Part shown: positions 1 to 64,000 of the stretch, piece by piece
How the letters are laid out: the number at the start of each line of letters is the position of its first letter
Position numbering within the stretch: the stretch's first letter is position 1
NCBI GenBank assembly: GCA_028687035.1
Contig: JAQUAX010000005.1
Location: forward strand, 164,672-228,671
Origin: Dechloromonas sp.
GTDB lineage: Bacteria > Pseudomonadota > Gammaproteobacteria > Burkholderiales > Rhodocyclaceae
DNA length: 64,000 bases
Direction of reading: 5' to 3'
Notes under the pieces: model-generated
Told to the model about the DNA's origin: nothing
Databases searched by the model: none
The model's input: the letters and a program-made list of their open reading frames with translations, nothing else
Position numbers and translations under genes: made by a program

Positions 1-676
<676 letters not shown>

Positions 677-693
677 GAAGCTTTCCGGTTGAT

Positions 694-1323
694 TCAGGTG
701 TGGGTGATGGCGCGGGCGTGCGGCGGCGGGGCCACGACGCCCATCGAAATGATGTACTTGAGGGCTTCGTCGACGGTCATGTCGAGCTCGACGACATCGG
801 CCGCCGGCATCATCAGGAAGAAGCCGGAGGTCGGGTTGGGCGTCGTCGGCACGTAGACGCTGACGTACTCGCCGGCCAGGTGGTTGACCAGGTCGCCGCC
901 CGGGGCGCCGGTCAGGAAGGCGATGGTCCAGCTGCCCTGGCGCGGATACTGGACCAGCAGCGCCTTGCGGAAGGCGTTGCCGTTCGGCGCGAACAGCGTG
1001 TCGGACACCTGCTTGACCGCCTTGTAGACGGAATTGACGACGGGAATCCGGGCGAGCAGCTTGTCCCACCAGCCGACGAGTTTCTGGCCGATGAAATTGG
1101 CGGCAAGCAGGCCGGTCAACAGGATCATCGCCAGCGTCAGCACGGCGCCGGCCCCGGGGATCGCGAAACCGAACAGGTTCTGCGGGTGGACCGCTTCGGG
1201 CAGCAGCCGCAGCGACTGGTCCAGCGTGCTGATGATCAGCGACAGGACCCAGCCGGTGATGACCAGCGGGACCCAGATCAGCAGTCCGGTGATGAAATAG
1301 CGCTTGATCAGCTGGCTGCGCAC
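694..1323 (-). CDS. DUF502 family membrane protein
   Basis: Translation ...[39 protein letters not shown]...; GTG start at 1323 overlaps the fmdB stop; fmdB-DUF502-aspS order is common in betaproteobacteria. Confidence 0.85.
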
Positions 1324-1553
1324 GACGAACAGCTTCCTTCGCCGGTCTGGCAAGGCGGGGCCTTCGGCTGGCCGCCCTTGAAGTCGGTCGCGTACCAGCC
1401 GCTGCCCTTCAGCTGGAAGCCGGCCGCCGACAGCAGCTTGCCGTAGCTTTCCTGGCCGCAGGCCGGGCAGGTGGTCAGAGCGGGGTCGCTCATCTTCTGC
1501 AGATGTTCCTTCTGGTGACCGCAGGAGTCGCAGCGATACTCGTAAATCGGCAT
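1308..1553 (-). CDS. FmdB family zinc ribbon protein
   Basis: [33 protein letters not shown]...: two CxxC motifs typical of FmdB. Confidence 0.9.
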
Positions 1554-1623
1554 GGGAATCCTCCAAAACCTTGAATTATAACCGAGAGTCCGGGAAGCCC
1601 ATATCGGGGGGCTTTTTACTTTT

Positions 1624-2478
1624 TCAATGGAGCAGGCCGAGATAATTCCGCGTCAGTTCCTGACCCCAGAACAGTGCGATGATGCCGGCCGCCGCCAAGT
1701 AGGGGCCGAAGGGAATCGGCACGTTGCGGCCGTGGCGGGCCAGGGCGATCAGCGCGATGCCGGCGGCGGCGCCGACCAGCGAGGACAGCAGCACGATGAC
1801 CGGCAGCATGCTCCAGCCCAGCCAGGCGCCGAGCGCGGCGAGCAGCTTGAAGTCGCCGTAGCCCATGCCTTCCTTGCCGGTCGCCAGCTTGAACAGCCAG
1901 AAAATGCTCCACAGGCTCAGATAGCCGGCCATTGCGCCGATCACTGCGCCATCGATGTCGGCATAGGTCCGCATCAGGTTGAACAACAGTCCGAGCCAGA
2001 GCAGGGGCAGCGTGATCGAATCCGGCAGCAGTTGGGTATCGAGGTCGATGAAGCTCAGCGCGATCAGTGCCCAGATCAGCAGCAGGGCGCCCGCCGCCTG
2101 CAGTGTCGGCCCGAAATGCCATGCCGCGTAGGCCGACAGCAGGCCGCTCAGCAACTCGACCAGCGGATAGCGCGGCGAGATCGCTTGCCCGCAACCGCTG
2201 CATTTGCCGCGCAGGATCAGCAGGTAGCTGAGCAGCGGAATGTTCTCAAGCGCGGAGATCGGGTGGCCGCAGTGCGGGCAGCGCGAGCGGGGGCGGGACA
2301 GCGACAGCGGCGCTTCCGCGGTCGACGGCGTTTCCCCGCGCAATTCCGCACATTGGGCCTGCCATTCGCGCTCCATCATGCGCGGCAGGCGATGGATCAC
2401 GACGTTCAGGAAGCTGCCCACGCACAAGCCCAGCAGCCCGGCCGCCAGCGCCAGGCCGCCCAGGGTTTCCGGCAGCAT
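1624..2478 (-). CDS. pilD: Type IV prepilin peptidase / N-methyltransferase
   Basis: [64 protein letters not shown] motifs; adjacent to pilC and pilB. Confidence 0.95.
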   Translation of the reverse strand: [284 protein letters not shown]

Positions 2479-3704
2479 CAGACGACCGAGCCCAGCTTGA
2501 AGATCGGCAGGTACATCGCGACGACCATGCCGCCGATCAGCGTACCGAGGATGACCATGATCAGCGGTTCCATCAGGCTGGACATCGCTTCGACGGCGTC
2601 GTCGACCTCCTGCTCGAAGAAGTCGGCGACCTTGGACAGCATCGAGTCAAGGGCGCCGGATTCCTCGCCGATGGCGACCATCTGGGTCACCATGTTGGGG
2701 AACAGGTTGACGTTCTGCATGCTGATCGTCAGGCTGCTGCCGGTCGCCACCTCGCTCTGGATCTGCTTGGTGGCAACCTTGTAGACGTAGTTGCCGGAAG
2801 CGCCGCCGACCGAGTCCAGCGATTCGACGAGCGGTACGCCGGCCGCGAACATCGTCGACAGCGTGCGCGTCCAGCGGGCGATCACCGACTTGCGGACGAT
2901 TTCACCGAAGATCGGCATGCGCAGCAGCAAGCGGTCCATCGCCATCTGAACCTTTTCGGATCGCCGCCAGGCTTCCAGGAAGCCGTAGATGGCGCCGCCG
3001 ATGATGCCGAAGATCGCCCACCAGTAGGCGACGAAGAAGTCCGAGATGGCGATCACGAGCAGCGTCGGCGCCGGCAGGTCGGCGCCGAAGCTCTTGAACA
3101 CGTCCTTGAAGGCCGGAATCACGAAGATCATGATGACCGCCGTGATGATGAAGGCGACGACGATCACGGCGACCGGATAGAACAGCGCCGACTTGATCTT
3201 GCTCTTGATTGCGAGGATTTTTTCCTTGTAGGTCGCCAGGCGGTCGAGCAGCGAATCCAGGATACCCGCCGCCTCGCCGGCGGCGACCAGGTTGCAGTAC
3301 AGCGCATCGAAGTACAGCGGGTACTTGCGGAAGGCCTGGGACAGCGAACTGCCGGTCTCGACGTCAGCCTTGATGTCGAGCAGCAGTTTGCCGACGGTCG
3401 GGTTGGCGTGGCCGCGACCGACGATATCGAAGGACTGCAGCAGCGGAACGCCGGACTTCATCATGGTCGCCAGTTGCCGGGTGAACAGCGTGATGTCCTT
3501 GTCGGTGATCTTGCCGCCGCTCCGGATACGGATTTTCTTGACCTTCAGGTTGGTGATTCCCTGGCGGCGGAGGATGGTTTGCACGACCGCCAAGCTGGCC
3601 GCACGCATCTCGCCGCGAACCGGTCTTCCCTCGCGATTTCGACCTTCCCACTGGAAGGTGCTTTCCTTGACAGCCGGTGCCCTCGGTTTTGCTGCGGTGG
3701 CCAT
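2478..3704 (-). CDS. pilC: Type IV pilus inner membrane platform protein PilC
   Basis: TLFTRQLATMMKSGVPLLQSFDIVGRG... and repeated T2SSF domains; follows pilB. Confidence 0.95.
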   Translation of the reverse strand: MATAAKPRAPAVKESTFQWEGRNREGRPVRGEMRAASLAVVQTILRRQGITNLKVKKIRIRSGGKITDKDITLFTRQLATMMKSGVPLLQSFDIVGRGHANPTVGKLLLDIKADVETGSSLSQAFRKYPLYFDALYCNLVAAGEAAGILDSLLDRLATYKEKILAIKSKIKSALFYPVAVIVVAFIITAVIMIFVIPAFKDVFKSFGADLPAPTLLVIAISDFFVAYWWAIFGIIGGAIYGFLEAWRRSEKVQMAMDRLLLRMPIFGEIVRKSVIARWTRTLSTMFAAGVPLVESLDSVGGASGNYVYKVATKQIQSEVATGSSLTISMQNVNLFPNMVTQMVAIGEESGALDSMLSKVADFFEQEVDDAVEAMSSLMEPLIMVILGTLIGGMVVAMYLPIFKLGSVV

Positions 3705-3722
3705 GTGGATTCCCCTTCCTCT

Positions 3723-5438
3723 TTATGCGTTGGTGGTGCTCAGTACCTCGTCGAGCGAGGTGACGCCTTGTTTTACCTTGATCAGCCCCGACTCCCGGAG
3801 ATCACGGACACCTTCCAACTTGGCCTGGGCCGCGAGGTCGATCGAGGTTGCGCCGCTCATGATCAGGCGCTGCATCGCATCGGAAATCGGCATGACCTGG
3901 TAGATGCCGACCCGTCCCTTGTAGCCGCTTCCCTTGCAGCGCTGGCAGCCGGAGGGACCGTACAGCGTCCACGAGCCGTCGAGATCCTCCGGCTTGAAGC
4001 CGGCGTCGAGCAGGGTCTGCTCGGGGACGGTCATCGGCTGCTTGCAGGTGCACAGGCGGCGGGCCAGGCGCTGCGCGGTGATCAGCAGTACGCTGGAGGC
4101 GATGTTGAAGGTCGGCACGCCCATGTTCATCAGGCGGGTCAGCGTTTGCGGCGCGTCGTTGGTGTGCAGCGTGGATAGCACCAGGTGGCCGGTCTGTGCC
4201 GCCTTGATGGCGATTTCGGCCGTTTCCAGGTCGCGGATTTCGCCGACCATGATGATGTCCGGATCCTGGCGCAGGAAGGAGCGCAGCGCCGCGGCGAAGG
4301 TCAGGCCGGCGCGGTCGTCGACGTTGACCTGGTTGATGCCGGCCAGGTTGATTTCGGCCGGGTCCTCGGCAGTCGAGATGTTGACGCCGTCCTTGTTCAG
4401 CAGGTTCAGGCAGGTGTACAGCGACACCGTCTTGCCGGAGCCGGTCGGGCCGGTGACCAGCACCATGCCGTAGGGCCGGCTGATCGCGTCGAGCATGGCC
4501 TGGCGCTGGTCGGGCTCGTAGCCCAGCGCGTCGATGCCCAGCGTCGCCGAGGTCGGATCGAGAATCCGCAACACGATCTTTTCGCCCTGCAGGGTCGGCA
4601 GCGTGCTGACCCGGAAGTCGATGGCGCGGTTCTTGGACAGCACGAGCCGCATCCGGCCGTCCTGCGGCACGCGCTTCTCGGCGATGTTGAGCCGGGAGAT
4701 GACCTTGATCCGCGAAGCGATCTTGTCCTTGATTGCCAGCGGCGGGGTCGCGACCTCGCGCAGCACGCCGTCGACGCGGAAGCGGATGCGGTAGAACTTC
4801 TCGTAGGGCTCGAAATGGATGTCGGAGGCGCCGTCGTTGATCGCGTCCAGCAGCATCTTCTGGATGAACTTGACGACCGGTGCGTCGTCGATTTCCTGGC
4901 CGGCCGCGTCGTCGCTCTTGGCGGCCGATTCATCGTCGAGGAAGTCGAGGTTGATGTCCTCGTTGGCCAGGTTCTTCAGCGCATCGTTGGCCGACTCGGA
5001 AAACTTGGCGACCAGCGGCAGCAGCTTGGGATGCTCGACGACGATGGGGTCGACGGCCAGTCCGGTCTGGAAACGGATTTCGTCCAGCGCGCGCAGGTTG
5101 GTCGGATCGGCGATGGCGACCGACAGCCGGTTGCCGCGCTTGTGCAGCGGGATGACCTTGTGCGTCGCGATCAGCTTGCGGTCGACGGCGTCGCCGGGGA
5201 TCAGCGCGTCGTCGAAGGCTTCAAGGTCGAGCAGCGGGTAGCCGAACGTGTCGGCGACGAAGCGGGCGATATCGAGGGCGCTCGCCTTGTTGCCGGCGAT
5301 GATCTGTTCGATCAGCGAGGTCTTGCTGTTGTGGGCATCGGTCAGCAACTGTTCGGCTTCCGCCTCCTTGAGTTGCCCGGCCTGCACGAGGGCGCGCGCG
5401 AGGCCGCTGAGCGGAGGGGTTTGCGGAGTTGCTGCCAT
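3723..5438 (-). CDS. pilB: Type IV pilus assembly ATPase PilB
   Basis: Walker A GPTGSGKTVSLYT, Asp box, GEIRDLETAEIAIKAAQTGHLVLSTLHTNDA, tetracysteine zinc motif. Confidence 0.95.
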   Translation of the reverse strand: MAATPQTPPLSGLARALVQAGQLKEAEAEQLLTDAHNSKTSLIEQIIAGNKASALDIARFVADTFGYPLLDLEAFDDALIPGDAVDRKLIATHKVIPLHKRGNRLSVAIADPTNLRALDEIRFQTGLAVDPIVVEHPKLLPLVAKFSESANDALKNLANEDINLDFLDDESAAKSDDAAGQEIDDAPVVKFIQKMLLDAINDGASDIHFEPYEKFYRIRFRVDGVLREVATPPLAIKDKIASRIKVISRLNIAEKRVPQDGRMRLVLSKNRAIDFRVSTLPTLQGEKIVLRILDPTSATLGIDALGYEPDQRQAMLDAISRPYGMVLVTGPTGSGKTVSLYTCLNLLNKDGVNISTAEDPAEINLAGINQVNVDDRAGLTFAAALRSFLRQDPDIIMVGEIRDLETAEIAIKAAQTGHLVLSTLHTNDAPQTLTRLMNMGVPTFNIASSVLLITAQRLARRLCTCKQPMTVPEQTLLDAGFKPEDLDGSWTLYGPSGCQRCKGSGYKGRVGIYQVMPISDAMQRLIMSGATSIDLAAQAKLEGVRDLRESGLIKVKQGVTSLDEVLSTTNA

Positions 5439-5513
5439 TGATTATTATCGGATGCCGTCTAGATCGGCCGATGATGCTACGCGGGTGGCAGTTTGTAAAG
5501 ATTGAGAGATTTC

Positions 5514-6785
5514 TCAGTTGGCCGGTGGGCGGTAGATCCGGACGGTGACGACGCTCTTGTCCTGGGTCTGCAGGATTTCGACCGGGATGCCGGCCAGCTT
5601 GATGCTGACGTCGGCTTCCGGAATGTCCTGGAAGTGTTCCAGGATCAGGCCGTTCAGGGTTTTCGGGCCGTCGAGCGGGAAATCCAGGCCGAGCATCCGG
5701 TTGATCTCGCGCAGCGGGCGCGATCCTTCGACGATGGCATCGCCTTCGGCGGACCAGGTCAGGGTGCTGGCCAGGCCGGGCAGCGAGGTCGTGAAGTCGC
5801 CGACGAATTCCTCGATGATGTCCTCCAGCGTCAGCAGGCCGAGAATCTCGCCGTATTCGTCGACGACGAAGCCGATGCGCTGGCGGTTTTCCTGGAAGAA
5901 GGCCAGTTGCGAGAACACGCCGGTGCCGGCTGGAATGTAGTACGGGGGCTGCAGTTGCTGCAGGACCGCCGCCTCGTCGAAATCCGGCTCGCCGAGGCCG
6001 CCGAGCAGGCGGCGGACATGCAGTACGCCGACCAGCTGGTCGAGGGATTCGCGGCAGACCGGCAGCCGGCTGTGGTGGCTGGTCGCCAGCTGGGTCCGGA
6101 CTTCCTCGATCGGGCGGGCCAGGTCGAGGATTTCGATGGCGCCGCGCGGCGTCATCACGTCTTCGACCGTGATGTTGTTCAGGTCGAACAGGCTGCTCAG
6201 AATGGCCCGGTGTTTCTGCGGGATCACGTGGGAGGATTCGAGCACGAGGCTGCGCAGTTCCTCCGGCGACAGTTGCGCCGTCTCGTTGCCCGGGCGCGGG
6301 GCAAGGCGCAGCAGGCGAAGCAGGGCGCTGGCGAACAGGTTGATGAACCAGACGACCGGATAGAACAGGCGGAGCAGCGGCGTCAGCGCGAAGCCGAGCA
6401 GGCTGGCCAGGCGGTCGGCGTAGGTCGCGCCGATGATTTTCGGTGTGATTTCCGAAAAGACCAGGATGGCGAAGGTTACCGCCAGCGTGCCGACGCCCAG
6501 CGCCCACTTTTCCTCCCCGAACAGCTCGATGGCGATGACGGAGACCAGGGTCGCGGCAGCCGAGTTGATCAGGTTGTTGCCGAGCAGGATGACGCCGAGC
6601 ATCTTGTCGGTCTGGCCGAGCAGGGCGAGCGCCTTCTGGGCGCCGAGGTGGCCGGACTGGGCCAGGTGGCGCAAGCGGAAACGGTTCGACGCCATCATCG
6701 CCGTCTCGCTCAGCGAGAAGAAGGCGGACAGGGCGAGCAGGACGACGAGCGCGGTCGACAGCGCGGAAAGGGGGATTCCGTCCAC
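5514..6785 (-). CDS. HlyC/CorC family transporter (CNNM + CBS domains)
   Basis: In-frame from GTG at 6785: VDGIPLSALSTALVVLLALSAFFSLSETAMMASNRFRLRHLAQSG..., VTPRGAIEILDLARP CBS region, CorC_HlyC tail. Confidence 0.88.
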   Translation of the reverse strand: MDGIPLSALSTALVVLLALSAFFSLSETAMMASNRFRLRHLAQSGHLGAQKALALLGQTDKMLGVILLGNNLINSAAATLVSVIAIELFGEEKWALGVGTLAVTFAILVFSEITPKIIGATYADRLASLLGFALTPLLRLFYPVVWFINLFASALLRLLRLAPRPGNETAQLSPEELRSLVLESSHVIPQKHRAILSSLFDLNNITVEDVMTPRGAIEILDLARPIEEVRTQLATSHHSRLPVCRESLDQLVGVLHVRRLLGGLGEPDFDEAAVLQQLQPPYYIPAGTGVFSQLAFFQENRQRIGFVVDEYGEILGLLTLEDIIEEFVGDFTTSLPGLASTLTWSAEGDAIVEGSRPLREINRMLGLDFPLDGPKTLNGLILEHFQDIPEADVSIKLAGIPVEILQTQDKSVVTVRIYRPPAN

Positions 6786-6787
6786 GG

Positions 6788-7627
6788 TCAGAGACGGCCG
6801 AGGACGACTTCGGCGACGAAGCGGCTGCCGACGTAGGCGAGAACCAGCAGCAGGAAGCCGGCCAGCGTCCAGCGCAGCGCGCGGCGGCCGCGCCAGCCCC
6901 AGGCATGGCGTCCGATCAGCAGCGTCGCGAAGATGGCCCAGGAGGCGATCGCGAAAATGGTCTTGTGGTCGAGGCTGAGCGGTTTGCCGAACAGCGCCTC
7001 GGAGAACAGTACGCCGCTGCCGACGGTCAGCGTCAGCAGCACGAAGCCGAGCGTCAGCATCCGGAAGAGCAGGGTTTCCATCGCCAGCAGCGGCGGCAGG
7101 CTGGCCAGGCTGCGCTTCAGCGTGCGCTTGTGCAGCGCATTTTCGGTGAAGCCCATGAACACGGCGTGCAGCGCGGACAGTGTCAGCAGGCTGTAGGCGA
7201 GCATCGCGGCCAGGAAATGCAGCTTGAAGCCGGTGGCGCCGGCGTGGGCGACCTGGTGGGCATTCGGGAAGACCGCCGGGAGTACGGTGCAGGCGGCGGC
7301 GAGCGGCAGCACCATGGGCTGCATGCCTTCCATCCGGGCCATGAAGCTTTCCAGCCAGTAGATCAGCACGGCGAGCCACAGCATCAGCGACAGGGCCAGG
7401 CCGAACGAGAAGCGCATGCCGTCGTCGGAAAACAGCGCGCCGTACAGGCCGGCGGCGTGGACGAGCAGCGCCGCGGCAATCGCGGCGCGCTCCCAGTGCT
7501 GCATCGGACAGGCGACGCACTGGGTGTCGCCTTCGCGCCAGCGGGTGTTCCAGAAATGGAAGCCGAGCGCCGCATAGAGGAGGGCGGCGAGAACGTCGGG
7601 CAGAAGCTGAATTACAATGTCGGCCAT
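6788..7627 (-). CDS. Cytochrome c assembly protein, CcsA/YpjD-like
   Basis: Multi-TM protein with LHFLAAMLAYSLLTLSALHAVFMGFTENALH and SLDHKTIFAIASWAIFATLLIGRHAWGWRGRRA; gene order next to ffh. Confidence 0.85.
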   Translation of the reverse strand: MADIVIQLLPDVLAALLYAALGFHFWNTRWREGDTQCVACPMQHWERAAIAAALLVHAAGLYGALFSDDGMRFSFGLALSLMLWLAVLIYWLESFMARMEGMQPMVLPLAAACTVLPAVFPNAHQVAHAGATGFKLHFLAAMLAYSLLTLSALHAVFMGFTENALHKRTLKRSLASLPPLLAMETLLFRMLTLGFVLLTLTVGSGVLFSEALFGKPLSLDHKTIFAIASWAIFATLLIGRHAWGWRGRRALRWTLAGFLLLVLAYVGSRFVAEVVLGRL

Positions 7628-7656
7628 TCGCGAATTCTACTAGAAGCCTATCTGAC

Positions 7657-9015
7657 ATGCTCGACAACCTGACCACGCGCCTTGCCCGCGTCATGAAGAC
7701 GCTGAAGGGCGAAGCCCGCCTGACCGAATCCAATATCGCCGATGCGCTGCGCGAAGTGCGCATGGCGCTGCTCGAGGCCGACGTCGCGCTGCCGGTCATC
7801 AAGGACTTCATTGCCGCGGTCAGGGAAAAGGCGGTCGGCCAGGAGGTCATCGGCTCGCTGAATCCCGGGCAGGCGCTGATCGGCGTCGTCCACGGCGAAC
7901 TGACCAAGATCATGGGCGACGCCCACGAGGGCATCAATTTCAATACCCAGCCGCCGGCCATCGTGCTGATGGCGGGCCTGCAGGGCGCCGGCAAGACGAC
8001 CACGGTCGGCAAGCTGGCCAAGTTCCTGAAGGAAAACCACAAGAAGAAGGTGCTGGTCGTTTCCTGCGACGTCTATCGTCCGGCGGCGATCGAGCAGCTG
8101 AAGTCGGTGGCCGGCCAGGCCGGCGTCGATTTCTTCCCGTCCTCGACCGGCGAGAAGCCGGAAGCCATCGCGCTGGCCGCGATCGACTGGGCAAAGCGTC
8201 ATTACCACGACGTGCTGCTCGTCGACACCGCCGGTCGTCTCGCGGTGGACGAGGAAATGATGGCCGAAATCAAGCGCCTGCACGCGGCGATTAATCCGGT
8301 CGAAACGCTGTTCGTCGTCGATGCGATGCTCGGCCAGGATGCGGTCAATACCGCCAAGGCCTTCAACGAGGCGCTGCCGCTGACCGGCGTCGTGCTGACC
8401 AAGCTCGACGGCGACGCACGCGGCGGTGCGGCGCTGTCGGTGCGCCACATCACCGGCAAGCCGATCAAGTTCGCCGGTGTCGGCGAAAAGCTGGCCGGGC
8501 TGGAAGCCTTCCACCCCGAGCGGATGGCGTCGCGCATCCTCGGCATGGGCGACGTGCTGTCGCTGATCGAGGAGGCGAAGAAGGGCATCGACGAGGAAAA
8601 GGCCGTCGCCTTCGCGAAGAAGCTGAAGGCCGGCAAGGGCTTCGACCTCAATGACTTCAAGGAACAGATCGCCCAGATGCGCAACATGGGCGGCCTAACC
8701 TCGCTGATGGACAAGCTGCCGGCGCAGTTTGCGCAGGCTGCCGGCCAACTGCCGGCCGGCGCCGAGAACAAGATGATCGGCCGGGTCGAGGGCATCATCA
8801 ACTCGATGACGCCGGCCGAACGCGCGAAGCCGGAACTGATCAAGGCCAGCCGCAAGCGCCGCATCGCGACGGGCGCCGGTGTCCAGGTTCAGGAAGTCAA
8901 TCGCCTACTCAACCAGTTCGAGCAGACGCAGAAGATGATGAAGCAGTTTTCAAAGGGTGGCATCGGCAAGCTGATGCGCGGCATGAAGGGCATGCTGCCC
9001 GGCATGGGGCGCTGA
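7657..9015 (+). CDS. ffh: Signal recognition particle protein Ffh
   Basis: MLDNLTTRLARVMKTLKGEARLTE, GLQGAGKTTTVGKLAKFLK, DTAGRLAVDEEMM, GMLPGMG C-terminus. Confidence 0.98.
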   Translation: MLDNLTTRLARVMKTLKGEARLTESNIADALREVRMALLEADVALPVIKDFIAAVREKAVGQEVIGSLNPGQALIGVVHGELTKIMGDAHEGINFNTQPPAIVLMAGLQGAGKTTTVGKLAKFLKENHKKKVLVVSCDVYRPAAIEQLKSVAGQAGVDFFPSSTGEKPEAIALAAIDWAKRHYHDVLLVDTAGRLAVDEEMMAEIKRLHAAINPVETLFVVDAMLGQDAVNTAKAFNEALPLTGVVLTKLDGDARGGAALSVRHITGKPIKFAGVGEKLAGLEAFHPERMASRILGMGDVLSLIEEAKKGIDEEKAVAFAKKLKAGKGFDLNDFKEQIAQMRNMGGLTSLMDKLPAQFAQAAGQLPAGAENKMIGRVEGIINSMTPAERAKPELIKASRKRRIATGAGVQVQEVNRLLNQFEQTQKMMKQFSKGGIGKLMRGMKGMLPGMGR

Positions 9016-9022
9016 CGGTGCT

Positions 9023-9634
9023 TCAGCGGCCGGTCTGCGCGATGCGGGCCGGCCTGTCGTAACTCCACTGGTTCTGCCAGGCGGCGCGCACCATGTTCGG
9101 ATATTCGGGGCGGCCGAGGCTGCCGTTGTAGCGGCCGAGCGCCCGGAACAGGTCGCCCTTCTCGATGTCCAGGTAGTGGCGCAGGATCGTGCAGCCGTAG
9201 CGCAGGTTGGTGCGCAGGTCGAACAGCGAATCCTCCGGTCGACCGATCAATTTGACCCAGAACGGCATCACCTGCATGTAGCCGCGCGCGCCGGCCGACG
9301 ACACCGCGTATTTGCGGAAGCCCGACTCGACCTGGATCAGGCCGAGCACCAGCTGCGGGTCGAGTCCGGCCCGCGTCGCTTCGTAATGCACGCTGCGCAG
9401 CAGGTCGATGCGGTAGTCGCGGCTCGGGATGCGCTTTTCAAGGCGCGGCGACATCGCGCTCAGCCAGTCGACGGCGTCGATCGGCGTCCGGAACGAACTG
9501 ACGGCCGGCCGGGAATCCGACACGGCCTTGTGCAGTGCGGCCTGGACGCTGGCCGACAGCGGTTCGTATTTCTGCGCGCCGGCGTGGGCAGCCGACGCGC
9601 CGCAGATCAGCAGCGCCGCGATCAGGCGGCGCAC
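9023..9634 (-). CDS. Lytic transglycosylase domain protein
   Basis: GTG start at 9634; signal peptide, then [29 protein letters not shown] (SLT domain). Confidence 0.88.
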
Positions 9635-11352
9635 AGCTTCCCTTGCAGGAAGGCGAGCGCCTCGCCCTGGGCGATCATCGTCGCCTCGGCGTCGGTCCGC
9701 CCCTTGTACTCGAGCTGGCCTTCCTTCAGTCCGCGCTCGCCGATCACGATGCGATGCGGGATGCCGATCAGCTCCATGTCGGCGAACATTACGCCCGGCC
9801 GTTCGTTGCGGTCGTCGAGGACGACGTCGACACCGGCCTGCTTGAGATCCGCGTAGAGCTGGTCGGCGGCGGCCTTGACCGCATCGCTCTTGTGGTAGCC
9901 CATCGGTACGATGCAGGCGGTGAAGGGGGCGATCGTCGGCGGCAGGATGATGCCGCGCTCGTCGTTGCCCTGTTCGATCGCAGCGCCGACGATGCGCGAC
10001 ACGCCGATGCCGTAGCAACCCATTTCCATGACCTGGCTCTTGCCCTGTTCGTCGAGGTAGGCGCAGTTCAATGCCTCGGCGTACTTGGTGCGCAGCTGGA
10101 AGATGTGGCCGACTTCGATGCCGCGGCAGATGTCCAGCTGGCCCTTGCCGTCCGGCGACGGGTCGCCGGCGACGACGTTGCGGAGGTCGAAAACTTCGGC
10201 TTCCGGCAGGTCGCGGCCGAAATTGACGCCGGTCAGGTGGAAGCCCGCCTCGTTGGCGCCGCAGACGAAATCGGCCAGCGCGGCGACGCTGCGGTCGGCG
10301 AAAACGGCCACCTTTTCGCGGTCGACCGCGACCGGGCCGATATAACCGGGCAGGCAGCCGAGATGCTCCTGGATCTCGCTGTCGCTGGCGAAGCGGAAGG
10401 CGCCGAGCGCGGGGATTTTCGCCGCCTTGATCTCGTTCAGTTCGTGGTCGCCGCGCAGCAGCAGCAGCGCGAAGGTCTTGTCGCCCGCCTCGCGGTCGCT
10501 GACCACGGCGATCGATTTGACGATTTTTCCGAGGTCGACCGCGAGGAAGTCCGCGACGTCGGCGCAGGCCGTCTTGCCCGGCGTGGCGACCTTGGTCAGC
10601 GCCTGCGCGGCGGCCGGGCGCGGCGCCGCCGGGGCGAGCGCCTCGGCCAGTTCGACGTTGGCGGCGTAGCCGGAATCGGGGCAGAAGGCGATGTCGTCCT
10701 CGCCGGAGTCGGCCAGCACGTGGAATTCATGCGATCCGGTGCCGCCGATCGAGCCGGTGTCGGCGGCGACGGCACGGAACTTCAGGCCGAGTCGGCTGAA
10801 GATGCGGCCGTAGGTCGCGTACATGTTGCCGTATTCGCGCTGCAGGTCTTCGAACGAGGTATGGAAGGAGTAGCCGTCCTTCATCAGGAATTCGCGGCCG
10901 CGCATGACGCCGAAGCGCGGGCGGATTTCGTCGCGGAACTTGCTCTGGATCTGATAAAGGTGGATCGGCAGCTGGCGGTAGCTCTTGACGTCGCGGCGGA
11001 CGACGTCGGTGATGACTTCCTCGTGCGTCGGGCCGATCACGAAATTGCGCTGATGGCGGTCCTTGAAACGCAGCAGTTCGGGGCCGTAGCCGGGGCCGCG
11101 GCCGGATTCTTCCCACAACTCGAAGGGCTGGACGGCCGGCATCAGCAATTCAAGCGCCCCGGCCGCATTCATTTCCTCGCGGACGATATTTTCGACTTTG
11201 CGCAGCACGCGCAGCCCGAGCGGCATCCAGGTGTAGATGCCGGCAGCGGCGCGCTTGATGTAGCCGGCGCGCAGCATCAGTTTCTGGCTGACGACTTCGG
11301 CGTCGGACGGGGCTTCCTTCAGAGTGGTGAAAAAGAACTGCGAGGTACGCAT
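9622..11352 (-). CDS. proS: Prolyl-tRNA synthetase
   Basis: [76 protein letters not shown]...; bacterial-type ProRS with the editing insertion. Confidence 0.97.
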
Positions 11353-11465
11353 GGGATGCTCTTGAATTCGTTGCAAAAGCGCGATTTTACACGCTGGCCG
11401 TGCTTTGCATGCGCGCCCCCTTTGTGAAAGAATCGGGGTAACCAATTATTTTTTGCAGGATTTTT

Positions 11466-12020
11466 ATGCTCGACCGTGAAGGCTATCGCCCGAACGTCGG
11501 CATCATTCTTTGTAACGCCAAGAACGAGGTTTTCTGGGGTAAGCGCATACGGGAGCATTCCTGGCAGTTTCCGCAAGGTGGCATCAAGCGCGGCGAGTCG
11601 CCGGAAGAAGCCATGTACCGCGAGCTGTACGAAGAGGTCGGGCTCAGGCCCGAGCACGTGCGCATCCTTGGAAGGACGAAGGGCTGGTTGCGTTATGAAG
11701 TGCCGACACAGTGGATCAAGCGCGAATGGCGCGGTTCATACAAGGGGCAGAAGCAGATCTGGTTCCTGTTGCGCCTGGTCGGGCGGGACAACGATGTCAG
11801 TCTGCGTGCGACCAGCAAGCCCGAGTTCGACGCCTGGCGCTGGAACGACTACTGGGTGCCGCTCGACGCGGTGATCGAGTTCAAGCGCGGGGTGTACGAT
11901 CAGGCCCTGAAAGAGCTCGTCCGTTTTCTGGAAACCGATCGCCATGGCGGTCGCGGGCGGCGCGCAGGCGCTTCCTCGGTCGCTGTGGCATCGGTCGGGG
12001 AGGGTGAATCTTGCGAATGA
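11466..12020 (+). CDS. rppH: RNA pyrophosphohydrolase (Nudix)
   Basis: [60 protein letters not shown], Nudix box. Confidence 0.97.
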
Positions 12021-12526
12021 CTGCGCGCAGTGTGGCCGCGTGTTGCATGGCAATCCTCTCGTCGCCGCTGTTGGCCGACTTCGACGAGGATTACGACAGC
12101 AAGCGCTGGCAGGAAGTCGAGGTCCAGCTGCCGGCTCCGCCCCGGCAGGACCGGTTGCTGCCGTTCTACGTCAGTGCGGTCGCCGAAAACCGCTTTTATG
12201 TGGATGCTTCGTCGCTGTCCGTCGGCAGCGATGGTGTGGTGCGTTACGTCCTGGTGATTCTGACCCCGCAGGGCGGGCGCAACGTCAGCTACGAGGGGAT
12301 GCGGTGCGAAACCCGGGAGCGGCGGATTTACGCTTCGGGGCGTGCTGACGGTTCCTGGTCCAAGTCGCGCAACAACGACTGGGTCAGAATTGCCGATCAA
12401 TTGGTCAATCGACATCACGCGGCCCTCTACCTCGAATATTTCTGCCCCATCGGCATTGCGGTGCGCAGTCCGGAAGAGGCGCGCGATGCGCTGTTGCGGG
12501 GTGGTCATCCCGATGTCAGGCGCTGA
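12017..12526 (+). CDS. CNP1-like family protein, exported
   Basis: ATG at 12017 overlaps the rppH stop (ATGA); signal peptide then [33 protein letters not shown]... Confidence 0.75.
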
Positions 12527-12530
12527 CTTC

Positions 12531-13154
12531 ATGCAACTCGACTCATTGATCACCGAATTCGATCGGGCCTTGCGGACTCTTGCTGCGCCGGCCAGAAGTG
12601 TCCGGCCGCATCCGGATTCGGATGTCCCGGAGGTGCCGCTCGATCCCGATCAGCGACGCCATGCCGCTGCGCTGATGCGCATCAACCACTGCGGAGAAGT
12701 TTGCGCCCAGGCTCTGTATCAAGGGCAGTCGCTGACCTCGCGAAATCCTGCGGTCAGGGATGCGCTGCGCTCGGCGGCTGACGAGGAGACGGAGCACCTG
12801 GCCTGGACGGAGCGGCGAATCGCCGAGCTGGGGGGGCGCACCAGCCTGCTCAATCCGTTGTGGTATCTGGGCTCACTGGCGCTGGGGGTCGGTGCCGGCA
12901 TCCTCGGCGACAAATGGAACCTTGGCTTTCTCGCTGAAACCGAACGGCAGGTGGAGGCCCATCTGGAAGGGCATTTGAGCAGCCTGCCCGCCTCGGATGC
13001 GCGCTCGCTGGCGATCGTCGATCAGATGCGGCGGGATGAGATCGCTCATGCGGAAACCGCTGTTGGTTTCGGCGCCGCTGAATTGCCGGCCCCGGTGAAG
13101 GCTGGCATGCGCCTTGCCGCTGCGGTGATGACCCGGACGGTCTATCGCATCTAA
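12531..13154 (+). CDS. coq7: Demethoxyubiquinone hydroxylase Coq7
   Basis: [60 protein letters not shown] di-iron motifs. Confidence 0.93.
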
Positions 13155-13179
13155 GTCGGACCGCCCGGTGGCCGGGCGT

Positions 13180-13608
13180 TCAGGCTTCCTCGACGATCTC
13201 GAAGTCGTGGGTGATCTTGGCTGTTTCGCCGATCATGATCGATGCCGAGCAGTACTTGTCCTTCGATAACTCGATCGCGCGCGCGACCGCTTCGGGCTTC
13301 AACTGTCGTCCTTTGACCCGATAGTGGAAATGGACGTGGGTGAAGACCTTGGGGTCGGTGTCTGCCCGCTCTGCCTTCAGGCTGACCTCGCACCCGGTGA
13401 CGGCATGACGTCCCTTCTTTAGGATCAGGACGACGTCGAATGCGGTGCACCCCCCTGTTCCGGCCAGCAGCATTTCCATCGGACGTGGGCCCAGATTGCG
13501 GCCACCGGCTTCCGGGGCTCCGTCCATGACTACGGCGTGTCCGCTACCGGTCTCGGCAACGAAAGACATCCCGGCGTCGCTACCGATCCATCTGACTGTG
13601 CATTCCAT
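13180..13608 (-). CDS. OsmC family protein
   Basis: MECTVRWIGSDAGMSFVAETGSGHAVVMDGAPEAGGRNLGPRPMEMLLAGTGGCTAFDVVLILKKGR. Confidence 0.9.
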   Translation of the reverse strand: MECTVRWIGSDAGMSFVAETGSGHAVVMDGAPEAGGRNLGPRPMEMLLAGTGGCTAFDVVLILKKGRHAVTGCEVSLKAERADTDPKVFTHVHFHYRVKGRQLKPEAVARAIELSKDKYCSASIMIGETAKITHDFEIVEEA

Positions 13609-13860
13609 TTTTTTCTCCTTCAAAGAGCGCGAATTCTAACGGATATCGGATGTTGCCTCGGCGTGGGGGTTGGGCTCGATTGCTGCGCTGCATCAAAAGG
13701 CATTCTGGTGAAGGTGGGTTTGGCGTGGGCAATCGTGGTTCATTAATCAAATATAGATTAATTTGTTTTGTAAAAAAATGTTTAAATACAGTTAATTGAA
13801 TGTTATAAAAAATACGTATCTAACGATATTTTCGACGATTGTGCGTCGCACAAAAAAATC

Positions 13861-13889
13861 TTGATCAGTGTTTGGTGTTGGTGCACAAT
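13861..13889 (+). promoter_or_regulatory. Sigma70-type promoter for the sRNA candidate (TTGATC - 17 bp - CACAAT)
   Basis: -35 TTGATC at 13861-13866, -10 CACAAT at 13884-13889, 17-bp spacer, in an AT-rich intergenic region. Confidence 0.6.
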
Positions 13890-13895
13890 GAGAAC

Positions 13896-14003
13896 TGTTG
13901 GGACTGAAGTAGCTAAGCGATGGCTTCTCCAGTTCAGATTTGTCTCCTCCACCCTCCTCCTTTGGTGTGGATTTAACGCGGCTCAGCGAGCCGCGTTTTT
14001 TTT
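13896..14003 (+). ncRNA. Candidate small RNA with anti-Shine-Dalgarno, CU-rich region and Rho-independent terminator
   Basis: Promoter at 13861-13889; 5' hairpin GGACTGAAGTAGC/GCTTCTCCAGTTC (13901-13935); unpaired TCTCCTCCACCCTCCTCCTTT (13943-13963); terminator at 13975-14003. No plausible ORF. Confidence 0.65.
13975..14003 (+). terminator. Rho-independent terminator
   Basis: AACGCGGCTC-AGC-GAGCCGCGTT, a perfect 10-bp stem, followed by TTTTTT. Confidence 0.9.
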
Positions 14004-14031
14004 CGGGTGGTCGCCAGAGAGTGTCAGGCCA

Positions 14032-14061
14032 TTGACAGCGGCTGACTTCCTCCTTTAGAAT
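14032..14061 (+). promoter_or_regulatory. Sigma70 promoter of rplM-rpsI (TTGACA - 18 bp - TAGAAT)
   Basis: TTGACA at 14032-14037, TAGAAT at 14056-14061, upstream of rplM. Confidence 0.75.
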
Positions 14062-14108
14062 GCTCAGCTTTCTCCGATCTGCGCCCATTTTTTCAGGACG
14101 GCACACAC

Positions 14109-14537
14109 ATGAAAACGTTTTCCGCCAAGCCACATGAGGTGAAGCGCGAGTGGTTTGTGGTAGACGCCACAGACAAGGTGCTCGGCCGCCTCGCTACCGA
14201 AATTGCTCGTCGCCTCCGTGGCAAGCACAAGGCCATTTACACCCCGCACGTTGATACCGGCGACTTCATCGTCGTGACGAACGTCGACAAGCTTACCGTG
14301 ACCGGTAACAAGGCTGAGGACAAGAAGTACTACCGTCACTCTGGCTATCCCGGTGGTATCTACGAAACCAACTTCAAGAAGATGCAGCAGCGTTTCCCGG
14401 GTCGTGCCCTGGAAACTGCCGTCAAGGGCATGCTGCCGAAGGGCCCGCTGGGCTACGCCATGCTGAAAAAGCTGAAGTGCTACGCAGGCGACCAGCATCC
14501 TCACACTGCCCAGCAGCCGAAGGCTCTGGAAATCTAA
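14109..14537 (+). CDS. rplM: 50S ribosomal protein L13
   Basis: [56 protein letters not shown]. Confidence 0.99.
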
Positions 14538-14546
14538 GGGGTCATC

Positions 14547-14939
14547 ATGGCTGAAAGTTATTTCTACGGTACTGGTCGTCGCAAGAGCGCCGTTGCCCGT
14601 GTTTTCATGAAGCGTGGTTCCGGTGCCATTACTGTCAATGGCAAGCCGGTTGACCAGTTCTTCTCCCGCGAAACCGGTCGCATGATCGTCCGTCAGCCGC
14701 TCGAACTGGTCGAGCAGCTGAACGGTTTCGATATCAAGGTTAACGTCACCGGCGGCGGTGAGTCCGGTCAGGCCGGTGCCGTCCGTCACGGCATCACCCG
14801 TGCCCTGATCGAATACGATGCCGCGCTGAAGCCGGCGCTGTCCAAGGCCGGGTTCGTGACCCGCGATGCCCGTGAAGTCGAGCGTAAGAAAGTCGGTTTC
14901 CACAAGGCTCGTCGCCGGAAGCAGTTCTCCAAGCGTTAA
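14547..14939 (+). CDS. rpsI: 30S ribosomal protein S9
   Basis: [34 protein letters not shown]...RKQFSKR. Confidence 0.99.
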
Positions 14940-14955
14940 TCGATTCTCGGATCGA

Positions 14956-14984
14956 AAAAATGCCGCCTTCGGGCGGCATTTTTC
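14956..14984 (+). terminator. Rho-independent terminator of rplM-rpsI
   Basis: AAAAATGCCGCC-TTCG-GGCGGCATTTTT with a UUCG loop. Confidence 0.92.
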
Positions 14985-15137
14985 ATTTCGGGGATCCTTT
15001 TCTGCTTTTCGGTCTTTCCCCGGTGCGTCGGCTCCGGGAAGATGCTAATCTTGCACGATTGTTTTCCGAGTGTGACACGGATGCCCGCAGGCGCAACAGT
15101 CTGTGCTTTCGGGGGTGTCCGGGCTGTCTATCGAAGC

Positions 15138-15872
15138 ATGCCGACTCCTGCCGTTGCCCTTAAATTGAAGCAGTTCCGCCGTCGATTCGGGATTACGGCG
15201 CCGCGTTTGGTTGTTCGCAGCCATGTGCCGTGGCAATGGTACGCTTTGCCGCTTGTCCTGATGGTCCTTTTGCTTTGGGTGGCGGCTTCCCTGATTTTTC
15301 AGCGCAGCGAAGCGGGGGTGGTTGGCCGGGAGTTGGAGGAAATGCGGGAGCGTTTGCAAGTGCAGCAGAGTGAGCTCGATTTTCTTCGCTCGACCGCGGG
15401 GACGGAGTTGAATGCAGTCAGCATGGAGCGTGCAGCCCAGCAGCACCTGTTGCTGAAAGTTCAGGCACTGGAGCGCGAGAACACCTCTCTGCGAGAGGAT
15501 TTGCTGCTCTACGAACGTTTGGTGTCGGCCCCGGGGGAGGATGGCGGGCCGGCAATTGATAAGCTGACGGTCCAGCAGGAAGTTCCTTCGCGCTTCCGCT
15601 ATCGCCTGGCGCTGACCTTTCTCCCGACACGGCAGACTCCGGAGTTCCGGGGGCGTCTGCAGCTATTGGTTGCCTATCAACATGCCGGACGGGAGGCGTC
15701 TCTCCTGTTGCCGCCGTCGAATTCCTTGCAGTCTGACTATCAGCTTGAAATCAAGCGCCTCGTCAGGCGTGAAGGCGTCTTTGAATTGCCCGCCGGGGCG
15801 GTTCTCAAATCGCTGGAGGCGCGCGTGTTGCAAGGTGACACCGTCAGGGCCAGGCTGTCGACTCAACTTTAG
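15138..15872 (+). CDS. Conserved membrane-anchored coiled-coil protein (DUF6776-like)
   Basis: One TM segment (WYALPLVLMVLLLWVAASLIF), then coiled coil REELEEMRERLQVQQSELDFL; upstream of the bactofilin and co-directional. Start chosen at MPTPAVALK. Confidence 0.7.
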   Translation: MPTPAVALKLKQFRRRFGITAPRLVVRSHVPWQWYALPLVLMVLLLWVAASLIFQRSEAGVVGRELEEMRERLQVQQSELDFLRSTAGTELNAVSMERAAQQHLLLKVQALERENTSLREDLLLYERLVSAPGEDGGPAIDKLTVQQEVPSRFRYRLALTFLPTRQTPEFRGRLQLLVAYQHAGREASLLLPPSNSLQSDYQLEIKRLVRREGVFELPAGAVLKSLEARVLQGDTVRARLSTQL

Positions 15873-15881
15873 GAGAAGGGC

Positions 15882-16283
15882 ATGTTCAAGAAAAACGGGG
15901 ATAGTCAGCCGCAGGCGAGGATCGATTGTCTGATCGGTGCTGGGGCTCGCATAGAAGGCGTTGTTCGCTTTACCGGGGGATTGAGGATAGACGGTGAGGT
16001 CAAGGGGAGCGTCGAGGCGGCTGACGGGGCTTCTTCTTCCACCCTGGTTTTGAGCGAGAGTGCGCGGGTCGAGGGGTCGGTCAATGTCGCTCATCTGGTG
16101 AGCAACGGAACGATCGTCGGGCCGGTGGTGGCGGTGGAGAGCCTGGAGATGCAGGCAAAAGCCAGAATCGTCGGTGATGTTGAATATGCGGCCATCGAGT
16201 TGCATCAGGGGGCGGTGATCGAAGGTCGCTTGGTGCATCGTGGCGGCAAGTCGCCGGAACTAAACGATGCCACCCGGACCTAA
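15882..16283 (+). CDS. Bactofilin / polymer-forming cytoskeletal protein
   Basis: [69 protein letters not shown]: bactofilin beta-helix repeats. Confidence 0.9.
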
Positions 16284-16345
16284 CCCGATTGACCGCAAGC
16301 ACGCGGGCTCAGATAATCCAGCACCAGTTTTTTCAGGAGTTTTCC

Positions 16346-16699
16346 ATGAACGCAGTCAACGAAGTCGCCGCCGTCCCCCTCGTGTTCACCGATAGCGCAG
16401 CCAACAAGGTCAAGGAACTGATCGAGGAGGAGGGTAACCCTGGTCTCAAGCTGCGCGTCTTCGTCACCGGTGGTGGTTGCTCGGGTTTCCAGTACGGTTT
16501 CACCTTTGACGAAGAGGTTGCCGAAGACGATACCACGATGGAAAAGAACGGGGTTGTGCTGCTGATCGATCCGATGAGCTACCAATACCTGGTTGGTGCG
16601 GAGATCGACTACACCGAAGGCCTCGAAGGTTCCCAGTTCGTCATCCGGAATCCGAACGCGACCTCGACCTGTGGTTGCGGCTCGTCGTTTTCCGCCTGA
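16346..16699 (+). CDS. erpA: Iron-sulfur cluster insertion protein ErpA
   Basis: [47 protein letters not shown]...[16 protein letters not shown]. Confidence 0.95.
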
Positions 16700-16720
16700 T
16701 CCTTTTTCGCAGGCGGATCA

Positions 16721-16746
16721 GAGGCGGCTTTGGCCGCCTTTTTGTT
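16721..16746 (+). terminator. Rho-independent terminator of erpA
   Basis: GAGGCGGC-TTTG-GCCGCCTTTTTG hairpin with T-tract. Confidence 0.85.
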
Positions 16747-16891
16747 TTTGTGTTCGGGGTGATTTGTCGAGGTTTACTCTGTTGTCATGTGCTTGCGTGC
16801 GGCATGTGATAAAAAATTTAAAAAAAGCGTGTACCTGTTTAATTTTTTTGGATTTTTCCTATAATAGCCGCAAGGATGACAAAACACGGCT

Positions 16892-18025
16892 ATGGCGGAA
16901 GACAGCGACCTCGAGAAGACAGAAGAGCCTACAGGTAGGCGAGTCGAGCAGGCCCGCGAGCAGGGTCAGGTCCCCCATTCCCGTGAATTGGGCACGTTTC
17001 TTGTACTGATTGTCGCCGCGGCGGCTTTCTGGATGATGGGCAACTGGTTTGTCAGTCGTTCCATGGCTGTGATCAAGAAAGGTTTCATGGTCGAGCCGAA
17101 ATTCATGCACGAGCCAGCCCAGATGCTGCCTCGTCTCGCTGACATTTCCGGTGATGCCTTGTTTGTGTTCTCTCCGCTGTTCGGCCTGCTGCTGCTGGCA
17201 GCCGTGCTGCCTCCCTTCTTCCTGAATGCCTGGGTTTTTGCGCCGAAGGCACTGGTTCCCGATTTCAAGCGCATGGATCCGATCGCCGGTTTCGGACGCA
17301 TGTTTTCCTGGAACAGCCTGATGGAGCTCGGCAAGGCGATCCTCAAGGCCTGTCTGGTCGGCGGCGTCGCCGCCATGCTGATCTGGGGCGAGCGCGAGGA
17401 GATTTTTGGCTTGTTCGGCGAGCCGCTCGAGGCGGCTGTCGCCCATGCCGGCAAGCTGATCGTCTTTTCCTTCCTGCTGCTGGTCGCCGCATTGATTCTC
17501 GTGGTTGCCGCCGACGTTCCCTTCCAGCTGTGGCAATACTTCGACAAGCTGAAAATGACCAAGGAAGAGGTCAAGCAGGAAATGAAGGAAATGATGGGCG
17601 ACCCGCACATCAAGGGGCGCATCCGCAGCCTGCAGATGCAGGCCGCCCGGCGGCGCATGATGGCGGCAGTTCCCCAGGCCAATGTGATCGTCACCAACCC
17701 GACTCATTACGCGGTGGCGCTGTCATACAAGATGGGAATGAGCGCACCCAAAGTGGTTGCGAAGGGAGCCGGCGCCATCGCGCTGAAAATCCGGGAGCTG
17801 GCTGCCGAGCATGCAGTCCCGATCATGGAGGCGCCACCACTGGCCCGGGCGCTCTACAAGCACGCCGAACTCGATAGCGAAATTCCCTCCGCCCTGTACA
17901 ACGCAGTCGCGGAGGTTCTTGCTTATATCTACCAGCTGGCCAACTGGCGCCAGGTGGGCGGTGTCTATCCGGTGCCGCCGCGCGATCTGCCGGTGCCGCC
18001 AGAACTCGTTCCGGAGGCCGCGTAA
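16892..18025 (+). CDS. flhB: Flagellar export apparatus protein FlhB
   Basis: [34 protein letters not shown] autocleavage motif ([11 protein letters not shown]). Confidence 0.98.
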
Positions 18026-20110
18026 ATGGCGGTCTCGTCGCTCGGCATGCAGGGCCTTCTCGGTCGGATGAACCTGACGCAACTCGCTGCGCCGGTCCTG
18101 ATCCTGATGGTCCTGGCGATGATGGTGCTGCCATTGCCGGCCTTTGTGCTGGACGTGTTCTTCACGTTCAACATCGCGATTTCGATTCTCGTTCTGCTGG
18201 TCGCGGTCAACACCCAGAAAACCCTGGATTTCTCGGTATTTCCGACCGTTCTGCTGGTCACCACGCTGCTCCGCCTGTCGCTGAACGTCGCTTCGACGCG
18301 GATCGTGATGCTGCAGGGGCATACCGGGCCGGACGCGGCCGGCAAGGTCATCGAGGCCTTTGGGCATTTTCTGGTCGGCGGCAATTTTGCGGTCGGCATC
18401 ATCGTGTTCCTGATCCTGGTCGTCATCAATTTCGTCGTGATCACCAAGGGTGCGGGCCGGGTCGCCGAAGTGTCGGCACGCTTCACACTGGACGCGATGC
18501 CGGGCAAGCAGATGGCGATCGACGCCGACCTCAACGCCGGTCTGATCGGCGAAGAGGAGGCGCGCCGGCGCCGTACCGAAATCGCCCGCGAGGCCGAGTT
18601 CTACGGCTCGATGGACGGTGCGTCGAAGTTCGTTCGCGGCGATGCGGTGGCCGGCATCATCATCATGCTGCTCAACGTCGTCGGCGGCCTGATCGTCGGC
18701 GTCCTCCAGCACAACATGGAACTCGGCCTGGCAGCCAAGAACTACACGCTGCTGACCATCGGCGACGGCCTGGTCGCCCAGATTCCCGGCCTGATCATTT
18801 CGATCGCCGCCGGCATGGTGGTGACCCGGGTTTCCGACGACCGCGACATCGGTCAGCAGGTCATGGGACAGATGTTCAAGAGCGGCAAGGCGATCGCCAT
18901 CACGGCAGCGATCCTCGGCATGCTCGGCATGATCCCCGGGATGCCCAATCTGGTTTTCCTGTTGCTGGCAGCCACCATGGGCTGGTTTGCCTGGCGGATG
19001 ATCGAGCGGGACCGGCGTGTCGTCGAGACGCCGGTCAAGGTCGCTCCGCCGCCCGTCCAGGAAGCGATGGAGGCGAGCTGGAGCGATGTCGCGCCGCTCG
19101 ACGTGCTCGGCCTGGAAGTCGGTTACCGCTTGATTCCGCTGGTCGACAAGGCGCAGGACGGCGAATTGCTCCGCCGGATTCGCGGCATCCGCAAGAAATT
19201 CGCACAGGAGGTCGGCTTCCTAGTGTCGCCGGTGCATATCCGCGACAACCTGGAGCTGAAGCCGAACGCCTACCGCATCCTGCTCAAGGGCGTCGAGGTC
19301 GGTCTGGGCGAGGCCTACACCGGGCAGTACCTGGCGATCAATCCGGGACGCGTCGCCGGGACCCTGAACGGAACGACGACCAAGGATCCGGCCTTCGGCC
19401 TGCCGGCCGTGTGGATCGATGCCGGTCAGCGCGACCAGGCACAGGCCTACGGCTACACGGTGGTCGATGCCTCGACGGTCGTCGCCACCCACCTGAACCA
19501 CCTGATCCTGACCCATGCCGCCGAACTGCTCGGCCGGCAGGAGGCGCAGCAACTGCTCGACCACCTCGCCAAGGAAATGCCGAAACTGGTCGAGGATCTG
19601 GTCCCCAAGGTGCTGCCGCTGGGGACGCTGCAGAAGATCCTGCAGGGGCTCCTCGAAGAAGGAGTCCATATCCGCGACATGCGCACCATCATCGAGACGG
19701 TGGCCGATCACGCGGCGCGTACCCAGAATGCCGACGACCTGGTCAGCCAGGTCCGCAGCGCGCTCGGGCGGGCCATCGTCCAGCAGCTTTTCCCGGGCAA
19801 TGGGGAAATGCAGGTCATGTCGCTCGACCCGACGCTGGAGCGCCTGCTTGCCCAGGCCGTATCGGGCGGCTCGCCGAACGCCAGCTTCGAGCCAGGCCTG
19901 GCCGATACGCTGCTGCGCGAAACCGCATCCGCAGCCGAGCGCCAGGAGGCGCTGGGCCTGCCCGCCGTACTGCTCGTGCCGGCCAGCCTGCGCCTGCTGC
20001 TTTCCCGTTTTTTGCGCCGCAGCGTCCCGCAGCTGAAGGTGCTGTCACATAACGAAGTTCCGGAACATCGAATCATCAAGGTGACCTCGATCATCGGAGG
20101 TAGAACATGA
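18026..20110 (+). CDS. flhA: Flagellar export apparatus protein FlhA
   Basis: VFFTFNIAISILVLLVAVNTQKTLDFSVFPTVLLVTTLLRLSLNVASTRIVM FHIPEP-family signature. Confidence 0.98.
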   Translation: MAVSSLGMQGLLGRMNLTQLAAPVLILMVLAMMVLPLPAFVLDVFFTFNIAISILVLLVAVNTQKTLDFSVFPTVLLVTTLLRLSLNVASTRIVMLQGHTGPDAAGKVIEAFGHFLVGGNFAVGIIVFLILVVINFVVITKGAGRVAEVSARFTLDAMPGKQMAIDADLNAGLIGEEEARRRRTEIAREAEFYGSMDGASKFVRGDAVAGIIIMLLNVVGGLIVGVLQHNMELGLAAKNYTLLTIGDGLVAQIPGLIISIAAGMVVTRVSDDRDIGQQVMGQMFKSGKAIAITAAILGMLGMIPGMPNLVFLLLAATMGWFAWRMIERDRRVVETPVKVAPPPVQEAMEASWSDVAPLDVLGLEVGYRLIPLVDKAQDGELLRRIRGIRKKFAQEVGFLVSPVHIRDNLELKPNAYRILLKGVEVGLGEAYTGQYLAINPGRVAGTLNGTTTKDPAFGLPAVWIDAGQRDQAQAYGYTVVDASTVVATHLNHLILTHAAELLGRQEAQQLLDHLAKEMPKLVEDLVPKVLPLGTLQKILQGLLEEGVHIRDMRTIIETVADHAARTQNADDLVSQVRSALGRAIVQQLFPGNGEMQVMSLDPTLERLLAQAVSGGSPNASFEPGLADTLLRETASAAERQEALGLPAVLLVPASLRLLLSRFLRRSVPQLKVLSHNEVPEHRIIKVTSIIGGRT

Positions 20111-21564
20111 ACGTCAGAAAATTCATCGCCGCCAACGCCAGGGATGCCTTGAAGAAAGTGAAGGAGACGCTCGGCAACGACGCGATCATCCTGTCCAACC
20201 GGGGGATTCCCGGGGGAGTCGAGATCATGGCAGTCGCCGCCCGCGACATGGCGATGATCGTGCCGACGCCAGCCGTCGAGCCGCCGCCCAGCCGTCCGGC
20301 GCGCCCGTCGCCGCCGCTCGATGCCGACGAGGACTACCGGGTTGCGCTGACCTCGGCGCGGGCCCGCGTCGCCGGCACCGGCCAGCCGCAGGTCCGCTCG
20401 CCGGCGGCCGCCCAGCCGGCCGCTCCGGCGCCGGCCCAGCGTAATGCCACGGTCAATGCCGGCATCCCCCGGACCGGTTCGCTGCGCAATCTGGAAATGC
20501 CCCGTCAGCCGGTGTCGACCGCGTCCGCTCCGCAAGGCATGTCCCGTCCTCAGACCGCCGATGTGCCGCCGGCGCGGCCGCAAACGCCGCCGCCCAGCCG
20601 TGCCGAAGCCGACGTGGTGCCGCTCGAGGTCATGGATGAAATCCGCTCACTGCGCAAGATTGTCGAGCAGCATCTGGCCGGATTCGCCTGGGGCGAGGCT
20701 GCCCGTTCGGCCCCGGTGAAGACGGAAATCCTGCGCCAGATGCTCGATGCCGGGTTCTCGCCGCAATTCGCCCGTGACCTGCTGGCCGACTTGCCGCGCG
20801 AGATGGACCCGTTGCAGGCGATGGCCTGGGTCAAGGGAGCGGCTGACCGCGCGTTGTTCACGATCGCGGCCGAGGAAGACATCGTCGATCGCGGCGGGGT
20901 CTATGCGCTGGTTGGACCGACCGGCGTCGGCAAGACGACGACGACGGCCAAGCTGGCCGCCCGCTGTGTCCTGCGCCACGGCCCGAGCAAGGTGGCGCTG
21001 GTCACCACGGACGGCTACCGGATCGGCGCGCACGAGCAGTTGCGCATCTACGGCCGCATCCTCGGCGTCTCGGTTCATCTGGTCAAGGACGCGCTTGAGC
21101 TGCAGCAGACCCTGGTCGAACTCCAGCACAAGCACATGGTGCTGATCGATACGATGGGCATGAGTCAGCGCGACCGCCTGGTCCCGGAGCTGACCGACAT
21201 GCTGGCCGGCTGTGACGTGCAGCGCCTGCTGCTGCTGTCCTCGACGTCGCGCGGCGACACGCTCGACGACGTCGTCCGCGCCTATGCCGGCGACAATCTC
21301 GCCGGCTGCGTGCTGACCAAGATCGACGAGGCCGCCAGCCTGGCCACGGTGCTCGACGTGATCATGCGCCACGGCCTGCGGCTGCACTACGTATCCAACG
21401 GGCAGCGCGTTCCCGAGGATATCCATCTGCCGAACCGCGCCTACCTGATGCACCGCGCCTTCAAGGACGTGCCGGAGAATTCGCCGTTCAAGTACGACGG
21501 CGTCGAGCCCGGCCTGATGATGGCCAATGCCGGCATGCTCGCCGTCGGAGGCCGCCGTGGCTGA
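20107..21564 (+). CDS. flhF: Flagellar biosynthesis GTPase FlhF
   Basis: MNVRKFIAANARDALKKVKETLGNDAIILSNRG; GPTGVGKTTTTAKLAAR SRP-type GTPase. Confidence 0.97.
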   Translation: MNVRKFIAANARDALKKVKETLGNDAIILSNRGIPGGVEIMAVAARDMAMIVPTPAVEPPPSRPARPSPPLDADEDYRVALTSARARVAGTGQPQVRSPAAAQPAAPAPAQRNATVNAGIPRTGSLRNLEMPRQPVSTASAPQGMSRPQTADVPPARPQTPPPSRAEADVVPLEVMDEIRSLRKIVEQHLAGFAWGEAARSAPVKTEILRQMLDAGFSPQFARDLLADLPREMDPLQAMAWVKGAADRALFTIAAEEDIVDRGGVYALVGPTGVGKTTTTAKLAARCVLRHGPSKVALVTTDGYRIGAHEQLRIYGRILGVSVHLVKDALELQQTLVELQHKHMVLIDTMGMSQRDRLVPELTDMLAGCDVQRLLLLSSTSRGDTLDDVVRAYAGDNLAGCVLTKIDEAASLATVLDVIMRHGLRLHYVSNGQRVPEDIHLPNRAYLMHRAFKDVPENSPFKYDGVEPGLMMANAGMLAVGGRRG

Positions 21565-22441
21565 TTTCCGGGTCGATCAGGCCGCCGGTCTGCGGCGCCT
21601 GATGGGGGGCGGCGGTCAGTTGCAGGTCGTCACCTTCGTTTCCGGTTGCGAAGGCGTCGGGCGCAGCGTCGCCGTCGCCAACCTGGGCGTCGCCCTGGCC
21701 CGGCTCGGGAAGGAAGTGCTGATCGTCGATGAACACGCTTCGAACGACGACATCGCCTCGGCCTTCGGCCTGGTCGCCCGCCATGACCTGCTGAACGTGG
21801 TCCAGCGCGAGTTGCCGCTCGGCCAGGTGCTGCTCCAGCCGATGCGTGGCTTGCGCGTGTTGCCGGCGGCGCGCGCCGCAAACAAGCTCGGGCGCCTGTC
21901 GCTGCCGCAGCGCCAGACCTTGCTCGATGCGATGTGCGGCCTCGAGCGGCCGGTCGATGTGATCCTGGTCGATGCCAGCCTCGCCCATCCGGCCGGTTTT
22001 TCGCCTTTCGGGCTGGCCGCCCAGGAAACGGTGGTCGTGCTATCCGGCAGCAGCGCCTCGATCACCGAGGCCTACTCGCTGATCAAGAAGGTCAGCCATG
22101 CCTTTTCGCGCAAGCATTTCCGGATCCTCGTCAACAAGGTGCGCAGTCAGCCGGACGCCCGTTCCATCTACGACAACATTGCCCAGGTCGCGGCTCAGCG
22201 CGGCATCGCCCGCCTCGATTTCGCCGGCGCCATTCCGCTCGACGACGCGTTGCGGCAGTCGGCGCAACTGTGCCGGCCGGTTCTTGTTCAGGCGCCGGAA
22301 TCGGCTGCAGCGGCGGCTTTCCGCGAAATCGCGGCGGATCTGCTTTACTGGCAATCCGGTGAAAGCGGCGGGGTCGAGCAGTTCATGCAGCAGCTGTTAC
22401 ACTTGAGCCAACGCATAACCCCGAATCTCATTCGCGCCTGA
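21557..22441 (+). CDS. flhG: MinD/ParA-like ATPase FlhG (FleN)
   Basis: GTG start at 21557 overlapping flhF; GCEGVGRSVAVANLGVALARLGKEVLIVDEH deviant Walker A; position flhF-flhG-fliA. Confidence 0.92.
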   Translation: MADFRVDQAAGLRRLMGGGGQLQVVTFVSGCEGVGRSVAVANLGVALARLGKEVLIVDEHASNDDIASAFGLVARHDLLNVVQRELPLGQVLLQPMRGLRVLPAARAANKLGRLSLPQRQTLLDAMCGLERPVDVILVDASLAHPAGFSPFGLAAQETVVVLSGSSASITEAYSLIKKVSHAFSRKHFRILVNKVRSQPDARSIYDNIAQVAAQRGIARLDFAGAIPLDDALRQSAQLCRPVLVQAPESAAAAAFREIAADLLYWQSGESGGVEQFMQQLLHLSQRITPNLIRA

Positions 22442-23193
22442 TGTATACCGCCGCCGGGCAGCCTGACAGGGAACAACTGGTTCAGCGCTTCGTGCCGCTG
22501 GTGAAGCGGGTCGCCTATCACCTGATGGCCCGCCTGCCGGCCAATGTCCAACTCGACGATCTCGTTCAGAACGGCATGCTCGGCCTGCTCGACGCGATTG
22601 ACCGCTACCAGGAAGGTTTCGGCGCGCAATTCGAGACCTACGCGACGCAGCGCATCCGCGGCGCGATGCTCGACGGACTGCGCGAGAACGACTGGCTGCC
22701 GCGCAGCCTGCGGCGCGAGTTGCGGCGGATCGAGGCGGCCATCGCCCAGCTCGAACATGCCCACGGGCGGGCTCCCTCCGAAGGCGAGCTTGCCTCTGCG
22801 CTCGGGATGTCGCTGGCCGATTACCAGAAGACCCTGCAGGATGCGCGCGGACACCAGTTGGTCTATCTTGAGGATTTTGCCGGAGAGGACGGGGCCGATT
22901 TTTTGGAACGCCATCTTTCCGACGACGATGCCGACCCGGCCAGCATCCTCGAGGATCGTGACCTGCGCTCCATGCTGGTCGCTGCGATCGGCGGTCTGCC
23001 CGAGCGGGAACGGCTGATGATGGCGCTGTACTACGAACAGGATCTCAACCTTCGAGAGATCGGAGAAGTCATGGGGGTCACCGAGTCCCGCGTCTGTCAG
23101 CTGCATACCCAGGCGATCGCACGCCTGCGCAGCCAGATTACCGGTGAGTTGCCGCCTGCCAGAAAGCGGCGCAAGGAGAAGACGAGTGGATAA
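22441..23193 (+). CDS. fliA: RNA polymerase sigma factor FliA (sigma28)
   Basis: LVKRVAYHLMARLPANVQLDDLVQNGMLGLLDAIDRY; NLREIGEVMGVTESRVCQLHTQAIARLR. Confidence 0.97.
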   Translation: MYTAAGQPDREQLVQRFVPLVKRVAYHLMARLPANVQLDDLVQNGMLGLLDAIDRYQEGFGAQFETYATQRIRGAMLDGLRENDWLPRSLRRELRRIEAAIAQLEHAHGRAPSEGELASALGMSLADYQKTLQDARGHQLVYLEDFAGEDGADFLERHLSDDDADPASILEDRDLRSMLVAAIGGLPERERLMMALYYEQDLNLREIGEVMGVTESRVCQLHTQAIARLRSQITGELPPARKRRKEKTSG

Positions 23194-23926
23194 GATCAGT
23201 CTGGCCGGCGTCGTGATGGGACTGGTCGCCATTCTGGGCGGTCAGTATCTGGAGGGGGGGAGCATCGGTTCGCTGGTCCAGCCGACTGCGCTGCTGATCG
23301 TGCTGGGCGGAACTCTGGGTGCGGTGCTGCTGCAGAGTCCGGTCCACGCATTCAAGCGGGGGGTGGTCATGGCGCGCTGGGTATGGGTACCGCCCGTCAT
23401 CGAACAGAAGCGGACGGTCGACGACATCCTGCGCTGGGCGCAGATTTCGCGCCGCGAAGGGCTGCTGGCGCTGGAGAACTTCATTCCGGGCATCAAGGAT
23501 CCCTTTACCCGCAAGGGCCTGCAACTGCTGGTCGATGGCGCCGATCCGGAGCGCATACGCGAACTGCTCGAGGTCGACATCAACACCTTCGAGGACGAGA
23601 TGCGTCAGTCGGCCAAGGTCTGGGAATCGGCCGGCGGCTATTCGCCGACCATCGGCATCCTCGGTGCCGTGATGGGGTTGATCCACGTGATGGAGAACCT
23701 GTCGGATCCGACCAAGCTCGGCGGCGGCATCGCGGTGGCCTTCGTTGCGACGATCTACGGCGTCGGTCTGGCCAACCTGGTGTATCTGCCGATTGCCGGC
23801 AAGCTGAAGTACTACATCTCGCGGATGGTTGCGTCGCGCGAGATGCTGGTCGATGGCCTGGTCGGCATCGCGGTCGGCGACAATCCCCGGATCATCGAGG
23901 GGCGGCTCAAGGGCTACCTGCAGTAA
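23186..23926 (+). CDS. motC: Flagellar motor protein, MotA family (MotC)
   Basis: GTG start; DKISLAGVVMGLVAILGGQYLEGGSIGSLVQPTALLIVLGGTLGAVLLQ; MotA/TolQ/ExbB family. Confidence 0.93.
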   Translation: MDKISLAGVVMGLVAILGGQYLEGGSIGSLVQPTALLIVLGGTLGAVLLQSPVHAFKRGVVMARWVWVPPVIEQKRTVDDILRWAQISRREGLLALENFIPGIKDPFTRKGLQLLVDGADPERIRELLEVDINTFEDEMRQSAKVWESAGGYSPTIGILGAVMGLIHVMENLSDPTKLGGGIAVAFVATIYGVGLANLVYLPIAGKLKYYISRMVASREMLVDGLVGIAVGDNPRIIEGRLKGYLQ

Positions 23927-24717
23927 TGGCACGCCGCAAACGTCGCGAGGAGGAGCACGAGAACCACGAACGCTGGCTCGTTTCCTACGCCGACTTCATC
24001 ACGCTGCTGTTCGCCTTCTTCGTCGTGATGTACGCGATTTCCTCGGTCAACGAAGGAAAATACCGCGTTTTGTCCGATGCGTTGACCAATGCCTTCAAGA
24101 ACACGACGGGCCAATCGGGCGGCCAGCCGATTGCGGTGATCCAGGGCTCGCCGCCGATTCCGCCGCGACCGATCGCCCGCGCCGACAAGTTGCCCGATGC
24201 CCGCAAGGCCGTCCAGCGCGAGAAGATGAAGAACGTCGCCGACGATATCATGAACGCGCTGCAGCCACTGGTCGCCCAGGGGAAGGTACGGTTGCTCGAG
24301 ACCAGCCGCGGCGTGACCATCGAGATCAACGACAGCATCCTGTTCCCGCTCGGGCAGGCCAAGCTGCAGCCGGCCTCGATCAGCGCGATGCTGGCGATCG
24401 CGACGGTGCTGGCGCAATCCGATTTTCCGATCACGATCGAAGGGCACACCGACAACGTGCCGATTTCCACGCCGCAATTTCCCTCCAACTGGGAGTTGTC
24501 GGCGATGCGGGCGACGACCGTGCTGCGCCTGTTCAACGATGGCGGGGTCGGCGCCGAACGCCTGACCGCGATCGGTTATGGCGACACCCGGCCGGTGGAG
24601 ACCAATACGACGGCAGAAGGCCGGGCGCGCAACCGGCGGGTCAGTATCCTGATCGACTCCAACCGGCCGGAGGAACCGACCGAGATCGCCGCGCGCGAGG
24701 CTGCTGCGGCGCGCTGA
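23926..24717 (+). CDS. motD: Flagellar motor protein MotD (MotB family, OmpA domain)
   Basis: RWLVSYADFITLLFAFFVVMYAISSVNEGKYRVLSDAL; OmpA peptidoglycan-binding IEGHTDNVPI...NWELSAMRATTVLRLF. Confidence 0.95.
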   Translation: MARRKRREEEHENHERWLVSYADFITLLFAFFVVMYAISSVNEGKYRVLSDALTNAFKNTTGQSGGQPIAVIQGSPPIPPRPIARADKLPDARKAVQREKMKNVADDIMNALQPLVAQGKVRLLETSRGVTIEINDSILFPLGQAKLQPASISAMLAIATVLAQSDFPITIEGHTDNVPISTPQFPSNWELSAMRATTVLRLFNDGGVGAERLTAIGYGDTRPVETNTTAEGRARNRRVSILIDSNRPEEPTEIAAREAAAAR

Positions 24718-24729
24718 GCGGAGCGCCGT

Positions 24730-25194
24730 TCAGGCGGAGTCGACGATGCGGCTGCCGGTGCGTCCGGCGGCCTGGCCGTCGCTGCCGTACAGCGCATTGC
24801 GTCCCTGGTGCTGCAACAGGACATCGAGCGCCGCATCGGTCTGTTTTTGCAGCAGCGACAGCAACTGTCCGTTCTGCAGGTGGATTTCCTTGGCCGAGCG
24901 CGCCCGAGCCAGCAGTTGCTGCCAGGCTGCCGCAGCCTTCGTTTCGGCGGGATGGGCCGCCAGCCATGCCGACATGCCCTCGGGGGTGAGAGCCAGCTCA
25001 GCTTGCCCGGTCAGTTGGCTGCGCTCGCCTTCGAGACGGTTGATCTGTTCGATCAGGGTTGACTTGGTCGTTGCGAGATCGGCCAGCCCTTCGGGGCGGC
25101 CCGACTTGAGCAGGGCCTGCTCGCCGCGCAACAAATCCTCCAGTTCGACGAGCAGACGGGTTTCGTCGGCGATCAGCGCAGCGAGTTGCGACAT
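24730..25194 (-). CDS. flgN: FlgN-type chaperone
   Basis: ALIADETRLLVELEDLLRGEQALLKSGRPEGLADLATTKSTLIEQINRLE, helical FlgN family, adjacent to flgM. Confidence 0.88.
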   Translation of the reverse strand: MSQLAALIADETRLLVELEDLLRGEQALLKSGRPEGLADLATTKSTLIEQINRLEGERSQLTGQAELALTPEGMSAWLAAHPAETKAAAAWQQLLARARSAKEIHLQNGQLLSLLQKQTDAALDVLLQHQGRNALYGSDGQAAGRTGSRIVDSA

Positions 25195-25472
25195 CAGGCC
25201 TGGCGCCGCGTGCTGATCAGGTCGCGCGCCGAGTCGATCAGCCCGTCGGCGATTGCTTCCGGATTGATCTTGAAGCGCCCTTGAGAGATCGCCTCCTTGA
25301 TTTCCTGGATGCGTGCCGCGTTGACCGGCGGCTTCTCTCCGCCTTGCAGGGTGCTGGCCAGGGAGCTGAGGCTGACGGCCTCGCTGCCCGGTTGCGCCGA
25401 CACGTTGGCTGCCGGTGCGCTCCGGTTGGCGACCGGCGCCAGGTTCGGCTTGTAGGCGTTGTCGATTTTCAT
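25194..25472 (-). CDS. flgM: Anti-sigma28 factor FlgM
   Basis: MKIDNAYKPN...VNAARIQEIKEAISQGRFKINPEAIADGLIDSARDLI FlgM signature. Confidence 0.95.
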   Translation of the reverse strand: MKIDNAYKPNLAPVANRSAPAANVSAQPGSEAVSLSSLASTLQGGEKPPVNAARIQEIKEAISQGRFKINPEAIADGLIDSARDLISTRRQA

Positions 25473-25507
25473 GATATTCCCGTCAAATGCTTCTGTTCTT
25501 GATCGCT

Positions 25508-25535
25508 ATAACGTCAGTGCCGGGGAGAACTTTAG
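25508..25535 (-). promoter_or_regulatory. Sigma28 (FliA)-type promoter of flgM
   Basis: Complement reads TAAAGTTC-N11-GACGTTAT, close to TAAAGTTT-N11-GCCGATAA, in the flgA-flgM gap. Confidence 0.7.
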
Positions 25536-25536
25536 C

Positions 25537-26214
25537 TCAAAACGCGATTTCCACGCTGCCGTCGGCCTGGGCGATGCCGCTGACGGTCTGTCCGGAGCCC
25601 ATGCGCACCTGGGCGACCTGGCCGACGGCGGCATTGTTGATCGCCTTTCCTTCGGCGCTGGCGGAGAAGCCGCTGCCCCGGGAGACGACGCGTACCGTTT
25701 GCCCCTGGCGGATGACCAGCGGGGCGAGCAACTGGTCGGCACGCAACGGCTGGCCGGCGCCGAGCGAGTTGCGCAGGGTTTTGCCGATTGCCTGCGCCGG
25801 ATTTTCGATGACGCCGGTCGGCAGCTGGGAGACGTCGCCGGCGAGCACGGCGAGATCGTCGGCCTGGACGGTCTGGCCGGCAAGGATGGGGCGGCGCGTC
25901 GTCACATAATTGCCGGTTACGGCAATTTGCGCCGGCACCAGGACCGACCAGCTGTTGGGGGCGAGGCAGCGGACGCCGATATGAGTCCGGCCGATCGGGC
26001 GGGCGCCCTGCGGGGTGAATGCTTCGTGGGCAGTGCAGTCGGGCAGCCGGGACAGATCGATCTGTCCCAGCGAGATATCGATCTTGCCGGGCAGGCCGCG
26101 CGCCTGAAGGCGTGCGTGCTGTTCCGCGGTATCGAGCACGATGCGTGCATCGGCGGCATGGCCGGTCGCGGTCGACAGCGCAATGCAGAACAGAATCAGG
26201 AGGCGGGAAAGCAT
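25537..26214 (-). CDS. flgA: Flagellar basal body P-ring formation chaperone FlgA
   Basis: Signal peptide; SAF domain [29 protein letters not shown]...[29 protein letters not shown]. Confidence 0.95.
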
Positions 26215-26270
26215 CCCGGCATTCTGCCTGAAGCGGGGGCAGCGGAGAATAGCGCAGGCCGCTCGGTGCG

Positions 26271-26286
26271 TGGCACGGAGCATGCT
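26271..26286 (+). promoter_or_regulatory. Sigma54 promoter upstream of flgB
   Basis: TGGCACGGAGCATGCT: GG-N10-GC spacing, TGGCACG exact match to the -24 element. Confidence 0.85.
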
Positions 26287-26318
26287 TTTATTCGGCAAAC
26301 ATTTCTGCCGAAGCCGCC

Positions 26319-26726
26319 ATGTCCGATTTCTCCAAAAATTTCGAGGTCTATTCCCGGGCGCTGGATGTTCGCACCCAGCGCCACCAGGTGCTGGCGTCCA
26401 ATATTGCCAACGCCGACACGCCGAATTACAAGGCGCGCGATTTCGATTTCCAGGGCGCGATGCAGAATGCCCTGGCCGGCCGTATCGGCGGCAGCCTGGG
26501 GCTGGCCAGGACCGCCGGCGGTCACCTCGGTGGCGGCGGCGACGGAACCCCGGCCGCCCTGCAATACCGGACGACGACGCAGGCGGCAGTCGATGGCAAT
26601 ACCGTCGATATGGATGTCGAGCGCGCCCACATGGCCGAAAACGCGATGCAGTACCAGATACTGACCCAGCTGATCGGCGACAAATTCCGCGGTCTGAAGA
26701 GCGCGATGGTCGGTACGCAGGGCTAA
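26319..26726 (+). CDS. flgB: Flagellar basal body rod protein FlgB
   Basis: [31 protein letters not shown]. Confidence 0.97.
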
Positions 26727-26737
26727 GGAGGATTGAA

Positions 26738-27142
26738 ATGAGCCTGTTTAACGTCTTCCAGGTCTCGTCGAGTGCGATGACCGCCCAGTCGATGCGCCTG
26801 AATGCCGTCGCTTCCAACCTGGCCAATGCCGACAGTGTGGTTTCGGCTGACGGCAAGCCCTACCGGGCCAAGCAGGTCGTTTTCGAGACCACCCCGATGG
26901 GGGGCGAACTCTCGAAGGGCGTCCGCGTCCGCCAGGTCGTCGACGACGCCGCTCCGCTGCGCATGGTCTACGACCCGAAGAACCCGGCGGCCGACGAGAA
27001 GGGTTACGTCGCTTTCCCCAACGTCAATGTCGTCGAGGAAATGACCAACATGATTTCTGCATCCCGTTCATACCAGACCAACGTCGAGGTCATGAATACC
27101 GCCAAGACCATGATGCTGCGCACGCTGCAGATCGGTCAGTAA
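26738..27142 (+). CDS. flgC: Flagellar basal body rod protein FlgC
   Basis: [34 protein letters not shown]...[42 protein letters not shown]. Confidence 0.97.
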
Positions 27143-27152
27143 GGAGTGAGCC

Positions 27153-27839
27153 ATGAGCACCGTCAATAATGTCACCAATAATCCCGTGGTCCAGCAGCTG
27201 ATGCAGGGCAGCGGTTCGAGCGCTTCGAGCAGCAATAACGACAGCTCTGTCGACGGCCTTGAGGACCGCTTCCTGACCCTGCTGGTGACCCAGATCCAGA
27301 ACCAGGATCCGCTCAATCCGATGCAAAACGCCGAACTGACCAGCCAGCTGGCGCAGATCAATACCGTCAAGGGTATCGCCGGGCTCAACGCGACAATGGA
27401 GAAGCTGCTGACTTCCTATTCCGATGCGCTGTCGATGCAGTCGGCGGCACTGGTCGGCAAAAATGTCCTGTCGGCCGGCAATAAGCTGTCGCTGACCGAG
27501 GCCGGCGCGATCGGCGGCGTCAATCTGGCCGGGGCTGCGGACCAGGTCACGGTGACCATCACCAGTGCGGCCGGCGCCAAGGTGGCCGAACAGAAGCTCG
27601 GCGCACAGGAGGCCGGCGTCATCGACTTCTATTGGGACGGCAAGGACCTGGACGGCAATGCGGTGGCCGCGGGCGATTACAAGTTCACGGTCAACGCGAC
27701 CCAGGAAGGGAAAAAGGTCGATGCGACAGCGCTGCAGTTTGGCACGGTATCTGCTCTTGTCCGGACAGCAAGCGGCTTCCAGCTCGAAATCCCCGGCATC
27801 GGCCAGGTCGATTTCGGTTCGGTACAGCAGATTTACTGA
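27153..27839 (+). CDS. flgD: Flagellar hook assembly protein FlgD
   Basis: DRFLTLLVTQIQNQDPLNPMQNAELTSQLAQINTVKGI. Confidence 0.96.
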   Translation: MSTVNNVTNNPVVQQLMQGSGSSASSSNNDSSVDGLEDRFLTLLVTQIQNQDPLNPMQNAELTSQLAQINTVKGIAGLNATMEKLLTSYSDALSMQSAALVGKNVLSAGNKLSLTEAGAIGGVNLAGAADQVTVTITSAAGAKVAEQKLGAQEAGVIDFYWDGKDLDGNAVAAGDYKFTVNATQEGKKVDATALQFGTVSALVRTASGFQLEIPGIGQVDFGSVQQIY

Positions 27840-27860
27840 GATTGAATCAAGGAGCTAGTC

Positions 27861-29159
27861 ATGGCATTCCAACAAGGTCTGAGCGGTCTGAATTCGTCGT
27901 CCAAGGCGCTGGACGTCGCCGGCAACAACATCGCGAACGCGTCGACTGTCGGTTTCAAGTCGTCCTCGTCGCATTTTGCCGACGTCTATGGCGCCTCGCT
28001 GCAGGGCAGCACGGGCTCACAGATCGGCATTGGCAGTACGCTGAGCGCGGTGATGCAGCAATTTACGCAGGGCAACATCACGTCGACCAACAATCCGCTG
28101 GACATCGCGATCAACGGCACCGGTTTCTTTGGTCTGTCGCAGAACGGTTCTACCACCTACTCGCGCAACGGCCAGTTCCATCTCGACAAGGACGGCTACA
28201 TCGTCAATGACCAGGGGCGCAAGCTGCTCGGCGTGCTGGCCAATGCCTCGGGCTCCATTCCCAATTCGCAGCCGGAAGACATGCTGAAGGTCGACTTCGT
28301 CACCGGCCGGCCGAGCCCGACCACCGAGGCCAGCATCACAGCGAACCTCGATTCGCGTCTGACGCCGGCAACCCAGTACAGCGAAACGACTTCCGATACC
28401 AACGCCGACGGCGTTCCCGACACGGTGACCGCGATGGATCCGACCAGCTTCGATCCGTTGGACTCGGATACCTACAACACCTCGACCGCGATGACGGTCT
28501 ACGACTCCCTGGGCAATCCGCATACGCTGGGTTACTACTTCGTGAAATCGGAAATCCCCAACCAGTGGTACATGTTCACGACGCTCGACGGAGCGGTGAA
28601 TGTCGATGGGGCGGGAGACCCGGAATTCACGACAATGAATTTCTCGTCGGCCGGCGTTCTGACCAGTCCGGCGACGATGCCGACGCTGAACTACGATGTC
28701 GCTACCGGTGCCGATCCGATGTCCTTCGACCTCAATGTGTCGAACATCACGCAATTCGGCAGCCCGTTCGCGGTCAACGACCTGACCCAGGACGGTTTCA
28801 CGCCGGGCAACCTGGCCGGCATCAGCGTTTCCAAGGACGGCATCATTCAGGCCCGTTACGACAACGGCCAGACCCGCGACATCGGCCTGGTGGCGCTGTT
28901 CAACTTCCGCAACCCGAACGGCCTGGCGTCGATCGGCAACAACCAATGGACGGAAACCGGCGAATCCGGGCAGCCGACGCCGGGCAATCCGAATACCGGC
29001 ATTTTCGGCGTGCTGCAGGCCTCGGCGATCGAAGAGTCGAACGTCGACCTGACCGCCGAACTGGTCAACCTGATCGTCCATCAGCGTAATTACCAGGCCA
29101 GCGCCCAGTCGATCAAGACGCAGGACCAGATCCTGCAGACCCTGGTCAATATCCGCTGA
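27861..29159 (+). CDS. flgE: Flagellar hook protein FlgE
   Basis: MAFQQGLSGLNSSSKALDVAGNNIANASTVGFKSSSSHFADVYG. Confidence 0.97.
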   Translation: MAFQQGLSGLNSSSKALDVAGNNIANASTVGFKSSSSHFADVYGASLQGSTGSQIGIGSTLSAVMQQFTQGNITSTNNPLDIAINGTGFFGLSQNGSTTYSRNGQFHLDKDGYIVNDQGRKLLGVLANASGSIPNSQPEDMLKVDFVTGRPSPTTEASITANLDSRLTPATQYSETTSDTNADGVPDTVTAMDPTSFDPLDSDTYNTSTAMTVYDSLGNPHTLGYYFVKSEIPNQWYMFTTLDGAVNVDGAGDPEFTTMNFSSAGVLTSPATMPTLNYDVATGADPMSFDLNVSNITQFGSPFAVNDLTQDGFTPGNLAGISVSKDGIIQARYDNGQTRDIGLVALFNFRNPNGLASIGNNQWTETGESGQPTPGNPNTGIFGVLQASAIEESNVDLTAELVNLIVHQRNYQASAQSIKTQDQILQTLVNIR

Positions 29160-29184
29160 TTCCCGACGCTTTTAGCCGCACGCC

Positions 29185-29928
29185 ATGGACCGTCTGATCT
29201 ACACCGCAATGACCGGCGCCAAGCATGTCTTCATGCAGCAGGCCGGTACCGCGAACAATCTGGCCAACGCCAGCACGGTCGGCTTCAAGGCGCAGGAGCA
29301 CCGCTTCCGCGCCGTGCCGGTCCAGGGCGGCGGGATGCCGACCCGGGCCTTCGTCGTCGATGCGTCGGTCGGCGACGTGTTCGACGAGGGGCCGCTGATG
29401 TTCACCGGGCGCAACCTCGACGTCGCGGTCCAGGGGCCGGGCTGGCTGGCCGTCCAGTTGCCGGACGGCAGCGAGGCCTACACGCGGGCCGGCAGCCTGG
29501 ACGTCGACGTCACCGGGTTGCTGCAGACCAAGAGCGGCCATACCGTGGTCGGTGACGGCGGGCCGATCAACATCCCGCCCGACAACCGGATCGAGATTGC
29601 TACCGACGGCACCGTCTCGGTCGTACCCAAGTTCGGGACGCCCAACACCGCCAACGCGATCGGCCGGATCAAGCTGGTCAATCCGCCCGAGCGCGATCTG
29701 GTGCGCGGCGCCGACGGTCTGTTCCGGACCCGCGACAACCAGCCGGCAGCAGCCGACGAGCGGGTCAAGGTAGCGCCCGGCACGCTGGAGGGCAGCAACG
29801 TCAATGTCACGGATGCGATGGTCAACCTGATCAGCCTGTCCCGCCAGTTCGAGATGCAGATCAAGCTGCTGCAGACCGCCGACACCAACGCGCAGCGAGC
29901 CGACCAGCTGCTGTCGCTGAACGCCTAG
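29185..29928 (+). CDS. flgF: Flagellar basal body rod protein FlgF
   Basis: MDRLIYTAMTGAKHVFMQQAGTANNLANASTVGFKAQ. Confidence 0.96.
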   Translation: MDRLIYTAMTGAKHVFMQQAGTANNLANASTVGFKAQEHRFRAVPVQGGGMPTRAFVVDASVGDVFDEGPLMFTGRNLDVAVQGPGWLAVQLPDGSEAYTRAGSLDVDVTGLLQTKSGHTVVGDGGPINIPPDNRIEIATDGTVSVVPKFGTPNTANAIGRIKLVNPPERDLVRGADGLFRTRDNQPAAADERVKVAPGTLEGSNVNVTDAMVNLISLSRQFEMQIKLLQTADTNAQRADQLLSLNA

Positions 29929-29937
29929 GAGTAAGCC

Positions 29938-30714
29938 ATGATCCGTTCCCTGTGGATCGCCCGCACCGGCCTCGACACCCAGCAGACCCAGCTGGACGTC
30001 ATCGCCAACAACCTCGCCAACGTCAGCACCAACGGCTTCAAGCGCCAGCGTGCGGTATTCCAGGATCTGCTGTACCAGACGATGCGCCAGCCCGGTGCCC
30101 AGTCGTCGCAGCAGACCCAGGTTCCGGCCGGTCTGCAATTGGGGACCGGTGCCCGTCCGGTGTCGACGGCGCACCTCTTCACCCAGGGCAACCTGCAGAA
30201 GACCGACAATTCGCTCGACGTCGCGATCAACGGCGACGGCTTCTTCCAGGTGTTGTTGCCGGACGGCACGACGGCCTACACGCGCGACGGCTCGTTCCAG
30301 AAGGACAACCAGGGGCAGGTCGTGACCGCCGACGGCTATCCGCTGCAACCGGCGATCACCATCCCGGCCGATGCCCGGGCCATCTCGATCGGTACCGACG
30401 GCACGGTCAGCGTGACCCAGGGCAACACGACGACCCAGATCGGCAACCTGCAGGTGGCCACCTTCATCAACCCGGCCGGCCTGCAGAGCATCGGACAGAA
30501 CCTGTTCCTCGAGACGGCGGCCAGCGGTACGCCGACCCCGAATACCCCGGGCAACAACGGTGCCGGCGCGGTCAACCAGGGTTACGTCGAGACTTCCAAC
30601 GTCAATGTCGCCGAGGAACTGGTCACGATGATCCAGACCCAGCGCGCCTACGAGCTCAATTCCAAGGTGGTGTCGACGTCCGACGCGATGCTCGGCCGCC
30701 TGACCCAGCTTTGA
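29938..30714 (+). CDS. flgG: Flagellar distal rod protein FlgG
   Basis: [48 protein letters not shown]. Confidence 0.98.
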
Positions 30715-30723
30715 GATGACATC

Positions 30724-31383
30724 ATGAAACGCCTTGCCCTGCTCGCCATCGTCGGCTTGACCGCGTGCACGACGGTGCCGCCGACCAATGTCCATCAGCC
30801 GATGAGCGTGCGCCCGTCGCCGCGCCTGGAAACGCACCCGGGCAACGGCGCGATCTATCAGGCGGCTGCCAGCCGGCCGCTGTTCGAGGACCGGCGCGCC
30901 CGTTTCGTCGGCGACACGCTGACCATCAAGATCGCCGAGACGACCAGCGCCTCGACCGAATCCAAAAATAACGTGAAGAAGGCGAACACCCAGACGGCGA
31001 CGCTGAGCGCAGCGACCGGCGTCTTCGGCCAGGTGCTGCCGGGGGCGGCGAACCTCAGCGCCGGCAGCACGACCGACTTCAAGGGCAGCGGCGATGCGGG
31101 CAACAAGAATGCCTTCGAGGGCTCCCTGACCGCGACGGTGATCGACGTGCTGCCCAACGGCAACCTGCTGGTTTCCGGCGAGAAGCAGCTGGCCATCGGC
31201 CACGAGCAGGAATTCGTCCGGGTCTCCGGTGTCGTCAATCCCAGCTTCCTCGATTACACCAACAGCATCGAATCCTCCAAGGTGGCCGATGCCCGGATCG
31301 AATACAAGTCGGCCGGACAGGTCAGCGAAGGCCAGGTCATGGGCTGGCTGGCACGCTTCTTCCTTAACGTGATGCCGTTCTAG
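30724..31383 (+). CDS. flgH: Flagellar L-ring lipoprotein FlgH
   Basis: Lipobox [45 protein letters not shown]. Confidence 0.97.
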
Positions 31384-31406
31384 GGATATTCACGCGGAGT
31401 GCCATC

Positions 31407-32498
31407 ATGAAACAGCAAAGCGGCAATTGGTTCCGGCGGGCGGCAATCGTCGCCGCCTGCATCCTGCCGCTCGCCGCCCCCCCGGCCTGGGCCGAGCGCA
31501 TCAAGGACCTGGCGTCGATCCAGGGCGTCCGGAACAACCAGCTGATCGGCTACGGCATCGTCGTCGGCCTCGACAACACCGGCGACCAGACGACGCAGAC
31601 CCCGTTCACGAGCCAGGCCATCGGCAACATGCTGTCGCAGATGGGGGTCACGCTGTCGACCGATCCGACCAAGCTGCAACTGAAGAACGTCGCCGCGGTG
31701 ATGATCACCGCCAACCTGCCGCCCTTCGCCCGGCCCGGCCAGGCGATCGACGTCACCGTGTCGTCGATGGGCAATGCGAAAAGCCTGCGCGGCGGCACGC
31801 TGGTGATGACGCCGCTCAAGGGCGCCGACGGCCAGGTGTATGCGATGGCCCAGGGCAACGTGCTGGTCGGCGGTGCCGGCGCCTCCGCCGGCGCGTCGAA
31901 GGTCACGGTCAACCACCTTTCGGCGGGCAGAATCCCCAGCGGGGCGACCGTCGAAAGGGCCGTGCCGACGGCGCTGGGGCAGGGCGGCTTCATCTACTAC
32001 GAACTGGCCCAGACCGACTTCGGTACCGCACAGAACGTTGTCGATGCGATCAACGCCGCCATGGGCCAGGGAACCGCGCAGGCGGTCGATGGCCGCCGCA
32101 TCGCGGTTCGCGCGCCGGAAGATTCGGATTCCCGCGTCGCTTTCCTGGGGCGGATCGACAATATCGACGTCAGGGCGGTGGCCGGAATTGCCCGGGTCAT
32201 CGTCAATCCCCGGACCGGGTCGGTGGTCATGAACCAGAAGGTCACGCTCGATCCCTGCGCGGTCGCTCACGGCAACCTGTCGGTCGTCGTCGATGGCGGG
32301 CAGCCGGCGTTCGGCCAGGGGCCGGACATCCAGGTTAACCAGGCGGCGGGCAGCCTGATCAACGTCAAGGCCGGGGCCAACCTGGCGGATGTGGTCAAGG
32401 CACTGAATGCGCTGGGCGCCAATCCGCTCGACCTGCTGGCGATCCTGCAGGCGATGAAGGCGGCCGGTTCGCTGCGCGCCGAACTCGAAGTCATCTGA
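31407..32498 (+). CDS. flgI: Flagellar P-ring protein FlgI
   Basis: [52 protein letters not shown]. Confidence 0.98.
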
Positions 32499-32508
32499 TC
32501 GGCCGGTC

Positions 32509-33474
32509 ATGGCGAACATCCAGAGCACTCCAACGCGCGCCGCCTTCGATGTCAAATCGACGCAGGACCTGCGCAGCCAGTTCCAGAAGAATCCGGAACA
32601 GGGCCTGAAGGCCGCCGCGCAGCAGTTCGAGGCGATGTTCCTGCAGATGGTGCTGAAGAGCATGCGCGATGCGACGCCGCAGGACGGCCTGATGAACAGC
32701 GACCAGTCGCGCTTCTATACCGGCATGCTCGACCAGCAGATGGCGCAGGACATGTCGACGCGCGGCAGCGGCATCGGCTTCGCCCGGTTGATCGAGCAGC
32801 AGCTCGGCCGCAACCTGGTCGCCGGCGATGCCGCCGCGCAGCTCGATGCACCGGCAAAGGCTGCCGGCAACGATTTGCCGCTCGCCGTTTCCGACACCGC
32901 CCACCTGCGCCATGTACCGGTTCCCGGGCAGCTGCCGACTTCGGCCGCCTACGCCGATCGCCTGGCGCCGCGTCCGGCTGCTACCGCCCCGACCGAGGTG
33001 CCGGCGAATTCGCGCGAATTCGTCAATCGCGTCTGGCCGCATGCCGTCGAGGCCTCGCGGTCGACCGGCATTCCACCGCAATTTCTGGTTGCCCATTCGG
33101 CGCTGGAGAGCGGCTGGGGGCGCAGCGAAGTGCGCGGCAGCGACGGGGCGAACAGCCACAACCTGTTCGGGATCAAGGCCGGCCGGAACTGGACGGGGCC
33201 GACCGTCGAGGCGACCACCACCGAATATGTCGACGGCCAGGCCAGGCAGGTCGTCGAGCGTTTCCGTGCCTACGCGTCCTACGAGGAGTCCTTCCGGGAC
33301 TACGCGGCCCTGCTGCGCAGCAACCCGCGTTACAGCGGGGTTATCGGTTCGCAGGATGGTACGGAGTTTGCTCGACATCTGCAGCAGGCAGGCTACGCGA
33401 CCGATCCGGCTTACGCCGACAAGCTGTCCCGGATCATCAACGGCCCGACGCTGCGCCAGGCATTGATCGGCTGA
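32509..33474 (+). CDS. flgJ: Peptidoglycan hydrolase / rod assembly protein FlgJ
   Basis: AAQQFEAMFLQMVLKSMRDATPQDGL rod-binding domain plus glucosaminidase domain FLVAHSALESGWGRSEVRGSDGANSHNLFGIKAG. Confidence 0.96.
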   Translation: MANIQSTPTRAAFDVKSTQDLRSQFQKNPEQGLKAAAQQFEAMFLQMVLKSMRDATPQDGLMNSDQSRFYTGMLDQQMAQDMSTRGSGIGFARLIEQQLGRNLVAGDAAAQLDAPAKAAGNDLPLAVSDTAHLRHVPVPGQLPTSAAYADRLAPRPAATAPTEVPANSREFVNRVWPHAVEASRSTGIPPQFLVAHSALESGWGRSEVRGSDGANSHNLFGIKAGRNWTGPTVEATTTEYVDGQARQVVERFRAYASYEESFRDYAALLRSNPRYSGVIGSQDGTEFARHLQQAGYATDPAYADKLSRIINGPTLRQALIG

Positions 33475-33481
33475 GCCCGGC

Positions 33482-33508
33482 TCAATTTTTCCGGCGCGTT
33501 GCCGTAAT
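33482..33508 (+). promoter_or_regulatory. Sigma28-type promoter candidate upstream of flgK
   Basis: TCAATTTT-N11-GCCGTAAT; same N11 spacing as the flgM and fliC sites. Confidence 0.5.
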
Positions 33509-33535
33509 CAAGCCAGAACAGGATAAGGAGCGGTT

Positions 33536-35563
33536 ATGTCAACCGGCATGCTTTCGATCGGGATCACCGGCATCCATGCGGCCCAATTGGGTCTGCAGGT
33601 GACCCAGCACAACATCGCGAACGCCAATACGACGGGATACAACCGCCAGTACATCCAGCAGTCGGCCGGCATCCCGATGCAGACCGGAGCGGGCTACGTC
33701 GGCAGCGGTGCGAACGTCGATTCCGTGCGTCGGGCCTACGACCAGTACCTGACCCAGCAGACCTTTGCCGTCCAGAGTCAGGTCTCGGAGTCGGACACCC
33801 TGACTGCCAAGCTCACGCAGATCGATAATTTGCTGGCCGATCCCAGTGCCGGGCTGGCCCCGGCGATCCAGGATTTTTTCACCGGCCTGCAGCAGTTGAC
33901 CGCCAATCCCTCGCTGACTTCCGCACGCCAGTCGATGTTGTCGTCGGCCGAGGTGCTGACCAGCCGCTTCAATTTCCTGGCCGGCCGGATGAGCGACCTG
34001 TCCGGTAGCGTCAATGGCGAGATTGCCAATGAAATGCAGCAGGTCAACCTGTACGCGGCCCAGATCGGACAGGTCAATGAGCAGATCACCAAGGCCCAGG
34101 CGGCCAGCGGCCAGCCGCCCAACGACCTGCTCGACATGCGCGACCAGCTGGTGGCCGAACTGAACAAGCACATCAAGGTCAGCACCGTCGAGGATTCGGT
34201 CGGCAATTTCAACGTCTTCATCGGCAACGGCCAGCAACTGGTGGTCGGCAACCAGGTCAATACACTGGTTCCCGTCAACTCTTCCAGCGATCCGGAGCGC
34301 GTCGTCGTTGCGTTGAAGGGACAGTCGGGGACGCTTCAGGAATTGCCGGAAAGTCTGATCCAGGGCGGTGCTCTCGGCGGTCTGTTGCGCTTCCGCAGCG
34401 AGTCGCTCGATTCGGCGATGGGTTCGCTGGATGCGATCGCGGCGTCGCTCGTGCTGACCTTCAATGCCCAGCATGCGCTCGGCCAGGACATCGACGGCCT
34501 GAATGCCAATTCGCCGGCCGGCAGCGGTTTCGCCGCCGATTTCTTCACGATCGCGGCGCCCACGGTCGTAGCCGACTCGGCCACGGCCGACCCGGTCTCG
34601 GTCAGCCTGCAGGCCTCAGGGGGCCCGGCCTCCGGCAATTTCGCCGTGAATTGGACCGGCAGCGACTATGTCCTGCGGCACGCTGCGGGCGGCGACTACA
34701 CGCTGACCCGGACGTCGGACGGCACCGTGTTCAGCGGCACCACGCTGGCCGAACTCAACACCGCGATCGCCGGTGACGGACTCAGGATCGACGACGAGCC
34801 GACCGTCGATGTGAATTATCAGATCCGGCCGCCCCAGGACATCGCCCTCAATCTCAAGGTCAATTCGGACATCGCGGCCGACACCGCACGCATTGCGATC
34901 GCTGCACCGTCGATCACGACGCTGGGCAGCAACAACAGCGGTTCGCTGACGGTCAGCCAGGGCATCGCCGGGTTCAAGAGCGATGGCAGCCGCTATTCGT
35001 TGCCCGGCGCGGGGGGGGTCACCTTTGCCTACAACGGAACGGCGCTGACCTTTCCGGCCGGTGCCGACGTGACCGCCCATTACGCCGATGGCACGACGGC
35101 CGACGGGGCGAGTGGCACGGTGAACTGGCAGAATGCCGGCGGATCGAAAATCGAGCGGATCACCTACAACGGAATCACGCTCGACTTGTCGGGCAATCCG
35201 GTCAACGGCGACAGCTTCAAGCTGCTGCCGAACGTCAATGGCGTAGCCGACAACCGGAACGGGGTTCGCCTTGCCGCGCTGCAGACCCAGAATACGACCG
35301 ACGGCGGTAAGTCGACGTATCAGACGAGTTATGCCAGCCTGGTCAGCAAGGTGGGATCGGAAACCCGTCAGGCCAAGGTCACCGGCGAGGCCCAGACGGC
35401 GCTGCTCGAACAGAGCGAGGCGGCCCGCTCCGCGGTGTCCGGCGTCAATCTCGACGAGGAAGCGGCCAACCTGATCAAGTATCAGCAGGCCTACCAGGCA
35501 TCGGCCAAGGCATTGCAGATTTCGACGTCACTGTTCGATACCCTGCTCGGCATCATGAATTAA
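33536..35563 (+). CDS. flgK: Flagellar hook-associated protein 1 FlgK
   Basis: MLSIGITGIHAAQLGLQVTQHNIANANTTGYNRQ...VNLDEEAANLIKYQQAYQASAKALQISTSLFDTLLGIMN. Confidence 0.97.
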   Translation: MSTGMLSIGITGIHAAQLGLQVTQHNIANANTTGYNRQYIQQSAGIPMQTGAGYVGSGANVDSVRRAYDQYLTQQTFAVQSQVSESDTLTAKLTQIDNLLADPSAGLAPAIQDFFTGLQQLTANPSLTSARQSMLSSAEVLTSRFNFLAGRMSDLSGSVNGEIANEMQQVNLYAAQIGQVNEQITKAQAASGQPPNDLLDMRDQLVAELNKHIKVSTVEDSVGNFNVFIGNGQQLVVGNQVNTLVPVNSSSDPERVVVALKGQSGTLQELPESLIQGGALGGLLRFRSESLDSAMGSLDAIAASLVLTFNAQHALGQDIDGLNANSPAGSGFAADFFTIAAPTVVADSATADPVSVSLQASGGPASGNFAVNWTGSDYVLRHAAGGDYTLTRTSDGTVFSGTTLAELNTAIAGDGLRIDDEPTVDVNYQIRPPQDIALNLKVNSDIAADTARIAIAAPSITTLGSNNSGSLTVSQGIAGFKSDGSRYSLPGAGGVTFAYNGTALTFPAGADVTAHYADGTTADGASGTVNWQNAGGSKIERITYNGITLDLSGNPVNGDSFKLLPNVNGVADNRNGVRLAALQTQNTTDGGKSTYQTSYASLVSKVGSETRQAKVTGEAQTALLEQSEAARSAVSGVNLDEEAANLIKYQQAYQASAKALQISTSLFDTLLGIMN

Positions 35564-35576
35564 GGAGAGCGGCATC

Positions 35577-36833
35577 ATGCGCATCAGCACCTCGATGATG
35601 TTCGACACCAACGCCCGCAACCTGACCCGGATGCAGGGCGACCTCTATCGACTGCAGAACCAGATGGCCACCGGCCGGCGCATCCTGACGCCGTCCGACG
35701 ATCCGGTTGCAGCCGCGCAGGCGCTGGTCGTCAGCCAGCAACAATCGATCAACCAGCAGTTCATCGACAATCAGGGCAATGCGGCCAGCCAACTGACCGA
35801 GCTCGAGGACCGTCTGAACGGGGTCACCAATGTCCTGCAGGCGGTCAAGACCCGCGTCGTCGAGGCAGGCAATGGTGCCTACAGCGACAGCGATCGCAAG
35901 GCGATCGCCGCGGACATCCGGGAGCGCTACCAGGAGTTGCTCGGGCTGGCGAATGCTGCCGATTCGATGGGTAATTACGTATTTGCCGGCTTCAGCGCCA
36001 AGACCTTGCCGTTCAGCGTCAGTGGTTCGCCGGGCGAACGGACCGTTTCCTACCAGGGGGACGACGGGCGGCGGCAACTGCAGGTCGATGCCAGCCGGAT
36101 CATGGACGTGTCCGAATCGGGCAGCGACATCTTCATGCGGATTCCACAAGGCAATGGCCGCTTCACGGTGAGCGCCGGTACCTCGACGACGCCCAATAAC
36201 GGTACCGCGGTCGTCGGTGCTTCGTCGACGGTCGGCGCCTATGCCGGCGCGAAGTACGAGCTGGTTTTTGTGGATGCCGACACTTTCCAGGTCAAGGTCG
36301 ACGGCGTACTGCAAGTGGATCCCATGACTTCTGCACCGATCGACTACAGCTATACCAGCGGTGCGGATGTCTTCCTGCCCGATCCGGGGGCGCCGGGCTC
36401 GGCCGATGTCAAACTCTCGCTGAGCGGTACACCGGCCCCGGGTGACAGTTTTACCGTGGAAGCGGCGACGAACCGCGACATTTTCTCGACCCTCGATGAA
36501 ATGATCAGCGCGCTTGAAACCGGTATTTCAGGCAGCGCGACGGCACGGGTCGATTTCCAGAACACGATGAGCCGGGTCAGCCAGCATCTGGACCAGGCGC
36601 TCGACAAGGTGCTTTCCCGCCAGACGTCGATCGGCGCCCGCCGGCTCGAGCTCGATTCGCTGACCAGTGTGGCGACCGATCTCGACCTGCAATACCAGTC
36701 CGATTTGTCGAAGCTCCAGGATATCGACTACGCGGCGGCGATTTCCGAGATGGCGAACCGCCAGATGGTGCTGCAGGCAGCCCAGCTGACCTTCAAGCAG
36801 GTCAGCCAGATGTCCCTGTTCAGCTACCTATGA
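35577..36833 (+). CDS. flgL: Flagellar hook-associated protein 3 FlgL
   Basis: MRISTSMMFDTNARNLTRMQGDLYRLQNQMATGRRILTPSDDPVAAAQAL. Confidence 0.97.
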   Translation: MRISTSMMFDTNARNLTRMQGDLYRLQNQMATGRRILTPSDDPVAAAQALVVSQQQSINQQFIDNQGNAASQLTELEDRLNGVTNVLQAVKTRVVEAGNGAYSDSDRKAIAADIRERYQELLGLANAADSMGNYVFAGFSAKTLPFSVSGSPGERTVSYQGDDGRRQLQVDASRIMDVSESGSDIFMRIPQGNGRFTVSAGTSTTPNNGTAVVGASSTVGAYAGAKYELVFVDADTFQVKVDGVLQVDPMTSAPIDYSYTSGADVFLPDPGAPGSADVKLSLSGTPAPGDSFTVEAATNRDIFSTLDEMISALETGISGSATARVDFQNTMSRVSQHLDQALDKVLSRQTSIGARRLELDSLTSVATDLDLQYQSDLSKLQDIDYAAAISEMANRQMVLQAAQLTFKQVSQMSLFSYL

Positions 36834-37255
36834 TCGCCTGGCGCCGCCTCCTGCCCGGCCTGCTGGCCGTCGCCGGCGCGCTGCCGTTGCCGGCCGCCGC
36901 CTTCTCCTTCCCGCCGCCGGTCGAGACGGCCTTGTTGGCGGCGGCGATCCACGTGATCTACGATCCCCTGGCGCCGAACTGGGAGATCGAGGAGTCGCGG
37001 ATCGCCGAGGATACCTACCGCTTCTCGCTGCGGATGAAGCGCTTTCACACCGGCGGCAGCGGGGAATCACTGCAGGCGCTGAAGCGGCGGGCCAGCCAGT
37101 TGCGCTACGAGCACGGCTACGCCGAGTATCTGATCCTCGAATACAGCGAGGGTATCGATTCGCGGACGCTCGGCACGCAGCGCGTCGCCGAAGGCGTGAT
37201 CCGCCTGGTCCGCCGCCAGGAAGCCGATTCCTTCCGCCTCAACGACGGCTACTGA
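36830..37255 (+). CDS. Exported protein of unknown function, coupled to flgL
   Basis: ATGA overlap with flgL; N-terminal signal peptide (RRLLPGLLAVAGALPLPAAAFSF); coding character maintained to 37255. Confidence 0.7.
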   Translation: MIAWRRLLPGLLAVAGALPLPAAAFSFPPPVETALLAAAIHVIYDPLAPNWEIEESRIAEDTYRFSLRMKRFHTGGSGESLQALKRRASQLRYEHGYAEYLILEYSEGIDSRTLGTQRVAEGVIRLVRRQEADSFRLNDGY

Positions 37256-38031
37256 CGCGGCACGGCGAAGCCCAGCATGCTGCTCAGCGCGAACTCGTAG
37301 AGCGTCTGCAGCGGCGTTGCCAGGTAGTTCATCGCAATCGCCAGCGCTGCGAAACCGCCGAGCAGGGTCAGCGGAAATCCGAGCGCGAAGATGTTGAGCT
37401 GCGGCGCGGCGCGCGTCAGTACGGCCAGTCCCAGGTTGGTGATCATCAGCGCGACGATCACCGGCAGCGCCAGCAGCAGGCCGCTGGCGAATATCTTGCC
37501 GCCCAGTTCGGCCAGGTTCAGCCAGCTGCCGGCGCCGGGCGGCAGCGGTCCGACCGGGATCGCCTGGAAACTCTGGGCCAGCGTCGCGACGTACATCAGG
37601 TGGCCGTTCAGCGACAGGAACAGCAGGAAGGAAATCAGCGTCATGAATTCGGTGACGACCGGGGTCTGCGACGAATTCATCGGGTCGTAGAAGGTCGCGA
37701 AGCTCAGGCCCATCTGGAAGCCGATGAATTCCCCGGCCAGTTCGACGGCGGCGAAGACGATGCGGGCGGCAAAGCCCATCGCGATGCCGACCAGCATCTG
37801 CGTTGCCAGGATGCCGAGGCCGGCCAGCGAACCCGGTGCGACGGACGGCATCGGCGGCAGCGCCGGCGCCAGCGCCAGCGTGATGGCGAGGCCGAGGATC
37901 AGGCGGGTGCGCCGCGGAATGCCCGGCGTGTTCCACAGCGGTGCACTGGCGATGAAGCCGAGAATCCGGGCGGCCGGGTAGGCGTAGGCGACGATCCAGG
38001 CGTCGAGCTGCGCAGTGCTGATGCTCAGCAT
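37249..38031 (-). CDS. fliR: Flagellar export protein FliR
   Basis: LDAWIVAYAYPAARILGFIASAPLWNTPGIPRRTRLILGLAITLALAPALP; follows fliQ. Confidence 0.95.
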   Translation of the reverse strand: MLSISTAQLDAWIVAYAYPAARILGFIASAPLWNTPGIPRRTRLILGLAITLALAPALPPMPSVAPGSLAGLGILATQMLVGIAMGFAARIVFAAVELAGEFIGFQMGLSFATFYDPMNSSQTPVVTEFMTLISFLLFLSLNGHLMYVATLAQSFQAIPVGPLPPGAGSWLNLAELGGKIFASGLLLALPVIVALMITNLGLAVLTRAAPQLNIFALGFPLTLLGGFAALAIAMNYLATPLQTLYEFALSSMLGFAVPRQ

Positions 38032-38032
38032 G

Positions 38033-38302
38033 TCAGCCGATCAGTTGCGGGATGCTCTCGAACAGACGCTGGATGTAGTCCATCAGGTATTGCAGCATCC
38101 AGGGGCCGAACAGCAGCAGTACGATGAACATCACGACCAGCTTGGGGACGAACTGCAAAGTCGCTTCGTTCAGCTGGGTCGCCGCCTGGAAGATGCTGAC
38201 CAGCAGGCCGACCAGCAGTGCGGCGACGAGCGGCGGCGCGGCGAGCAGCAGCGTCACCTCGATGGCCTGGCGGCCGATTTCCATGACGACGCCCGGCGTC
38301 AT
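38033..38302 (-). CDS. fliQ: Flagellar export protein FliQ
   Basis: [49 protein letters not shown]. Confidence 0.97.
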
Positions 38303-39033
38303 CGGTTGAAACTCTGGATCAGCGAGCCGATCACCAGGTGCCAGCCGTCGACCAGCACGAACAGCATCAGCTTGAAGGGCAGGGCGACCATGACCGGCGA
38401 CATCATCATCATGCCCATCGACATCAGCAGGCTGGCGACCACCATGTCGATGATCAGGAAGGGAATGAACAGGATGAAGCCGATCTGGAAGGCGGTCTTC
38501 AGTTCGCTGATCACGAAGGCCGGGATCAGGATGCGCAGCGGCGTGTCCTCCGGCTTCTCGATCTTGTCGATGCGGGCGACGCCGGCGAACATCGCGATGT
38601 CGGCTTCCCGGGTCTGACTCAGCATGAAGCTGCGCATCGGTCCGGCGGCGCGTTCGCCGGCCTGCACGATGTTGATCCGGTTCTCCGACAGCGGCACGTA
38701 GGCCTCGTCATAGACCTTTTCGAGCGTCGGTCCCATCACGAAGAAGCTGAGGAACAGCGCGAGCCCGATCAGGACCTGGTTGGGCGGCGCCGTCTGCGTG
38801 CCCATCGCGTGCCGGAGCAGCGACAGGACGATGACGATGCGCGTGAAGGAGGTCATCATCAGCACGACGGCCGGGATGAAGGTCAGCGCCGTCAGCAGCA
38901 GCAGCGTCTGGATGGTCAGCGTGTAAGTCGTGCTGCCGCCGGGGCCGGGAGCGCTGTTGATGGCGGGCAGTCCCTGGGCGTGAGCGACGGCGGACAGCGC
39001 GAGCAGCGCCAGGCAGAGGATCAGTCTAGGCAT
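38299..39033 (-). CDS. fliP: Flagellar export protein FliP
   Basis: [63 protein letters not shown]. Confidence 0.98.
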
Positions 39034-39442
39034 TGCCGCGTCGTTCCGAGATGGCCTTCAGCCAGTGCGAGAAGGCGGTTTCCGACGGCGCGGTCGAGGT
39101 TTCGCCGTCCGGGCCGCTGCCCTTGGGCATCCGGTGCAGGGTGCGGATCTGGCCGGGAACGATGCCGACGACCAGCCAGGTGTCGCCGACCTCGACCAGC
39201 ACGATGCGTTCGCGCGGACCCAGCGCGACGCCGCCGACGACGTTCATGCCGCGCTGGCCGAAAGCCTTGCCGCCCGACAGCTTGCGCGCCATCCAGGCGG
39301 TGCCGAGCAGCAGGCCGACGATCAGCAACAGCGCGAGCAGGGCCTGGACGTAGCTGCCGCCGGAAATGCCGGGGGCTTCGGCGTCGGCCGCGGTGGCGGT
39401 GGCAGCGAGCGGCAGGAGGAGGAACGGGAGCGAGCGGAACAC
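39026..39442 (-). CDS. fliO: Flagellar biosynthetic protein FliO
   Basis: Signal/TM followed by [38 protein letters not shown]. Confidence 0.9.
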
Positions 39443-39520
39443 GGAACGGCCGGGACGGGAAATGAGGCGCTATCTTAACCGAATCCGGCATTTTCGCCGG
39501 ATTGCCGCGGTCGACCGCGG

Positions 39521-39961
39521 TCAGCGGTTGAGTTTGCGCATGCGCTCGGACGGCGTGATGATGTCGGTCAGGCGGATGCCGAACTTGTCATTGACGACGA
39601 CGACCTCCCCTTGGGCGATCAGCGTGCCATTGACCAGCACGTCCATCGGCTCGCCGGCCATCGCGTCGAGCTCGACGACCGAACCGTGGGCCAGTTGCAG
39701 CAGGTTCTTGATGGTGATCTTGGTACGCCCGAGTTCGACGGTGATCTGGACCGGGATGTCCAGGATCATGTCGAGTTCGTTCAGCATGCCGGGATTTCCG
39801 CCGCCGCCGCCGAAAGCCGGAAAGATGTCGGCCGGCTGGGCCTGGACGGCCGGCGCGTCGCTGGTCGCCTGTTCGGCCATCGCGGCGGCCCAATCGTCCT
39901 CGCTGATCTGGCCGTCGTCCTCGGCCGGGGTGCTGGCAAAATTGTCCAGGTCGTCAACCAT
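39521..39961 (-). CDS. fliN: Flagellar motor switch protein FliN
   Basis: LDMILDIPVQITVELGRTKITIKNLLQLAHGSVVELDAMAGEPMDVLVNGTLIAQGEVVVVNDKFGIRLTDI. Confidence 0.98.
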   Translation of the reverse strand: MVDDLDNFASTPAEDDGQISEDDWAAAMAEQATSDAPAVQAQPADIFPAFGGGGGNPGMLNELDMILDIPVQITVELGRTKITIKNLLQLAHGSVVELDAMAGEPMDVLVNGTLIAQGEVVVVNDKFGIRLTDIITPSERMRKLNR

Positions 39962-40973
39962 TCTTCTCTCCCAATGCCGGCTCGCTGGCCGGCCCATCCG
40001 ACGGTGCCGTCGCGATGAATTTTTCCACCTTCAGGGCGTACTGGCCACTTTGCTGGCCGTAAGAGCATTCCATCAGCGGCACGTTGTCCACGAGGGCGTG
40101 GATGCGTTCCGGAATCTGCAGCGGGATCACATCGCCCACTTTCAGTTTCAGTATCTGCCCGAGCGTGATCCTTCCGGTTCCCAGATGCGCGACGATCTCG
40201 ACCTCGGCGCCCTGCAGCTGCTTGCGCAGCGTGCCAATCCAGCGCTTGTCGGTCGATAGCTGGTCGCTCTGCATCGTGCTGTACAGCAGGTCGCGGATCG
40301 GCTCGAGCATCGAGTAGGGAAAGCAGATGTGCATGTCGGCCGTGGCGCCGCCGAATTCCAGCGTGAAGCTGGTCGAGACGACGATTTCGGACGGCGTCGC
40401 GATGTTTGCGAACTGCGAGTTCATCTCGGAGCGGATGTACTCGAAGGACATCGCGCAGACCGGCTTCCAGGCCTTCTCGTATTCGGCGAAGACGACGCTG
40501 AGCAGGCCCTGGATGATGCGCTGCTCGGTCGGCGTGAAGTCACGCCCCTCGACCCGGGTGTGGAAGCGGCCGTCGCCGCCGAACATGTTGTCGACGACGA
40601 GGAAGACCAGGTTCGGGTCGAAGACGAACAGCGCGGTGCCGCGCAGCGGCTTGGCGACGACCAGGTTCAGGTTGGTCGGGACGACCAGGTTGCGGATGAA
40701 TTCGCTGTATTTCTGCACGCGGATCGGACCGACCGAGATTTCCGCATTGCGGTGCATGTAGTTGAACAGCCCGATGCGCAGATAGCGGGCGAAACGCTCA
40801 TTGACCAGCTCGAGCGTCGGCATCCGGCCGCGGACGATGCGTTCCTGCGTGCCGAGGTTGTAGCTGCGCACGCCGTCGCTGGCGCCAGCGGCTTCCTCGG
40901 GCTCGTCGGCTTCCCCGGTGACGCCCTTGAGCAGGGCATCAACCTCTTCCTGGGAGAGAAAGTCGCCGGCCAT
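39954..40973 (-). CDS. fliM: Flagellar motor switch protein FliM
   Basis: MAGDFLSQEEVDALLKGVTGE...SYNLGTQERIVRGRMPTLELVNERFARYLRIGLFNYMHRNAEISV. Confidence 0.98.
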   Translation of the reverse strand: MAGDFLSQEEVDALLKGVTGEADEPEEAAGASDGVRSYNLGTQERIVRGRMPTLELVNERFARYLRIGLFNYMHRNAEISVGPIRVQKYSEFIRNLVVPTNLNLVVAKPLRGTALFVFDPNLVFLVVDNMFGGDGRFHTRVEGRDFTPTEQRIIQGLLSVVFAEYEKAWKPVCAMSFEYIRSEMNSQFANIATPSEIVVSTSFTLEFGGATADMHICFPYSMLEPIRDLLYSTMQSDQLSTDKRWIGTLRKQLQGAEVEIVAHLGTGRITLGQILKLKVGDVIPLQIPERIHALVDNVPLMECSYGQQSGQYALKVEKFIATAPSDGPASEPALGEKNG

Positions 40974-40979
40974 GACTCC

Positions 40980-41540
40980 TTACTGGATGATGAAGGACGT
41001 GAACAGGACGGCCTTGACCGGGCCTTCGGATTTCACCGTCTCGCCCTTCTTGTTGCGGACCGGGGGTTCGATGACGCCATTGATTTCGTCCATCAGCGCG
41101 GCGGCCAGCTGCTGCTTGCCTTCTTTGGGCAGCAATTCCGAAGCCTTTTTCGACGACAGCAGCAGCGTGATGTTGTTGCGAATCTTCGGCATCTGCATCT
41201 TGATTCCCGTCTCGGCCGTCGCATCCTCGAGTTCGAGCGACAGCACGACCTGCAGGTACTGGTCGCCGGTCTCCGGCACCAGATTCACGGTAAACGGGTC
41301 CATATTGACGAAAACCGGCGGCGCTTCCGCCTTCTTGTCCTTCTTCTTCGGCTTGACCGTCTCTTCGGCGACTTCCTCGTCCTCGTCGCCATGGCTGCCG
41401 CCCTTGAGCAGCAGCACGGCAGCCGCTCCGCCGCCGAGCACGAGAAGCAGGACGACGGCCAGAATGATGATCAACAGTTTCTTGCTCTTCTTGGGAGGGG
41501 CTTCGACCCCTTCTTCGGCTGGCTTGGCATCCTTGGCCAT
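40980..41540 (-). CDS. fliL: Flagellar basal body-associated protein FliL
   Basis: Single TM then VFVNMDPFTVNLVPETGDQYLQVVLSLELEDA. Confidence 0.93.
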   Translation of the reverse strand: MAKDAKPAEEGVEAPPKKSKKLLIIILAVVLLLVLGGGAAAVLLLKGGSHGDEDEEVAEETVKPKKKDKKAEAPPVFVNMDPFTVNLVPETGDQYLQVVLSLELEDATAETGIKMQMPKIRNNITLLLSSKKASELLPKEGKQQLAAALMDEINGVIEPPVRNKKGETVKSEGPVKAVLFTSFIIQ

Positions 41541-41575
41541 TGTCTTTCCCCTCTTGTGCGGCTAGCGCGACCCGG

Positions 41576-42832
41576 TCACGCGAACAAATCGACCATGCCG
41601 CGCCCTCGCTGTAGCGGCAATCCGGCCGAATGTGCGGCGGCCTGGTCATCCGCGGGAAGTATAGCGTTTTCCCCGCCGGAGCGGTTCCCGGCGGCGAACT
41701 GCTCGGCGAATTCGTGGCCCTGTTGTGCCAGTTGAGAACCGACATTGGCCTGGCCGAGATTGATGCCGGACGCCGACAGCATGTCGCGCAATTGCGGCAG
41801 CGCGTCCTGGATCGCCTGGCGGACCTCGGCGTGCGGCGACGCGAACACGGCGCTGGCCTGGTCGCCGTTCAGATTCAGCGTGATCTGGATCGGGCCCAGT
41901 TGCGGCGGTGTGATGCTGATCTGCGCCGATTGCTGGTCGTTGCGGGCCAGCCAGACCACGCGGTCGCCGAGTCCGCGGCTCCAGGCCGGGTCGTGCAGCG
42001 GCGTGTCGATCCGGGCCTGGGCGGGGGCGGGTGCCTCGCTGCCGCTTGCCGACTGGCGGGCGGCCAGCGCGTTGGCGAAGGCGGCGGGCGATTCGCCGGC
42101 AAGATTTGCCGATTCGCCGCTGCTGCTTCCGGCGGTGCCGGCAAGTTCCGGGGGCGGGGCGGCCAGCGCCTGGGCGAGCGGGGCCGCCGCCGTCGCCGCC
42201 GGCGTATTCGCCGCTGCCGAGCGGACGGTCACTGCCGGCGGCAGGTCGGGAATCCAGCGCTCGGGCGCCAGGCCGGGGTCGGGGGCGGCCGGGAGAGGCT
42301 CCTCGTCAGCCGGCCTGGTCGTGCGGCGCTCGCCGGGTTCCGCGGCGCGGGCGTCGGCAAGGCCGTTCAGCGGATCGGCATTCTGGCGTTTTTCGGCTGG
42401 GGTACCGCGATCGACGCGCTGAGGCGTTGCTACCTCCTTGCCGCGGAGCGCAGCCAGCACCGACAGGGCGGTTTCAGTGGCCGGAGCGTTTCCGCTGGGC
42501 GTCTCGGCGGTGCCGGAAGCCAGGTCGGCAGCCGCCGTGTCTGCCGCTGCCGGATCATCGCCTGCAGGGGAAAGTCCGGACTCCCCGGCCGTCCGTAAAT
42601 GCTGGCCGAGGGCCAGTCCCGGCGGGCTTGCGGCGTCGCCGTCGGGCAGCAGGCGGGCCAGTCCGGGCGGCAGCGACTGGACCAGTTCGGTGGCGAGGTC
42701 CGGAGGGAGCTGTTCGGCCAGCAGGGCCGCGAAATCCGCGGCGCCTGCCTTGCAGCCGACCAGCGCCGCCAGGTTCATGGGGGTGTCGCTGCCTGCTGCG
42801 GTCAGCAGCTGGGCCAGTGCCGGGATTCCCAT
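41576..42832 (-). CDS. fliK: Flagellar hook-length control protein FliK
   Basis: Ala/Pro-rich linker and C-terminal WLARNDQQSAQISITPPQLGPIQITLNLNGDQASAVFASPHAEVRQAIQDALPQLRDMLSASGINLGQANV. Confidence 0.92.
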   Translation of the reverse strand: MGIPALAQLLTAAGSDTPMNLAALVGCKAGAADFAALLAEQLPPDLATELVQSLPPGLARLLPDGDAASPPGLALGQHLRTAGESGLSPAGDDPAAADTAAADLASGTAETPSGNAPATETALSVLAALRGKEVATPQRVDRGTPAEKRQNADPLNGLADARAAEPGERRTTRPADEEPLPAAPDPGLAPERWIPDLPPAVTVRSAAANTPAATAAAPLAQALAAPPPELAGTAGSSSGESANLAGESPAAFANALAARQSASGSEAPAPAQARIDTPLHDPAWSRGLGDRVVWLARNDQQSAQISITPPQLGPIQITLNLNGDQASAVFASPHAEVRQAIQDALPQLRDMLSASGINLGQANVGSQLAQQGHEFAEQFAAGNRSGGENAILPADDQAAAHSAGLPLQRGRGMVDLFA

Positions 42833-42886
42833 GGTCGTTTCCTGAGTCGTGTTGAGATGATCTCGGGAAAGCAATTCGTATGCCGG

Positions 42887-43342
42887 TCAGTCGTTGTCCG
42901 GCGGTTCGGAGAGGCTGTACTTGCGTGCGGAGAATTCGTCCTGCAGCTTTTGCTCGAGCTTGCCCTCGCGTTGCCGTTCGCGTTCGTCGTGGCGGTGCGA
43001 GAGGGCGTCGATGGCCTTGAGCTGCTTGTTCTGGGCGTTCCAGGCAGCCTGGCCGTGGGCGGTTTCCTGGGCCGTATGGCGGACGGCGGCCGTCTGCTGC
43101 TCGATCGCCTGGTCGATGCGGGCCAGGAAATCCTGGTAATTGCGCAGTGCGAGCGGTGTCAGGCCCTCGCGGCTGGCTTCGCGCAGGCGGTCGGTGTACT
43201 CGGCGCGGTATTGTTCGAGCATCTGCAGGCGCGTCTTCGCATTCTGTTCCGCGGCAATCAGCTGGCCGAGCCGGCGAGTCGCCTCGTCGGTACGTTCCTG
43301 CATCAGGTCGAGCAGCGGTTGCAGCGAGAAGGAGCGGGGCAT
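42887..43342 (-). CDS. fliJ: Flagellar export protein FliJ
   Basis: FSLQPLLDLMQERTDEATRRLGQLIAAEQNAKTRLQMLEQYRAEY coiled coil between fliI and fliK. Confidence 0.92.
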   Translation of the reverse strand: MPRSFSLQPLLDLMQERTDEATRRLGQLIAAEQNAKTRLQMLEQYRAEYTDRLREASREGLTPLALRNYQDFLARIDQAIEQQTAAVRHTAQETAHGQAAWNAQNKQLKAIDALSHRHDERERQREGKLEQKLQDEFSARKYSLSEPPDND

Positions 43343-43350
43343 GGCCTAGG

Positions 43351-44766
43351 TCAGTTCAGGGCGGCGAGTGCAGCGATACTTTCGGCGAAGGTCGAGCGTT
43401 CGGTCAACTGCTGCTGGAGGAAGCTTTCCATCCGGGGGTAGAGGTTGATCGCCTGGTCGAGCGCCGGGTCAGAGCCGGCGACGTAGGCGCCGACCGAGAT
43501 CAGGTCGCGCGAGCGCTGATAGCGGGAAAACAGCGATTTGAAGCGGCGGATGCGGTCGAGCTGGTCGGCCTCGATCAGGTTGACCATCGCGCGGCTGATC
43601 GACTGCTCGATGTCGATCGCCGGGTAATGCCCGGCATCGGCCAGCGTCCGCGACAGCACGATGTGGCCGTCGAGGATGGCGCGTGCCGAGTCGGCGATCG
43701 GGTCCTGCTGGTCGTCGCCTTCGGCCAGCACGGTGTAGAAGGCGGTGATCGATCCGCCGCCCTCCGGCCCGTTGCCGGCGCGTTCGACCAGTTGCGGCAG
43801 GCGGGCGAAAACCGACGGCGGGTAGCCGCGGGTCGCCGGCGGCTCGCCGATGGCCAGCGCGATCTCGCGCTGGGCCATCGCATAGCGGGTCAGCGAATCC
43901 ATGATCAGCAGGACTTGCTTGCCCTGGTCGCGGAAATATTCGGCGATGGTCGTCGCATAGGCGGCGCCCTGCAGGCGCATCAGCGGGCCGGTATCGGCCG
44001 GGGCGGCAACGACGACGGCGCGCCGCATGCCTTCCTCGCCGAGGATCTGCTCGATGAATTCCTTGACCTCGCGGCCGCGCTCGCCGATCAGTCCGACGAC
44101 GATGACTTCCGCTTCGGTGTAGCGCGCCATCATGCCGAGCAGCACCGACTTGCCGACGCCGGAGCCGGCGAACAGGCCCATGCGCTGGCCGCGGCCGACG
44201 GTCAGCAGCGCGTTGATCGCGCGGATGCCGACGTCCAGCGGGTGCTCGATCGCCGCCCGCGACATCGGATTGATCGGCCGGCTCTGCAGCGAGCGGGACT
44301 GGGTGTCGCCGAGCGGCCCCTTGTTGTCGAGCGGGCGGCCGACGCCGTCGAGCACCCGGCCGAGCAGTTCGTCGCCGACCGGGACCTGCTTCGAACGGTC
44401 GATCACGCGGCGCCGGAAAACGGTCTGGGTGGCGACGCGGGGCGGTGGGGGCGGCGTCTCGAAGGCGACGACCCGGGAGCCCGGCGACAGGCCATAGACG
44501 TCGTCGGACGGCATCAGGTAGAGCTTTTCGCCGGCGAAACCGACGACCTCGGCTTCGACCGAGGTGCCGCCCGGGGGCTGGATCCGGCAGGAACTGCCGA
44601 GCGGCAGCTTCAGTCCGGCGGCTTCCATGACCAGGCCGTTGATCCGGGTCAGGCGGCCGCTCGGCCACAGCGGCTGGGCGTTGCCGGCGGCATTGCGGCA
44701 ATTGTCGAGAAAGCGCCGCCAGCGACCGAGGTGGTCCGGCAGTTCGGGGTTCAGGGATTCGTCCAT
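43351..44766 (-). CDS. fliI: Flagellum-specific ATP synthase FliI
   Basis: [61 protein letters not shown]. Confidence 0.98.
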
Positions 44767-45464
44767 GGCCGCGGCTCCGCCCCCAGCGCTTCGAGCACGC
44801 GCCGCCAGCGGGTTTCGAGGCTCGCGTCGACTTCGCTGCTGCCGGCGCGGATCAGGCAGCCGCCGGGGCTGACCTCGCCGTCCTCGACGATCTGGGTACC
44901 GGTCTGGGTCAGCTGTTCGCCGAGCTGGGCGCGAACCCGGGCGGCATCCTCGGGATGCAGGCGCAGGGTCACGTGGCTATGGTTGATCGGCAGTGCGGCA
45001 ATCGCTTCGCGGATCACCGGCAGCAGCAGGTCTTCCTTGACGGCGATCGTGCTGCCGACGACGCGCGCGGCGATTTCGACGGCCAGCGCCAGCAACTGGT
45101 CGGCGACCTGCTGGTCGAGTTCGTCGAGCGCCTGCTGCAGATTGGTGGCGAGTGCGAAAAAACGACGGGCCTCGGTGGCGGCGGCCTCGCGGCATACCTG
45201 CTCGGCCGCGGCCTGGCCTTCCGCATAGCCGGCCTGGTAGCCGGCGGCGCGGGCCTCCTCGTGCATGCGCTCGATGTCTTCCGCGGTCGGCAGCGTGAAC
45301 TGGGGCATCGGCTCGACCGTTTCGATGACCGGTCGGGCTTCGGCGGACGGCACGGGGGCGGGCGGCGTTTCCGGCTTCGTCCGGGGGGGCGGGCGGCCGT
45401 CGAACGAGCCGATCTGCCAGCGTTCGAAAGTCGGGACTTCGTCCTTGGGAATGATGCCGGACAT
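44751..45464 (-). CDS. fliH: Flagellar assembly protein FliH
   Basis: [54 protein letters not shown]. Confidence 0.93.
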
Positions 45465-45468
45465 GGGG

Positions 45469-46470
45469 TCAGATCATCTGTTCGCCGCCGGCGCCGCCGA
45501 GGACGATCTGTCCCTCGTCGGCCAGCCGGCGGACGATCTTGAGGATTTCCTTCTGCTCGGCCTCGACCTCGGACAGTCGGACCGGGCCCTTGGACTCGAG
45601 GTCCTCGCGCAGCATCTCGGCGGCGCGCTGCGACATGTTGCGGAAGATCTTCTCGCGCAGGTCGGGCGAGGCGCCCTTCAGCGCCAGGATCAGCGAGTCG
45701 GACTGGACTTCGCGCAGGATCAGCTGGATCGAGCGGTCGTCGATGTCGAGCAGGTTCTCGAACACGAACATCTCGTCGAGGATCTTCTGCGCGAGGTCGG
45801 GGTCGTATTCGCGGATCGCATCGACCACCGAAGTCTCGTTGGCGGTGCCGATGAAGTTCAGGATTTCGGCGACCGTGCGTACGCCGCCCATCGCGGTCTT
45901 CTTCATGCTGGCCGAGCCGGACAGGATGCGCATCATCGCCTCGTTCAGCTCGCGCAGCGCCGCCGGCTGGATGCCTTCGAGGGTCGCGATGCGCAGCACG
46001 ACGTCGTTGCGCAGGCGTTCGGTGAAGTGGTTCAGGATTTCGCTGGCGTGGTCGTGCTCGAGGTGCACGAGGATGGTCGCGATGATCTGCGGGTGCTCGT
46101 TCTTGATCAGGTCGGCGACGGTGCCGGAGTCCATCCATTTCAGGCCTTCGATGCCCGAGGTCTCGCCGCCCTGCAGGATACGCGAGATCAGGTTGGAGGC
46201 CTTGTCGTCGCCGAGCGCCTTGGTCAGCACCGAACGGATGTAGTTGTCGGTGTCCACGTGGACCGCCGCGTTTTCCTCGGCGTACTTGTGGAACTCGTCG
46301 AGTACCGCCTCGACCTTGGCGCGCGGTACCGCCTTCAGCTGGGCCATCGCATGGCCGAGTTTCTGCACCTCGCGCGGCCCGAGGTGCTTGAGTACCTCGG
46401 CGGCGCGATCCTCGCCCAGCGCGATCAGCAGCGTCGCACTCTTTTCCAGGCCTTCATCGGGATTAGCCAT
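45469..46470 (-). CDS. fliG: Flagellar motor switch protein FliG
   Basis: KSATLLIALGEDRAAEVLKHLGPREVQKLGHAMAQL; EHPQIIATILVHLEHDHASEILNHFTERLRNDVVLRIATLEGIQPAALRELN. Confidence 0.98.
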   Translation of the reverse strand: MANPDEGLEKSATLLIALGEDRAAEVLKHLGPREVQKLGHAMAQLKAVPRAKVEAVLDEFHKYAEENAAVHVDTDNYIRSVLTKALGDDKASNLISRILQGGETSGIEGLKWMDSGTVADLIKNEHPQIIATILVHLEHDHASEILNHFTERLRNDVVLRIATLEGIQPAALRELNEAMMRILSGSASMKKTAMGGVRTVAEILNFIGTANETSVVDAIREYDPDLAQKILDEMFVFENLLDIDDRSIQLILREVQSDSLILALKGASPDLREKIFRNMSQRAAEMLREDLESKGPVRLSEVEAEQKEILKIVRRLADEGQIVLGGAGGEQMI

Positions 46471-48202
46471 TGGCGCCCATCCAGTCCTTGATGATGTTGG
46501 CGACTACCTTGGGATCGTTCTGCGACATGTCGCGGGCCTTCTGCATCTTGGCCGCGAACTGGTCGATTTGAACGGTCTCTTCGCCCTCCTCGCCGGCGAT
46601 CACGACATGGCCGGCCGCACCGGCGACCCCTTCGGGGCTGGTTGCTCCGCCGGCCTCGCCCGGGCGGGGGAACATGACCTTCAGCGACGGCTGGATCACC
46701 TTCAGGTAGATGAAGGCGGCAATGCCGAGCAGCAGCAGGTATTTCAGCAGGTCGCCGGCATGGGCCTGGATTTCCGGGTCCTTCCAGACGGGCAGGCCGG
46801 CCTCGGTGCGCTCGCTGACGGCGAACGGCGAATTGGCGACCGACAGCGTGTCGCCGCGTTCCTTGGAGAAGCCCATCGCCTCGCGGACCAGTTCGTTGAT
46901 CTGCTTCATTTCGGCTTCGGGCAGCGCCTTGGTGACCTGCTTGCCGTCCTTGCCCGTTTCCTTGCGGTGATTGACGACGACGGCTGCCGACAGCCGGCGG
47001 ATGCTGCCCATCGCCTGGCGCGTGTGGCGGATGGTCTTGTCGATTTCGTAATTGATTGTCGAGGTCTTCGCCGTGCTGACCGGCTGGCCGGCCGCATTGA
47101 GCGGCGCCGTGATGCCGGCCGCGTCGAGCTTGCCCTGGATTTCGCCCGGTTTGGCCGGTTGACCGCCGGCGGTCGTGCCGACCGGCGGCTGGGTCAGCGG
47201 GGCGGTCGCCGGTACCGGCGGCTGGTTGGACAGCGCGCCGGGAACGCCGCCGGCCGCCTGGTTGACGTTGGCCGTTTCGTTGCTCTGCTGGCTGCGGATC
47301 GTCGTGCTTTCCGGCGTGTTGTTCGGACGGTAGCTTTCGGCGGTCTGCTCAGTCTGCGAGAAGTCGACGTCGGCCGCGACCTGCACCTTGAAGTTGTTGT
47401 CGCCGAGCACCGGCTGCAGGATTTCCTCGATGCGCTTGATGATGCTGTCCTCGACCTCGCGCACGTACTTGATCTGCGCCGGGTCGAGCCCGGCTTCGGT
47501 CAGCTTGCTCTTCAGCTGCGACAGCAGCGCGCCGCTCTGGTCGATGACGGTGACGTTGGAGGCCGGCAGCTGCGGGACGCTGGACGACACCAGGTGGGTG
47601 ATCCCGGCGATCTGGCTGGCGTCCAGCGAGCGTCCGGGATAGAGGGTCAGCAGCACCGAGGCCGTCGGTTTCTGCTCGTCGCGGACGAAGACCGAAGGCT
47701 TGGGAATCGCCAGGTGCACGCGCGCCGACTGCACCGAACCGATCGAATGGATGGTCCGCGCCAGTTCGCCCTCGAGTCCGCGCTGGTAATTGACCTGTTC
47801 GGCGAACTGGCTGATCCCGAACTTCTGGTTTTCCATCAGCTCGAAGCCGACCATGCCGCCGCGCGGCAGGCCCTGCGAGGCTAGCTTCAGGCGGACTTCA
47901 TGCACCCGCTCCGCCGGCACCAGCAGCGAGCCGCTGTCGTTGAACTTGTGCGGCACGTTCTGCTGCTCGAGCACGGCGACGATCGCGCCGCCATCCTTCT
48001 CGTTGAGGTTGGAAAACAGCACCTTCCAGTCGGGTTGCCGGCTCCACAGCACGGCGCCGACGACCAGCGCGAACAGCGCGGCGATGGCGACCATGAAGAC
48101 GATTTTCTGCTGTTCCCCGAGTCGGTCGAAGGCGTCGCGCAGGCGCTGGACCGGGTTGGTGCCCGGGGCGGTTCCTGCGGTCGTTTCGGTCGTTGCTGCC
48201 AT
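46463..48202 (-). CDS. fliF: Flagellar MS-ring protein FliF
   Basis: From ATG at 48202: MAATTETTAGTAPGTNPVQRLRDAFDRLGEQQKIVFMVAIAALFALVVGAVLWSRQPDWKVLFSNLNEKDGGAIVAVLEQQNVPHKF. The 1036-aa track ORF is over-extended. Confidence 0.98.
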   Translation of the reverse strand: MAATTETTAGTAPGTNPVQRLRDAFDRLGEQQKIVFMVAIAALFALVVGAVLWSRQPDWKVLFSNLNEKDGGAIVAVLEQQNVPHKFNDSGSLLVPAERVHEVRLKLASQGLPRGGMVGFELMENQKFGISQFAEQVNYQRGLEGELARTIHSIGSVQSARVHLAIPKPSVFVRDEQKPTASVLLTLYPGRSLDASQIAGITHLVSSSVPQLPASNVTVIDQSGALLSQLKSKLTEAGLDPAQIKYVREVEDSIIKRIEEILQPVLGDNNFKVQVAADVDFSQTEQTAESYRPNNTPESTTIRSQQSNETANVNQAAGGVPGALSNQPPVPATAPLTQPPVGTTAGGQPAKPGEIQGKLDAAGITAPLNAAGQPVSTAKTSTINYEIDKTIRHTRQAMGSIRRLSAAVVVNHRKETGKDGKQVTKALPEAEMKQINELVREAMGFSKERGDTLSVANSPFAVSERTEAGLPVWKDPEIQAHAGDLLKYLLLLGIAAFIYLKVIQPSLKVMFPRPGEAGGATSPEGVAGAAGHVVIAGEEGEETVQIDQFAAKMQKARDMSQNDPKVVANIIKDWMGANG

Positions 48203-48238
48203 CGGGTTCCGGTAAAAAAGCGGTGAAACAGAAGAAGA

Positions 48239-48254
48239 ATCAATCGGGAAGCCA
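48239..48254 (-). promoter_or_regulatory. Sigma54-like promoter candidate for the fliF operon
   Basis: Complement TGGCTTCCCGATTGAT: correct spacing, with GA rather than GC at -12. Confidence 0.4.
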
Positions 48255-48310
48255 AATTTTCCTAGAAATATTCTACTATTACCGGCGCCGAATTCACCCC
48301 TTCTTTTTCG

Positions 48311-49502
48311 ATGTCCGCTCCTGAAGAGCTTTCCCAGCCGAACGACCCCGATGCCCGAAGCGCCGAGCTGCAGCGTGCCTTCGCGATGTTCAACCGCGTT
48401 TCGGCGGAGCTGACCCAGGCCTACGGGGCGCTGCAGGCGCGCGTCGCATCGCTGACCGACGAACTGGCGGTCGCCAATGGCGAGTTGCGCCGCCAGTACC
48501 GGGAAAAGGAGGCCTTGTCCGAGCGGCTGTCGTCCCTGCTCGATGCGCTGCCGGCCGGTGTCGTGCTGCTCGATGCCGGCGCCGCGGTGGTGGCGGTCAA
48601 TCCGGCGGCGGTGGCGATGTTCGGTGCCGACGTCGTCGGCCGTCACTGGGGCGATGTCGCCCGCGCCCACCTGGAGCCGACGCTGACCGTCGGCGAATGG
48701 CTGCTCGGCGGCGACGGCCGGGTGTCGATTGCGGAGAGCGCGCTGCCTTCCGGCGAAGGGAAGATCCTGCTGATCCACGACGTGACCGCGGCGCACCGGA
48801 TGAAGACCGAGCTGGAGCGCAACCAGCGCCTGGCGGCGATGGGCGAAATGGCGGCCTCGCTGGCTCACCAGCTGCGCACGCCGCTGGCCGCGGCGCTGCT
48901 CTACACCGCGAACCTCGGCCAGCCCGGCGTCCCGGATGCGGCGCGCGCCAAGTTTTCCGAAAAGGCCTCCGGCCAGCTGAAGCGTCTCGAACGCCTGATT
49001 CAGGACGTGCTGCTGTTCGCACGCGGCGAGAGCATCGGCCGCGACGTGATTCCGGTCGGCGACCTGCTGGCCGAGGCGGCACAGACGGTCGAGCCGCTGA
49101 TGCGCGAACACGGTCTCGACTTTTCCGCGGTCGACGCGGTCGGCGGGGCCAAAATCGTCGGCAGTCGCAAGGCGCTGTTCGGTGCGCTGGTCAATCTGCT
49201 CGAGAACGCGATGCAGGCGACGCCGGCAGGCGGCAAAATTTGCCTGTCCGGCAATTGCCGCGGCGATCTTGTCGCCGTCGGCGTGCGCGACAGCGGGCCC
49301 GGCGTGTCGCACGAAATGCAGGCGCGCATCTTCGAGCCCTTCTTCACGACCAAGGGGCAGGGGACCGGCCTCGGTTTGGCCATCGCGCTCGGCGTCGCCC
49401 GGGCGCACGGCGGGGCGATCGAACTGTTTTCCGAACCCGGCGACGGCGCCGAGTTCGTCATGACGCTGCCCGTTGCGGCGGCCGAGGAAGGAACGCAAAA
49501 CC

Positions 49503-49510
<8 letters not shown>
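48311..49510 (+). CDS. fleS: PAS-containing sensor histidine kinase, FleS/FlrB-like
   Basis: MGEMAASLAHQLRTPLAAALLYTANL (H box), LVNLLENAMQATP (N box), GTGLGLAIALGVARAHGG. Confidence 0.93.
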
Positions 49511-50852
<1,342 letters not shown>

Positions 50853-50856
50853 TTTC

Positions 50857-50872
50857 TGGCCCGGGAATTGCT
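50857..50872 (+). promoter_or_regulatory. Sigma54 promoter upstream of fliE
   Basis: TGGCCCGGGAATTGCT: GG-N10-GC with TTGC exact. Confidence 0.85.
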
Positions 50873-50901
50873 TTTAAATCGTCGAGTTTCAGGAGCGAAT
50901 C

Positions 50902-51225
50902 ATGGACACCCAAGGCATCGAACAAATGTTGAGCGTTCTGCGCAGCACGGCAGCGCAGGCCAGTGGCGGCAAGCCGGCCGAGGCGCCGGCCGCGGCCGGC
51001 GGCGTCGATTTCGCCCAGGTCCTGAAATCCTCGATCGACAAGGTCAACCAGACCCAGCAGCAGGCTGACCAGATGGCGGAAAAACTTGCCGCCGGCGATA
51101 CCAGCCAGAACCTGCACGAAGTCATGATCGCGCTGCAGACGGCCAGCGTTTCCTTCCAGGAAATGGTCCAGGTCCGCAACAAGCTCGTCACGGCTTATCA
51201 GGACGTGATGAACATCCAGGTCTGA
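50902..51225 (+). CDS. fliE: Flagellar hook-basal body complex protein FliE
   Basis: VDFAQVLKSSIDKVNQTQQQADQMAEKLAAGDTSQNLHEVMIALQTASVSFQEMVQVRNKLVTAYQDVMNIQV. Confidence 0.98.
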   Translation: MDTQGIEQMLSVLRSTAAQASGGKPAEAPAAAGGVDFAQVLKSSIDKVNQTQQQADQMAEKLAAGDTSQNLHEVMIALQTASVSFQEMVQVRNKLVTAYQDVMNIQV

Positions 51226-51237
51226 CGCCAGCGGCGT

Positions 51238-52029
51238 TCAGAGCAATCCGGAAGTGCGCGCCTTGCGTTCCCGCTCGATCCGCGCGATGTAGCGCTCGAT
51301 CATCGCCAGCCGGCTTCCCGGCAGATTGACGAATTCGCAGCCGATGCGCAGGTTGTGCAGGCCGCTCTGCGTCGACACCTCGATCGCCTTGCGGACCCGC
51401 AGTTCGACGGCGATCACGCCTTCGCCCGGGATGTCCAGCCGGCAGTCGCCGAGCAGCGCGGCGCGCGGAAAGCATTCGGCATCGTCGATGTCGGCGACCA
51501 GGCTGACGCCGCCGCCGCTGATGTCGCCGAGCATCAGTTCGAAGTTTCGCGGGTGTCCCTGTCCGTCGTGCGCTTCGAGCCGGCAGTGGATCGGATTGTC
51601 GGCCGGCGGTTCCAGACGGAAAAATTCCCGCCGCTGCAGCCGCAGCACAGTGGCCGGCAGCGGCACGACCAGTGCCGGCCGTTCATCCAGCGTTGCCGGC
51701 TGCGCGGCGGCGACGCGGAACTGCACCTTGACCCGGTCGAGCGTGGCCGCCAGCGTGATCCGTCGTGCGGCGACAGCCTGCCGGTTGAGTTCGTCGACCT
51801 GGGCGGGGTCGAGGAAAATCCGCCCCCCGGCAGCGTCGACCGCGAGAATGGTGGTCAGGAAGAAACGTTCGCCTTCGTCCAGGTGCGCGGTGATCAGGCA
51901 GGTCCGCTTGGCCAGCGCCTCGAGGTAGAAGACGATTTCGCGCCGCTCATGCAGGAAGTAGCGGGCGAAATCCTCGCGGTGGTCGATTTCGAAATCGGGC
52001 GGCGGTGGATTGTCGAGAAGCTCGTTCAT
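51238..52029 (-). CDS. ycgR: Flagellar brake protein YcgR-like (PilZ domain)
   Basis: YcgR N-domain then RREFFRLEPPADNPIHCRLEA...LGDISGGGVSLV: PilZ RxxxR and D/NxSxxG motifs. Confidence 0.92.
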   Translation of the reverse strand: MNELLDNPPPPDFEIDHREDFARYFLHERREIVFYLEALAKRTCLITAHLDEGERFFLTTILAVDAAGGRIFLDPAQVDELNRQAVAARRITLAATLDRVKVQFRVAAAQPATLDERPALVVPLPATVLRLQRREFFRLEPPADNPIHCRLEAHDGQGHPRNFELMLGDISGGGVSLVADIDDAECFPRAALLGDCRLDIPGEGVIAVELRVRKAIEVSTQSGLHNLRIGCEFVNLPGSRLAMIERYIARIERERKARTSGLL

Positions 52030-52071
52030 GGTTTGGCATCAGTTTGACCAGACGCCCATGTTAAACCATCG

Positions 52072-52350
52072 TCAGCCGCTGCGGCCGTGTTCGAGCTGGT
52101 AGAGCCAGGCCAGCAATTCGGCGACGGCCAGGTAGAGCTGCGGCGGGATGTGTTCGTCGATATCGACCTGGGTCAGCAGGGCGACCAGTTCCGGCGATTC
52201 GTGAACGTAGACGCCGTGCTCCCGGGCGCGGGCGATGATTTCCTCGGCGATCAGCCCCTTGCCCTTGGCGACGACGCGCGGCGCGGCGTCCGTCTGCCGG
52301 TAGGCCAGGGCAATGGCCTCGCGGGTCGGATCACTCGGACGTTTCGTCAT
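52072..52350 (-). CDS. Orphan FlhB C-terminal domain protein (EscU/YscU/HrcU family)
   Basis: REAIALAYRQTDAAPRVVAKGKGLIAEEIIARAREHGVYVHESPELVALLTQVDIDEHIPPQLYLAVAELLAWLYQLE: FlhB-C without TM region or NPTH. Confidence 0.9.
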   Translation of the reverse strand: MTKRPSDPTREAIALAYRQTDAAPRVVAKGKGLIAEEIIARAREHGVYVHESPELVALLTQVDIDEHIPPQLYLAVAELLAWLYQLEHGRSG

Positions 52351-53629
52351 GCTTCACGGTGAATTGGGTCAGGCGCAGCCCGGCGTCGGCAAGCTGTTCG
52401 CGCAGGCGAGGGGCGGCGGATTCGAGGCGCTGTTCGCTGGGGGGCTGCTCGGCCGACAGCGCGATGCCGATCTCGCCGCCGGGCCGCAGCGTCAGGTGGG
52501 CCTCGATGCCGCCCAGTTGCGGCAACTGCAGGCGGAGCCGGGTTTGCCAGCGCGCGCCGGATTCATCGTCGCGGCCTCTCTCGCCGGATTGTTCCTCGAT
52601 TTCCCATTGCATCTGCTGTCCGGGCCAGATCTGCCCCTGCCAGGCATAGGTCTGCGTTGCCAGCGCGTCGAGCTGTTGCTGGACGAGCGGAGTCAGATCG
52701 GCGGGGATCGCCGCCGGGCTTGAGGGCGCGGTGCGTGGCGCAGCGGCCTCGAGCGGGCGTTCGTCGGCCAGCGACGGCAGCGGTGCGCGGGATGGGGTGT
52801 CGGTTGCGGCGGTCGCCGCTTTGCCCGCTGCGCCGTCTGCGGCGGCTCCCTGGGCGGTACCGGGCGCCTGGTCGGTCGCAGGCGGGGTGGCTCCGGGAGC
52901 GAGCGGGGCAGGGATCGGCCCCGCTTGCGGTGCACCGGCCGGCAGCGGCAAAAACGGCTGACCCGATGCGGCGCTGCCGGATCCCGGCTGAAGCGGCGTT
53001 GCCGGTGCTTCGCGGAGCTGGGAATACTGTCCCTGCGGCTCCTGCAGCAGACGGGCGGTCGGCAGTTCTCCCGCCACCCAGCGTGCCTGGTGGGCTTCGT
53101 AGAACATGCCGCTCTGCGTCAGGGCCTGCTTCAGCACCGGCGCGAGATCGGCCGCACTCTTGGGCATGGTTTCGACCAGTGGCTGGCTGCCGTTCAGCGG
53201 GGCCGGAGCGGGGCGTTTTCCCTGGTTGTCGATTTCGCCGAGCAGGTCGCCGATCAACTGGCCGGTTCGGCTCAGCGTCGTGGCGACCGAGTCCTGGGGT
53301 GCATTGCCCGGGGCGTTGCCGGAACGGTTGGCAACCACCGCCAGCGTCAGCTTGCCTTCGCTTTCGGTGACTTCCAGTTCCAGCGAATCGCCGGGCTTGG
53401 CGGAAAAGGGAAGGGCCAGCGTGATGTCGCGCTGGGCGACCGTCGCGCGATAGGTGCCATTCGGCAGCATGGCCTGGATTTCGGCCATGATCCGCTGGCC
53501 CGGGACCAGGTTGCCGAGGACGTCGGCAATCCGCTGCGCCGCCGCGACCGGCTGGGTCTGCGCCTGGGGTTGCGCGTGCTGGTCGGGGATCAGCAGGCGC
53601 AGGCTGCTGGCGACGTCGGGCGGGATCAT
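52331..53629 (-). CDS. Second FliK-like hook-length control protein
   Basis: Pro/Ala-rich, C-terminal QTRLRLQLPQLGGIEAHLTLRPGGEIGIALSAEQPPSEQRLESAAPRLREQLADAGLRLTQFTV: Flg_hook-like domain. Confidence 0.8.
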   Translation of the reverse strand: MIPPDVASSLRLLIPDQHAQPQAQTQPVAAAQRIADVLGNLVPGQRIMAEIQAMLPNGTYRATVAQRDITLALPFSAKPGDSLELEVTESEGKLTLAVVANRSGNAPGNAPQDSVATTLSRTGQLIGDLLGEIDNQGKRPAPAPLNGSQPLVETMPKSAADLAPVLKQALTQSGMFYEAHQARWVAGELPTARLLQEPQGQYSQLREAPATPLQPGSGSAASGQPFLPLPAGAPQAGPIPAPLAPGATPPATDQAPGTAQGAAADGAAGKAATAATDTPSRAPLPSLADERPLEAAAPRTAPSSPAAIPADLTPLVQQQLDALATQTYAWQGQIWPGQQMQWEIEEQSGERGRDDESGARWQTRLRLQLPQLGGIEAHLTLRPGGEIGIALSAEQPPSEQRLESAAPRLREQLADAGLRLTQFTVKHDETSE

Positions 53630-53931
53630 GCCGTCCCGTCAGCTTTTTCCGGGGCGATTCCGTGCAGCAGTTGGCCGATCTGTTCCTGCCATTCCTGCAA
53701 TTCGTTGCGGACCGTCGCGTCGCTGTCGCGCATCGCGAGAAGCATCTCCCGTACCGCACTGCGTTCCGCTGCCGGCAGGGTTGCCAGGTCGGGTGTGCCG
53801 ATGGCCGCGATCAGCCGTTGGCGTTGCTCGTGCGTCTCGAGGATCGCCGGCCAGTCCTGCGCCCGGGCACTTTCCGCCAGGCGATCGGACAGTTGCGCCA
53901 GGGCGCGGTAGCGATCGAGCAGGGCGGACAT
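53626..53931 (-). CDS. fliT: Flagellar chaperone FliT
   Basis: Small helical protein immediately downstream of fliS: YRALAQLSDRLAESARAQDWPAILETHEQRQRLIAAI. Confidence 0.8.
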   Translation of the reverse strand: MSALLDRYRALAQLSDRLAESARAQDWPAILETHEQRQRLIAAIGTPDLATLPAAERSAVREMLLAMRDSDATVRNELQEWQEQIGQLLHGIAPEKADGTA

Positions 53932-53932
53932 G

Positions 53933-54340
53933 TCACGCCGCCTGCTGCAGGTTCTTCGGGACTTCCGCCCAGGCTTCGCGCAAGCCCTGCAACAAATCGC
54001 GAACCTCGTCGAGGGCGGCGACGCTGTTTTTCAGGTTGGCCGCGATCAGGCGCTGTGCCATGTAGTCGTACAGCACAGCCAGTCGGGCCGACAGTTCGCC
54101 GCCTGATTCCATGTTCAGACTAGCCTTCAGGCCGTTGGTGATCAGGTTGATCGCCTTGGAGATGGAGGCGCCTTTTTCCGGAATCTGGCCGTTTTCCATC
54201 TGGATGCGGGCCAGCGCGATTGCGGCCAGAGCACCGTCGAAAAGAATCAGGATCAGTTGGTGCGGGTCGGCCGTCTCGACGGCCACCTCCACGCCGACCT
54301 TGGCGTAGCTGTCTGCGGGGGTACGCATCATTCCAAACAT
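53933..54340 (-). CDS. fliS: Flagellar chaperone FliS
   Basis: YAKVGVEVAVETADPHQLILILFDGALAAIALARIQMENGQIPEKGASISKAINLITNGLKASL. Confidence 0.97.
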   Translation of the reverse strand: MFGMMRTPADSYAKVGVEVAVETADPHQLILILFDGALAAIALARIQMENGQIPEKGASISKAINLITNGLKASLNMESGGELSARLAVLYDYMAQRLIAANLKNSVAALDEVRDLLQGLREAWAEVPKNLQQAA

Positions 54341-54350
54341 GGGAGTCTCT

Positions 54351-55733
54351 CTAATTGTCGCTGCCGGAATAGGCGCCAGGCAGGGAAGCGAGTTGCTGGG
54401 TCAGCCAGGAACTGGTCGAGTTCAGTCCGGAAAGCAGGGTGTCGAGTGCCGCGAACTGCTTCTGGTAGCGGGCCTGCGTTTGCGTCAGGCGCAATTCCAG
54501 TGCTTCCTGACGGCTTTGCAGGTCCTTGATGACTCGATTGCTGTTGTCGGTTGCGGAGGTCAGGGTGCCGGTCGTGCCGATCAGGCCACTGATGCCGTCA
54601 TTGAAGGTCTGGCCGATCTTTCCGACGAAGGCGGCAACATTGTCGAAATCGGCGCTGATCGCCTTGTTCAGCTTGGCGGTGTCCAGTTTCAGCGAACCGT
54701 CGGCCTGAATTGCGACGCCGAGGTCGGACAGCGTCTGGTAGGCAGAGGTTCCACCCGCCGTGGTCAGCAACATGTTGCGGACCTGGCTTTGTGCCGAGCG
54801 CCAGGTGCTGTCGCCCTGCAGCGCGCCGGCGACCTTGGTTTCGGCATTGTAGGCACCGAGGTCCCTGATCGTCGTGGCTGAAGCGTTGTAGGCCTTGACG
54901 AAGCTGGTCAGTGCCGAGGTCAGGTTGGTCGTGCTGTCCTTGCTGATGCTGAGCGACGTCCCGCTGGCACTTTCCTTCAGCAGGGAAATGCTGACCCCGC
55001 TGATCGAATTCTCGATGGTGTTCGTATCGCTCGTGACTGTCAGGCCGTTGATGTCGACCGAGGCCGAGGTCGCAGCCTCGCGCACCGTCCAGCTGTTGGC
55101 GGTGCCCGTGCTGTAATCGAAGGATTCCCAGCCGGTGCTGCCGGTCACCTTGATGGTGTTGGCGGCGCCCGTGGCATCGGCAGTCAGGATCAGGTGATCG
55201 GTCGTGCCGTCGTTGATGACCGAGGCCGTAACGCCAGCCTTGGCGCCGTTGATCGCCGTCGCGATATCGGACAACGTCGAACCGCCGGTAACCGATACGT
55301 CCACGGTGTCGGCACTGGGGCCACCGACCTGAATGCTCAAGGTCCCGTTGCTGCCAGCGGCGGGAATCGTCAGGTCGCTTCCCGATTTACGGATTTGTTC
55401 GGCCTTGGCGAGCGTAATGTTGGTCAGCGAATAGCTCGTTGCAATGGCGCCCGTGGAAACCGTGGCCGTCGCGATCGAGCTGTCGGAGGCGGTCGCCCGC
55501 AGCGTCTGGTATTTCTCGACGGCAGTCTTGCCGCTATCCGGCGTCAGCGTTGCTGCGGCCGATTGCAGCGAGGCGAGAGCGCTGCGCAGTGTGCCCAGGG
55601 AGGAAATCCGGGACTGGTAGGAGAGTTCCTTCTTCTGCAGGGCGATCAGCGGCTGCTGCTCGACCTCCATCAGACTGCTCAGAATGCTGTTGAGATCCAG
55701 GCCGGATCCGATGCCAAGAGAAGAAATAGCCAT
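54351..55733 (-). CDS. fliD: Flagellar filament cap protein FliD
   Basis: MAISSLGIGSGLDLNSILSSLMEVEQQPLIALQKKELSYQSRISSLGTL. Confidence 0.97.
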   Translation of the reverse strand: MAISSLGIGSGLDLNSILSSLMEVEQQPLIALQKKELSYQSRISSLGTLRSALASLQSAAATLTPDSGKTAVEKYQTLRATASDSSIATATVSTGAIATSYSLTNITLAKAEQIRKSGSDLTIPAAGSNGTLSIQVGGPSADTVDVSVTGGSTLSDIATAINGAKAGVTASVINDGTTDHLILTADATGAANTIKVTGSTGWESFDYSTGTANSWTVREAATSASVDINGLTVTSDTNTIENSISGVSISLLKESASGTSLSISKDSTTNLTSALTSFVKAYNASATTIRDLGAYNAETKVAGALQGDSTWRSAQSQVRNMLLTTAGGTSAYQTLSDLGVAIQADGSLKLDTAKLNKAISADFDNVAAFVGKIGQTFNDGISGLIGTTGTLTSATDNSNRVIKDLQSRQEALELRLTQTQARYQKQFAALDTLLSGLNSTSSWLTQQLASLPGAYSGSDN

Positions 55734-55759
55734 TTTGGCCTCCTGTAGGGATGCCTAGT

Positions 55760-56131
55760 TTACGCCTTTTGGTGCACGAGCAGGCCCTTGACCTTGTCGA
55801 TGGCCTTGGCGATGGCCAGCATTTCCTCGGAGGGAATCTGGCGCAAGACGTCCTTGGTCGCGGTGTCGATGACCTTGACGACGGTGCTGCCCGTGTCCTT
55901 GTCGAGCGAAAACTCGATCGAACTGCTGATTGTCTGAACGAAGTCGTTCATTTCCTTCGTCGCCTTTTCCAGTTCCTCGCGGCTGGCCTGGGGCTGGCCT
56001 GTCGGCTGGATGGCCTGCGGGGTGGCCGAGCCGCCTGCCTGGGCCGCGAGGCTCTGTTTTCCATCCGGCACGGCGAGGTTGCCGACGGCGGGCGAGGGCA
56101 TCGTCGGCATGCTGATTGCGTTGATGTTCAT
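55760..56131 (-). CDS. flaG: FlaG family protein
   Basis: ATKEMNDFVQTISSSIEFSLDKDTGSTVVKVIDTATKDVLRQIPSEEMLAIAKAIDKVKGLLVHQKA. Confidence 0.93.
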   Translation of the reverse strand: MNINAISMPTMPSPAVGNLAVPDGKQSLAAQAGGSATPQAIQPTGQPQASREELEKATKEMNDFVQTISSSIEFSLDKDTGSTVVKVIDTATKDVLRQIPSEEMLAIAKAIDKVKGLLVHQKA

Positions 56132-56156
56132 GGCTCACTCCTGCTCGCAATAAGCT

Positions 56157-56185
56157 GGGCGCGGGGCGTTGCCGCCACCGCGCCC
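56157..56185 (-). other. Strong hairpin in the fliC-flaG intergenic region (flaG leader)
   Basis: Minus strand GGGCGCGG-T-GGCG-GCAA-CGCC-CCGCGCCC: 8+4 bp stem, one bulge, GNRA (GCAA) loop. Confidence 0.75.
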
Positions 56186-56196
56186 AGAGGGTCCGG

Positions 56197-56218
56197 GCCG
56201 GACCTTGCGGCCCGGCGG
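56197..56218 (-). other. Second hairpin just downstream of the fliC stop
   Basis: Minus strand GCCGGGCC-GCAA-GGTCCGGC: 8-bp stem with one G-T pair and GCAA loop, no T-tract. Confidence 0.65.
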
Positions 56219-56228
56219 GTGAGGTTGC

Positions 56229-57683
56229 TTAACGCAGCAGGCTCAGCACGTTCTGCGGCAGCGCGTTGGCCTGGGCCAGCATCGCGGTACCGGCCTGTTG
56301 CAGGATCTGGGCGCGCGACAGGTTGGCGGTTTCGGCCGCGAAGTCGGCATCCACGATCCGGCTGCGGGCGGCCGACACGTTCTCGGTCGTCGTCGCCAGG
56401 TTCGACACCACGCTGCTGAAGCGGTTCTGCAGCGCACCGAGTTCCGCACGGCTGCTGTTGACCTGAGCCAGTGCTGAATCGATCGTCGCGAGGGCGTTCT
56501 GGGAGCCGGAGGCAGTAGTCACGTCAATCGACGAAACCCCTGAGCCGAAGGTCGCAGTGGCGGCGGTATAGCCGGCAGTCAGTGCGGTCTTGGCAAGGTC
56601 TGCACCACCGAGAGTGATGCCTTGAGAGGCAGTCGAGGTCAGCTTGATTCCTCCGAAGGAGATGCCTGTGGTCAGGCCGGTCGCGGCAGCAACAGCGGTA
56701 CCTCCTTGAGCTACGTCGATATTACGGCCGTCGACTGCAGTCAGGGTGACCTTGAGAGTGGTGGTGTCAAAGGAAGCGGTAACGCCGGTCTGGTTGGAGA
56801 CAGCATTGACAGCTGCTGCGACGTTGTTTGCCTGTTCAGCGTTGGTCGCACCTGCTGCAATAGCACCGAGCTTGACGCCATTGATCGTGATGTAATCAGT
56901 CGCATCACCGGCGATGGCATCTGGCGTAGAAATGGCGGTCACGCCGCTGGAGGTGGTTGCGGTGGCTACAGCGGAGACCCCGGTTTGTCCGGAAACTGAA
57001 TTGAATGCAGCAGCCTTCGAAATGGCGCTGGCAGTGGCTTGGGTGCTAGAAACACCATCCGAAACGCTGGGGCCAATACCGTAGCCATTGACGGTGATGC
57101 CGCCGGCAGAAATGGAACCGGTAATTACTGTTGCCGATAGGGAGGTGCTGTACGACGAAGTAGTGCCAACGCCCAGCGAGTCAGCCTTGGCGCTCTTGAT
57201 TGAGCTGATGCTGATCGTTTCGCCAGCATTGGCGCCGACCTGGAAGGCCTGCGAGTTGAAAGTGCCGTCGAGCAGCTTGACGCCGTTGAACGAGGTTTGC
57301 GAAGCGACGGTGTTGATCTGCTGGACCAGTTGGTCGACTTCCTTTTGCAGCGCGACACGGTCAGTGGAACTGTTGGTCGCGTTGGCGGACTGGACGGCCA
57401 GTTCGCGCATGCGTTGCAGCGATTCGGTGACGCTCTGCAGCGCGCCTTCCGCGGTCTGGGCCAGGGAGATGCCGTCGTTGGCGTTGCGGCTGGCCTGGTT
57501 CAGGCCGTTGATCTGCGAGGTCATCCGGCTGGAAATGGCCATACCGGCGGCGTCGTCCTTCGCGCTGTTGATGCGCAGGCCGGAGGACAGGCGCTGCAGG
57601 GACGTGTTCAGCGTGCTTTGCGAGCTGTTCAGGTTGCGCTGCGCATTCAGCGACGCGATGTTGGTGTTGATCGTTTGTGCCAT
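56229..57683 (-). CDS. fliC: Flagellin
   Basis: MAQTINTNIASLNAQRNLNSSQSTLNTSLQRLSSGLRINSAKDDAAGMAISSRM...ANLSRAQILQQAGTAMLAQANALPQNVLSLLR. Confidence 0.99.
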   Translation of the reverse strand: MAQTINTNIASLNAQRNLNSSQSTLNTSLQRLSSGLRINSAKDDAAGMAISSRMTSQINGLNQASRNANDGISLAQTAEGALQSVTESLQRMRELAVQSANATNSSTDRVALQKEVDQLVQQINTVASQTSFNGVKLLDGTFNSQAFQVGANAGETISISSIKSAKADSLGVGTTSSYSTSLSATVITGSISAGGITVNGYGIGPSVSDGVSSTQATASAISKAAAFNSVSGQTGVSAVATATTSSGVTAISTPDAIAGDATDYITINGVKLGAIAAGATNAEQANNVAAAVNAVSNQTGVTASFDTTTLKVTLTAVDGRNIDVAQGGTAVAAATGLTTGISFGGIKLTSTASQGITLGGADLAKTALTAGYTAATATFGSGVSSIDVTTASGSQNALATIDSALAQVNSSRAELGALQNRFSSVVSNLATTTENVSAARSRIVDADFAAETANLSRAQILQQAGTAMLAQANALPQNVLSLLR

Positions 57684-57782
57684 TTTGGGCTCCTTGGTCA
57701 GGTTGATCGTGGCGCCGGAATTTCCGGTTGGATTTATTTCAATCTCGGCTCTGCGAGTGCTTATGCAGCGCCGTTGAAAACT

Positions 57783-57810
57783 GTTACGGACGTGCTGGAG
57801 AGAACTTTAG
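57783..57810 (-). promoter_or_regulatory. Sigma28 (FliA)-type promoter of fliC
   Basis: Complement TAAAGTTC-N11-TCCGTAAC, about 100 bp upstream of the fliC start. Confidence 0.7.
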
Positions 57811-57996
57811 GCCAAGTGCCAAAAAAATTTAATCCGCCGCTTTGGTACCTACTTGTTGTTTTTGCCATATGCCCATGTTCTCGATCTTTGTGGCTTGGCT
57901 TCGATTCCTCGGGCCTGTTCGGGTACAGTGCACCCGCGCCGCCGGCCGCCCGGAAGATTGTCGGCGCAATTTTTCCATTTTCTGGATGTCTCCGCT

Positions 57997-59214
57997 TTGA
58001 GTGCTGCCTGTTCTCCCTATGTTGGCCTGTCCCCTTTTCTTCGCCTGAGTATCGCCGGCGAGCCGCTGCAACCCGTTGCCGAACATCTGTTGTCGGTGGC
58101 GGCGGACGAGCCCGACAATCCGAACGTCTGGATGAACCTTTCCCTTGCCGCGCAATGCCTCGGTCAGCCCGAAACCGGGGCGGCGATGCGGGATCAGGCT
58201 TTGGCGCTGGCCCGTTGCTATGCGCTGCCCGCGCTGCGTCAGCCGGCGAGTTGCCGCCTGCTGTTACTGATGGCGGAGGGGGATATCGCCGAAAATACGC
58301 CGATCGATTGCCTGCTCGAGCAGAGCGACGTCGATCTGGTCCACTTCTATCCGCGGGACGGCCATTTGAATTTTGCCGACCTGCCTGAGCACGACATCCT
58401 GATGGTGGCGATGGCCGATTCTCCGGCCAGCCGCCCGCTGCTTGCCGGGCTTGCCGGGGCGCTGGCCGACTGGCCTCGCCCGGTGATCAACCGGCCCGAG
58501 CATGTGCCGGCGACCGAACGTACCGAGGCGAGCCGCCGGTTGCAGGAGGTGCCGGGGATCAGGATGCCGCCGACCCGCCTGGTCGGCCGCGACGCCCTTT
58601 CGCGCATCGCGGCCGGGCAGTCCGCTCCGGCGATGGAATTCCCGGACGTCGGCTTTCCGTTCATCGTCCGCCCGCGAGGATCGCAGGCCGGGCGGGATCT
58701 GGCGCGCGTCGAGTCCGCGCCGGAACTGGCGGGCTACCTTTCCGCGGTGGACGCCCTGGAATTCTTCATTTCCGACTACGTCGACTACCGCGGCGTCGAC
58801 GGGCTATTCCGCAAGATGCGCATCGCGCTGATCGACGGCGAGCCTTTTGTCTGCCACATGGCGGTTTCCGGGCACTGGATGGTGCATTACGTCAATGCCG
58901 GGATGTACGAGGATGCCGGGCGGCGAGCCGAGGAAGCGGCCTTCATGGCCCGCTTCGACGCTTTCGCCGAGCGCCACCGGGCCGCGCTGGCAGCGCTCTG
59001 CCAGCGGATTCCTCTCGATTATTTCTGTATCGACTGCGCCGAGCTGCCCGACGGACGCCTGATGATCTTCGAAGTCGACCATGTGATGGTCGTTCATGCG
59101 ATGGATCCGGAGGCGCTCTTCCCCTACAAGCAGCAATCGATGCAGCGGGTCGAAGAGGCTTTCCGGGCTGCGCTGCTGCGCCGTCTCGGCCGCTCATCCG
59201 CGGAGGCGCAATGA
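57997..59214 (+). CDS. TPR-like / ATP-grasp-like protein (putative ligase)
   Basis: FPFIVRPRGSQAGRDLARVESAPELAGYL...ISDYVDYRGVDGLFRKMRIALIDGEPFVCHMAVSGHWMVHY...IDCAELPDGRLMIFEVDHVMVVH resembles RimK-type ATP-grasp. Start uncertain (TTG at 57997 or upstream ATG at 57853). Confidence 0.65.
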   Translation: MSAACSPYVGLSPFLRLSIAGEPLQPVAEHLLSVAADEPDNPNVWMNLSLAAQCLGQPETGAAMRDQALALARCYALPALRQPASCRLLLLMAEGDIAENTPIDCLLEQSDVDLVHFYPRDGHLNFADLPEHDILMVAMADSPASRPLLAGLAGALADWPRPVINRPEHVPATERTEASRRLQEVPGIRMPPTRLVGRDALSRIAAGQSAPAMEFPDVGFPFIVRPRGSQAGRDLARVESAPELAGYLSAVDALEFFISDYVDYRGVDGLFRKMRIALIDGEPFVCHMAVSGHWMVHYVNAGMYEDAGRRAEEAAFMARFDAFAERHRAALAALCQRIPLDYFCIDCAELPDGRLMIFEVDHVMVVHAMDPEALFPYKQQSMQRVEEAFRAALLRRLGRSSAEAQ

Positions 59215-60302
59215 ATCCGCGCAATGCCCTCAATTTTTCCGGCGGGCCGGGAGCGCTGCCGGAAAGCGTGCTCGAACAGGTCCGCCAGGCGATCGATGAA
59301 GTGCCGGAGACCGGCTTGTCGATTCTCGGCATCAGCCATCGTTCCGACTGGTTCGCCGGCGTGGTGGCCGAACTCGAAGACAGCGTCCGGCAATTGCTCG
59401 GCCTGCCTCCGGACTTCCGCGTACTGTTCCTGCAGGGCGGGGCGACGCAGCAATTCACGATGGTGCCGATGTCGCTGTTGCCGCCCGGCGGTTTTGCCGA
59501 CTATGTGCATTCCGGTTACTGGAGCGGTAAGTCGATTGCCGAAGGGCGTTGCAGCGGTGATCTCCGTGTCGTCTGGAGCGGTGCCGACGCGGGGTTTTCC
59601 CGTCTGCCCGGGCCGGATGAACTGGCCTGTTCTCCGGAAGCCGCCTATTTCCACTACGTTTCCAACGAAACGGTGGAGGGCGTGCAGTTCCACGATGTGC
59701 CGGGGCGCGACGATGTGCCGCGGGTTTGCGACATGTCGTCCGACTTTATGTCGCGCCCCTTCGACGCCGGGCGTTTTTCGCTGATCTACGCGCATGCCCA
59801 GAAGAACCTGGGGCCGGCCGGCGTGACCGTGGTGCTCGTTCGCGATGCGCTGCTCGAGCGGGCGCCGGTGGGCTTGCCCGGTTTTCTCGATTACCGGGTC
59901 CAGGCGGCCGCGCATTCCATATTCAACACGCCGCCGGTGTTTGCGATTTATGTCGTGCTGTTGGTTATGCGCTGGCTGCGCGACGAGATCGGTGGCGTGG
60001 CGCGGATGGCGGAAATCAATCAGCGCAAGGCGTCGATGCTTTACCGGGTGATCGACGGCAGCGACGGATTTTTCCGCGGCAAGGCGGCGTCGGTGGACCG
60101 TTCGCTGATGAACGTCTCGTTTGAACTGGCGACTCCGGAAGCGGACCGGCGTTTCCTGGCCGAAGCCGCTGCCGCCGGTTTTTCGGGCCTGGCCGGCCAC
60201 CGGTCGCTCGGCGGGGTACGCGCTTCGATCTACAACGCGCTGAGCGAGGAAGCGGTCGCCCGCCTGTGCGGTTTCATGGAGGATTTCCGGCGTCGCGGCT
60301 GA
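59211..60302 (+). CDS. Phosphoserine aminotransferase-like PLP enzyme (SerC family)
   Basis: MNPRNALNFSGGPGALPESVLEQVRQAI, FLQGGATQQFTMVPMSLL, DMSSDFMSRP, PLP lysine in LIYAHAQKNLGPAGVTVVLVRDAL; full length, start overlaps upstream stop by ATGA. Confidence 0.9.
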   Translation: MNPRNALNFSGGPGALPESVLEQVRQAIDEVPETGLSILGISHRSDWFAGVVAELEDSVRQLLGLPPDFRVLFLQGGATQQFTMVPMSLLPPGGFADYVHSGYWSGKSIAEGRCSGDLRVVWSGADAGFSRLPGPDELACSPEAAYFHYVSNETVEGVQFHDVPGRDDVPRVCDMSSDFMSRPFDAGRFSLIYAHAQKNLGPAGVTVVLVRDALLERAPVGLPGFLDYRVQAAAHSIFNTPPVFAIYVVLLVMRWLRDEIGGVARMAEINQRKASMLYRVIDGSDGFFRGKAASVDRSLMNVSFELATPEADRRFLAEAAAAGFSGLAGHRSLGGVRASIYNALSEEAVARLCGFMEDFRRRG

Positions 60303-60317
60303 TGCCGGAACGGGGGG

Positions 60318-62072
60318 TCAGTCGGCGCTGACCACCCGGTTCTTGCCGCTTTGCTTGGCCTGGTACATCGCGGCATCGGCGCGCCTGATCGCTTCGGACT
60401 GGTCGTCTTCCGGTCGCAGTTCGGTGACGCCGGCGCTGAAGGTGATCAACACCTTGTCGTTCTGATGCAGGAAGAAGCGCTTGGTCAGTTCGCGCTGCAG
60501 GCGGGTCAGGGCAGCGACTGCTGAATCGAGATCGGTTTCGGGCAGCAGGATGATGAATTCCTCGCCGCCGTAACGCGCGACGCAATCCTGCGGGCGTAGC
60601 GTTTGCCGGCAGACGCCGGCCAGATGGATCAGCGCCTGGTCGCCGGCTTCGTGTCCCAGCGTGTCGTTCAGTTTCTTGAAATTGTCGAGGTCGAGCAGGC
60701 CGAGGCACAGCGGGGTTTCATGCCGGCGTGCGCGGGCGGCTTCCTTGGCGAACATTTCCTCCAGTCCGCGCCGGTTCAGCGTGCCGGTCAGTTGGTCGTA
60801 GCGGACGAGCTGGCTGGTGTTCTCGAGTTCGCTTTCCAGTTCGCGGATGCGCGCTTCGGATTCCTTGACCTTCTGCTGGGCCAGACGCAGTTCGTCGCGC
60901 GAGCGCAGGGCATTGATCTGCATGCTGCGGGTTTCGCGCATCACTTCGCCGATGACGTTTTCGAGTTCGGTGATGTTGTTGGCGGCGCTGATTTTTTCGG
61001 CGCAGTGGCCAATCTTGTCGTGATAACCGGAGGTGGCGTCGGCAAAATTGGCCAGGTGGTCGACGAAACTGGCCAGCAGGTGCTTGATCGCCTCGCGGGC
61101 TTCGGCGAGCCCGACCTTGAGCTGGCTCTGCTTGAAAACGACTTCCTTCAGGCGCCGTTCGGCGTCATCGAGCGCGCGCTGCGACAGCGGCTGGTCGATG
61201 ATGTCGCGAACGACTTCGATCTGACCGTGCAGCCAGCGGTCGTCGATGACCAGCTCGGTCATGTTCTCGACCAGCAGGCGCAGCAGGCTGAGCAGGCTGT
61301 GCCGTAGCTCCGTCTGGTCCTCGGCCAGCAGTTCGAGCTTGAACGTGAAGCGCTTCAGGCGGGCGAGGAAGGCTTCGAGTTGCTCGTCCTTGCGGGCCCT
61401 GCGGATGTCGGTCGCCAGTCCGCGCGCTTCTTCGGCGAGCACGGGGCTTTCAAGCAACTGTGTCGCGATCGCGGTTTCCAGCGTGAAGGCGAACAATTCC
61501 CGCAGCTCGGGGAGAAAACGGTTGCCGTTCGCGGTGGACGGCGTTTCTTCGGCTATTTCCGAAACGGCTGGGTCGTCGCCGCTGGCGCCTTCGCGGCCCT
61601 GGCCCCAGGCACGGAGCAGATTCTGCAGCCGGGAGTGGAGTGTTTCCGGATTCGCCCCGCTGCCGGTGAGCACGTGTTCGAGGGCCTCGCGTTTGCGGGC
61701 CGCGGTGAGGCCGCTGTGCCGGGCATCCCATTGACGCAGCAGATCGGCAATCAGTTCGGACCAGCCGAGTTTCTGTACTTCGGCGAGGCCGGCAAGGTAG
61801 TTGACGAGGTGATTGCGATAATCCTCCCAGTTCCCCGTCTTGATCGCGTCGTCGAGTCGCCGGGCGAGCCGCAGTTGCTCCGGCGAGTCTTTGGGAAGTG
61901 CGTCGGCCAGTGAGCGCGGCAGGGCGTCGGGGGAGTCTTCGGCTTTTTGCGGGGTGCCCGAAATCTCGTGGTACAGCGTCCGGTAGTTGTCGGGGGTCGG
62001 GGGCGTCCGGCCAGTAACTAGCCGGCGCAGGGTTTCCCGGGCGATCTCGAAAGGGTTGCTAAGCGTCGTCAT
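60318..62072 (-). CDS. Diguanylate cyclase (GGDEF) with long helical N-terminal region
   Basis: YDQLTGTLNRRGLEEMFAKEAARARRHETPLCLGLLDLDNFKKLNDTLGHEAGDQALIHLAGVCRQTLRPQDCVARYGGEEFIILLPET: GGEEF signature. Confidence 0.95.
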   Translation of the reverse strand: MTTLSNPFEIARETLRRLVTGRTPPTPDNYRTLYHEISGTPQKAEDSPDALPRSLADALPKDSPEQLRLARRLDDAIKTGNWEDYRNHLVNYLAGLAEVQKLGWSELIADLLRQWDARHSGLTAARKREALEHVLTGSGANPETLHSRLQNLLRAWGQGREGASGDDPAVSEIAEETPSTANGNRFLPELRELFAFTLETAIATQLLESPVLAEEARGLATDIRRARKDEQLEAFLARLKRFTFKLELLAEDQTELRHSLLSLLRLLVENMTELVIDDRWLHGQIEVVRDIIDQPLSQRALDDAERRLKEVVFKQSQLKVGLAEAREAIKHLLASFVDHLANFADATSGYHDKIGHCAEKISAANNITELENVIGEVMRETRSMQINALRSRDELRLAQQKVKESEARIRELESELENTSQLVRYDQLTGTLNRRGLEEMFAKEAARARRHETPLCLGLLDLDNFKKLNDTLGHEAGDQALIHLAGVCRQTLRPQDCVARYGGEEFIILLPETDLDSAVAALTRLQRELTKRFFLHQNDKVLITFSAGVTELRPEDDQSEAIRRADAAMYQAKQSGKNRVVSAD

Positions 62073-62118
62073 GTTGGAAGCCGGGTGATCGGGCTATAAT
62101 CCGCGCCCATGCAACGGC

Positions 62119-62192
62119 GCCCCCGTAGCATGAAGGTCGTGCAGTTGCCTTGTAAGCATCAGGCGTTGGTTCGATTCCGACCGGGGGCACCA
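62119..62192 (+). tRNA. Atypical tRNA-Thr(TGT)-like gene
   Basis: Acceptor GCCCCCG/CGGGGGC, T-arm GTTGG-TTCGATT-CCGAC, anticodon loop CTTGTAA (TGT), encoded CCA; -10-like TATAAT at 62095-62100. Non-canonical D-loop and one anticodon-stem mismatch. Confidence 0.6.
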
Positions 62193-62193
62193 G

Positions 62194-62997
62194 TCATTCG
62201 CTGGCGACGCTGCCGAGCCCCAGGCGCTGCGACAGGCGTTGCGCTGCCGACAGCATGGCCTTGGCCGTCGGGCTGTCCCATTCCACGTCGAACTCGCCGA
62301 CGGTGCCCAGCGAGGTGATCGCCGCGACCATGGCGCCCGTATGGTCGTATACCGGGGCGCTGAAGCCATTGATCCCGGGCGTCAGGTTGCCGGTTGCGCG
62401 AGCGAGTCCCCGGGCCCGGGCTTCCGTCAGGTTCTTTTCCAGTTGACGGCGCAGGGTCGTGATCGCCGTCTTGCTGGCGACGGCATCCCTCTGCAATTCC
62501 TCCTCCAGTGCCTTTTTAAGGAAGGGGGAGCGGTAGAAAGCCGAAAAGGCCCGTCCGGTCGCCGATTTGCTGAGCGAGAGTACGGTCCCGTGGCGCAGGG
62601 TTACGGTGATCGGTCCTCCCGCATCGACAATGCGCACAATGGTTGCTCCATGGGTGCCCCAGACTGCCAGCGCAACGGTTTCCTGGATTTCTTCGCAGAG
62701 TGCTTCCAGGATCGGTCCGGCCAGGCGAACGGGGTCGAGTCTCCCCAGTCCGGAGAGGCCAAGCTCGAGTGCGTAGGCGCCAAGATCGTAGCGCCCGCTG
62801 CTGGAGTCCTGCTCGACGATCCCGACACGCAGGAAACTGACCATGTAGCGGTGGGCCTTGGCGGCCGGCATCGATGCCCCCTTTGCGATGTCGCGCAGCA
62901 TCATCGGGCGATTCGTCGCGGCCAGGACGCTGAGCAGGCGGAAGCCTACCTCGATGGACTGTATGCCTTGCCGGTCGTTAGCTACTTTGGTGGTCAT
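62194..62997 (-). CDS. IclR family transcriptional regulator
   Basis: QSIEVGFRLLSVLAATNRPMMLRDIAKGASMPAAKAHRYMVSFLRVGIVEQDSSSGRYDLG; C-terminal effector domain. Confidence 0.93.
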   Translation of the reverse strand: MTTKVANDRQGIQSIEVGFRLLSVLAATNRPMMLRDIAKGASMPAAKAHRYMVSFLRVGIVEQDSSSGRYDLGAYALELGLSGLGRLDPVRLAGPILEALCEEIQETVALAVWGTHGATIVRIVDAGGPITVTLRHGTVLSLSKSATGRAFSAFYRSPFLKKALEEELQRDAVASKTAITTLRRQLEKNLTEARARGLARATGNLTPGINGFSAPVYDHTGAMVAAITSLGTVGEFDVEWDSPTAKAMLSAAQRLSQRLGLGSVASE

Positions 62998-63092
62998 GGG
63001 AAAGCACCCTGGTTGGAAGACTCATATTTTATGCATCTATGGCGCATCTTAGGGCGCGAATATAATTCGGGCACTTATTCAGGGGAGTTCTC

Positions 63093-63713
63093 ATGCGGGC
63101 GGTTCTGGTAGCGAATCCAAAAGGCGGAGCGGGCAAGACGACGCTGGCCACCAATTTGTCCGGCTATTTTGCCAATCAGGGCAAAAGCGTCACGCTGTGC
63201 GATCTGGATCGCCAGCAATCCGCATTGCGCTGGATGGCATTCCGTGATCCTGCGCTGCCGCCGGTTACCGGATATTACGCAGGCAATCAGATCGTCCTCA
63301 ACTTGCCCAAGGAGTCGGATTGGGTTGTGGTCGATGCGCCGGCCGGCTTGCAGGGCTATAAATTGTCGGATTACCTCCGCGCGGTGGATAGGGTGTTGGT
63401 GCCGTTGGTCCCGTCGGTATTCGATATGGCCGCTACCGAGGACTTCCTCAATTCGATACGCGGAGAGATTCGCAGCAATCGAATGAAAGTCGGGATCGTC
63501 GCGATGCGCGTCGATCCGCGAACGAAGGCGGCCGGCATGCTGGAAGAGTTCCTCCGCCACTTCGACATTCCCATCGTTTCCTATCTGCGAAACACCCAGA
63601 ACTATGTGAACGTTGCAGCAGCGGGGGCGACCGTTTTCGATCCGCCGAGGGCGCGTCATCGCAGGGATCTCGGGCAGTGGGACGCGCTGGTCAAATGGGT
63701 CGAAAGCGCTTGA
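63093..63713 (+). CDS. Orphan ParA family ATPase
   Basis: MRAVLVANPKGGAGKTTLATNLSGYFANQGKSVTLCDLDRQQSALRW deviant Walker A; no ParB nearby. Confidence 0.9.
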   Translation: MRAVLVANPKGGAGKTTLATNLSGYFANQGKSVTLCDLDRQQSALRWMAFRDPALPPVTGYYAGNQIVLNLPKESDWVVVDAPAGLQGYKLSDYLRAVDRVLVPLVPSVFDMAATEDFLNSIRGEIRSNRMKVGIVAMRVDPRTKAAGMLEEFLRHFDIPIVSYLRNTQNYVNVAAAGATVFDPPRARHRRDLGQWDALVKWVESA

Positions 63714-63726
63714 TTCATTTTTTTGC

Positions 63727-63755
63727 TTGACCTGTGCCCGGGGGCTGGGCATAAT
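63727..63755 (+). promoter_or_regulatory. Sigma70 promoter of tRNA-fMet (TTGACC - 17 bp - CATAAT)
   Basis: TTGACC at 63727-63732 and CATAAT at 63750-63755. Confidence 0.75.
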
Positions 63756-63768
63756 TCGGCCCCTCTGA

Positions 63769-63845
63769 CGCGGGGTGGAGCAGTTTGGCAGCTCGTCGGG
63801 CTCATAACCCGAAGGTCGCAGGTTCAAGTCCTGCCCCCGCAACCA
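63769..63845 (+). tRNA. Initiator tRNA-fMet(CAT)
   Basis: CGCGGGGTGGAGCAGTTTGGCAGCTCGTCGGGCTCATAACCCGAAGGTCGCAGGTTCAAGTCCTGCCCCCGCAACCA; C1-A72 mismatch and three G-C pairs in the anticodon stem. Confidence 0.97.
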
Positions 63846-63916
63846 GTCGCCATTTTGGTTCCGGGTTTTGTCAGGCAGGTGGTTCGGTGGTTTGAGAAAT
63901 TAAATTGCTGAAGTAC

Positions 63917-63945
63917 TTGACGGGGAGTTGGGAGTTGTTCATAAT
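63917..63945 (+). promoter_or_regulatory. Strong sigma70 promoter, probably of an rRNA operon beginning beyond the window
   Basis: TTGACG - 17 bp - CATAAT, followed by a leader ending ...GCGAAATTGATCTTT, which resembles 16S rRNA leader sequence. Confidence 0.5.
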
Positions 63946-64000
63946 CTCGCTTCTCTGCTGCTGACGAAGCGAAAGCGATGGCGCGGCGAAATTGATCTTT

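What the first reader, a model, noticed from the sequence alone, without database searches (positions are those of the whole stretch)
13861..14003. Unannotated small RNA candidate that mimics the 16S rRNA anti-Shine-Dalgarno sequence
Seen directly: a promoter with exact 17-bp spacing (TTGATC-N17-CACAAT), a predicted start near 13896, an imperfect 5' hairpin (13901-13935), a CU-rich unpaired stretch TCTCCTCCACCCTCCTCCTTT, and a perfect 10-bp terminator with a T-run. CCTCCTTT at 13956-13963 equals the usual 3' end of bacterial 16S rRNA (CACCTCCTTT), so the RNA could pair with many ribosome-binding sites. Established knowledge: CU-rich anti-SD loops are typical of trans-acting sRNAs, and toxic anti-SD small RNAs have been described in Betaproteobacteria. 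Inference: this is a roughly 108-nt translation-modulating or toxic sRNA beside the L13/S9 ribosomal protein operon.
Basis: partly seen in the sequence, partly recalled or inferred. Interest (0 to 1): 0.72.

Follow-up and report, generated by a model that had tools for sequence, protein, structure and literature searches.

The report
Storage-granule-linked small RNA
The candidate is a real member of a known family of small RNAs that block ribosome-binding sites, and its promoter carries the binding site of PhaR, the protein that senses carbon-storage (PHB) granules, which suggests that full carbon stores switch on an RNA that turns down carbon uptake.

Summary
Window 13896-14003 is a small-RNA gene, and its 3' part (13941-14004) matches Rfam RF02278, Betaproteobacteria toxic small RNA (65.4 bits, cut-off 50), the family of B. 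cenocepacia ncS03/05/27/62 and B. pertussis S17. By homology the working RNA is probably a ~63-nt processed form. The anti-SD octamer CCUCCUUU sits in a hairpin loop, and the main seed is the free 5' end UGUCUCCUCC. "Toxic" describes overexpression in E. coli. L13/S9 is a syntenic neighbour, not evidence of ribosomal control. New here: 8 bp upstream of the -35 box is TTGTGCGTCGCACAA, the only perfect copy in the 3.3-Mb genome. It matches the footprint-derived PhaR consensus TGCRNYGCASMA; related sites precede three phasin genes and phaR in the same genome. The consensus lies upstream of the sRNA in 84/118 homologues against 0.4% of control windows, and in 54/78 phaR+ genomes against 0/29 phaR- genomes, mostly centred at -51 or -31. 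I propose that PhaR represses the sRNA until PHB titrates it away. I found no report of this link. PhaR binding and sRNA expression are untested.

The parts
13839..13853 (.). Predicted PhaR operator TTGTGCGTCGCACAA, centred at about -51 from the predicted start
   Evidence: Only perfect TTGTGCRNYGCACAA site in the 3.3-Mb genome; fits the PhaR consensus TGCRNYGCASMA; a matrix made from other species' sRNA promoters scores it 24.6, equal to the best phasin-promoter site of this genome, against at most 10.5 in three shuffled windows
13861..13866 (+). -35 element TTGATC
   Evidence: Sequence; aligned promoter positions in relatives
13884..13889 (+). -10 element CACAAT, 17-bp spacer
   Evidence: Sequence
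13896..13940 (+). 5' leader of the primary transcript with a hairpin (basal helix 13901-13906/13930-13935); predicted to be removed by processing
   Evidence: Fold; covariation at 4 of 6 basal pairs in 20 relatives
13941..14003 (+). Predicted mature sRNA, RF02278 member
   Evidence: cmscan 65.4 bits, positions 1-64 of 64; 5' end placed by homology with S17S and short homologues
13941..13950 (+). Site 1 seed UGUCUCCUCC, single-stranded 5' end
   Evidence: Fold; nearly invariant in 38 distant homologues; Site 1 of S17S
13948..13971 (+). First hairpin; loop 13955-13963 UCCUCCUUU holds the anti-SD-like octamer CCUCCUUU 13956-13963 (Site 2)
   Evidence: Fold
13975..14003 (+). Intrinsic terminator: 10-bp stem, 3-nt loop, T-run
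   Evidence: Fold; covarying terminator stem in homologues
12531..13154 (+). coq7, syntenic gene upstream
   Evidence: NF033656
13180..13608 (-). OsmC family protein, upstream syntenic gene
   Evidence: NF008009
14109..14939 (+). rplM-rpsI (L13/S9), downstream syntenic operon, not part of the sRNA unit
   Evidence: TIGR01066 and NF001099

Best explanation
This is an RF02278/S17-type trans-acting sRNA. Transcription from about 13896 gives a ~108-nt RNA, which is cut at about 13940/13941 to a ~63-nt stable form with two anti-SD-like seeds, a free 5' end and a hairpin loop. With Hfq these pair over ribosome-binding sites and block translation of transport and catabolic genes. Its promoter is held down by PhaR bound at 13839-13853. 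Shown here by computation: family membership, architecture, the operator-like site, its sharing with phasin and phaR promoters, its fixed position, and its co-occurrence with phaR. Inferred: transcription, processing, Hfq use, targets, PhaR binding, and the sign of control.
For: RF02278 above its cut-off. Conserved coq7-osmC-sRNA-rplM-rpsI locus. Covarying 5' hairpin and terminator. PhaR encoded in the genome: TIGR01848 over its cut-off, Pfam PHB_acc_N and PHB_acc. Perfect palindrome only at this promoter, no match for the reversed control pattern. Same motif upstream of phasin genes (two in tandem, one elsewhere) and, more weakly, of phaR. Published PhaR consensus TGCRNYGCASMA, and the betaproteobacterial PhaR orthologue PhbF with a footprinted TGC/GCA motif and repressor activity. 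Motif in 84/118 homologue promoters against 20/4952 control windows. Motif in 54/78 phaR+ against 0/29 phaR- genomes, p = 6e-12; by family majority 13/19 against 0/10, p = 4e-4. Motif centres cluster at -51 and -31, two helical turns apart. NcS27-type RNAs rise in biofilm, starvation and glucose medium, and overexpressed NcS27 slows growth on several amino acids and carbon sources.
Against: No expression or binding data for this organism. 24 of 78 phaR+ genomes lack the strict motif, and in families f39, f43 and f48 none of the sampled phaR+ genomes has it. At -51 the site lies upstream of the -35 box, so activation is not excluded. phaR loss and motif loss follow lineages, and within-family contrasts are few (f4, f10, f36). 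ncS27 expression has not been tied to PHB in the literature I could read.
Confidence: 0.78

Rival explanations
1. An RF02278 sRNA whose upstream palindrome is bound by another regulator, or by PhaR acting as an activator; the sRNA rises in growth arrest for other reasons.
For: The -51 position is compatible with an activator; in B. diazoefficiens some genes with PhaR boxes fall in the phaR mutant; phaR+ genomes without the motif exist.
Against: 0/29 phaR- genomes keep the strict motif; the same motif lies at phasin and phaR promoters of this genome; in many homologues it overlaps the -35 box (-31 class), a repressor position; PhbF repressed both promoters tested.
Confidence: 0.15
2. One reading: a toxic or general translation-modulating RNA that works by mimicking the 16S 3' end and acts with the ribosomal-protein operon beside it.
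For: CCUCCUUU is identical to the 16S 3' end of the genus; family members inhibited E. coli growth when overexpressed; rplM-rpsI adjacency is widely conserved.
Against: S17S overexpression did not impair E. coli exponential growth, and S17 affects 92 genes rather than translation at large; the loop octamer is not conserved in all homologues, e.g. L248, L233 and L240, while the 5' end is; some homologues are next to coq7 or elsewhere, without rplM.
Confidence: 0.05
3. A dual-function transcript that also encodes the 18-aa peptide MASPVQICLLHPPPLVWI (13920-13976).
For: The ORF is open and overlaps both seeds; S17L also has a small ORF.
Against: Only 15 of 120 homologues have start and stop in this frame; a nearby in-frame ATG is found in 17, against 28 and 18 in the other two frames.
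Confidence: 0.02

Closest known systems
Betaproteobacteria toxic small RNA, Rfam RF02278 (B. cenocepacia ncS03, ncS05, ncS27, ncS62 'double-hairpin RNAs')
   Same: 65.4 bits over all 64 positions; two hairpins; CU-rich free 5' end and loop; a leader in front of the processed form as in ncS27
   Different: Stem variant CCACC/GGUGUGG; the PhaR-type operator described here; expression not tested
B. pertussis S17 / S17S
   Same: Site 1 and Site 2 seeds, long form with leader before the same 5' end, coq7 neighbourhood
   Different: Leader is about 45 nt here against 123 nt in S17L; S17 lies directly next to coq7, here osmC lies between; BvgA-linked expression is specific to Bordetella
Neisseria NmsRB, Rfam RF02877
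   Same: CU-rich anti-SD-like seeds in a similar arrangement
   Different: 28.4 bits against a gathering score of 52
Sinorhizobium MmgR
   Same: An sRNA in PHB metabolism reported to be negatively controlled by AniA/PhaR
   Different: Alphaproteobacterial, different sRNA family, targets phasins; RF00519 (suhB/mmgR) scores only 15.4 bits here against 41
PhaR/PhbF regulon (H. seropedicae, R. eutropha, B. diazoefficiens)
   Same: TGC-N3-GCA operators at phasin and phaR promoters; repression described
   Different: I found no report of an RF02278 sRNA among its targets

Membership tests
RF02278 Betaproteobacteria toxic small RNA | Covariance-model score at or above the gathering score of 50 | tested here: met
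   65.4 bits, positions 1-64 of 64
RF02278 Betaproteobacteria toxic small RNA | Two hairpins with a CU-rich 5' end and loop, second hairpin a terminator | tested here: met
   Fold, alignment
RF02278 Betaproteobacteria toxic small RNA | Expressed RNA that inhibits E. coli growth when overexpressed | not testable with these tools
   Needs RNA and growth experiments; a relative, S17S, barely inhibited growth
S17 (B. pertussis) | Conserved Site 1 and Site 2 seeds and syntenic position | tested here: met
   Seeds present; coq7-osmC neighbourhood; S17 next to coq7
S17 (B. pertussis) | RNase E processing and Hfq dependence | not testable with these tools
   Inferred by homology only
PhaR regulon | PhaR consensus site at the promoter | tested here: met
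   TGCGTCGCACAA at 13842-13853
PhaR regulon | PhaR encoded in the genome and sharing its site with phasin and phaR promoters | tested here: met
PhaR regulon | PhaR binds and changes transcription | not testable with these tools
   Needs EMSA and a phaR deletion
NmsRB RF02877 | Score at or above gathering score 52 | tested here: not met
   28.4 bits

The most novel reading that the evidence does not exclude
The RF02278/S17/NcS27 family is, across most PHB-storing Betaproteobacteria, the RNA arm of the PhaR regulon. PHB granules titrate PhaR, which releases an anti-SD sRNA that represses carbon uptake and catabolism, so storage status feeds back on translation. PhaR would then be a candidate for the unidentified repressor of the S17 promoter.
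Probability: 0.7. Interest if true: 0.72.

Novelty: new member of a known kind. Interest (0 to 1): 0.56.

Why it matters
RF02278 sRNAs are widespread in Betaproteobacteria, with several copies per genome in some lineages, but what switches them on is not established: the 2017 B. cenocepacia study noted a common upstream motif without naming a regulator in its main text, and the S17 study postulated an unidentified repressor. A PhaR operator would tie the RNA to a concrete signal, PHB granule content, and give one explanation for its rise in glucose medium, biofilm and growth arrest. It would also give betaproteobacterial PHB producers a riboregulatory arm, a subject called undeciphered for C. 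necator in a 2021 review. The prediction is easy to test.

Tried and rejected
18-aa ORF: not conserved. Second own-genome RF02278 hit (C11:11858, 36 bits): below cut-off and lacks the CCTCC seeds. Bp1_781, NmsRB, ncS16 and suhB matches: all below cut-off. Own 16S 3' end: not found in the assembly. Target search GGAGGAGAC-N1-9-ATG: 8 sites against 0 for the reversed control, which is not clean evidence because the string is itself an SD sequence. The sites include a fadD-like acyl-CoA ligase, strong in a relative of the same family and weaker or absent elsewhere; a fatty-acid ligase, BP2811, is an S17 target predicted to be conserved in Aromatoleum. Structural alignment of the first hairpin over 38 homologues did not resolve (one search gives only the terminator), so its covariation was not scored. 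Literature: no paper found that links RF02278, NcS27 or S17 with PhaR; Kimelman 2012 was not held, and Sass 2019 on NcS27 and the supplements were not read.

Full report
What was checked. The 63-nt 3' part folds with z = -5.3 and the 108-nt transcript with z = -3.75. cmscan places 13941-14004 in RF02278 at 65.4 bits over a cut-off of 50, so the gene is a family member. Above-cut-off hits were found in 114 of 300 genomes of the window's order; in a sample of the wider class, the only three genomes over the cut-off were this one and two others of the same order.

Anatomy. The exact 30-mer TGTCTCCTCCACCCTCCTCCTTTGGTGTGG occurs in at least 120 other stretches of genome contigs, most of them from named Betaproteobacteria such as Thauera, Azoarcus, Aromatoleum, Dechloromonas, Zoogloea and Herbaspirillum. 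In 38 distant homologues the 5' end GTCTCCTCCA is nearly invariant while the terminator varies and covaries. Upstream of it there are two designs. Most loci, like the window, have a promoter some 30-60 nt upstream of TGTCTCC and a leader between; in the window's relatives the leader folds into a hairpin that covaries at 4 of 6 basal pairs. About a dozen loci have the promoter directly upstream, with a predicted start on TGTCTCC itself. B. pertussis S17L is cut by RNase E at that point to the stable 67-nt S17S, and ncS27 is processed to a similarly short form. The mature RNA here is therefore predicted to be 13941-14003. The locus order coq7, osmC, sRNA, rplM, rpsI, whole or in part, is kept in most of the 150 loci examined; S17 is also next to coq7, so these are probably orthologous loci.

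How it acts. In the mature RNA the free 5' end (Site 1) and the loop (Site 2, holding CCUCCUUU) are single-stranded in the predicted fold. In B. pertussis, 92 genes rise without S17, 70 of them with complementary sequences at or near the ribosome-binding site, and direct repression of a sigma-54 regulator was shown with reporter fusions. NcS27 overexpression slows growth on several amino acids and carbon sources. The same action is inferred here, not shown.

What controls it. The palindrome TTGTGCGTCGCACAA ends 8 bp before the -35 box. It is the only perfect TTGTGCRNYGCACAA in the genome, and the reversed control pattern gave no match at up to 1 mismatch. TGCGTCGCACAA fits TGCRNYGCASMA, the footprint-derived consensus of Bradyrhizobium PhaR. 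The betaproteobacterial PhaR orthologue PhbF has a related footprinted motif with TGC and GCA triplets and represses phaP1 and its own promoter. The genome encodes PhaR. A matrix made only from other species' sRNA promoters finds, in this genome, two sites before a tandem pair of phasin genes (24.6 and 15.5), two before another phasin gene (21.2 and 20.4), two before phaR (17.9 and 10.7) and one before an NDP-forming CoA ligase (22.5), compared with 24.6 at the sRNA and at most 10.5 in three shuffled windows. The weaker phaR site is at the level of the shuffled maximum and is not counted on.

Statistics. The consensus is within 170 nt upstream of the sRNA in 84 of 118 loci and in 20 of 4952 other windows of the same loci. 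Centres cluster at -51 and -31 from the predicted start; 85 of 93 instances fall between -60 and -31, and four loci carry sites near both positions. In a partly overlapping sample of genomes, 54 of 78 phaR+ genomes and 0 of 29 phaR- genomes have the motif; by family majority 13 of 19 against 0 of 10. Lineage confounding remains: few families contain both states, phaR+ families without the motif exist, and one phaR- genome (G123) is only 85% complete. Two coq7-linked homologues carry TTGCAT-N17-TACTAT, the elements published for PS17, with the motif overlapping the -35 box. The S17 authors postulate an unidentified repressor there. That this is PhaR is inference; the B. pertussis sequence itself was not examined.

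Verdict. The sRNA is a known kind of thing. The proposed PhaR control is new as far as the readable literature goes. The nearest precedent is AniA/PhaR control of MmgR in Sinorhizobium. No transcript, binding or phenotype has been measured for this organism.

Noticed in passing
window 13679-13697: A second, weaker PhaR-like site (matrix score 14.9) about 70 bp upstream of the osmC start, on the divergent side of the same intergenic region; osmC may share the control.
   Followed up: no
G374, G375, G452, G463:C83, G495:C27, G580:C3: Sub-threshold RF02278-like hits (30-49 bits) in other families of the wider class, some in tandem (two or three copies within about 300 bp); possibly a wider family than Rfam describes.
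   Followed up: no
L031, L053, L103, L112: Promoters of homologues with two PhaR-type sites 18-20 bp apart (about -51 and -31).
   Followed up: partly
G000:C22:56784, G000:C15:109176, G000:C13:25507/25587: PhaR-type sites before an NDP-forming CoA ligase, a MaoC-domain gene and, as a pair, a UvrD-like helicase gene: possible further PhaR targets.
   Followed up: partly
L002 1501-1558 (G000:C11:11858): Weak second RF02278 match (36 bits) upstream of another gene; strong terminator but no CCTCC seeds, probably unrelated.
   Followed up: partly
window 13920-13976: An 18-aa ORF MASPVQICLLHPPPLVWI overlaps both seeds; not conserved.
   Followed up: yes
G007, G056, G178, G269: Genomes with 7-9 RF02278 matches each, some in tandem: large paralogue sets of this sRNA in one family (f8).
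   Followed up: no
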